Assembly (NCBI GenBank): GCA_028872875.1
Contig: JAGWOC010000030.1
Location: 1-35,148 of the forward strand
Source of the DNA: Chloroflexota bacterium
GTDB taxonomy: Bacteria; Chloroflexota; Dehalococcoidia; DSTF01; JACRBR01
DNA length: 35,148 nucleotides
Direction: 5' to 3'
In this document: positions 1 to 35,148 of the stretch, in pieces
Position numbering within the stretch: position 1 is the stretch's first letter
Layout of the letters: every line of letters starts with the position of its first letter
The notes under the pieces: model-generated
The model's database searches: none
Told to the model about the DNA's origin: nothing
Seen by the model: the letters and a program-made list of their open reading frames with translations, nothing else
Made by a program: the position numbers and the translations under genes

Positions 1-306
1 GCCGGCCTCAAGGACGAAGGCATCCGCGTCAACTGCGTCTGCCCCGGCGTCGTCAACACGCCGATGGTCACCGGAATCCTCAACAGCGTCACCGGGCCCG
101 AGCGCGAGGAGATCGAGCGCGTGCTCAGCCGCATGCCGATGATGCCGCCCGAAGAGATCGCCCAGGGCGTCTACGAGCTGATCACCGACGACGACGCCGC
201 CGGCTACGCGATGGGCATCATGTACAACCAGCCGCACCGCATCGTCCCGGCGCCCGTCACCCTGCCGCTCTCCTCGGGCGATGCCTCCGGGGCGTCGCGC
301 GGCTGA
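1..306 (+). CDS. SDR family oxidoreductase, C-terminal fragment
   Basis: The gene runs in from the left edge; the open frame starts at base 1 and stops with TGA at 304-306. The fragment begins with a G-I-R-V-N-C-V-C-P-G-V-V-N-T-P-M segment, the hallmark of classical short-chain dehydrogenases: the strand after the catalytic Tyr/Lys helix, then the P-G loop and the substrate-lid start. The catalytic Tyr-x3-Lys and the N-terminal Rossmann glycine motif lie outside the window, so cofactor and substrate cannot be read. The tail holds the usual segment in which 'PEEIAQGVYELITDDD' matches the common 'pedvA..v.fLasd' pattern, then 'AAGYAMGIMYNQPHRIVPAP' in place of the more usual 'itGq.i.vdGG'. The last residues are Ser/Gly/Ala-rich. 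Confidence 0.85.
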   Translation, partial: AGLKDEGIRVNCVCPGVVNTPMVTGILNSVTGPEREEIERVLSRMPMMPPEEIAQGVYELITDDDAAGYAMGIMYNQPHRIVPAPVTLPLSSGDASGASRG

Positions 307-340
307 AGGCACGCGGCTTCGGGCCGCCCCGTCATCGGCT

Positions 341-348
341 GCTACAAT
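341..348 (+). promoter_or_regulatory. Extended -10 promoter for the SH3/CARDB gene
   Basis: TGCTACAAT at 340-348 is an extended -10 (TGn-TACAAT). The predicted start of transcription, about 355, leaves a leader of about 35 nt before the ATG at 390. No clear -35 is seen (TTCGGG at 318-323 is 19 nt away). The related box TACAAT recurs ahead of the DinB gene, pcrA and the PHP gene. Confidence 0.45.
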
Positions 349-363
349 GCGCGGGTTGGAGGG

Positions 364-393
364 ATGCTGGTGGTTGGTGTGGTCCCCGCATGA
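364..393 (+). CDS. Possible 9-residue upstream ORF (MLVVGVVPA)
   Basis: ATG at 364-366 opens nine codons ending in TGA at 391-393. That stop overlaps the ATG of the SH3/CARDB gene in the form ATGA. GGAGGG sits directly before it with no spacing, so initiation here would be poor. If real it would couple translation into the downstream gene; it could equally be chance. Confidence 0.2.
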   Translation: MLVVGVVPA

Positions 394-1316
394 ACTGGTT
401 GCCGTCGCCCGAGACCAGGGCGGCCGTCCTGAAGAACCCCTTCGTCCTGGCAGGCCTCGCCGTCGTCGTGCTGCTCGGCGCGACCGCCGGCGTGCTGGTG
501 CTCGTCGATAGCGCGCGCAACAGCACCGCGCCGGCGCCCGCCGTCGTCGTCGACCAAACGACCGCGACGCCGGGCCCGGTCGCCAGGACGGCCGTCGCCG
601 CGGGCGTGCAGGGGACCGCGAAGCAAGTCACGGCCGTCCGCTCGGCCCCCGGGCGGGGCACTCCCGTTCTCGGTACCATGCCCCAGGGATCGGAAGTCGT
701 CATCGACGGCCGCACCACCGACTCGGGCTGGTACCGCGTCATCTACCCGCCCGGCTCCGAGCTCCATGGTTGGGTCGAAGCCGACTTCCTCACCGTCACG
801 GGCGATGCCGCGGCGCTCGTCGTCGCCACCGCGGAGCCGCCCGTCTACGTCGACGTCCCGACGCTGCCCCCTGCGGATACCCCCGTCCCGAGTACGCCGT
901 CCGTGACCGCGACCGCCGCCGGCACCCCGACGGCTACCGCCCTGCCCGACCTTGTGATCGGTACGACGCCGACGATCTCGGGCGGCCTCCTGTTCGTGAC
1001 GGTGATCAATCAGGGCCGCGGCCCCGCCGTCGGCAACCTCGTCGTCGCCGTCTTCAACCAGGACGGCAGCAAGCTGCTCGGCGGCGCCACCGTCCCCAAC
1101 TTCACGCTCGAACCCGGCCGCAGCATCGACGTCGGCACCGGCCTCGCCGTCTCGGGCGACCAGACGCTGCTGATCATCGTCGACCCCAACGGCACCATCC
1201 CGGAGAGCGACGACACCAACAACCGCATCCTCATCCGCGTCGCCACCGGCCAGCCGTCGCCGACCGCCGCCGTGCCGGCCGGCTCGACGCCGGCGCACAC
1301 GCCGACGCCTCAGTAG
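390..1316 (+). CDS. Membrane-anchored protein with SH3b and CARDB domains
   Basis: 308 aa. A short cytoplasmic N-terminus is followed by one transmembrane segment (about residues 18-40), so the bulk should face outside. Residues about 75-137 look like a bacterial SH3 (SH3b) domain ('VRSAPGRGTPVLGTMPQGSEVVI...GWYRVIYPPG...GWVEADFL'), a fold that often binds peptidoglycan or peptides. A Thr/Pro/Ala-rich linker (about 150-185) leads to a CARDB-like Ig fold (about 187-285) with the typical 'PDLVIG', 'V.INQGRGPA', and 'VDPNGTIPESDDTNN' elements. The C-terminus is again Thr/Pro-rich. No enzyme motif is seen; an adhesive or cell-surface scaffold role is an inference. The start lacks a good Shine-Dalgarno at normal distance: GGAGGG at 358-363 abuts a 9-codon upstream ORF whose stop overlaps this ATG. 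Confidence 0.8.
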   Translation: MNWLPSPETRAAVLKNPFVLAGLAVVVLLGATAGVLVLVDSARNSTAPAPAVVVDQTTATPGPVARTAVAAGVQGTAKQVTAVRSAPGRGTPVLGTMPQGSEVVIDGRTTDSGWYRVIYPPGSELHGWVEADFLTVTGDAAALVVATAEPPVYVDVPTLPPADTPVPSTPSVTATAAGTPTATALPDLVIGTTPTISGGLLFVTVINQGRGPAVGNLVVAVFNQDGSKLLGGATVPNFTLEPGRSIDVGTGLAVSGDQTLLIIVDPNGTIPESDDTNNRILIRVATGQPSPTAAVPAGSTPAHTPTPQ

Positions 1317-1354
1317 CGCGGGACGCTCCCCCGCCCGAGCGGCCGCCGGGCCCC

Positions 1355-1385
1355 TTGCGGCGCCGCCTTGCCGCGACGCTACAAT
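1355..1385 (+). promoter_or_regulatory. Candidate sigma-70 promoter of the DinB-dnaG-rpoD run
   Basis: TTGCGG (1355-1360) and TACAAT (1380-1385) are separated by 19 nt, a little long. It lies 62 nt before the DinB-like ATG and is the only promoter-like signal before the three closely spaced genes. Confidence 0.4.
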
Positions 1386-1447
1386 GGGCCTACTTCCGAA
1401 GATCGCCAGCACCCATAGCCCGGCCCGGGTGGTAGGACGCCGCGAAG

Positions 1448-1951
1448 ATGACTGTTGCACTGTTGAGGTCCGACCTGCAGACGAGCCGCGAGCGTCTCTT
1501 CGCGCCCCTCGGCGCCCTCAACGACGAGCAGTTCCGTCACGTCCCCGCCGGCGAGACCTGGTCGATCGCGACGCACCTGGCGCACCTCCTCCGTGTCGAG
1601 CGCACCTTCACCGGGCGCGCCGCGCTCGCGCTCACCCACGACGAGCCGCGCATCGAAGCCACCGGCTCGGCCAACGACGGCGACCCCGCCCTCGCGCAGT
1701 CCCTCGCCGTGCCCCAGATCATCCACGGCATGCAGGCCGCGCGCCGCGCGCTCGATGAGCTCCTCGCTCGCTGCGACGACGCGATGCTCGAGCGCGCGAT
1801 CGTCCACCCGCGCTTCGGCCGCATGACCGTCGCGCAGGTCGCCGCGAGGATGGCCGCGCACGAGCGCGAGCACGCCGCGGACGTCGAGCGCCTCGCCGCG
1901 CAGGCGCCGCCGACGCGCCGCGTCATCATCCCGCTGGCGCAGCGCACGTAG
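1448..1951 (+). CDS. DinB-fold (DUF664/YfiT-like) metal-binding protein
   Basis: 167 aa, the usual length for the DinB/YfiT four-helix-bundle superfamily. The signature is visible: W38-S-I-A-T-H43-L-A-H46-L in helix 2 and M-A-A-H138-E-R-E-H142 near the end, which gives the typical His triad for a divalent metal. Members include thiol-dependent S-transferases (mycothiol- or bacillithiol-linked) and many proteins of unknown substrate, so the reaction cannot be named. It sits 22 nt upstream of dnaG in the same direction and may be cotranscribed with it. There is no signal peptide, so it should be cytoplasmic. The ATG at 1448 has only a weak purine-rich upstream sequence. Confidence 0.8.
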   Translation: MTVALLRSDLQTSRERLFAPLGALNDEQFRHVPAGETWSIATHLAHLLRVERTFTGRAALALTHDEPRIEATGSANDGDPALAQSLAVPQIIHGMQAARRALDELLARCDDAMLERAIVHPRFGRMTVAQVAARMAAHEREHAADVERLAAQAPPTRRVIIPLAQRT

Positions 1952-1973
1952 GCGGAGCGAGGGGGCGGGCGGC

Positions 1974-3914
1974 ATGGGCACGATCGAAGACGTCAAGGAA
2001 CGCATCGACATCGTCGACCTCGTCTCCCAGTACGTCGCCCTGAAGAAGGCCGGCCGCGGCTACACGGCGCTCTGTCCCTTCCACAGCGAGCGCACCGCCT
2101 CGTTCCACGTCGACCCGTCGCGCCAGACCTGGCACTGCTTCGGCGCCTGCGGCACCGGCGGCGACATCTTCCGCTTCATCATGAAGAAGGACGGCGTCGA
2201 GTTCCGCGACGCCCTCCACACGCTCGCCGAGCGCGCCGGCGTCGCCCTCGACCAGCGCCGCGACCCCGTCGAGGACGCCCACCGCGCGCGGCTGTACGAG
2301 ATCAACGAGGCCGCCGCCGCCTTCTTCCACAGCACGCTCCTCGAGTCCGACGCCGCGCACGCCGCCCGCGCCTACCTCGAGGAGCGCCGTCTCGCTGACT
2401 CCTCCGTCGAGCGGTTCCAGCTCGGCTACGCGCCGAACACCTGGGAAGCGCTGCTGCAGCATCTCGCGGCACGTGGCTTCGACGCGAAGGACGTCCGCAA
2501 CGCCGGCCTCGCCGTCGAAGGCGACCGCGGCGCGTACGACCGCTTCCGCCACCGCCTCATGTTCCCGATCCGCGATGACCGCGGCCGCATCGCCGGCTTC
2601 GGCGGCCGCATCTTGCCCGGCGACGCGCTCGGTGCCGGCGATGTGCACGCCAAATACGTCAACACCGCCCAGTCGCCGATCTTCGACAAGGGGTCGCTGC
2701 TCTACGCCCTCGACCTCGCGAAAGACGCCATCCGCGCCCAGGGCGCCGTCATCGTCGAGGGGTACATGGACGCCATCGCGGCCCACGAGCACGGCTTCGC
2801 GAACGTCGTCGCCTCGATGGGCACGGCGCTTACCGAGCGCCAGGTCACGCTCCTCAAGCGCTACACCCGCAGCCTGACGCTCGCCCTCGACGCCGACGCC
2901 GCGGGCAGCGAGGCCACCCTGCGCGGCGTCGAGGTTGTCGCCGGCGCCGTCGACCGCGAGTCGACGCCGCAGGTCGACTGGCGCGGCGTCATCCGCCAGC
3001 AGGAGACGCTCGCCGCCGACATTCGCGTGCTCACCATGCCCGCAGGCCGCGACCCCGACGAGACGATCCGCGCCGACCCCGACCGCTGGCGCGTCCTCGT
3101 GACGGAGGCGCGGCCGGTGCTCGACCATCTCTTCGAGACCACGGCGTCCCGCCACGACCTCTCATCGCCGCGCGAGCGGTCCGAGGTCGCCACGCAGCTC
3201 CTGCCGCTCGTCGCCGCCGTCGGCGACCGCGTCGTGCAGTCCCACTACCTCCAACGCCTGGCGCGCATCGTGCAGGTCGATGAGCAGATGCTCCGCCTCG
3301 ACCTGCGCCGCGCACGGTCCGCCGCGGCGCCGCGCCGTCCTGCCAGCACCGGTCCCGGCGAACTTGACATCGCCCGCGTTGTCAACCCTCTCGTGCACGA
3401 TGCCAGGGAAGAGTTTTGTCTCGCCTTGCTCTTCCGCTATCCTGAGCTACGCGCCGAAGGTCTGGACATTACGCCGGAACTGTTCGCGCAGAGCGAGAAT
3501 CGTGCGCTGTTCGATGCGTGGCTCGAATGGTCGGACGAGGGGGAGTCGTTTGAGGCATCGCTCGCGCCGGATCTGCGTCCGCAGTTCGAGCGCGTCGTAA
3601 ACCTCGACCTACCCTCCTTCGATGACGATGCATTGGCCCGCGCGTTGCGTTCTACTATTGGACGCATCGAGCAGCAGCGGCTCCGCCTCGCGAAACGCGC
3701 GAGCGTCGCCGTCATCGCCGACCTCGCGGCCGCCGGCGGCGCGCAGATCGCGGAACGTGCGCTCGCCGCCTGGCGTTCCGGCGGCCACGATGCGCACGGG
3801 CCCGAAGACGAGGCTGACCCCGCCGCGGCCTTTGTCGAGGATATGGAAGCTGGACTGAAGGTCCATCAACAGCTACTCGAACAACAGCGCGGGACCGGGC
3901 ACCCCGCCCGGTGA
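1974..3914 (+). CDS. dnaG: DNA primase DnaG
   Basis: 646 aa; makes RNA primers for chromosome replication, normally with DnaB and the single-strand DNA-binding protein. The N-terminal CHC2 zinc finger has ligands C34, H37, C55 and C59 in 'CPFH...CFGACGTGGD'; the last pair is spaced C-x3-C rather than the common C-x2-C. The catalytic core follows, with 'RFRHRLMFPIRD..GRIAGFGGR' near 190-212. The Toprim domain (about 255-345) has E262 in 'VEGYMD' and the D306/D308 pair in 'LALDADAAG'. The C-terminal third is poorly conserved, as usual for the helicase-binding region. About 25 residues after the Toprim helix ('DRESTPQVDWRGVIRQQ') look like an extra loop. The ATG has a purine-rich GAGGGGG site 9 nt upstream. 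The 8-nt gap to rpoD mirrors the conserved dnaG-rpoD arrangement of the macromolecular synthesis operon. Confidence 0.97.
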   Translation: MGTIEDVKERIDIVDLVSQYVALKKAGRGYTALCPFHSERTASFHVDPSRQTWHCFGACGTGGDIFRFIMKKDGVEFRDALHTLAERAGVALDQRRDPVEDAHRARLYEINEAAAAFFHSTLLESDAAHAARAYLEERRLADSSVERFQLGYAPNTWEALLQHLAARGFDAKDVRNAGLAVEGDRGAYDRFRHRLMFPIRDDRGRIAGFGGRILPGDALGAGDVHAKYVNTAQSPIFDKGSLLYALDLAKDAIRAQGAVIVEGYMDAIAAHEHGFANVVASMGTALTERQVTLLKRYTRSLTLALDADAAGSEATLRGVEVVAGAVDRESTPQVDWRGVIRQQETLAADIRVLTMPAGRDPDETIRADPDRWRVLVTEARPVLDHLFETTASRHDLSSPRERSEVATQLLPLVAAVGDRVVQSHYLQRLARIVQVDEQMLRLDLRRARSAAAPRRPASTGPGELDIARVVNPLVHDAREEFCLALLFRYPELRAEGLDITPELFAQSENRALFDAWLEWSDEGESFEASLAPDLRPQFERVVNLDLPSFDDDALARALRSTIGRIEQQRLRLAKRASVAVIADLAAAGGAQIAERALAAWRSGGHDAHGPEDEADPAAAFVEDMEAGLKVHQQLLEQQRGTGHPAR

Positions 3915-3922
3915 GGTGGTAA

Positions 3923-5479
<1,557 letters not shown>

Positions 5480-5548
5480 CCTGTCGGCCCGTGCCCTGCG
5501 CGACGACGGCCCTGGAACGGTGCGCCACGGAGCCGCCGGGCCGCACCG

Positions 5549-7531
5549 CTACGGCGACGGTCCAGCCGCCGGCACCTCCAACCCCAGGTCGCGGAGGAAG
5601 GCGTCGCTGTTGGGCTCGCGGCCGAGGAAGCCGCGCACCAGCTCGTCGCCATCGACGCTGCCGCCGCGTTCGAGGACCGCGCGCCGGTACTCCAGGCCGG
5701 TCGCTCGGTCGAGGACGCCCGCGGCTTCGAAGCGCGTGAACATGTCGTCGCCGAAGACGCGCGACCAGAGATAGCCGTAGTAGCCCGCGTCGTAGCCGAA
5801 GAGATGGCCGAAGCCCGACTGGAAGTGCGTGCCCTCCGGGTACGGGAAGCCGGTGACCGGATACAGCTCGCGCACCGCACGCGTCGTGTCGCCGTCGAAG
5901 CCGGGCGAGTGCAGCGTGAAGTCCAGGCGCGCGAAGAACAGCTGGCGCAGGTTGGCGATGCCGCTGCTGAGGTTCTTCGCGCGCACCATCGCGTCGAGCA
6001 GGTCATCCGGCAGCGGCTCGCCAGTCTCGTGGTGGCGCGCGAAGCGGCGAAGCACGTCGCGGTCCCAGACCCAGTGCTCGAGCATCTGCGAGGGCGCCTC
6101 GACGAAGTCGCGTTCGGTTGAAGAACCGGCGAACTCGAGGAAGCGCGCCTTCGTCAGCGTCTGGTGGAGAATGTGGCCGAACTCGTGGAAGAAGGTGACG
6201 ACCTCCGTATGCCGGAGGAGCGACGGCGCGCCGGGCGTGGGCTTCGTGAAGTTGGCGACGATGGCGCTGGCGGGCTGCTGGTACGAGCCATCGGGCAGCA
6301 GGCGGCCCGAGCGCAGGGGGAACGCGGCAGCGTGCCCGAACTTGTTCGGGCGCGGGAACAGGTCCATGTAGAAGCGGGCGAACGGCCGGTCGCCGTCCGA
6401 CTCGAAGATGTCGAAGGCTTGCACGTCCTCGTGCCATACGGGCGCGCCGGTAGCGGGCTCGTAGCGGATGCCGAGCAGCTCCTGCGTGACGAGGAAAAGC
6501 CCTTCGATGCAGCGCTGAAGCGGGAAGTACTGCGCGACCTCGAAGTCATCGACGGCGTACTCGGTCTTCAGCAGCAGGTTCGTCTCGTACCACCAGTCCC
6601 AAACGTGCACCTCCGGGTCGCCGCTGCGCGCTCGCTTCGCACGGCTCAGCGCCTCCATGTCGATGCGCGCCTTCGCCGAGAGCTTCCCCTCCAGGTCGAG
6701 CAGGAAGCGCTCGACGTGCTCGGGGCGCTTCGCCATGCGCTTCTCGACGACGTAGGCGGCCCACGAGTCGTAGCCGAGCAGGCGGGCGATCTCGGCGCGG
6801 AGCGCGATCGCCTCTTCGAGCACCTTGACGTTTCCTTCGCCGCCCTTGTTCTGGTTCTTGAGGAAGAGCTCGCGGCGCAGATCCCCGGACTCCGCGTTGT
6901 CCATGAAGGGCATGATCTCGGGGTAGTCGAGGGAGACGCGATACCGCGTGCGGCCGTCCTGCTCGACCTTCTTCAGGCCATCGATCCAGCGGTCGGGCAT
7001 GCCGGCGAGCTGCTCGCGGTCGACGACGATGCCGTCGTCCCACTCGTCGATCGCCTTGCGGAACGCGGTGCCCAGCTCGACGAGGCGATCCATCAGCGCA
7101 CGCACCTTCTCTCGCTGCTCCTTCGGCAGTTCGAAGCCGTTGCGGCGGTAGTCGCGCAGCGTGAAGTCGAGCAGGCGCCGCGCCTCGCCGGTGAGCGCGG
7201 CGGCCTCGGGCGTGGCTGCGAACTCCCGGATGGCGGCGTAGAGATCCTCGCGGAAGGCGAGCTCGACCCCATACTTGTCGAGGCGCTGCTCCCACGCGCG
7301 GGCGGTCTCGCGGAGCGCGTCGTCCTCGGCGACGTAGGCCATGAAGGCGTACTGTCCGCCCGCCTGCTGCACGTGGTCGGCGGCATGCTCGAGCGCGACG
7401 AGGGTATTGGCGAACGTACGCCGGTCCGGCGGGGTCGCGACGATCGCGGCAACGCCGTCGTCGCAGGCGCGCATCGCGGCCTCGCAGCCGCGGGCGATCG
7501 CGTCGGGGGTGAGGCTCTTGAAGTCGATCAT
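5549..7531 (-). CDS. M3 family oligoendopeptidase (thimet/PepF-like)
   Basis: 660 aa zinc metallopeptidase expected to trim short peptides in the cytoplasm; no signal peptide is seen. The M3 active site is H449-E450-F-G-H453 in '[10 protein letters not shown]', with the third zinc ligand E478 in '[13 protein letters not shown]'. Upstream conserved M3 blocks are present: '[16 protein letters not shown]', then '[14 protein letters not shown]'. Near the end '[29 protein letters not shown]' supplies the usual Tyr/His transition-state residues. The frame stays open far upstream into the divergent nitrilase gene, but homology-like sequence starts only at the ATG at 7531 ('[10 protein letters not shown]'); an ATG at 7576 is the other candidate. 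The gene converges on rpoD with 69 nt between the stops. Confidence 0.93.
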
Positions 7532-7759
7532 CGGCAGGGCCTGTCCAGCGACGTCCCCGGGGGACGCGTGATGCATGCGGAGTGGTATGTACGGATCCGC
7601 ATCGTAGCGGGACGGGAGCCCCGAACGGAAGCCCGCGGCGCCGACCAGCATCGGTGCGGCGGCGGCGGCAGGGGGACGCGTCCGTCCCTGGATGCGTGGC
7701 CGGCGGAGGCCAGGCGCGGCGCCGGCCGTGACGCCGGGCCGCCGTGATACGCTGGCTGC
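7532..7759. promoter_or_regulatory. Divergent intergenic region, peptidase / nitrilase
   Basis: 228 nt between two divergent starts. On the - strand a TACGAT box (plus-strand 7601-7606) could serve the peptidase. On the + strand TGaTACGCT (7745-7753) is an extended -10 whose last base is 6 nt from the nitrilase ATG, which predicts a leaderless mRNA. Confidence 0.45.
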
Positions 7760-7762
7760 ATG
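7745..7762 (+). promoter_or_regulatory. Leaderless extended -10 promoter of the nitrilase gene
   Basis: TG-A-TACGCT (7745-7753), then six bases, then ATG at 7760. With a -10 box at -12 to -7 the A of ATG is +1. There is no Shine-Dalgarno. The same TACnCTGnC-x-G-x-ATG pattern precedes ilvA and the PIG-L gene. Confidence 0.5.
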
Positions 7763-9532
7763 ATGCGCACCGCGCGGGTCTCGCTGTTGCAGTTGCGGGC
7801 GTTCGCAGTCGAGGATGCGGAGGCGTCGCTGCGGCACACGCTGGCGCGCATCGACGAGGCGGCGCGGCAGCGGCCGGACGTCGTCGTGCTTCCAGAGATG
7901 ACGTATCCGGCGTACTTCCTTGGCCGCGGGGACCTCACGGGAGCAGGCGTGCGTCCGCCGGCCGAGGTGGCAGCGGTCTTCGCGGCGAAGGCGCGAGAGC
8001 ATCGCGTGCAGATCGCCGTCGGGATGGCGCTGGAGGCGGGCGGTGACGGACGAGAGGCCGGTCACGCCAGGCGACAGGCGGCAGACGACAGACAACAGAG
8101 GACAGACGACAGAGAACAGACGATAGACGGCAGAGCACAGCGGCCACACTACAGCAACGGGGCGCTGCTGTTCGGGCGCGACGGGAGCATCACCGGGCGC
8201 TACGAGAAGTCGTTCCTCTGGCACTTCGACCGGCGCTGGTTCGCGGCGGGGAACGCGTACCCCGGACGGGCCGCATGGCCGGTGTTCGAGACCGACGCCG
8301 GGCGCATCGGCATGCTGATCTGCGCCGACGGCCGCGTGCCCGAGATCGCGCGCGCGCTCACGGTCGGCGGCGCGCAGATCATCCTCGACCTGACGGCGTG
8401 GGTGAGCGGTGCGCGCCACCCGGAGGATCTGACGAGCCCCCAGCGCACGTACCTGATGCGGACGCGCGCGGCGGAGAACGGCGTCTGGATCGCGGCGGCG
8501 GACAAGGTCGGCGTCGAGGCGGAGAGCATCGTCTACTGCGGCGGCTCGTGCGTCATCGACCCGGGCGGGCGCTCTGTGGCGCAGCTCGGGCCGGCCGAGG
8601 AGGGCATCCTGACCTACGACGTGCCGGTGGAGGACGCGCGGCCGCCCGTCGTGCGGCGGCCGGAGCTGTACGACGCCCTGACCTGGCCGACGGAGCGGCT
8701 ACCGGTCGAGCGGACGCGGGGGGAGGCGGTGGTCATCGGGCGAGAGGAGTGCAGCATCGCTGTCGTGCAGATGCGGATGCCGGCGGACGGCGCGCGCTTC
8801 GTCGAGGCCGCGCGCCGCCATGCCAGGCGGCTGGCGCTGCAGGACGCGCGGCTGGTGCTCTTCCCGGCGACGCCGTCGCGACTGCGTGGCGCCTACCCGC
8901 ACGAGGCCGTGCTGGACGGCATGACGCGCATCGCCTCGGACACGGGCGTGTTCGTGGCGTTCACCGTGTCGGAGCCGGACGCGGACGGCTGGCGGGCCAT
9001 GTACCTCGTCGGGCCCGGCGGTGTGGTGGCGAAACACCGGCAGACGCACAAGCCGCCGGGGCCTCGGTTCGAGACGATGCCGCTTGGCGACGAGCCCTGC
9101 CCGGTCGTCGAGTCGCCGGCCGGGCGCATCGGCATGATGATCGCGGCGGAGGGCGCTGTGCCGGAGGTGGCGCGCTCGCTGATGCTGCGCGGCGCGGAGA
9201 TCGTGCTCTGGGCGGCGGACGACCCGGCACTTCCGATGGAGATCGTTGCGCGCACGCGCGCGGACGAGAACCGCGTGTACGTGGCCTGCTCCGCGGCGCC
9301 GACCGCGAACGCGGCGGCGATGATCGTCGAGCCTTCGGGGGCGGTCCTGGCGCAGGCGCTTGAGGGGCGCGAGCTGGCGGTGAGCGCGACGGTGAACCGC
9401 GCGTTGGCGCACCTCAAGGAGCGGGCGCCGGGGACGGACGTGGTGCGCGCGCGGCAACCCGCGGCCTACGGCGCGCTGACGCGGCGCGAGCCGGTGGGGC
9501 GGACGGCCGGTCTCGGCGGACGCGTGGTATAA
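7760..9532 (+). CDS. Tandem nitrilase-superfamily protein (active domain plus degenerate domain)
   Basis: 590 aa with two carbon-nitrogen hydrolase domains in tandem. Domain 1 (about 1-300) has the full Glu-Lys-Cys triad: E46 in 'LPEMTYPAY', K150 in 'RYEKSFLW', C188 in 'GMLICADGRVPE'. It should hydrolyse an amide or nitrile C-N bond; the substrate cannot be read. Domain 2 (about 330-590) keeps the fold signature ('GRIGMMIAAEGAVPEVAR', 'KHRQTHKPPG') but has Ala where the Cys belongs (A463) and lacks the Glu ('LFPAT'), so it is probably not catalytic and may be structural. Residues about 106-126 are encoded by a 63-nt heptanucleotide array at a surface turn between two strands, giving a polar Arg/Gln/Asp run. 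The ATG at 7760 is followed by a second ATG; both fit the leaderless promoter. Confidence 0.85.
   Translation: MMRTARVSLLQLRAFAVEDAEASLRHTLARIDEAARQRPDVVVLPEMTYPAYFLGRGDLTGAGVRPPAEVAAVFAAKAREHRVQIAVGMALEAGGDGREAGHARRQAADDRQQRTDDREQTIDGRAQRPHYSNGALLFGRDGSITGRYEKSFLWHFDRRWFAAGNAYPGRAAWPVFETDAGRIGMLICADGRVPEIARALTVGGAQIILDLTAWVSGARHPEDLTSPQRTYLMRTRAAENGVWIAAADKVGVEAESIVYCGGSCVIDPGGRSVAQLGPAEEGILTYDVPVEDARPPVVRRPELYDALTWPTERLPVERTRGEAVVIGREECSIAVVQMRMPADGARFVEAARRHARRLALQDARLVLFPATPSRLRGAYPHEAVLDGMTRIASDTGVFVAFTVSEPDADGWRAMYLVGPGGVVAKHRQTHKPPGPRFETMPLGDEPCPVVESPAGRIGMMIAAEGAVPEVARSLMLRGAEIVLWAADDPALPMEIVARTRADENRVYVACSAAPTANAAAMIVEPSGAVLAQALEGRELAVSATVNRALAHLKERAPGTDVVRARQPAAYGALTRREPVGRTAGLGGRVV
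8075..8137 (+). repeat. Heptanucleotide array A (CAGACRA type), in frame inside the nitrilase gene
   Basis: Nine consecutive 7-nt units, consensus CAGACRA, with units such as CAGACGA, CAGACAA, CAGAGGA and TAGACGG. The total is 63 nt, exactly 21 codons. Because 7 is not a multiple of 3, three units encode seven residues, so the protein shows a seven-residue periodicity (RQQxxDD-like). Confidence 0.85.
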
Positions 9533-9533
9533 T
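9525..9533 (+). promoter_or_regulatory. Extended -10 TGgTATAAT, probable promoter of the RDD gene pair
   Basis: A perfect extended -10 (TGnTATAAT). It overlaps the TAA stop of the nitrilase gene (9530-9532). No -35 is evident, which an extended -10 tolerates. The start of transcription near 9540 would leave a leader of about 150 nt before the RDD gene. Confidence 0.6.
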
Positions 9534-9692
9534 CGCACGTCGCGGGCGGCCGGATCGGGGCGTGGCGCTTCCCTCCGGGGGCGCGATCCGTCGCGCCGTG
9601 AGGCCCATTGACGACGCGCAAGCACACACGGGCGGCCGGGGGCCTGCGTTCCCGGCCTACGACGTGGGGGCCACACTATCGCCACCAACGAG

Positions 9693-10274
9693 ATGAGCCT
9701 GCCTCGGACCGCGGGACAGCGAGCCGCCGTCGCCAGCGTGCGCGCGCGCGCCGGAGGCTACATCGTCGATATGGTGATCCTCGCGGCCGTGTCGCTGGTC
9801 CTGGTCGTGGCTGGCGGGCTGTTCGTCCTCATCTCGACGGGCTGGGCCACGAGCAACATTTCCGACCCCGTCGTCTACGAGGCGCTGGCGATCGTCGGGC
9901 TGGGCACGCCGCTCGTGTGGTCGCTGATGAACCTGCTGCTGCTGGCGACGCGGCAGCAGACCGGCGGCCAGTACGTGGCGGGCGTGCGGCTGGCGCGCGA
10001 GGATGGCGCGCCGCTGACGCGGGCCAATCTGCTCGCCTGGTGGTTCCTGGTCAACCCGCTGCTGTTCAGTTGGCCGATGGCATGTGCGGCCGGGTTGCCG
10101 CTCGCCGGCGTCATCTCGCTGGCTCTTGGTCGGCTGACCGTCGCGGTGTTCGTGACCGTCGTGACGCTGTGCGTGGTGGCGCCGCTGATCGCGCTGGTGT
10201 CGGCGGCGCTCGACGGCCAGAACCGCGCCCTGCACGACCGCATCGTTGGCACGGTCGTCGTCCCGGCGGACTGA
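9693..10274 (+). CDS. RDD family membrane protein
   Basis: 193 aa with about four hydrophobic segments (roughly 24-50, 63-86, 110-135 and 145-172). It shows the three elements that name the family: 'RARAGGYIVDMVIL' at the N-terminus (Arg then Asp), 'QTGGQYVAGVRLAREDG' in the middle, and 'NRALHDRIVGTVVV' at the end. RDD proteins are small membrane proteins; some have been proposed as ion antiporters, most are uncharacterised. The next gene begins 6 nt after its stop and is also a membrane protein, so the two may be cotranslated and work together. The ATG has a weak purine stretch (AACGAG) upstream. Confidence 0.85.
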   Translation: MSLPRTAGQRAAVASVRARAGGYIVDMVILAAVSLVLVVAGGLFVLISTGWATSNISDPVVYEALAIVGLGTPLVWSLMNLLLLATRQQTGGQYVAGVRLAREDGAPLTRANLLAWWFLVNPLLFSWPMACAAGLPLAGVISLALGRLTVAVFVTVVTLCVVAPLIALVSAALDGQNRALHDRIVGTVVVPAD

Positions 10275-10280
10275 GCGGCG

Positions 10281-11147
10281 GTGCGGGCCGGGAGCGGGCC
10301 GACAGCGTACCTCGGGTCTGAGCCGGCGCCCGACCGGGGCACGGCGAAGCTCGCCGCGGGGCTGCTGCTCTTCGTCAGCCTGGGCGCGCTCTTTGCGGTG
10401 CTGACGCTCTACCAGGCGACCTCGGCCGGTACGGCGCAACGCACGCTGCGGCGCGCCGTCGCCGCGCTGACGGAGATCGACCCGCTGATCAACCGCAACT
10501 ACGACGACCTGCGACAGCGGGCGGCGCTGGCCGCGCCCGGCGACAACCTCACGCTGCGCGACTACCCGGTCGCGGTGCCGCTGACGCCGCAGCAGGCACA
10601 GACCATCTCGAAGACGGACCTGCGGCGCCTGCTGCTTGACCGCAGCGCGGAGGAGATGTACGGCCGGGGGACGGCGGCGTTGCGGCCGGCGGCGGCGCAC
10701 GGCGGCAGCGTCGGGGTCTTCTCGGTCGCGGGGATCACGAACGACGGGCTGGACTTCCTCAGAGGGCGTAACCACGACATCCTTCGCGTGCTCACGCTGG
10801 TCCTCGCCGCCATCTCGCTCGCGCTCGCCGCGGGACTCGCATGGTCGTGCCGCGGGTTCGGGCGGCTCGCGGCGGTTGGCCTCGTGACGCTCGCGGCGGC
10901 GCTACCGGAGCTGCTCGGCGGCGCGGCGCTGTGGCTGTACGCGAGGTTGCAGGGCGGGGGCGGCGCGGAGTACACGCAGCAGCAGTTCGCGGCGATCATC
11001 CGCGAGCTGGCCTGGATCCCGATCCGCGACGGCGCGGCGTTCGCCGTGCTCGGCGGCGCGATGCTGTTGCTGGGCGCCGCGCTCGCCGCCTGGTCGGACC
11101 GGCGCCAGACCGCCCGGTACGGGGCCGCCCGCCCGTCGCTTCGCTAG
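10281..11147 (+). CDS. Four-TM membrane protein of unknown function
   Basis: 288 aa, GTG start 6 nt after the RDD gene. Predicted membrane segments are at about 23-45, 168-189, 195-222 and 251-271, with a soluble region of about 120 residues between the first and second that is probably extracytoplasmic. That region has charged, helical character ('TAQRTLRRAVAALTEIDPLINRNYDDLRQR') followed by a Leu/Asp/Gln-rich part. I do not recognise the family. Its TAG stop lies within the CTAG target of the IS630-type element that starts here; removing the element would recreate the same stop (CGC-TAG), so the insertion did not truncate the protein. The neighbouring RDD gene suggests a shared membrane role, which is only an inference. 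Confidence 0.7.
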   Translation: MRAGSGPTAYLGSEPAPDRGTAKLAAGLLLFVSLGALFAVLTLYQATSAGTAQRTLRRAVAALTEIDPLINRNYDDLRQRAALAAPGDNLTLRDYPVAVPLTPQQAQTISKTDLRRLLLDRSAEEMYGRGTAALRPAAAHGGSVGVFSVAGITNDGLDFLRGRNHDILRVLTLVLAAISLALAAGLAWSCRGFGRLAAVGLVTLAAALPELLGGAALWLYARLQGGGGAEYTQQQFAAIIRELAWIPIRDGAAFAVLGGAMLLLGAALAAWSDRRQTARYGAARPSLR

Positions 11148-11451
11148 TGTGCTGCTTCCTCATCGGCATCATTTGTGGCAGAGTGCCATCATGACGATCG
11201 ACCGCCAGATCCCGGCCGGCCCCGGCCTCCGCCTGATCGTGGACAGCGGCGCGACGCACGAGCACAAGGCGGTCGAACGCTGGCTCATCCGGAACCCGCG
11301 CTTCCGCGTCCACTTCGCGCCGGCCCCGGCGTCGCGGCTCAACATCGTCGAGCGCGTGTTCTCCGAGCTCACGCAGGAGCGCTTGCGGCGCGGCGTGCAG
11401 GCGATCCTGGAGAAGGTGCGCAGACGTAACGAAATTGGTTGCACTGCACTA
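11145..11451 (+). mobile_element. Internally deleted IS630-type element flanked by CTAG
   Basis: About 303 nt between duplicated TA dinucleotides, each within CTAG (11144-11147 and 11449-11452). IS630 is known to insert at CTAG and duplicate TA. The ends begin GTGTGCTGC (left) and GTGCAGTGCAACC (right, reverse complement), an imperfect inverted repeat. The last 45 nt are closely similar to the end of the relic at 27184. Inside is only the C-terminal part of the transposase. Confidence 0.7.
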
Positions 11452-11457
11452 GCCTGA
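11191..11457 (+). pseudogene. IS630 family transposase, C-terminal remnant with internal deletion
   Basis: An open frame encodes about 88 residues resembling the C-terminal half of an IS630 DDE transposase: 'LRLIVDSGATHEHKAVERWL' (the second catalytic Asp, with Ser after it where Asn is usual), 'HFAPAPASRLNIVERVF' (the catalytic Glu region) and 'RLRRGV'. The N-terminal DNA-binding part and the first catalytic Asp are absent. After 'RRGV' the frame jumps to 'QAILEKVRRRNE', missing about 30 codons that the relic at 27199-27404 still shows (ending 'LAWTASVQTISEKLHRGN'). The stop falls just beyond the right end of the element. It cannot be a working transposase. Confidence 0.75.
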
Positions 11458-11476
11458 CCGTACGGAGGAGTGGACC

Positions 11477-11884
11477 ATGCCGCTGTACGAGTACTACTGC
11501 AAGCGCTGCGACGGCGTGTTCGAGGCGATGGGCGCGATCCGCACGGCGTCCGCGCCCGCGCCGTGCCCCGTCTGCGCGCGCAAGGCGGAGCGCATCCCGC
11601 CGACGTCGTTCGCCGCGTTCACGATGCGCGAGGGCTATCCGCGCGCGATCCCGGACCGCGGCACGTACTGGCACCTCGAGAAGGAAGTGAAGCAGCCGCT
11701 CCGGGGCGCGTTTCGGCCGAACGAGCATCCCGAGCTGACGAAGCCGGAGCCGCCGCGCCGCGCGTCGAAGGGCGAGGCAGAGATCGAACGCCAGAAGCGC
11801 CACGCCGCGGCGAAGGAGCAGAAGAAGATGCTCGACTCCGGTATGCCGGCTATTCACGACCGCACGGGCGGCGGCGGCGGATAA
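11477..11884 (+). CDS. FmdB-type zinc ribbon protein
   Basis: 135 aa. The first 40 residues are a FmdB/CxxC_CXXC_SSSS-type zinc ribbon: 'MPLYEYYCKRCDGVFE...PCPVCARKAER', with C8, C11, C30 and C33 as zinc ligands. The N-terminus is nearly invariant in the family. The rest is basic and Glu/Lys-rich and ends in a Gly run, probably a disordered or helical tail. FmdB proteins are small putative regulators first noted beside formamide-degradation genes; no such genes are here, so the role is unknown. The start is secure: GGAGGAG (11464-11470) lies 6 nt before the ATG. The gene begins 25 nt after the end of the IS630-type element. Confidence 0.85.
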   Translation: MPLYEYYCKRCDGVFEAMGAIRTASAPAPCPVCARKAERIPPTSFAAFTMREGYPRAIPDRGTYWHLEKEVKQPLRGAFRPNEHPELTKPEPPRRASKGEAEIERQKRHAAAKEQKKMLDSGMPAIHDRTGGGGG

Positions 11885-11967
11885 CGCGCCGCGGCGATGA
11901 GATTGGGCGACGCGCGCGTAACACTTCCTCAATCACTGTGCGCGCGGCATCGGATATCGTGCAGTTG

Positions 11968-12549
11968 ATGCATCTCCAGGCATCCACGGGGAGCCACGCG
12001 CCGCGGCTGCTCGCCTTCACAGCGGTCGCGGCGCTTGCCGTGCTGGCAGCGGCCGCCTGCGGCGGTGGGACCGCATCGACCCCGACGCCGGCAACGAGCG
12101 CCAGCGTGACGAGCGTGACCGCGCCGGTCGATGGCATCCCGTGCGAGAGCAACGAGCAGCTCACGTACCACATCCACGCGCACCTCTGGATCTTCGTCGA
12201 TGGGAACGCGGTGACGGTGCCGGCGGGCACGGGCATCCACCCGGGGCGGGGGTGCATCTTCTGGCTGCACACACACGACACGACGGGCGTCATCCACATC
12301 GAAGCGCCAACGCAGCGGACGTTCACGCTTGGCCAGTTCTTCGACATCTGGGGGCAGCCGCTGAGCGCCACGGACCTGCTGGGGCACCGCACCGATGCCT
12401 CGCATCAGATCCGGACGTACGTGGACGGCCAGCCGTACACCGGCGACCCGGCGCGCATCTCGCTGGGCGCGCACACGGACATCGTGGTGGAGTATGGGCC
12501 GCCGTTCCCGGCGACGCCGGCACCGTTCTCCTTCCCGCCCGGGCTCTGA
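11968..12549 (+). CDS. Lipoprotein with paired His-rich motifs, unknown function
   Basis: 193 aa from the ATG at 11968. A lipoprotein signal peptide ends in 'LAAAAC' with the lipidated Cys at 31, followed by a Gly/Thr/Pro/Ser linker (about 32-55). The mature domain has two histidine clusters, 'YHIHAHLWIFVDG' and 'FWLHTHDTTGVIHIEAP', and then 'RTFTLGQFFDIWGQPLS'. I recognise this as a conserved but uncharacterised arrangement in soil and Chloroflexi-type genomes. Six or more closely spaced His residues and one Cys suggest metal binding, which is an inference. A frame open from 11470 was rejected because it overlaps the FmdB gene and the signal peptide fixes the start. TATCGT at 11955-11960 ends 7 nt before the ATG, so this mRNA may also be nearly leaderless. 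Confidence 0.8.
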   Translation: MHLQASTGSHAPRLLAFTAVAALAVLAAAACGGGTASTPTPATSASVTSVTAPVDGIPCESNEQLTYHIHAHLWIFVDGNAVTVPAGTGIHPGRGCIFWLHTHDTTGVIHIEAPTQRTFTLGQFFDIWGQPLSATDLLGHRTDASHQIRTYVDGQPYTGDPARISLGAHTDIVVEYGPPFPATPAPFSFPPGL

Positions 12550-12598
12550 CGCGCCGGACATTGGCGCTGCCCCGATGCTACGGGAGGGCGCGATGGGG

Positions 12599-12663
12599 TA
12601 CGCTGGGCGTGACTGGCAGGCACTGCGGCCGGCCACGCAGGACCACCACGGCGAGCAGGAGGG
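12599..12663 (+). promoter_or_regulatory. Possible promoter and ribosome site for gmd
   Basis: TACGCT at 12599-12604 resembles the -10 box of the nitrilase promoter. AGGAGGG at 12657-12663 lies 11 nt before the gmd ATG and supports that start over the longer open frame. Confidence 0.35.
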
Positions 12664-12674
12664 TCCCCGACGTC

Positions 12675-13682
12675 ATGACACGCGCGCTCATCACAGGGAT
12701 CACCGGCCAGGACGGGTTCTACCTCTCGGAGCACCTGCTCGGGCTGGGATACGACGTGTACGGCCTCATCCGCGGGCAGGCGAACCCGAAGCGCCCGCTG
12801 CTCGAGCGGACGCTGCCGGACGTACACATCGTCGACGGCGACCTGCTCGACCAGGCGTCGCTGATGAACATCATCCAGAAAGTGAAGCCCGACGAGGTCT
12901 ACAACCTGGCAGCGATCAGCTTCGTCATGCTCTCCTGGAACCAGCCCGAGCTGACGGGCGAGATCACCGGCCTCGGCGCCCTGCGGGTGCTCGAGGCGAT
13001 CCGGCTGAGCGCGTCGGCCTCGCCTTCGCGGTCGAAGTCCGCTTCCGGGATCAAGTTCTACCAGGCGTCGAGCAGCGAGATGTTCGGCAAGGTGCGCGAG
13101 ACGCCGCAGAACGAGAAGACGCCGTTTCACCCGCGGAGCCCGTACGGCGTCGCGAAGGCGTACGCGCACTACATCACCATGAACTACCGGGAGAGCTACA
13201 ACATCTTCGCCTGCAGCGGGATCCTCTTCAACCACGAGTCGCCGCGGCGCGGGCCGGAGTTCGTGACGCGCAAGATCACGCAGGGCGCGACGCGGATCAA
13301 GCTCGGCCTGCAGAAGGAGCTGGTGATGGGCGACCTGGAGCCGCGCCGCGACTGGGGCTACGCCGGCGACTACGTGCGCGCGATGCACCTGATGTTGCAG
13401 CAGGACGCGCCCGACGACTACGTCGTCGGCACCGGCGAGACGCACCAGATCAAGGAGTTCGCGCAGCTCGCGTTCGCACGCCTCGGCCTCGACTACCGCG
13501 AGTACGTGCGGACGGACGCGCAGTTCCTGCGGCCGGCGGAGGTCGACCTGCTGATCGCCGACCCCTCGAAGGCCCGCGAGAAGCTCGGCTGGAAGCGCGA
13601 GGTGTCGTTCCAGGGGCTCGTCGACATGATGGTCGACGCGGACCTCGCGGCCGAAGCGAAGATGCAGGCGGCGGCGGTCTAG
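12675..13682 (+). CDS. gmd: GDP-mannose 4,6-dehydratase
   Basis: 335 aa NDP-sugar dehydratase of the extended SDR family; converts GDP-D-mannose to GDP-4-keto-6-deoxy-D-mannose, the branch point to GDP-fucose, GDP-rhamnose and related sugars for surface glycans. The Rossmann motif 'GITGQDGFYLSEHLL' is at the N-terminus. The active site is 'QASSSEMFG' with 'SPYGVAKAYAHY' supplying Tyr and Lys. The GMD-specific blocks 'LFNHESPRRGPEFVTRKI' and 'DLEPRRDWGYAGDYVRAM' make the assignment strong. Just before the active-site strand there is an insertion of about eight residues compared with typical GMDs, Ser/Ala/Lys-rich ('LSASASPSRSKSASG'). No partner such as fcl or rmd is beside it, so the end product is unknown. 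Confidence 0.93.
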   Translation: MTRALITGITGQDGFYLSEHLLGLGYDVYGLIRGQANPKRPLLERTLPDVHIVDGDLLDQASLMNIIQKVKPDEVYNLAAISFVMLSWNQPELTGEITGLGALRVLEAIRLSASASPSRSKSASGIKFYQASSSEMFGKVRETPQNEKTPFHPRSPYGVAKAYAHYITMNYRESYNIFACSGILFNHESPRRGPEFVTRKITQGATRIKLGLQKELVMGDLEPRRDWGYAGDYVRAMHLMLQQDAPDDYVVGTGETHQIKEFAQLAFARLGLDYREYVRTDAQFLRPAEVDLLIADPSKAREKLGWKREVSFQGLVDMMVDADLAAEAKMQAAAV

Positions 13683-13844
13683 CGGCCGTGCGCGATCATC
13701 ACCGCGCAACCGGCTTTCGCGCATCGCATATCTATCCGGCGCTTGACATGCATGCTGTGTGCCGCTCGCCTTGCGATCGCGCTGCGGGGATGGCAAGCTC
13801 AGGCACACGTTCAGATGGCAGAGGACAGAGGGGATGACGGGCGC

Positions 13845-14123
13845 ATGAACGAGCCGACGTTTCTGGCACAACTTGAGCAGCGCACCGAGCAGGTGAAGAT
13901 CACGCTGGCCAACCTGGAGGCCGAGCGCGTCCGCATCGAAGGGCTGATCGCGCAGTTGCAGCCGATCGTGCCGCACTACGACGCGCTGCTCGCCGCGGAG
14001 CGGGCGATCGCGGAGGCGCAGATCCAGCTCGACACGCCATCGGCCGCCGCGGAGGCGGCGGCTCCCGAGGAGGCGCCACCCCAGGGCTGGGGCGAGGAGC
14101 CGGCCGAGCACCCAACCTGGTAG
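13845..14123 (+). CDS. Small coiled-coil protein of unknown function
   Basis: 92 aa from the ATG at 13845. Residues about 5-65 are predicted to form a continuous helix with heptad-like hydrophobic spacing ('FLAQLEQRTEQVKITLANLEAE', then 'RIEGLIAQLQPI'), followed by an Ala/Pro/Glu-rich acidic tail. No family recognised. In-frame upstream ATGs exist at 13743 and 13815; GAGGGG at about 13828-13833 favours 13845. It is not clearly linked to gmd (162 nt away) or to the hydrolase downstream. Confidence 0.55.
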   Translation: MNEPTFLAQLEQRTEQVKITLANLEAERVRIEGLIAQLQPIVPHYDALLAAERAIAEAQIQLDTPSAAAEAAAPEEAPPQGWGEEPAEHPTW

Positions 14124-14155
14124 CGGCGCGCGCATGAGGCGGTGGCGCAACTACG

Positions 14156-14174
14156 CGCGGGCTGAAGGCCCGCG
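14156..14174. repeat. Perfect GC-rich hairpin (REP-like)
   Basis: A 7-bp perfect stem CGCGGGC / GCCCGCG around the loop TGAAG. The core matches the 'GGGCTGAAG-CCCG' palindromes that recur in many high-GC environmental genomes. No T-run follows, so it is a poor intrinsic terminator. Confidence 0.5.
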
Positions 14175-14300
14175 CTCCGGGCTGTGCGCTGCGACGGGCG
14201 CGCGTCTGCGCCGTCGCGCGTGAGCGGCGCTGGCTGGGGATCGCGCTCCGGCGCGGCGGGCGCCCAGGACGGGCGCGTGTCTGCGCGGTTGCGCGTCTGC
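14171..14300. repeat. Degenerate tandem duplication of about 71-75 bp
   Basis: CGCGCTCCGG occurs at 14171-14180 and 14242-14251. A 29-nt block starting GACGGGCGCG is present at 14193-14221 and 14268-14296 with 26 of 29 identical bases. Together they show a duplicated unit with small indels in the non-coding stretch before the MBL gene. Confidence 0.6.
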
Positions 14301-14405
14301 GGCCCTCGCGCGTCACTCGCGTGTTCGCGTACGATGCAGGTGTGCTCGCCCGCTCTCGGGCGCAGTGCGGCGACGGCATCGACCACACCCGGAAGGGGGT
14401 CAGCG

Positions 14406-15434
14406 ATGACTGCTCCTGTCGAGACGAAGCACCCGGTCCAGATCATGGACGGGCTGCTCCAGCTCAAGGTACCGATCCCGAACAACCCGCTCGGCTGGGT
14501 GCTGCCGTATCTCATCGAAGGCCGCGACGGCTGGACGCTCGTCGACTCCGGCTGGAACGTGCCGGAGGCGGCGGACGCGCTCGAGCAGCAGCTCAACGAC
14601 GCGGGGGTCGGCTTCGGCAAGCTGAAGACGCTGCTTGTGACGCACATCCATCCGGACCACTACGGCCTCGCCGGGCGCGTCAAGGAGCGGAGCGGTGCGA
14701 AGGTGATCATCCACCAGCGCGAGCGCGACATGATCCGCAGCCGCTACAAGAACCCGGAGCAACTGCTGGCGACGATCGGCGACTGGCTGGCGATGCAGGG
14801 CGTCCCGCGCGACAACGTCGAGGACCTGCGGACGTCGGCGATGCCGGTGCGCGCGTTCGTGGACGCGGTGCAGCCGGACGAGGTGGTCTGGGGCGGCGAG
14901 CGTCTGGAGATCGGCCGCTTCCTGTTCGAGGTGTGGTGGACGCCCGGGCACTCGCCGGGGCACATCTGCTTCCTCGAGCGGGGTCAGAAGTTCATCCTCA
15001 CGGGCGACCACGTGCTGCCGACGATCACGCCGAACATCAGCATGCACCCGCAGCAGCAGGGCAACCCGCTCGGCGACTACATCGCCTCGCTCGAGCGGCT
15101 CGAAAGCCTCGACGTGAAGACCGTCTTGCCGGCACACGAGTACACGTTCGATGACCTGCGCGGGCGCCTGCGCGGCATCCACCGGCACCACGAGGAGCGG
15201 CTGCGGGAGATGATCGCGGTCATCGGCGACGCGCCCCGCACGGGCTATGAGGTCGCGAAGGGCGTCAAGTGGGCGACCGGCAGCTTCGACAGCTTCTCGT
15301 TCTGGATGCAGCGCGCCGCCATCGGCGAGACGCTGGCGCACCTGGAGTACCTGGTGATCGAAGACCGCCTGCAGCGTTTCATGCGCGAGGGCGTGCAGTA
15401 CTACGCGAAACCGGATGTCACGCAGGACGCGTAG
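14406..15434 (+). CDS. MBL-fold metallo-hydrolase
   Basis: 342 aa. The metallo-beta-lactamase signature is complete: 'LLVTHIHPDHYG' (H80, H82, D84, H85), a further His in 'TPGHSPGHICF', Asp in 'LTGDHVLP' and the last His in 'VLPAHEYTF', giving a binuclear metal site. The C-terminal 100 residues form a helical extension ('RLRGIHRHHEERLREMIAVI') of the kind seen in hydroxyacylglutathione-hydrolase-like and LACTB2-like proteins. The substrate is not predictable; thioesters and lactones are common in this family. The ATG at 14406 has a GGAAGGGGG site just upstream; the open frame extends to 14184 but that part is low complexity. Its stop overlaps the next gene by 20 nt. Confidence 0.88.
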   Translation: MTAPVETKHPVQIMDGLLQLKVPIPNNPLGWVLPYLIEGRDGWTLVDSGWNVPEAADALEQQLNDAGVGFGKLKTLLVTHIHPDHYGLAGRVKERSGAKVIIHQRERDMIRSRYKNPEQLLATIGDWLAMQGVPRDNVEDLRTSAMPVRAFVDAVQPDEVVWGGERLEIGRFLFEVWWTPGHSPGHICFLERGQKFILTGDHVLPTITPNISMHPQQQGNPLGDYIASLERLESLDVKTVLPAHEYTFDDLRGRLRGIHRHHEERLREMIAVIGDAPRTGYEVAKGVKWATGSFDSFSFWMQRAAIGETLAHLEYLVIEDRLQRFMREGVQYYAKPDVTQDA

Positions 15435-15975
15435 CGGGGACGGGCGGAGGGCGCCGAAGCGCGCGGCGTACACGATCGTCGAGACCGCGATCGGGCCGCT
15501 GCTCGTGGCGGCACACGGCGGCCGGCTCGTCGCGATCAAGTTCGGCGTCGACGAGCGGCGCGCGCCAGAGGCGCTCGAGGAGCTGGGGCGCGAGCTGCGC
15601 GGCGCCTTCGCGCTGGAGCGCGACGACCGGGCGCTGGCGCCGGCCGCGCGCCACCTGCGCGCGTACCTCGACGGGCGGCGGGCGGATCTCGATATCCCCT
15701 TCGACCTGTCGTGGGTGACGGGCTTCCGCCGCGACGTGCTGCTCGAGGTCGCGCGGGTGCCACGGGGCGCCGTGGTGAGCTACGGCGAGATCGCGCGCCG
15801 CGTCGGCCGGCCGGCCGCCTACCGGGCCGTGGGCAACACGATGCGCACGAATCCGATCCCGCTCGTCATTCCATGCCACCGCATCGTCGGCAGCGACGGC
15901 AGCCTCACGGGTTTCGGGGGCGGGCTCGCCATGAAGCGCAAGCTGCTGGCGCTCGAAGGGGCGGCGCTGCCGTGA
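15415..15975 (+). CDS. ogt: Methylated-DNA--[protein]-cysteine S-methyltransferase
   Basis: 186 aa suicide repair protein that removes methyl groups from O6-methylguanine in DNA. The acceptor is C154 in the invariant 'IPCHRIV' motif. The DNA-binding helix-turn-helix is 'VSYGEIARRVGRPAAYRAVG' with the Arg finger region and 'NTMRTNPIPLVIPCHR'. The C-terminal 'GFGGGLAMKRKLLALEG' is standard. The first 17 residues are basic and probably not part of the fold, so a later non-ATG start is possible. The ATG at 15415 overlaps the upstream hydrolase gene by 20 nt, which suggests translational coupling. Confidence 0.92.
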   Translation: MSRRTRSGDGRRAPKRAAYTIVETAIGPLLVAAHGGRLVAIKFGVDERRAPEALEELGRELRGAFALERDDRALAPAARHLRAYLDGRRADLDIPFDLSWVTGFRRDVLLEVARVPRGAVVSYGEIARRVGRPAAYRAVGNTMRTNPIPLVIPCHRIVGSDGSLTGFGGGLAMKRKLLALEGAALP

Positions 15976-16034
15976 ACGTACGCGTGCGCACAGGTCAGAC
16001 GCTGGATGATGGACGGTGGCGGGTAGATGCGCGG

Positions 16035-16064
16035 GGACGGCGCTCCGCGATGCGCGCGCCGTCC
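16035..16064 (+). other. 9-bp perfect hairpin in the leader of the carbonic anhydrase-like gene
   Basis: GGACGGCGC (16035-16043) pairs with GCGCCGTCC (16056-16064) around a 12-nt loop. It lies 21 nt before the likely start codon and has no T-run. It may be a leader structure or a 3-prime end for ogt. Confidence 0.45.
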
Positions 16065-16084
16065 ATCGGCTCTGAGAGGGCACC

Positions 16085-16576
16085 TTGTCTGTGATCCCGG
16101 AGTTGCTGGCGGCGAACGAGCGGTACGCCGCGTCGTTCACGGCCGGCGGCCTGCCGCCGGCGCCGGCGCGACGGGTCGCCGTCCTCACGTGCATGGACGC
16201 GCGGATGGACCCGGCGAAGTTCCTCGGGCTCGGCGATGGCGACGCGAACGTGCTGCGGAACGCCGGCGGCCGCGTGCATCCTGACGTGATCCGCTCGCTC
16301 GTGGTCTCGTACGAGTTGCTCGGCACGCGCGAACTCGTCGTCGTACACCATACCGACTGCGGCATGCTCGGGCTGTCGAACGCGTACATGCGCGGCCGTC
16401 TGCGGGCGCGGGGCGTCGATGCCGGGCGCATCGACTTCCTGCCCTTCGATGACCTCGACCAGAGCGTGCGCGACGACGTGGATGCCCTCCGTGCGTCGCC
16501 GCTGATCGCCGGCGACACGCGGATCGTGGGCCTGGTGTACGACGTGCACAGCGGACGGCTGCGCCAGGTCGTCTGA
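16085..16576 (+). CDS. Beta-class carbonic anhydrase-like protein
   Basis: 163 aa, the size of the short (type II-like) beta carbonic anhydrases. Zinc-site residues are visible: C36, D38 and R40 in 'LTCMDARMD', H89 and C92 in 'VVHHTDCGM'. The expected activity is reversible hydration of CO2 in the cytoplasm. 'NVLRNAGGRVHPDVIRSLVVSYELLGT' is typical. Short members of this family are often annotated simply as carbonic anhydrase, but activity is not always shown. The start is uncertain: TTG at 16085 lies 4 nt after GAGAGGG and GTG at 16091 lies 10 nt after it. Confidence 0.85.
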   Translation: MSVIPELLAANERYAASFTAGGLPPAPARRVAVLTCMDARMDPAKFLGLGDGDANVLRNAGGRVHPDVIRSLVVSYELLGTRELVVVHHTDCGMLGLSNAYMRGRLRARGVDAGRIDFLPFDDLDQSVRDDVDALRASPLIAGDTRIVGLVYDVHSGRLRQVV

Positions 16577-16610
16577 CCGCCCGCGCGGCATCGCGTACCC
16601 TGTCCGTATG
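16573..16610 (+). promoter_or_regulatory. Leaderless promoter of ilvA
   Basis: CTGACC (16573-16578), a 17-nt spacer, TACCCT (16596-16601), six bases, then ATG at 16608. The A of ATG falls at the predicted +1. No Shine-Dalgarno is present. The block TACCCTGNCCGTATG is shared with the PIG-L gene. Confidence 0.55.
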
Positions 16611-17852
16611 CACGACGTCACCATCGACGACATTCGGGCGGCGCGCGAGCGCTTCGGGGCGGCGGTGCGCCGCACGCCCCTGCTGCCCTCCACCGTGCTG
16701 AGCGCGCTGTGCGATGCCGACGTACGGCTCAAGGCAGAAAACCTGCAGCACACCGGCTCGTTCAAGGTGCGCGGTGCCATGAACCGCATCGCCGCGCTTT
16801 CGGCCGACGAGCGCGCGCGCGGCGTCATCGCCGCGAGCGCCGGCAACCACGCGCAGGGGGTCGCCGTGGCGGCGCGCGCGCACGGCGTGCGGGCGACGAT
16901 CGTGATGCCGCGCACGGCGCCGCTCGCGAAGGTCGAAGCGACGCGCGACTACGGCGCGGAAGTGCTGCTCCACGGCGACTCGTTCGAGGCGGCGCGCGAC
17001 CAGGCGCAGCGGCTCGCGCGCGAACGCGGACTCGTCGCCATCCCGGCGTTCGACGACCCCCTGGTCGTCGCCGGCCAGGGGACGCTCGGACTGGAGATCG
17101 TGGAGGACCTGCCGGGCGTCGAGGTCGTGCTCGTGCCCGTCGGCGGCGGCGGCCTCGCGGGCGGCATCGGCGTGGCGCTGCGCGCGCTGCGCCCTCACGC
17201 GCGCGTGATCGGCGTGCAGGTGGAAGCGGCGCGCGGCGTGCAGCGGTCGCTCGCCGAAGGGCGCACGGTCTCGCTCGCGTGCGGACCGACGATCGCCGAA
17301 GGGATCGCCGTCGGCGGGCCGGGCGAGGTGACGTTCCCGCTGCTGCAACGCTGCCTCGACGGAGTCGTCGTGGTGGACGAGGACGCGGTGGCGCAGGCGA
17401 TGGTGCTGCTGCTCGAGCGCTCGAAGCTCGTCGTCGAGGGCGCGGGCGCCGTCGGCGTGGCGGCGCTGATGGCAGGGAAGGTCGATGTCGCTGGCAAGCG
17501 CGTGGTGGCGGTGCTGTCCGGGGGCAACGTCGACATCAACATGCTGGCGCGCGTGGTCGAGCACGGGCTGATGCAGGCGGGCCGCTATTACAGCCTGACC
17601 GTTGGCGTCGACGATAAGCCCGGGCAACTGGCGATGCTGACCGCGCTGCTCTCGGAGACGGGCGCGAACGTCCTCAGCGTCGCACACCACCGGTTCGGCA
17701 TCGCGCTCCCGGTCGGGCGCGTGCAGGTCGTGCTGCTCCTCGAAGTGCGCAACGCCGCGCACGCGGAGGAGGTGCGGCGCGCGCTCGGGGCCGCGGGCTT
17801 CGTGCGCGCCGTGGACGGCGGGCCCGAGTACGTGCCGGCGGCGTGGGCGTAA
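16608..17852 (+). CDS. ilvA: Threonine ammonia-lyase with ACT domain
   Basis: 414 aa PLP enzyme that deaminates L-threonine to 2-oxobutanoate, the first step of isoleucine synthesis (or threonine catabolism). PLP Lys is K53 in 'HTGSFKVRGA'; 'ASAGNHAQGVA' and the phosphate-binding Gly loop 'VPVGGGGLAGG' are intact, as is 'LSGGNVD'. The C-terminal part (about 330-405) is a single ACT domain ('YSLTVGVDDKPGQLAMLTALLSETGANVLSV'). This places it in the shorter class that has one ACT domain, not the two-ACT-like-domain biosynthetic form of E. coli. Amino-acid feedback is likely but the effector is unknown. It is transcribed alone from a leaderless promoter. A heptanucleotide array starts 10 nt after its stop. 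Confidence 0.93.
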   Translation: MHDVTIDDIRAARERFGAAVRRTPLLPSTVLSALCDADVRLKAENLQHTGSFKVRGAMNRIAALSADERARGVIAASAGNHAQGVAVAARAHGVRATIVMPRTAPLAKVEATRDYGAEVLLHGDSFEAARDQAQRLARERGLVAIPAFDDPLVVAGQGTLGLEIVEDLPGVEVVLVPVGGGGLAGGIGVALRALRPHARVIGVQVEAARGVQRSLAEGRTVSLACGPTIAEGIAVGGPGEVTFPLLQRCLDGVVVVDEDAVAQAMVLLLERSKLVVEGAGAVGVAALMAGKVDVAGKRVVAVLSGGNVDINMLARVVEHGLMQAGRYYSLTVGVDDKPGQLAMLTALLSETGANVLSVAHHRFGIALPVGRVQVVLLLEVRNAAHAEEVRRALGAAGFVRAVDGGPEYVPAAWA

Positions 17853-17862
17853 GCGCGAGCGA

Positions 17863-17911
17863 CAGCAGACAGCAGACAGCAGACAGCAAACAGCAAACAG
17901 CAAACAGCAGG
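17863..17911 (+). repeat. Heptanucleotide array B (CAGCARA)
   Basis: Seven perfect-length 7-nt units (49 nt): three CAGCAGA, three CAGCAAA and one CAGCAGG. It sits just after the ilvA stop and before the convergent zinc-ribbon gene. The CAG strand is the coding strand of the preceding gene. Confidence 0.9.
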
Positions 17912-17976
17912 GTGTCAGCGGCAGTGTGTCGCGGGAAAGGCGCGCCGGGATCTTTGGTGGGGCGCGGAGGAGGGGA

Positions 17977-18582
17977 TCAGCCGCCGTCGGCAGCGGGGTC
18001 GGCGGGCGCCGGCTGCGGCGCGGGCGGCGTGTAGGTGGCGGTGCTGGCGCGCCGCGCGGGCGGTGCGGGACTCGGCGGCGGGACGACGCGCTCTCGTCCG
18101 TTGGCCGGCAGGCTCGTCTCGGGAGGGCGCAGCGGCGCCGGCGCGCGGTCGGCGCCGCAGTACGGGCAGAGCACCCACGTCGTGAGCAGGGCCTTGCCGC
18201 AGTGGTCGCAGGCGACCCGCAGCGTCGTGCGGCAGTACGGACAGGCGAGGAACGCGGCCTCGATGCGGCGGCGGCACGTGGGACAGGTCTCCTGCTCCTG
18301 GATCTCCTGCAGCAGCGCCTCGGAGCCGAGCCGTCGGTCGTACAACTCGGCGAGCGTCTCCTTCGGCCGCAGGACCATGTAGAGCAAGATGCCTGGCAGG
18401 TTGAAGACCAGCACCACCATGACCGCGATGACGTGCGAGAACTGGTCGCGGGTGCGCGCGCGGATGTCCCGGTACGTCCAGACGAGCGCGCCGATCCACA
18501 TGACGAGGATGTAGGCGACGAGCACGATCACCGCAATCGCGACCGCGGTCTGCCAGGTGCCGCTCCAGATCGCCATCAGCAT
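17977..18582 (-). CDS. Membrane-anchored double zinc ribbon protein
   Basis: 201 aa from the ATG at 18582. Two membrane segments (about residues 9-33 and 49-70) are followed by a linker helix and two zinc ribbons, 'CPTCRRRIEAAFLACPYC' and 'CDHCGKALLTTWVLCPYC', which supply eight Cys. A Pro/Ala/Arg-rich tail ends the protein. The ribbons should face the cytoplasm. The family is common in Chloroflexi-type genomes and of unknown function; zinc-ribbon tails often mediate protein contacts. The frame is open to a GTG at 18618, but GAGGAG at 18592-18597 (minus strand) is well placed for the ATG at 18582 (9-nt spacing). It is divergent from pcrA. Confidence 0.8.
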   Translation of the reverse strand: MLMAIWSGTWQTAVAIAVIVLVAYILVMWIGALVWTYRDIRARTRDQFSHVIAVMVVLVFNLPGILLYMVLRPKETLAELYDRRLGSEALLQEIQEQETCPTCRRRIEAAFLACPYCRTTLRVACDHCGKALLTTWVLCPYCGADRAPAPLRPPETSLPANGRERVVPPPSPAPPARRASTATYTPPAPQPAPADPAADGG

Positions 18583-18641
18583 CGCGGCCATCTCCTCCGT
18601 CGGTGAGCCGCCGCCCACCCGGGAGTGAGCGCGTCATTGCG

Positions 18642-18650
18642 ATTATAGCA
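18642..18650 (-). promoter_or_regulatory. Extended -10 TGcTATAAT for the zinc ribbon gene
   Basis: Read on the - strand this is TGCTATAAT, a perfect extended -10. The predicted start of transcription near 18635 leaves about 50 nt to the chosen ATG. Confidence 0.6.
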
Positions 18651-18723
18651 TCGGCCCGGCGTGCCTGCCCGAGAGCAAGTCAAGACCAGGGGCGAATCAG
18701 GGGCCGGCGGACCGCCGGCGCGC

Positions 18724-18729
18724 TACAAT
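18724..18729 (+). promoter_or_regulatory. -10 box TACAAT for pcrA
   Basis: TACAAT ends 11 nt before the pcrA ATG, predicting a leader of about 5 nt and no room for a Shine-Dalgarno. No -35 is evident. Confidence 0.45.
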
Positions 18730-18740
18730 CGGGCACCGCT

Positions 18741-20972
18741 ATGGTTGCCACCGAGCACATCCTGCAGGAGCTGAATCCGCCCCAGCGCGAGGCCGTTACG
18801 GCGTCGGCCGGGCCGCTGCTGATCCTGGCCGGGCCCGGGTCGGGGAAGACGCGCGTCATCGCCCATCGCATCGCTTACCTGGTGGACCGCGAAGGGGTGG
18901 CGCCGTGGCGCATCCTGGCGGTCACATTCACGAACAAGGCGGCGCGCGAGATGCGTGGGCGCGTCGTCGCGCACCTCGGCGACGCGGCGCTCGACGTCGC
19001 TCTCGGCACCTTCCACTCGGTCTGCGCGCGGCTGCTACGGGTGGAAGCGGACCGCATCGGCCTGCCGCGCTCGTTCGCGATCTACGACGACGCCGACCAG
19101 ATGGCGCTGATCAAGCGCGTCACGGAGGGGCTGAACATCGACCCGAAGCGGTTCTCCGAACGCGCGATCCTCTCGACGATCTCGCGCGCCAAGAGCGAGC
19201 TCGTGTCGCCTCGTGCGTTTGCGGGATCCGCGAGCGACTACTTCGGCGAGCTCGTCGCGCGTTCGTACGAGCGCTACCAGGCGCTGCTCGAAGAGAACAG
19301 CGCGCTCGACTTCGACGACCTGATCGTGAAGACGGTCGAGATGCTGCGGGAGCATGAGGCGATCCGCGAGAAGTACCAGGAGCGCTTCCTGCACGTGCTC
19401 GTCGACGAGTTCCAGGACACGAACGTCGCGCAGTACCAGCTCGCGCGCATCCTCGCCGCCCGCCACGGCAACATCTGCGTCGTCGGCGACCCGGACCAGT
19501 CGATCTACTCGTGGCGCTCGGCGGACATCCGCAACATCCTCAACTTCGAGCGCGACTTTCCGGCCGCGCGCATCGTCCTGCTGGAGCAGAACTACCGCTC
19601 GACGCAGAACATCCTCGATGCGGCGCACGCCGTGATCTCGGGCAATCAGCAGCGCAAGCAGAAGTCGCTCTGGACCGAGCGCGGCGGCGGCGAGCCGATC
19701 GCGGTCTTCGAGGCGTATGACGAGACGGAGGAGGCGGAGTTCATCGCGCGCGAGATCGCGCGGCTGCTGGGCGAGGACGGCTGGGCGCACCGCGACTTCG
19801 CGGTGATGTACCGCACCAACGCGCAGTCGCGGGCGATCGAGGAGGCGCTGATGCGCGCCGGGATCCGCTACCAGCTCGTGGGCGGCACGCGGTTCTACGA
19901 GCGGCGCGAGGTCAAGGACGTGCTCGCGTACTTGCGGCTCGTCCACAACCCGTACGACCTGGTGGGCCTGACGCGCGTGCTCAACGTGCCCGGCCGCGGC
20001 ATCGGCGCCAAGACCGCGCAGCAGGTCGAGCGCTGGGCGCAGACGCTGGGCGTGCCGGTGTACACCGCGCTCCAGATCCTCGTCGCCCAGGAGTCGGGAA
20101 GCCAGCCGGCGGGGCTGCCCGATGCCGGCCGCCACCCCGTGGCGGCGCGCCAGGCGAAGGCGATCGTCGAGTTCGTGGGCCTGCTCGACGAGCTGATGGG
20201 CGTGGCGGCGAAGAACAACCTCTCGACGCTGCTCGACGGCGTGCTCGAACGCACGGGCTACCGCCGCTACCTCTTCGACGAGTTCGAGGACGCCGAGCAG
20301 CGCTGGGAGAACGTCGAGGAGCTGCGCAACGTCGCCGCCGACTACGACGGGCTGGCGCCCGGCAACGGGCTGGTGTCCTTCCTCGAGGACGTCGCGCTGA
20401 TCTCGGACGCGGACACCATCGCAGACGAGGGCGAGGCGCCGTCCGAAGGGCGCGTGACGCTGATCACGCTGCACTCCGCGAAGGGGCTGGAGTACCGCGC
20501 CGTGTTCATCATCGCCATGGAGGAGGGCGTGCTGCCGCACGTGCGCTCGTTCGATGACCCGGGGCAGATGGAGGAGGAGCGGCGGCTGTGCTACGTCGGC
20601 ATGACCCGCGCGAAGGAGCGGCTCTACCTGCTGCGCGCATTCAGGCGGTACGCGATGGGCTCGTCACAGCACAACCCGCCGTCGCGCTTCCTCCGCGACA
20701 TCCCGCCGCAGCTCATCGCGCAGCAGTCCGCCGTTACGGAGGCGTCCGAGCGCCGCTACCAGGCGCCGGCGCCGCGGATCGACGCCCGGCCGCCGGTGCC
20801 GGAGGACGCGGTGTTCAGCGGCGGCGAGAAGGTGCGCCACCCGCGCTTCGGCGAGGGCATCGTCGTCGCCTGCGTCGTGGCGAACGGCGACCAGGAGCTG
20901 ACCATCGCCTTCAAGGGGGAGGCGGGCATCAAGCGCCTGCTGCTATCGCTGGCGCCGCTGGAGCGTATGTAG
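18741..20972 (+). CDS. pcrA: ATP-dependent DNA helicase PcrA/UvrD
   Basis: 743 aa superfamily 1A 3-prime to 5-prime helicase for repair, replication restart and transcription-coupled repair. Motifs in order: Q-motif 'LNPPQREAV', Walker A 'GPGSGKT' (31-37), 'TFTNKAAREM' (Ia), 'DEFQDTN' (II), 'VGDPDQSIYSWR' (III), 'QNYRS' (IV), 'TLHSAKGLEYRAVF' (V) and 'CYVGMTRAKERLYL' (VI). The last 50 residues ('FSGGEKVRHPRFGEGIVVACV') are the Tudor-like C-terminal domain that contacts RNA polymerase in PcrA. The ATG at 18741 gives the canonical N-terminus; the longer open frame to 18603 is not supported. A heptanucleotide array follows the stop. Confidence 0.96.
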   Translation: MVATEHILQELNPPQREAVTASAGPLLILAGPGSGKTRVIAHRIAYLVDREGVAPWRILAVTFTNKAAREMRGRVVAHLGDAALDVALGTFHSVCARLLRVEADRIGLPRSFAIYDDADQMALIKRVTEGLNIDPKRFSERAILSTISRAKSELVSPRAFAGSASDYFGELVARSYERYQALLEENSALDFDDLIVKTVEMLREHEAIREKYQERFLHVLVDEFQDTNVAQYQLARILAARHGNICVVGDPDQSIYSWRSADIRNILNFERDFPAARIVLLEQNYRSTQNILDAAHAVISGNQQRKQKSLWTERGGGEPIAVFEAYDETEEAEFIAREIARLLGEDGWAHRDFAVMYRTNAQSRAIEEALMRAGIRYQLVGGTRFYERREVKDVLAYLRLVHNPYDLVGLTRVLNVPGRGIGAKTAQQVERWAQTLGVPVYTALQILVAQESGSQPAGLPDAGRHPVAARQAKAIVEFVGLLDELMGVAAKNNLSTLLDGVLERTGYRRYLFDEFEDAEQRWENVEELRNVAADYDGLAPGNGLVSFLEDVALISDADTIADEGEAPSEGRVTLITLHSAKGLEYRAVFIIAMEEGVLPHVRSFDDPGQMEEERRLCYVGMTRAKERLYLLRAFRRYAMGSSQHNPPSRFLRDIPPQLIAQQSAVTEASERRYQAPAPRIDARPPVPEDAVFSGGEKVRHPRFGEGIVVACVVANGDQELTIAFKGEAGIKRLLLSLAPLERM

Positions 20973-20991
20973 GGGGCGGGGAGAGCGGAGA

Positions 20992-21056
20992 CAGCAAACA
21001 GCAAGACAGCAAACAGCAAACAGCAAGACAGCAAACAGCAGACAGCAGACAGCAAA
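20992..21056 (+). repeat. Heptanucleotide array C (CAGCARA) between pcrA and cinA
   Basis: Nine units, seven of 7 nt (CAGCAAA, CAGCAGA) and two of 8 nt (CAGCAAGA). A second, more degenerate run with 7-nt phase (ACTATCC, ACTACCC, ACCATGA, ACCCGAA) follows at about 21069-21096. Together they fill the 135-nt gap. Confidence 0.88.
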
Positions 21057-21107
21057 CATCGACGATGCACTATCCACTACCCACCATGAACCCGAACCAA
21101 CGCCCAC

Positions 21108-22358
21108 ATGAAGGCTGAGATCCTCTCCATCGGCACCGAGATCCTGCTCGGCGAGATCGTCGACACGAACGCGCAGTACATCGCGTCGCGGCTGCCGGGG
21201 CTGGGCATCGACCTCTACTTCAAGGCCGTCGTCGGCGACAACCTCGACCGCCTGACGGAGACGATCGGGCGGGCGCGCGAGCGCTCGGACGTCGTCATCT
21301 GCACGGGCGGGCTGGGGCCGACGGAGGACGACCTGACGCGCGAGGCGATCAGCGCGGCGCTCGGCGAGGAGCCGCGCGTCGACCCGCAGCTCGAGCGCGA
21401 CCTGCGCGGATTCTTCGAGCGCCGCGGCTACACAATGCCCGAGCGCAACGTGAAGCAGTGCTGGCTGATCCCCTCGGCGCGCGCCATCCCGAACCCTCGC
21501 GGCACGGCGCCGGGCTGGTGGGTGGAGCGCGACGGCAAGATTATCGTGGCGATGCCCGGGCCGCCCACGGAGATGACGCGCATGTGGGAGCGGGAGGTGG
21601 CGCCGGAGCTGCTGCGCCGCAACCCCGGCTCGGTGCTGATCACGCGCACCCTGAAGACGACGGGCATCGGCGAGGGCACCGTCGACGAGATGGTGAGCCC
21701 GCTGCTCAAGTCCACCAACCCGAGCATCGGCATCTACGCGCGCGCCGACGGGGTGCACCTGCGCATCGCCGCCAAGGCGCCGACGGCCGGCGGCGCGCGC
21801 GCGCTGATCGCGCCGGTCGAGGAGGACGCGCGCGGCATCCTGGGGCCGGCGGTCTGGGGCGCCGACGACGACACGTTCGAGAGCGTGGTCGGGGAGATGA
21901 TGCGTGCGCGGGGCGTCACGCTGGCGACGATGGAGTCGTGCACCGGCGGCCTCCTCGCGAGCACGCTCACCGACGTGCCCGGGGCCTCGGACTACTTCCG
22001 CGGTGGGCTCGTGGCGTACCAGACCGAGCTGAAGGTCGCGTGGGGCGTGCCGCGCTCGATCATCGACGAGCACGGCGTGATCAGCGCGGAGTGCGCGCGG
22101 GCAATGGCGCAGGCGGCGCGCGAGCGGCTGGAGGCGAGCATCGGCATCGGCGTCACGTGCGTCGCGGGGCCGGACGAGCAGGAGGGGAAGCCCGTCGGGA
22201 CCGTGCACATCGGCATCGACGCGGTGTGGGCGGCGCCGCAGGCGGTGAGCTACGTCTACCCGCAGGGGCGGATGGCGGCCAAGCGCCGCGCCGTCACCAG
22301 CGCGCTCGGCCTGCTGCGGCAGTCGCTCTTGGGGTACACGCCGGCGGCGCTGGTGTAG
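21108..22358 (+). CDS. cinA: CinA family protein (nicotinamide-nucleotide amidohydrolase)
   Basis: 416 aa, full-length two-domain CinA. The N-terminal COG1058 domain (about 1-165: 'EILSIGTEILLGEIVDTNAQYIA', 'ICTGGLGPTEDDLTREA', 'MPGPPTEM') is a molybdopterin-binding-like fold linked to ADP-ribose pyrophosphatase activity. The C-terminal domain (about 260-410) has 'TMESCTGGLLASTLTDVPGASDYFRGG' and 'GVTCVAGPD', the PncC-type deamidase site with the catalytic Ser. Together they recycle pyridine nucleotides by converting NMN to nicotinate mononucleotide. The start is the canonical MKAEILSIG-type N-terminus, but it has no clear Shine-Dalgarno and lies 51 nt after the heptanucleotide array. Confidence 0.93.
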   Translation: MKAEILSIGTEILLGEIVDTNAQYIASRLPGLGIDLYFKAVVGDNLDRLTETIGRARERSDVVICTGGLGPTEDDLTREAISAALGEEPRVDPQLERDLRGFFERRGYTMPERNVKQCWLIPSARAIPNPRGTAPGWWVERDGKIIVAMPGPPTEMTRMWEREVAPELLRRNPGSVLITRTLKTTGIGEGTVDEMVSPLLKSTNPSIGIYARADGVHLRIAAKAPTAGGARALIAPVEEDARGILGPAVWGADDDTFESVVGEMMRARGVTLATMESCTGGLLASTLTDVPGASDYFRGGLVAYQTELKVAWGVPRSIIDEHGVISAECARAMAQAARERLEASIGIGVTCVAGPDEQEGKPVGTVHIGIDAVWAAPQAVSYVYPQGRMAAKRRAVTSALGLLRQSLLGYTPAALV

Positions 22359-22445
22359 CTTGGCCGCACGCATCGCAGCGACGGACGCTGGAAGCGAGTG
22401 TACTGCTTCCGAATTTGCGTTCGTGCATGCGACGCGAAGCGTGGA

Positions 22446-22484
22446 GCGCAGCCGCCCTCGGCTGTGCGTCCGGCGGAGCCGGAC
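22446..22484 (+). other. Twin adjacent hairpins between cinA and the PIG-L gene
   Basis: Hairpin 1: GCGCAGCCG (22446-22454) with CGGCTGTGC (22459-22467), one G-T pair, loop CCCT. Hairpin 2, touching it: GTCCGGC (22468-22474) with GCCGGAC (22478-22484), perfect, loop GGA. No T-run follows. They may end the cinA transcript or be a repeated palindromic element. Confidence 0.5.
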
Positions 22485-22553
22485 CGACGCGGTACAACGC
22501 CTCGTGTGACGAACGTTCGCCGCAAGCGCCTCGCCCGACCGGCGCGGCCACGC

Positions 22554-22568
22554 TACCCTGACCGTATG
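22554..22568 (+). promoter_or_regulatory. Leaderless -10 of the PIG-L gene
   Basis: TACCCT (22554-22559), six bases, ATG at 22566. It is 14 of 15 identical to the ilvA promoter-start block. There is no Shine-Dalgarno and no good -35. Confidence 0.5.
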
Positions 22569-23327
22569 TCCGCGAATCTCGAATCGTTGTACTCGCACAA
22601 GGAACTGCCCGTGAGCGCACCCGAAACCGACAACAAGGTGGCACTGGTCGTCGCCGCACACCCGGACGACGCCGACTTCGGCGCGGCCGGGACAGCGTAT
22701 CTCTGGTCGAAGGAAGGCTGGACGTTCTACTACCTGGTCTGCACGGACGGGAGCAAAGGCACCGCCGACCCGGCGATGCAGCCCGGCGACCTGATCCGCA
22801 TCCGGCGCGACGAGCAGCGGGAGGCGGCACGGCGGGCCGGCGTCCGGGACGTGTTCTTCCTCGACTACGTCGACGGCGAACTGACGTACACCCGACCGCT
22901 GCTGGGGGACGTCGTCCGCCACATCCGCATGCTCAAGCCCTACGCCGTGTTCACGCACGAGCCCACGGCGATGATCGTGCGGAACAGCTTCATCAACCAC
23001 TCCGACCATCGATGCGCCGGCCAGGTGACGATCGACGCCATCTATCCTTCGGCCCGCGACCGGCTGAACTTCCCGGAGCAGATCGAGCAGGGGCTCGAGA
23101 CGCACAACGTGAAGGAGATCTTCATCTGGGGGTCGGAGGAGACGAACTACGAGACGGACATCAGCGACGTCGTGGAGGCGAAGATCCACGCCCTGAACGC
23201 GCACGTCAGCCAGGGGCTCGGCGCCGAGGATCCGGACAGCCAGTTCCTGAAGTTCGTGCGGGAGCGCTGGCGCGGCGAAGACGGCCGCTACACGGAGCGC
23301 TTCCGGCGCGTCGTGATGTTTCGGTAG
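22566..23327 (+). CDS. PIG-L family deacetylase
   Basis: 253 aa zinc-dependent N-deacetylase. The catalytic motif is 'AAHPDDAD' (H32, D34, D35) and the third metal ligand lies in 'NHSDHR' (H145, D147, H148). The family removes acetyl groups from N-acetylglucosamine-type substrates: GlcNAc-inositol (MshB), GlcNAc-malate (BshB), GlcNAc-PI, or small-molecule glycans. The substrate here is not readable. An inositol-phosphate synthase and a GT4 glycosyltransferase lie 5-9 kb away, which makes a GlcNAc-inositol type substrate worth testing but does not prove it. Transcribed alone from a leaderless promoter. No signal peptide is present, so it should be cytoplasmic. Confidence 0.88.
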   Translation: MSANLESLYSHKELPVSAPETDNKVALVVAAHPDDADFGAAGTAYLWSKEGWTFYYLVCTDGSKGTADPAMQPGDLIRIRRDEQREAARRAGVRDVFFLDYVDGELTYTRPLLGDVVRHIRMLKPYAVFTHEPTAMIVRNSFINHSDHRCAGQVTIDAIYPSARDRLNFPEQIEQGLETHNVKEIFIWGSEETNYETDISDVVEAKIHALNAHVSQGLGAEDPDSQFLKFVRERWRGEDGRYTERFRRVVMFR

Positions 23328-23413
23328 TCCATAGTTCAGTTCCTGGTTCCCACGGTCCATTGCCCGCTTCATGAACCGTCGCGCGCGGCGCCGCCCGCGG
23401 ATCACATTGATGA

Positions 23414-23442
23414 TCGACGCAGGGCGATCGGCGTGCTACTAT
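23414..23442 (+). promoter_or_regulatory. Promoter of the exported protein gene
   Basis: TCGACG (23414-23419), 17-nt spacer, and TGcTACTAT with the hexamer at 23437-23442. The start of transcription near 23449 leaves about 27 nt to the GTG at 23476. Confidence 0.45.
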
Positions 23443-23475
23443 CGGCCGCGGCGGGGCACTGGAATCGGGGAAGCG

Positions 23476-24021
23476 GTGAAGTGGATCGCATTGGCGTGCG
23501 CCGTCGCGTGCGCGGTCGCGTACGCGTTTTCGTCCGGGACGGCCTTCGCGCAGCAGCCGCGGGACCCGTTGATCGTGCCGCAGGAGGGCGGCAACGGGTC
23601 GCTCTTCCAGATCGTCGGACAGTACGGCTGGACGCCTGGCGAGACGGTGACCATCCGCCTCGGCTGGACCGCGGTGGACCCGCTGCACTACGCGGGGCCG
23701 CTCTACCACGAGCGGACCGCAACGGTGCTGCGCGACGGCACGTGGAGCTTCCCGATCGCCGTCAACGACGCGCTCTTCCCGTTCCCGCTGGGCTCCGAGC
23801 CGAAGTTCATCGTCGTCGAGGCCACCAGCGCCTCGAAGACCGCCATCAACGCGTTCATCTACGCGCCGGGCGGACGGCTGCCGGCGGGGCCCGACGCGAT
23901 CGCGCTGCTCGGCTTCGGGCCGCCGCGCGCGAGCTCGCTGGCGCTGCTGGTCGCCGCGCTGTTCCTCGGGGCGACAGGCGGGCTGATCGTCGTCAGCGGC
24001 GCCGGGCAGCGGACGGCATAG
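23476..24021 (+). CDS. Exported protein with C-terminal membrane segment, unknown function
   Basis: 181 aa from the GTG at 23476, preceded by GGGGAAG. A Sec signal peptide ('WIALACAVACAVAYAFSSGTAFAQQ') is predicted to be cut after AFA (about residue 24). The mature part (about 25-150) is beta-rich with a repeated 'GWTPGETVTIRLGW' and 'LRDGTWSFPIAVND' flavour, resembling an Ig-like domain of the kind that begins 'pGe.v.v.'. A C-terminal hydrophobic segment (about 155-176) would anchor it outside the cell. No enzyme motif is seen and no family named with confidence. A frame open upstream to 23371 was rejected because the signal peptide fixes the start. Confidence 0.75.
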   Translation: MKWIALACAVACAVAYAFSSGTAFAQQPRDPLIVPQEGGNGSLFQIVGQYGWTPGETVTIRLGWTAVDPLHYAGPLYHERTATVLRDGTWSFPIAVNDALFPFPLGSEPKFIVVEATSASKTAINAFIYAPGGRLPAGPDAIALLGFGPPRASSLALLVAALFLGATGGLIVVSGAGQRTA

Positions 24022-24058
24022 GCGGCCGGCCGTTGCGGGCACGCAGCAGGCCCCAAAA

Positions 24059-24088
24059 TTGACGCCCTCGCCGCCCGCCTGCTATCCT
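24059..24088 (+). promoter_or_regulatory. Strong sigma-70 promoter of the small CxxC unit
   Basis: TTGACG (24059-24064), an 18-nt spacer, and TGcTATCCT with the hexamer at 24083-24088. It is the best complete promoter in the window. Predicted +1 is near 24095. Confidence 0.7.
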
Positions 24089-24114
24089 CCCTCGCAGGAA
24101 AGGAGGTGATGCGG

Positions 24115-24183
24115 ATGGACGATCGTCGTTGCGAGGCCTGCAAGCCGAGCACACTCCGCAGCACCTCGGGGGCTGACTCCTAG
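24115..24183 (+). CDS. 22-residue CxxC microprotein (or leader peptide)
   Basis: A 22-codon ORF, far too short for normal gene calling, between the exported protein and the gltD-like gene. AAAGGAGGTGAT (24099-24110) is a complete match to the anti-Shine-Dalgarno, and its GGAGG ends 8 nt before the ATG at 24115, the ideal distance. The peptide begins MDDRRC and has Cys at 6 and 9 (C-E-A-C), then Lys-Pro and a Ser/Thr-rich tail. It has its own near-consensus promoter and is followed by a perfect terminator stem. There is no gene on the + strand after it within 10 kb that it could control as an attenuator leader, so it looks free-standing. Alternatives are an sRNA whose ribosome site is incidental, or the relic of a longer gene. 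I know no family for it. Confidence 0.5.
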   Translation: MDDRRCEACKPSTLRSTSGADS

Positions 24184-24185
24184 CA

Positions 24186-24222
24186 GCTCTCCGGGGGCGG
24201 AGCCGATCCGGGGCCTCCCCGG
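24186..24222 (+). other. Structured 3-prime part of the small transcript
   Basis: Two hairpins follow the microprotein stop: GCTCtCCG with CGGAGC (24186-24203) and CCGGGG with CCCCGG around CCT (24208-24222). With the terminator they make the transcript after the ORF almost wholly structured, which also fits a small RNA. Confidence 0.45.
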
Positions 24223-24261
24223 CGCGGCTGCCGGGCGGCAGGCCTGGCAACAGTCATGATC

Positions 24262-24289
24262 GTGGCCCGGCCAGCAATGGCCGGGCCAC
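24262..24289 (+). terminator. Intrinsic terminator-like perfect 12-bp hairpin
   Basis: GTGGCCCGGCCA pairs perfectly with TGGCCGGGCCAC around a GCAA (GNRA) tetraloop. The tail is ATCGTCCCCCC, so the T-run is weak. It closes the small CxxC unit and may also act on transcripts from the convergent gltD-like gene. Confidence 0.65.
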
Positions 24290-24352
24290 ATCGTCCCCCC
24301 CTGGCGCCGCTGCCGGGCGGTCCGCCCTCGGCCGCCTGTCATCTGGTCGCCA

Positions 24353-24381
24353 TTCTTGGTTCTTGGGTTCTGAGTTCTACG
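24353..24381. repeat. Short 7-nt-phase repeat (TTCTTGG)
   Basis: TTCTTGG, TTCTTGGG, TTCTGAG, TTCTACG in tandem, overlapping the last codons of the gltD-like gene. A similar degenerate run, with GTTCAGT, TCCTGGT and TCCCACG, lies at about 23328-23365 after the PIG-L gene. Confidence 0.45.
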
Positions 24382-25834
24382 CTCGCCCTCGCTTCGGTGG
24401 CAGCGACGACAGGTAGTCGTGGATCGCCTGCGCCGCCCGCCGCCCGTCGGCGAGCGCGGTTACCACCAGGTCCGCGCCGTTGACGTTATCGCCGCCCGCG
24501 AACACGCCTGGCCGCGTTGTCATGTACGTCTCCGGGTGCACCTCGACCAGGTTCCAGCGGTCCGTCGAGATGCCCGGCGCCGCGTCCTTGATCAGCGGGT
24601 CCGCGTTGTAGCCGATGGCGATCGCCACCGTGTCCGCCGCCAGCACGAACTCGGAGTGCGGCACCGGGATCGGCCGCCGCCGCCCCGACTCGTCCGGCTC
24701 CCCCAGCTCCATCCGCTGGCACTCGACCCCCGTCACGTGTCCGTCCTCGCCGAGGAAGCGCAACGGGATCGTCAGGAACTCGAAGTGGACGCCTTCCTCG
24801 CGCGCGTGCTGCCGCTCCTCGCGCCGGCCGGGCATCTCCGCCTCCGTGCGCCGGTACACGCACGTCACGTGCTCCGCGCCCAGCCGTACCGCCGTCCGCA
24901 CGCAGTCCATCGACGTGTCGCCGCCGCCGATCACCACGACGTCGCGCCCGACCGCCAGCGGCTCGCGCATCTGCTCCGGCAGTTGCTCCGGCCGCAGGTT
25001 GCCGCGCACCAGGAACTCCGTCGCCGGGTAGATGCCGGCGTTCTCCTCCTCGCCCGGGATCGCGAGCGTGCCGCCGACCCCCGCCCCCGTGCCGACGAAC
25101 ACCGCGTCGAACCCCTGCGCGAACAGCTCGTCGATGGTGATGTCCTTCCCCACCCACGTGTTGCCGATGAAGCGCACCCCGAGCCGCTCCAGGTACTTCA
25201 GCTTGTCCGTCAGTACCTGCTTGCTCAGCTTGAAGTTGGGGATCCCGTACAGCAGGATGCCGCCCGGCTCCGGCCAGGCGTCGTACAGCGTGCACGCGTG
25301 CCCCTGCCTCGCCAGCTCCTCCGCCACCGCCAGCCCCGCCGGCCCGGCGCCGACCACCGCCACGGCAAAGCCGCTCGCCTCCGGCAGCACCGGCAGGGGG
25401 ATGCCGCCGTGCGCCCGCTGGTAGTCCGCGACGAACGCCTCCAGCTTGCCGATCGACACGGGCGGCTCCTGGTGCATGTCGGGCCGGATCGCGAACGCCA
25501 CGACGCACTCGCCCTCGCACAGGCGCTCCTGCGGGCACAGACGACCGCACAGTTCCGGCAGGTTGCTCGTCTCGCGGAACGTCTCCGCCGCCCCCAACGC
25601 ATCCCCGACTTCGAGCAGCTTGAAGGCGCCGGGAATATCGTTGTGCACCGGGCAGGCCTGCTGGCAGGGCGCCGTCGGGCACTGGATGCAGCGCATCGCC
25701 TCGACCTGCGCGCTCTCCAGGTTGAAGCCGAGGAACACCTCGTCCCAGTTCTTGCGGCGCTCCCGCGGCTCCTGCTTGTGGATCGGCACCCGCGAGATCG
25801 CGAGGCGCCGCTGGACTTCGATGTCCCTGGGCAT
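24377..25834 (-). CDS. gltD: GltD-like NAD(P)-dependent flavoprotein oxidoreductase
   Basis: 485 aa, the length of the glutamate synthase small subunit family. The N-terminal Fer4_20-type domain has two Cys clusters, C49/C52/C57/C61 and C96/C100/C106/C110, for two [4Fe-4S] centres. The FAD-binding site is 'VAVVGAGPAGLAVAEELARQGHACTLYD' (about 155-185), the NAD(P) site 'VVVIGGGDTSMDCVRTAVRLG' (about 292-312), and the FAD-closing motif 'GVFAGGDNVNGADLVVTALADGRRAA' ends it. It feeds electrons from NAD(P)H to a partner. The large subunit GltB is not in the window, so the partner could be GltB elsewhere or another enzyme; stand-alone members also act as ferredoxin/NAD(P)H oxidoreductases. The ATG at 25834 follows a plausible promoter 50 nt upstream. 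Confidence 0.88.
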   Translation of the reverse strand: MPRDIEVQRRLAISRVPIHKQEPRERRKNWDEVFLGFNLESAQVEAMRCIQCPTAPCQQACPVHNDIPGAFKLLEVGDALGAAETFRETSNLPELCGRLCPQERLCEGECVVAFAIRPDMHQEPPVSIGKLEAFVADYQRAHGGIPLPVLPEASGFAVAVVGAGPAGLAVAEELARQGHACTLYDAWPEPGGILLYGIPNFKLSKQVLTDKLKYLERLGVRFIGNTWVGKDITIDELFAQGFDAVFVGTGAGVGGTLAIPGEEENAGIYPATEFLVRGNLRPEQLPEQMREPLAVGRDVVVIGGGDTSMDCVRTAVRLGAEHVTCVYRRTEAEMPGRREERQHAREEGVHFEFLTIPLRFLGEDGHVTGVECQRMELGEPDESGRRRPIPVPHSEFVLAADTVAIAIGYNADPLIKDAAPGISTDRWNLVEVHPETYMTTRPGVFAGGDNVNGADLVVTALADGRRAAQAIHDYLSSLPPKRGRA

Positions 25835-25886
25835 GTACCCGTCCTTCGGTTGACCGCCCGGAGATGCCCCCGGCCGGTAAGAGTAA

Positions 25887-25914
25887 AGTCTAGGCCCGTC
25901 CGGATCGAATGTAA
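25887..25914 (-). promoter_or_regulatory. Promoter of the gltD-like gene
   Basis: On the - strand: TTACAT (25914-25909), a 16-nt spacer, TAGACT (25892-25887). The start of transcription near 25880 gives a leader of about 45 nt. Confidence 0.45.
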
Positions 25915-25978
25915 ATGCCCGGGCGGCCGGAGCCGGGGGAGAGGCCGGAGTCCGGAGGCGGAGGGAGACGGTGGGGCG

Positions 25979-26090
25979 CCGTCTGCCGTCTGCCGTCTGT
26001 CGTCTGTCGTCTGTCGTCTGCCGTCTGCCGTCTGCCGTCTACCGTCTACCGTCTGCTGTCTGTTGTCTGCTGTCTGTCGTCTGCCGTCCC
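25979..26090 (-). repeat. Heptanucleotide array D (CAGACRR on the - strand)
   Basis: Sixteen uninterrupted 7-nt units (112 nt), read on + as CCGTCTG, TCGTCTG, CCGTCTA, CTGTCTG and TTGTCTG. On the - strand the unit is CAGACGR/CAGACAR, the same family as array A. A second 7-nt-phase run (TGCCTCC, CACCTCC, GACCTCC) continues to about 26125. It fills the gap between two - strand genes and reads CAG on their coding strand. Confidence 0.92.
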
Positions 26091-26124
26091 TGCCTCCCAC
26101 CTCCGACCTCCCATCCTCGCCTCC

Positions 26125-27126
26125 CTACTGGTATACGATGAGCCCCGGCCGCGGCTCGAGCGCCAGCAGCGAAGCCTCGCTCAGCGGGTCCGGGTCGTGC
26201 TGCAGGAAGACCTTGATGCCCCCGTACGGCGCGTACGGCGCTCCGCCGTACCGCCGGTACTTCGCGACCTTCACGCCCGCCGGCCCGTAGCCGTCCATAT
26301 CGATCACGAGGTCGACGCCCGCGCCCCGCTGGATCGCCTCCGGGTGCGTGATCATCGAGCCGTCGAACTGGTGTACGATGAGCATCTTCCTCGGCAGCCG
26401 CTCCGCCGCCGTCAACTGTGCCAGGTAGCCCTGCACCGCGTTGATGTCCGCCGCGTCGATGCTGCCGATGCGGTCTCCCGGCGTCGTGCTCGATGGCAGC
26501 GCGAACTCCGGGTCCAGCGCTACGAAGACATCCGGCTCCCGCAAGTACGGCAACACGCGCTGCACCTCCGCGAGCGCGTTGCTGTGGCCGATCTGCAGGT
26601 CCAGGATCACCACGAAGCCACGCCGCCGGGCCAGCGCGATGAAGTCCCGCACGGTGCGGTCGTCGAGGTACTGGAGGCTCCCCGCCCCCGCGTCCGGCTG
26701 CGCGACCGCGTACACCAGGTGCAGCGCCGGCCGCACATCCCAGCTCCGCGTCAGGAAGCGGAAGCGCGCCGCACGCTCCGCCAGCAGATCTGCCGCCTGC
26801 TCCAGAGGTTCCTGCCCCAGGATCCCCATCGACGGCGTCTGCGGCACGCCGTAGTACGACACCACCAGATTGCCCTCGACCGGCGACGGCAGCGCCGCGC
26901 CGTGCGCGTTCGGCGCGCGCAGCCCCGCGAGCCCGCCGAGCCCGAACGCATCCGCCATGGTGAGCGTCTGTCCGGACGCACCGCCGCTGCCCGCCGGCTG
27001 CACCGGCTGCCGCACCCGCGCCGCGCTCAGCGCGGCGATCACGGCGAGCGCGACGGCGGCGACGGCCGCGGCGATCGCGGCCCACGGGATGCCGGCGGGC
27101 ACAGAGCGGCGACGGGCAATGCGCAA
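26125..27126 (-). CDS. Membrane-anchored TIM-barrel-like protein, unknown function
   Basis: 333 aa. An N-terminal membrane anchor (about 12-35) follows a basic start, then an Ala/Gly/Ser linker; the body should be outside the cell. Conserved elements are 'LVVSYYGVPQTPSMGILGQ', 'VVILDLQIGHSNALAEVQRVLPYL', 'DVFVALDPEFALP', 'KMLIVHQFDGSMI' and 'VDLVIDMDGYGPAG'. The alternation of strands ending in Asp/His/Asn with helices suggests a TIM barrel like those of glycoside hydrolases or polysaccharide deacetylase-like lipoproteins. I know this pattern from conserved hypothetical lipoproteins of Actinobacteria and Chloroflexi; no activity is known to me. The start is TTG at 27126, with AGGAAGAG about 7 nt upstream; a GTG at 27102 is the alternative. 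Confidence 0.72.
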   Translation of the reverse strand: MRIARRRSVPAGIPWAAIAAAVAAVALAVIAALSAARVRQPVQPAGSGGASGQTLTMADAFGLGGLAGLRAPNAHGAALPSPVEGNLVVSYYGVPQTPSMGILGQEPLEQAADLLAERAARFRFLTRSWDVRPALHLVYAVAQPDAGAGSLQYLDDRTVRDFIALARRRGFVVILDLQIGHSNALAEVQRVLPYLREPDVFVALDPEFALPSSTTPGDRIGSIDAADINAVQGYLAQLTAAERLPRKMLIVHQFDGSMITHPEAIQRGAGVDLVIDMDGYGPAGVKVAKYRRYGGAPYAPYGGIKVFLQHDPDPLSEASLLALEPRPGLIVYQ

Positions 27127-27183
27127 CGGAAGCTCTTCCTGGCGGGAGATGCAGCCCTTCGCACCGGGCTGCGGGTCACACGG

Positions 27184-27404
27184 CTAGTGTAGTGCATCTC
27201 ACGCCTTGTTACCTCTGTGCAGCTTCTCCGAGATCGTCTGCACGGAGGCGGTCCAGGCGAGGGGCCTGGGGTTGAGGTTGGGTTGCGTTGGTCCATGCAG
27301 GCGGAGATGGCCGCCGCTACGAGCTCGTCCGCGCACGCGGACACGCCGCGCCGCAAGCGCTTCTGCCTGAGCCCGGAGAACAAGCGCTCCCCACACCCGG
27401 TCAC
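27184..27404 (-). mobile_element. IS630-type relic, 3-prime end of the transposase plus right end
   Basis: On the - strand the frame reads 'ERLFSGLRQKRLRRGVSACADELVAAAISACMDQRN', then shifts by one base near 27285-27297 to 'NPRPLAWTASVQTISEKLHRGNKA', the standard IS630 transposase C-terminus. The catalytic Glu is at the truncated edge (about 27400). The element end GTGTAGTGCATC follows a CTAG (27184-27187) and matches the end of the relic at 11145-11451. No left end is seen, so the element is truncated as well as frameshifted. It fills most of the 317-nt gap between the neighbouring genes. Confidence 0.72.
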
Positions 27405-27443
27405 GCGGCCCTCCGCTCGTGATGCGGCTCGTGCCGCGGCCCG

Positions 27444-27923
27444 TCAGCCGCCGGGTTGGGCGCCGGGGACGACGGCCGAGACCGTGATGTGCGCGGCCAC
27501 CAGCGCATCGCCACGGTCATCGATGCGCCCGTCGGCGATGATGCGGTCGGACGTGCGGATGGCGGCGAAGCTGATGGTGCCGCCGCCAGCGCTCCGGATC
27601 ACGGTCGACGCCTTCACGAGGATGCGGTTGACGGCCGCACCCGAAAGCCGCGTGATCTCGATGGCCTCCGGGTCCGTGGTGATCGTGCCGACGATGCCCC
27701 GCACCTCGACGCTCTCGCCCGGCGCGACCGGCGTGCTGTTGCCGGCCAGACGCGTCGGCGTGGCAACCGGCGCGCGGGACGCCGCCGGCGTGACGGCAGC
27801 GGACGCGGCCGGACTCGCGCCGCCGGCCGGCGTACCCGCGACCCGCGCGGGCGAGCCGCCGCCACAGGCGGCGAGCATCGCGGCCGCGAGCGCGAGCGCG
27901 ATGATGGGGATCAGGCGCATCAC
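27444..27923 (-). CDS. Lipoprotein with DUF5666-like OB domain
   Basis: 159 aa. Lipoprotein signal with lipobox 'AMLAAC' (Cys 20), then a long Ala/Pro/Thr/Ser linker (about 24-70). The C-terminal domain (about 70-150) reads 'VEVRGIVGTITTDPEAIEI...ILVKASTVIRSAGGGTISFAAIRTSDRIIADGRID..DALVAAHITV', the pattern of DUF5666-type small beta-barrel repeats found in exported proteins. The function is unknown. Two ATGs (27923 and 27920) are possible starts. It follows the GT4 gene on the same strand with a 55-nt gap and could be the last gene of that operon. Confidence 0.75.
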   Translation of the reverse strand: MMRLIPIIALALAAAMLAACGGGSPARVAGTPAGGASPAASAAVTPAASRAPVATPTRLAGNSTPVAPGESVEVRGIVGTITTDPEAIEITRLSGAAVNRILVKASTVIRSAGGGTISFAAIRTSDRIIADGRIDDRGDALVAAHITVSAVVPGAQPGG

Positions 27924-27978
27924 GGGCAGGGTAGCGGACGGCGTCGCGGGCGGCTACCGGATGCGTGCGGGCGCCGCG

Positions 27979-29139
27979 TCACACGCCCAGCGGGCGGCGC
28001 TCTTCGGACGGCTCGCCGTGCTCGACGAGGCGGCGCTCGTAGATCAGGCGCTCGTAGTACGAGAGCACGCGCTGGCTCACCCGGTCCCAGCGGAAGTGCT
28101 GGACGCGCTCCCGCCCGTGCGCGACCATCGCCTCGCGGCGCGCGGGGTCGCGCAGCAACTCGATCAGCGCGGCGGCGAGCGCCAGCGGGTCCTCCGGGCG
28201 CACCAGCAGCCCCTCGACGCCGTGCGTCAGCACGCCCGCGAAGCCTTCGATGTTCGAGGCGACGATGGCGCGGCCCGCGGCCATCGCTTCGAGCAGCACG
28301 AGACCCTGGCTCTCGAAGCCGGTGTTGGGGGCGCAGAAGACGTGCGCGCTCTTGTGGTAGCGCGGCAGTTCGGCGAACGGCACGTAGCTGCGGAAGACGA
28401 CGTCGCGCAGGTGCGCCGAGCGCACGGCGCGTTCGTAGCGGTCGAACTTGCCGGCGCCGACGACGATCAGCCGGCTCTCCGGGATCGCGCGCTGGACGCC
28501 GATGAACGCGCGGAGCAGGTACTTCAGTCCCTTGCGCGCTTCCGGCCGGCCGACAAACAGCACGTTGAGCTTGCCGTCGCAGAACTCTGGCAGCGGCTCG
28601 ACGTCGCGGGAAAAATGCTCGACGTCGACGCCGTTCGGGATGATGTTGTAATAGCCGGGGAAGTACTGTTCGATGTGCTTGACGGCGGCGGGCGAGACGG
28701 CGATCTTGCCGTCGAGCTTGCTCACCCAGCGCTTGATCAGCCTGCGGCCGTAGACGTAGATGAAGTTGGAGTCTCGCGCCGCGTGCCACGTGCCGACGTT
28801 CACCGTGGTGGAATAGCGCAGGAAGTTGATCGGCAGTTGGGGCATGAATGGCTCGTGCACGTGGACGATGTCGAACTCGTTCTCCTCGAGCAGCCGGCGG
28901 ATGCGGCCTGCCGTGCGCAACGAGAGCGTGATGCGCGCGACGGAGCCGCTGACGCGCAGCGGGATCGGGCGGCCGATGATCGTGATGGGACAGACTCCGC
29001 CCGTGGCCGGCCGCGATCCGGGCGCGACGATGTACGGCTGGTGGCCGAGCAACACGAACTGCTCCGCGAGATGGTGGATGTGGTTGTTGACGCCGCTGGA
29101 GACCCCCCAGTCGTAGGGCGAGACGAGCACGATCTTCAT
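27979..29139 (-). CDS. GT4 glycosyltransferase, PimA-like
   Basis: 386 aa GT-B fold retaining glycosyltransferase. The start 'MKIVLVSPYDWGVSSGVNNHIHHLAEQF' resembles phosphatidylinositol mannosyltransferase PimA, including the Gly loop for the donor phosphate. 'TWHA' (H119), 'VGRPEARKG' (R198, K203) and the GT4 donor motif E276-x7-E284 in 'GFESQGLVLLEAM' are intact. The likely role is transfer of a sugar, perhaps mannose from GDP-mannose, to an inositol-containing lipid at the cytoplasmic face of the membrane. That is inferred from the operon with inositol-phosphate synthase and acyltransferases; other acceptors are possible. The ATG overlaps the PHP stop (ATGA) and has GGGAGGAG upstream. Confidence 0.88.
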   Translation of the reverse strand: MKIVLVSPYDWGVSSGVNNHIHHLAEQFVLLGHQPYIVAPGSRPATGGVCPITIIGRPIPLRVSGSVARITLSLRTAGRIRRLLEENEFDIVHVHEPFMPQLPINFLRYSTTVNVGTWHAARDSNFIYVYGRRLIKRWVSKLDGKIAVSPAAVKHIEQYFPGYYNIIPNGVDVEHFSRDVEPLPEFCDGKLNVLFVGRPEARKGLKYLLRAFIGVQRAIPESRLIVVGAGKFDRYERAVRSAHLRDVVFRSYVPFAELPRYHKSAHVFCAPNTGFESQGLVLLEAMAAGRAIVASNIEGFAGVLTHGVEGLLVRPEDPLALAAALIELLRDPARREAMVAHGRERVQHFRWDRVSQRVLSYYERLIYERRLVEHGEPSEERRPLGV

Positions 29140-29936
29140 CGCGGCTCCTCCCCCGCACCGGGGCCGCCGAGAGAAGGCGGGCGCGCGTGCATGCGGCTGG
29201 TGACGAAGCTGCGGATCGTCGGCAGCCAGCCCATGGTGCGCGGCGTCGCCATCATGCCGCGCCACTGCTGGACCGCGATGTTCCGGTAGCCCAGCTCGGA
29301 CATGCGGGGCGCGCGGCCGGCGGCGCCGGCGGTCGTCTTCGCGGCGATGGCGGCGATCAGGTCGGCGGCCGTCGTGCCGTCGAACGTCGTGTAGGCGCTG
29401 CCGACCGCCTGGAGGAAGTGCGCATCGCTGGAGCCGACGGCGGCGAGGTGGAGGACCTCGCGGTTGAGCCGCCGCGCCCGCGCCGAGGTGACGCGGCCGG
29501 CCGGGCTCAGGTTGTACTCCTCGATCGCGTCGATGCGCACGGCCTCATCGGCGCTCGCGGCGACGCGCGCGAAGCCCCGGCGGGTGATGCTGCGCGTCAG
29601 GAACGAGAGCGGGTGCGGCGCGATGGCGATGCCGCCCTGCCGGTGAATCTCGGCGAGCGTCTCTTCGAGGCGCCGGAAGCTCGGGACGGGCGCTTCGATG
29701 CCGAGCGCGAGGAGATGGCCATCGAGGGTGGTCACCTCTTCGCCGCGGATCAGCTCGAAGCGGTAGGCGCCACGGGCGTGCAGCTCGCGCGCCTCGTCGG
29801 CGGCGCGCAGCGTATCGTGCTCGGTGACGGCGATGACGTCGATGTCGGTGTGGTGCTGCACATGGTCGAGGAGTTGCGGCACGGTGGCCATGCCATCGCC
29901 GTAGCGCGTATGGATGTGGAGGTCAGCCTTGCCCAA
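29136..29936 (-). CDS. PHP domain hydrolase/phosphoesterase
   Basis: 266 aa. The polymerase-and-histidinol-phosphatase fold is shown by 'KADLHIHTRYGDG' (H7, H9), 'VTEHDT' (E39, H40), 'RGEEVTT', 'IAPHPLSF' and 'GSSDAHF', which together give a trinuclear metal site. Such stand-alone proteins hydrolyse phosphate mono- or diesters. The place between an acyltransferase and the GT4 suggests a dephosphorylation step in the same lipid pathway, for example on an inositol-phosphate or glycosylated phosphate intermediate; this is inference. The start is TTG at 29936 with GAAGG 7 nt upstream; no ATG is available near the conserved N-terminus. Its stop overlaps the next start by 4 nt. Confidence 0.82.
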   Translation of the reverse strand: MGKADLHIHTRYGDGMATVPQLLDHVQHHTDIDVIAVTEHDTLRAADEARELHARGAYRFELIRGEEVTTLDGHLLALGIEAPVPSFRRLEETLAEIHRQGGIAIAPHPLSFLTRSITRRGFARVAASADEAVRIDAIEEYNLSPAGRVTSARARRLNREVLHLAAVGSSDAHFLQAVGSAYTTFDGTTAADLIAAIAAKTTAGAAGRAPRMSELGYRNIAVQQWRGMMATPRTMGWLPTIRSFVTSRMHARPPSLGGPGAGEEPR

Positions 29937-29988
29937 CGCAGCGCCTTCATGGCTCCGGGGCGGCCGGCCGATACTGCCGGCCGCTGCG

Positions 29989-30945
29989 TCATTGTACCGT
30001 CTCGCGGTCGTGGGTTTCGGCGAGAGGCGCCGGCGGCGCCGCGCGCGGCGCGATGTCGTCGGGCCAGATGCGGTCAAGCACGCTCCACTGGCCGGGATCG
30101 CGCTTCAGGTGCTGCTCGAAGAGCGCCAGCAGGCGGGTGGTGTTGGTGCGCAGGTCGCGGTCGGCGTCGCCGGTCAGCACGAGGGGCAGCGGCGGGCCGA
30201 CGATCGCCTCGACCTTGAAGCCGCCGGTGCGGCGCACCCAGCCGGGGAGGAGCACGGCGCCCGTGCGCATCGCCAGGTCGACGGCGCCGGTGGGAAACTT
30301 CGCCGGCGAGCCGCAGAACTCGATCTCGATGCCGCGCTTCTGGATGTCGCGGTCGATGAGGATCGCGACGACGCCGCCGTCGCGCAGCCAGGCGATCGCC
30401 TTCTTGATGGCGCCGAAGCTCACTTCCTCGTATTCGTGGCCGTGCACCGTGCGCAGGCTGCGCATGAGGCGGCCCAGCTCGCGCGGGCGGAGCGGTTCGA
30501 CGAGCGCGAAGACCTTGATGCCGGCGGCGGCGAGCCCCTGCACCGCGAACTCCGGGTTCGCGTAGTGCGCGGACGCCAGCACGACGCCGCGGCCCGCGGC
30601 CTGCGCCGCGCGCACGTAGTCGAGACCTTCGAGCACGAGGTCGTGCTCGAGGAAGTCGGAGACATCCATGCGCTGCATGCCGACGACGTCGGCGTAGTAG
30701 CGGCCGGTGTTGCGGGCGCACTGGCGGGCGATCCGGTCGACCTCTTCCTCCGACGCGGCCGGGCCGAGGACATGGCGGATGTTGCTGCGCACGTTGTTGC
30801 GGACGCTGGGGCGCCAATCGTACACCCGGTCGCTGACCACGCGCGAGATGCCGTAGCGCCAGCCGAGGGGCAGGCGCCCGATCGTGTTGATCACGATGAG
30901 CATCACGTAGTACTTCCACTTGCCGGGACGTGGAAGGAGGCTCAC
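29989..30945 (-). CDS. LpxL/HtrB-type acyltransferase B
   Basis: 318 aa from the GTG at 30945, 2 nt after the stop of acyltransferase A. It is a paralogue of that gene and a member of the lysophospholipid acyltransferase (LpxL/HtrB/PatA) superfamily. The catalytic HX4(D/E) motif is 'ASAHYANPEF' (H127, E132), so this copy has Glu where copy A has Asp; both forms are known in the superfamily. A hydrophobic segment near residues 10-25 should tether it to the membrane. It probably transfers a fatty acyl chain to a lipid glycan, by analogy with PatA of mycobacteria. The longer open frame to 31026 overlaps copy A and lacks conserved sequence. GAGGGCG ahead of GTG may be the ribosome site. Confidence 0.85.
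   Translation of the reverse strand: MSLLPRPGKWKYYVMLIVINTIGRLPLGWRYGISRVVSDRVYDWRPSVRNNVRSNIRHVLGPAASEEEVDRIARQCARNTGRYYADVVGMQRMDVSDFLEHDLVLEGLDYVRAAQAAGRGVVLASAHYANPEFAVQGLAAAGIKVFALVEPLRPRELGRLMRSLRTVHGHEYEEVSFGAIKKAIAWLRDGGVVAILIDRDIQKRGIEIEFCGSPAKFPTGAVDLAMRTGAVLLPGWVRRTGGFKVEAIVGPPLPLVLTGDADRDLRTNTTRLLALFEQHLKRDPGQWSVLDRIWPDDIAPRAAPPAPLAETHDRETVQ
29991..29996 (-). promoter_or_regulatory. Possible internal promoter (TACAAT) before the PHP gene
   Basis: TACAAT on the - strand overlaps the stop of acyltransferase B. It would give a leader of about 48 nt to the PHP TTG. The 52-nt gap here is the largest in the operon. Confidence 0.35.
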
Positions 30946-30947
30946 GC

Positions 30948-31871
30948 CTACACGCCCTCTGCGAGCTCGCCATGGGCGGCGGCCGCGAAGCCGGGCTGCT
31001 GCCACAGGCGCCGGAAGATGAACCACTGGTCGGGATGTGCGCGGATCATCGATTCGAGCGACTGGAGGATGAGACGGGTCAACTCATAGACGTCGCGGTC
31101 TTCATCGCCTGTCCTGGGGAAGTCCCGCAGGCTGAGGTCGAGGACGGGGCGGATGATCAGGTCGTCTTCGGGGCCGCGCAGGACGACCGCGGGCACGACC
31201 CAGGCGCCGGTGCGGAGGGCGACCCGCGCCGGCGCGGACGAGACGAACGCGGGCGCGCCGAAGAAGTCGACGTAGATGCCGAACTGATGGTTGGGCACAT
31301 CGATGAGCATCGCGAGCATCTCGCGGCGGCGCAGGGCGCGGAAGACGCTCGTGCCGACGGCCCGCCGCCCGATGATGCTCATGCCCAGCTTGGCGCGCGA
31401 GCCCTGCACGAGGTCGTTCATCGGCTGGTAGCGAAACGACTCGGCGATCGCGCTGACCGGATAGCCGCTGGCGGCCAGCGCCGCGCCCCCGATGTCCCAG
31501 TTGCCGAAGTGCATCGAAGCGATGATGATGCCGCGGCCGGAGGCGGCGATCCGGTCGAGGTCCTCCCACTGGTCGAAGCGCAAGCGCCGGCGGATCTCGT
31601 CGCGGGTGACGAGGGGGTAGTGGATGAAGTCGATCACGTACTTGCCGAAGTTGCGGAACGAGCGCCGGGCGACGGAATCGACGTACCGCGCGTCGTTGCT
31701 GCGGAGGATGTGGCTGAGGTTGGCGTTCAGCGCTTTGCGGTGGCGCGGGAAGATGATGACGTAGCAGATGAGCGCGATGCGCTCACCAAACCAGTAACCG
31801 AGTCGAAGGGGCAGCGGACGCGCCAGGAGGATCGCCAGCCGAAAGAGCCAGTAGACGGTCCGGTCGAGCAA
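30948..31871 (-). CDS. LpxL/HtrB-type acyltransferase A
   Basis: 307 aa membrane-associated acyltransferase of the LpxL/HtrB/PatA superfamily. An N-terminal amphipathic/hydrophobic region ('YWLFRLAILLARPLPLRLGYWFGE') is followed by the catalytic HX4D, 'SMHFGNWD' (H121, D126), 'SFRYQPMNDLV' and 'MLIDVPNHQFGIYVDFFG'. The end has 'HPDQWFIFRRLW', standard for the family. Start TTG at 31871, 8 nt after the Ino1 stop, with GGATAGGA as ribosome site. Two acyltransferases side by side suggest that two acyl chains, or two positions, are added to the same lipid. Confidence 0.87.
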   Translation of the reverse strand: MLDRTVYWLFRLAILLARPLPLRLGYWFGERIALICYVIIFPRHRKALNANLSHILRSNDARYVDSVARRSFRNFGKYVIDFIHYPLVTRDEIRRRLRFDQWEDLDRIAASGRGIIIASMHFGNWDIGGAALAASGYPVSAIAESFRYQPMNDLVQGSRAKLGMSIIGRRAVGTSVFRALRRREMLAMLIDVPNHQFGIYVDFFGAPAFVSSAPARVALRTGAWVVPAVVLRGPEDDLIIRPVLDLSLRDFPRTGDEDRDVYELTRLILQSLESMIRAHPDQWFIFRRLWQQPGFAAAAHGELAEGV

Positions 31872-31879
31872 GTCGCGTC

Positions 31880-33238
31880 CTATCCCGCGATGAACGCCTC
31901 CACCATATCATGCGCGACATCGTCCGGGTACTGCTGGGGCGGCGACTTCATGAAGTACGCCGATGGGCCGAGCAGCGGACCGGACAGGCCGCGGTCGAGC
32001 GCGATCTTGCAGCAGCGGATCGCGTCGATCACGACGCCGGCGGAGTTGGGGCTATCCCAGACCTCCAGCTTCACCTCCGCGTTCAGCGGGACGTTGCCGA
32101 AGGTCGTGCCCTCCATCCGAATGTAGCACCACTTGCGGTCCAAGAGCCACGGCACGTGGTCGGAGGGCCCGACGTGGACATCGCCGGCGGGCAGCTCGTA
32201 GTCGAGCTGGGAGGTGACGGCGTTCGTCTTGGAGATCTTCTTCGACTCCAGGCGCTCCCGCTCAAGCATGTTGAGGAAATCTGTGTTGCCACCGAAATTG
32301 AGCTGGTAGGTGCGGTCGAGGCGGACGCCGCGCTCGCGGAAGAGCCGCGTCAGGACGCGGTGGACGATGGTGGCGCCGACCTGCGACTTGATGTCGTCGC
32401 CGATGATCGGCAGGCCGGCCTCTTCGAAACGCTTCGGCCAGTAGCCGTAGTGGTCGCGGGCGATGAAGACGGGGATGCAGTTGACGAAGCCGCAGCCCGC
32501 GGCGAGCACCTGCTCGACGTACCACTTCGTCGCCTCTTCCGAACCGACGGGCAGGTAGCTGATGACGACATCGGTCTGCGTGTCCTTGAGCAGCTTCACG
32601 ATGTCATCGGTCGGGCCAGACGCCTTCGTGATCACCTGCGACAGGTACTTGCCGAGGCCGTCGTGGGTCATGCCGCGCGCCACGCGTACGCCCTGGTGCG
32701 GGACATCGCTGAACTTGTACGTGTTGTTCGGCGCCGTAAAGACGGCCTCCGAGAGGTCGCGTCCGACCTTGTTCTCGTCGATGTCGATCGCGGCCACGAA
32801 GTTGATGTCGCGGATGTGGTAGCCGCCGAGGTCGACGTGCATGAGGCCGGGGACGAGCTCGCCCTCGCGCGCATCCTGGTAGAAATAGCGACCCTGCACG
32901 AGCGAGGACGCGCAATTGCCGACGCCGATGATGGCGACGTTGATCTTCCCCTTGTCCTTCTCGCCCGCCGCGCGCGCCTTCACCGCGGCCTTCCTCGCGC
33001 GTCCGCCTGCCGTCGTCGCCATCTCTTCACCTTCCTCGTAAAACAGGAGCCGCTCGGGCATGCCGAGCACCTCGCACACCGCTTCGATGAACTGCCGGGA
33101 CGGCTGCTTGGTGCCGGCCTTCACCTGCGAGAGGTAGCCTTCGCTGACGCGGTAGCCACGCCGGTCGAGCTCGGCGAGCAGCCAGCGCTGCTTCTGGCCG
33201 CGCTCCTCCAGCACCTCGAATACCCTCGTCTTACGCAT
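31880..33238 (-). CDS. ino1: HTH-inositol-1-phosphate synthase fusion
   Basis: 452 aa. Residues about 8-66 form an XRE/Cro-type helix-turn-helix ('[34 protein letters not shown]...LGM'). A basic linker (about 75-97) leads to a full actinobacterial-type myo-inositol-1-phosphate synthase (about 98-450): '[18 protein letters not shown]' (NAD site), '[10 protein letters not shown]', '[18 protein letters not shown]', '[29 protein letters not shown]' and '[15 protein letters not shown]'. The enzyme isomerises glucose 6-phosphate to inositol 1-phosphate with NAD. An internal ATG at 33022 has GAGGAAGGTG just before it and would give a 380-residue enzyme of normal length. The gene is first in the operon. 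The fusion suggests a bifunctional enzyme-regulator, which is an inference. Confidence 0.92.
33022..33040 (-). promoter_or_regulatory. Internal ribosome site and start inside HTH-Ino1
   Basis: On the - strand GAGGAAGGTG lies 5 nt before the ATG at 33022 (residue 73). It is the best ribosome site near this gene; the outer ATG at 33238 is preceded by GGAAGGCG. Translation from here would skip the HTH. Confidence 0.45.
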
Positions 33239-33243
33239 GAGCG

Positions 33244-33325
33244 CCTTCCGCGGTTAACCTGAGGTCAAGTTTCTTATACGGTACCCGCGGGCCGCGCGCG
33301 GGATCAAGTTACGGTATCTTTACCG
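33244..33325 (-). promoter_or_regulatory. Promoter/operator region of the ino1 operon
   Basis: An inverted repeat CGGTA-TCTT-TACCG (33312-33325) and a half-site ACGGTACC (33279-33286) surround the likely promoter. On the - strand, TTGATC and TACCGT are 18 nt apart; TTGACC lies further down. ACCTGAGGT (33258-33266) is another small palindrome. The gene next to it encodes an HTH, so autoregulation is plausible. Confidence 0.4.
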
Positions 33326-33358
33326 GCCGGAGGACGCGCTGACGGGCGCCAGCCCCGG

Positions 33359-34255
33359 CTACGCCAGGTACGTGGCCAGACCCTCGCGCAGTGGCGTCAG
33401 CGTGGGATGGAGGACGTCGACGAGCTTCGTGTTGTCGGCGACGGCGGGGCCCGTGATGAAGTCGATGGCATCGGCCGACAGCGGCGGCGAGGGGAGCACG
33501 GCCGCGAGGGTGCCGAGGAGCTTGCCAACCGCGGCGGGCTGGTGGAGGATGGGGCGCTTCTTGCCCTGGACATCGAGCGCGGTCTTGACCACATCGTCCA
33601 TGGTCATCACCTCGGGCCCCCCGGCCTCGAAGAGGGTGTTCGCCGCCTCCGGACGCAGCGCGGCGTCGGCGACGATGCGGCCGACGTCGTCGATGAACAC
33701 GGGTTGCATCATCTGCTGACCGTCCCCGAACATGGGGATGAACGGCAGCGCCTTGCCGAAGCCAAGGAAGCGATTCAGCGACACGTCTCCGGGGCCATAG
33801 ACCCAGGTCGGCCGCACGATCACCCACTCGATACCGCTGTCCTGCAGGTACCTCTCGGCCTCCCACTTGTAGCGGAACCAGTGCCGGTCGGCGTCCTTCG
33901 CCGCGCCGACCCCGCTCACGTAGACGAAGCGCCGGACGCCCGCCGCCTTCGCGGCATCGACCTGGTGGCGCGTGCCTTTGAGGTCGACGTCCTCGAACGT
34001 CCAGCCCTTGCGGCGGTTCTCGATGGGGGAGTGGGGGAACTGCACGGCGTTGATGACGACGTCGGCGCCCGCCATCGCCGCGCCGAGCGCCTCGGGGTCG
34101 CGCACGTCGCCCGCGCGCGCCTCGACCTGCTCCCCGCAGCGCTCGCGGACCTTCGCGGCGTCGCGCCCGAGCACGGCGACGGGCTGCGCCCGGCGCAGCA
34201 ATTCCCGCACGACCGCCGAGCCGACGAATCCGGTGCCGCCTGATACGAGGATCAT
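33359..34255 (-). CDS. NAD(P)-binding epimerase-like protein (NDUFA9/NmrA-like SDR)
   Basis: 298 aa atypical extended SDR. 'MILVSGGTGFVGSAVVRELLRR' is the cofactor-binding loop at the very N-terminus; 'ARAGDVRDPEALGAAMAGADVVINAVQF' and 'VYVSGVGAAKDADRHWFRYKWEAERYLQDSGIEWVIVRPTWVYGPGD' follow. The usual Tyr-x3-Lys appears in altered form (Y-K-W-E-A-E), as in the NDUFA9-like/ubiquinone-associated group, where catalysis is doubtful. It may bind a quinone or sugar-nucleotide; no substrate can be named. The ATG at 34255 has GGGAGGCG upstream and is preferred over the open frame to 34495, which overlaps the hydrolase gene. It is transcribed toward the ino1 operon but 120 nt and a promoter separate them. 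Confidence 0.85.
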   Translation of the reverse strand: MILVSGGTGFVGSAVVRELLRRAQPVAVLGRDAAKVRERCGEQVEARAGDVRDPEALGAAMAGADVVINAVQFPHSPIENRRKGWTFEDVDLKGTRHQVDAAKAAGVRRFVYVSGVGAAKDADRHWFRYKWEAERYLQDSGIEWVIVRPTWVYGPGDVSLNRFLGFGKALPFIPMFGDGQQMMQPVFIDDVGRIVADAALRPEAANTLFEAGGPEVMTMDDVVKTALDVQGKKRPILHQPAAVGKLLGTLAAVLPSPPLSADAIDFITGPAVADNTKLVDVLHPTLTPLREGLATYLA

Positions 34256-34301
34256 CGGACGCCTCCCTGCTCGCTGCTCCACCTCTGTGGGTCGCGGCAC
34301 T

Positions 34302-35138
34302 CTATGATATGCGCGACGACCCGTGTCCGGGGAGGCCGCGCGCAATCTGCTCGCCCCGGACGAACGCGCCGACGACGTGCGCGAGGGCGTCCGGGTTCTC
34401 GGCCCAGTACGTGGGCGTCGGCGCGACGGCGAGCTTCGCGTGCGGCATGCGCTCGTGCAGCAGCTCGCCGGACGCGAGGGGATGAATCGGGTCATCCGGG
34501 TGGGTCAGGACGAGCGCCTGCTGCCGGATCTCGCCGTATCGATGTGTCGGAAGCGGCGGGCCACGAAGCAAGCCGCGGATCGCCGGCACCACCGCAGCCC
34601 TTCGCTGCGCCCCGATGAAGGCGGCGATGTCGAAGGCGGGGGCAGCCGGGCGGCGCGGCAGGCGCGCGACGATGCGGCCGCTGGCGCGCGGCCCGAAGAC
34701 CTGGACGAGCATCGCCAACCACAGGAACATCGGGCGGACGCGCCGCAGGTACACACCCGTCGGTGGCGGGCTCTGGAGGATGAGCTTCTCGACGGTCTCC
34801 GGGTGATCGAGCGCAAGCGTCACGGCGGTCCCGGCGCCCATCGAGCCACCGTACACGCTCGTCCCTTCGATGCCGAGGGCGCGGATGAGACCGAACAGAT
34901 CGGCGGCCAGCGATCGCCAGGTGTAATCGCGCGGATTGGCGGTGTAGCCGGAGCGGCCGTGGCCGCGCGCATCGTACGCGATGACGTGCACGCCGCGCGC
35001 GGCGATGGCGTCGATTCGCTCTCCGAAGAGCGGCAGCATCGCGACGCTGCCCATCAGGCCGTGGGCAACGACGAGGTGCGGCCCGGCGCCCAGCTCTTCG
35101 TAGTAGAGGTCGATGCCGTTCACGCGCGCGACGGGCAT
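34302..35138 (-). CDS. Alpha/beta hydrolase
   Basis: 278 aa alpha/beta-hydrolase fold protein. The oxyanion region is 'VVAHGLMGS', the strand-turn 'AYDARGHGRSGYT' is typical, and the nucleophile elbow is 'YGGSMGAGTAVTLAL' (Ser of G-x-S-x-G). The acid is probably Asp in 'THPDDPIHP'; the usual catalytic His near the C-terminus is not obvious ('PTYWAENPDALAHVV' contains one candidate). An esterase or C-C hydrolase of unknown substrate. It starts with ATG at 35138 near the window edge; the next gene follows 46 nt after its stop and may be in the same operon. Confidence 0.87.
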   Translation of the reverse strand: MPVARVNGIDLYYEELGAGPHLVVAHGLMGSVAMLPLFGERIDAIAARGVHVIAYDARGHGRSGYTANPRDYTWRSLAADLFGLIRALGIEGTSVYGGSMGAGTAVTLALDHPETVEKLILQSPPPTGVYLRRVRPMFLWLAMLVQVFGPRASGRIVARLPRRPAAPAFDIAAFIGAQRRAAVVPAIRGLLRGPPLPTHRYGEIRQQALVLTHPDDPIHPLASGELLHERMPHAKLAVAPTPTYWAENPDALAHVVGAFVRGEQIARGLPGHGSSRIS

Positions 35139-35148
35139 GGCGCTCCTA

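Follow-up and report, generated by a model that had tools for sequence, protein, structure and literature searches.

What does a 22-codon open reading frame (ORF) produce when it has its own promoter, ribosome-binding site, hairpins and terminator, and when no gene on its strand follows it? The locus that raises this question lies on the + strand of a 35,148-nt stretch of DNA (hereafter, the window) from a 3.4-Mb MAG of Dehalococcoidia (Chloroflexota). The original prediction had listed a promoter, a Shine-Dalgarno (SD) sequence, the ORF, hairpins and a terminator stem, and every one of them is present. The promoter (24059..24088) consists of a -35 box TTGACG (24059-24064), an 18-nt spacer and an extended -10 element TGcTATCCT, with the -10 box at 24083-24088. 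It is followed, about 5 nt from where transcription is predicted to begin, by the SD AAAGGAGGTGAT (24099..24110), which we take to be complementary to the 3' tail of 16S rRNA, using the generally known 16S 3' end and not that of this organism. The mini-ORF (24115..24183, ATG at 24115) encodes MDDRRCEACKPSTLRSTSGADS followed by a stop codon, and the element is closed by a terminator-like hairpin (24262..24289) with a perfect 12-bp stem and a GCAA loop, identified by its sequence, by folding and by the T-rich tails of its relatives. In the window this stem lacks a good T run (ATCGTCCCCC), which is why a terminator scan missed it, while the same place is T-rich in relatives. Only two promoter-like sites occur in 12 kb, one of them that of the element, against 0.4 in shuffled sequences, and the element strand folds at -124.5 kcal/mol versus -99.8 +/- 4.8 for shuffled sequences (z -5.15). 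The claim that no + strand gene follows is borne out as well: the next gene, at 24377-25834, is on the - strand, and is read as GltD-like by its domains (Fer4_20 and Pyr_redox_2). Upstream of the element, the + strand ORF at 23371-24021 (216 aa) has no Pfam match.

Conservation in close relatives had been proposed as a check, with loss of both the ORF and the hairpins counting against the element. All the same-family genomes match the window element (best E-values from 1.7e-12 to 2.9e-125), so that it is not a product of chance, and the full element is kept in every one of them and in most of the order. An exact 18-mer from the element (AAGGAGGTGATGNGNATG) occurs in 83 of 393 genomes of the class, as a single occurrence in all but one genome, while the same 18-mer read backwards has 0 occurrences among these 393 genomes. 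About 11 of the 83 matches are unrelated genes, and 11 loci (L051, L068-L075, L099 and L100) were dropped as chance 18-mer matches, as matches at ordinary gene starts or as contig-end cuts. After reading, 69 true Dehalococcoidia members beyond the window (70 including it) were retained, belonging to 11 families. A search for an exact 21-base core in 84,980 genomes returned 40 stretches, mostly labelled Dehalococcoidia, Chloroflexi or Chloroflexota, including one from Tepidiforma flava (NZ_CP115149); the seven matches outside Chloroflexota that were read (L145, L146, L152, L168 and L170, and the viral L171 and L172) turned out to be ordinary ORF starts.

Since the middle of the element is too variable for a covariance model of the whole, we searched with sequence-only models of its head in genomes that are mostly MAGs, and the model E-values are rough. 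The first model (R1, covering the first 91 positions) matched 118 of 400 Chloroflexota genomes, compared with 4 of 118 and 6 of 118 genomes in two other phyla, where one of each was a seed genome picked for carrying the 21-mer. About 45 new R1 matches were read, and all but four have the same plan; these four (L212, L234, L246 and L247) were discarded. The second model (R2), built from 35 families, matched 219 of the 400 Chloroflexota genomes, representing 135 of 224 genera and almost always with one copy per genome, and only 2 of 119 Bacillota genomes, one of which was a seed genome, or 1 of 118 among those not preselected. Twenty held-out R2 matches were read, most of them from families or genera outside the model, and in all 20 an SD precedes the start codon of a 13-26-codon ORF, and the downstream structure matches as well. 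Several large genomes of family f115 have two model matches each. The window has no match in Rfam 15 at the gathering score, E-value scans of the element and 15 member loci gave weak partial matches only, and no description of such a family was found in the literature searched, the coverage of which is incomplete. Judged by sequence, the window element thus appears to belong to an undescribed family of free-standing small RNA genes, with about one copy per genome across much of Chloroflexota.

The members share one plan, namely, a promoter, a perfect SD at the extreme 5' end, an ORF of 13-28 codons and a terminator-like hairpin that closes the gene, with roughly 110-260 nt of RNA from SD to terminator; the terminator positions were assigned automatically in some members, and a few are uncertain. 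A TTGAC sequence is found no more than 70 nt upstream in 67 of the 113 members, compared with 3 in control windows, and the SD core is almost invariant throughout the phylum. Between the end of the -10 box and the SD there are 11 nt (interquartile range 11-11), and the predicted transcript therefore has the SD at its extreme 5' terminus.

The mini-ORFs begin with ATG, GTG or TTG and end with TAG, TAA or TGA, and within families their lengths differ by whole codons while the position of the stop is kept, with the sole exception of L066. ORF length alone is no evidence of translation, since random ORFs are about equally long; the evidence comes from an in-frame codon signature. Weighted by family over 35 families, AGT in codons 2-11 occurs at 35.5 : 0 : 0.2 in the ORF frame, the +1 frame and the +2 frame, and NGT codons near the start are distributed 43:0:4 by frame in the held-out set. 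The share of AGT among serine codons is 62% in codons 2-9, 0.7% in the rest of the ORF, 4.6% in neighbouring genes and 1% in nine genes of the window, and CGT makes up 82% of the arginine codons early in the ORF versus 10% in neighbours. We therefore take the mini-ORF to be translated, on the strength of this in-frame signature of rare NGT codons (AGT and CGT) in the DNA.

Translation does not by itself identify the product. One explanation is that the locus is a small-protein gene, whose 13-28-residue peptide, rich in Ser, Asp, Cys and Arg, is the product, the RNA structure merely regulating its synthesis. The codon signature and the strong SD would both be expected of such a gene, and nearly every residue close to the start is small or polar; however, residues past the first few differ between families and are unconserved, the length range is wide, the choice of AGT and CGT codons is more constrained than the choice of residues, and the peptides have no Pfam or NCBIfam match. 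The synonymous bias that was to be looked for in the codons of the mini-ORF is also lacking within families, where changes are about as frequent at codon position 1 as at positions 2 and 3 and no purifying selection on amino acids is seen. We therefore consider this explanation unlikely, and the product is probably something other than the peptide. The more specific proposal of a zinc- or redox-active CxxC microprotein was rejected, since the cysteines are unconserved, CxxC being found in only 10 of 114 members (of which 8 belong to the family of the window), and the amino acids vary as freely as synonymous sites. In the window's family the CxxC codons TGC GAG GCC TGC belong to GUUGCGAGGCCUGC, which pairs at long range with GCAGGCCUGGCAAC as the 5' strand of a helix, illustrating that a conserved CxxC can come from RNA base pairing instead of protein function. 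The other product put forward in the original prediction, a dual-function or regulatory small RNA, is in agreement with our results, which describe an RNA that is autonomous and structured, occurs phylum-wide and carries a translated mini-ORF.

The structure of this RNA was analysed with RNAalifold on three separate alignments (A1, A2 and A3), which gave the same long-range helix between strand A, the SD/start segment (GAGGTGATGCGGA, 24103..24115 in the window), and strand B, an internal anti-SD within the ORF (TCCGCAGCACCTC, 24155..24167); 12 of the 13 positions of the window's strand B pair with strand A. A second helix joins the ORF to segment C just 5' of the terminator, and is represented in the window by P1, whose 5' strand GTTGCGAGGCCTGC (24128..24141) is also the CxxC-coding segment and whose 3' strand, element C (GCAGGCCTGGCAAC, 24238..24251), lies immediately 5' of the terminator. 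The first helix is further supported by duplex energies and pair counts, and P1 by folding, duplex energies against swapped partners and pair counts. In 35 families we compared the duplex energies of a family's own strands with those of partners swapped between families and of shuffled strands, and obtained -23.0, -19.4 and -16.9, respectively, for A:B, and -38.2, -26.2 and -25.2 for B:C, while A:C, the negative control, gave -14.9, -15.1 and -14.8. For P1 in Dehalococcoidia, the own pairs (-27.7) are stronger than swaps within a family (-22.7), swaps between families (-18.8) and shuffled strands (-15.7). A:B cannot be distinguished from within-family swaps in this class because A is nearly invariant, and in several families (f115 and part of f132) it is no better than shuffled. 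The pair counts of the helices exceed those of slid and shuffled controls, and double-sided covariation inside families is modest. The clearest cases are L296, L304, L305 and L243, in which C repeats A as GGTGATGCCC or a near copy, so that L296, for instance, has the layout GGTGATGCCC ... GGGCATCAC ... GGTGATGCCC.

This arrangement suggests that A and C may compete for B. In folding models of the window, the SD is predicted to be unpaired at about 15% in nascent RNA of 80-100 nt and at about 58% once P1 can form. Among the 35 families, SD access is higher with the real C than with a shuffled one in 23 and lower in 5, and adding C leads to predicted SD exposure in 19 and lowers SD access in 9, by thermodynamic folding that leaves out kinetics and ribosomes. 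The SD is thus predicted by these models to be masked in the nascent RNA and exposed once C has been made. In the family of the window A:B crosses P1, so that the RNA may form a pseudoknot instead of a strict switch.

The genes next to the element bear on where such a switch would act. Among Dehalococcoidia outside the window's family, birA (Pfam BPL_LplA_LipB) lies closely downstream in 61 of 62 loci, which raises the possibility of a cis attenuator or leader of a downstream gene, ancestrally birA, in which translation of the mini-ORF would decide whether polymerase passes the terminator. The 1-2-3 pairing layout and the rare codons, which resemble those of classical leader-peptide attenuators, would fit such a role. 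On the other hand, birA is downstream in none of the 8 loci of the window's family, where both helices are kept, and all 8 genomes carry birA elsewhere without the element there. The terminator arms, moreover, have no antiterminator partner, their own, swapped and shuffled energies being -15.4, -15.8 and -14.7. Across the phylum, the next gene may be birA, smpB, recN-like, greA-like or thioesterase-like, or there may be none on the strand of the element, and because its neighbours vary the element is not the leader of one operon. In one genome (G015) the element is kept at L061 where the adjacent birA is lost, and an HTH-bearing birA is found on another contig (L188, G015:C219); it appears that this HTH birA replaced the short one while the element stayed at its old place. 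We therefore regard the birA-attenuator explanation of the family as quite improbable; cis attenuation is unlikely as a general function and could apply where birA follows. The genome CP070630 (bin98) has two copies of the element, L096 (G162:C1:223558) and L097 (G162:C1:1524554), each followed by a birA-like gene.

The reading that we prefer, and to which we would give an even chance, is that the element works autonomously and in trans, as a riboregulator gated by translation. The sequences point to a family, a translated ORF, the complementarities and autonomy, and the folding models to exposure of the SD by C; we infer that the RNA would be expressed, would switch in a ribosome-dependent manner and would act in trans. 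According to this model, transcription would start about 5 nt ahead of the perfect SD, and in the emerging RNA strand A would have two possible partners, a 30S subunit and B, so that the SD would be masked unless a ribosome had bound first. The rare NGT codons at the beginning of the ORF would hold the first ribosome near the start. Segment C, made last before the terminator, would then compete for B and expose the SD, and ribosomes would translate the 13-28 codons. The final conformation of the RNA would be set by whether initiation came in time, that is, by ribosome loading, and the RNA would thereby report translation-initiation capacity and act in trans as RNA. More tentatively, and with somewhat less than an even chance in our judgment, the element might be a core RNA of the phylum whose role is to sense ribosome availability through the competition between ribosome binding and self-masking at its 5'-terminal SD; it would keep a record of initiation capacity and have other RNAs or the translation machinery as its targets. 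It might instead be a simple trap for ribosomes or 30S subunits, in which the 5'-terminal perfect SD and the slow start codons titrate ribosomes or stabilise the RNA with no specific target in trans. The constant 11-nt spacing from the -10 box to a perfect SD is what such a trap would have, as are codons ending in U that neighbouring genes seldom use, but it would leave the conserved B and C unexplained, and the element is single copy, so we consider a trap very improbable.

Several known systems share parts of this anatomy. Leader-peptide transcription attenuators of the trp, his and ilv type combine a short ORF containing rare codons with alternative pairings (1:2 or 2:3) and an intrinsic terminator, all of which have counterparts here; the element, in contrast, has neither a constant downstream gene or pathway nor an antiterminator, its terminator looks unconditional, and its SD is itself a strand of the switch. 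Dual-function small RNAs, such as SgrS/SgrT, RNAIII/hld and SR1/SR1P, are autonomous structured RNAs carrying a small ORF, and the element resembles them, by sequence and prediction, in having its own promoter and terminator, but differs in that its peptide is unconserved, the start of its ORF lies within the SD switch, and it is present phylum-wide in single copy. In the preQ1-II and SAM-II translational riboswitches, which sequester the SD of a metabolic gene, an anti-SD masks the SD, as is predicted for the element, possibly via a pseudoknot, whereas the SD of the element is 5'-terminal and serves a mini-ORF instead of a metabolic gene, and the element has no Rfam match. Finally, the leader peptide peTrpL shows that trans action is open to a leader-type mini-gene once it has left cis control (mBio 2020, PMC7298713); there a conserved peptide acts, while the peptide of the Chloroflexota element is unconserved. 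A small RNA gene with a mini-ORF, a fixed ribosome-binding site at its 5' end and a predicted built-in SD switch, present across much of a large phylum, appears to be undescribed. If our model is true, the element would serve as a general translation-capacity sensor made of RNA alone, and the reading in terms of ribosome availability would imply a class of regulators with no described counterpart. The model is testable in cultivated Chloroflexota, and the locus offers concrete strands for mutation, namely, A, B, C and P1.

Two known RNAs were considered as identities for the element and rejected. A 6S RNA (RF00013) was found with the Rfam model in none of 20 related genomes, compared with 5 of 14 control genomes, and ARAGORN detects no tmRNA at the element. 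A separate tmRNA gene (ssrA) adjoins the element in one same-family genome (L059, 4142-4493), while family f118 has the element followed by the ribosome rescue genes smpB and then ssrA (L207, 358-729).
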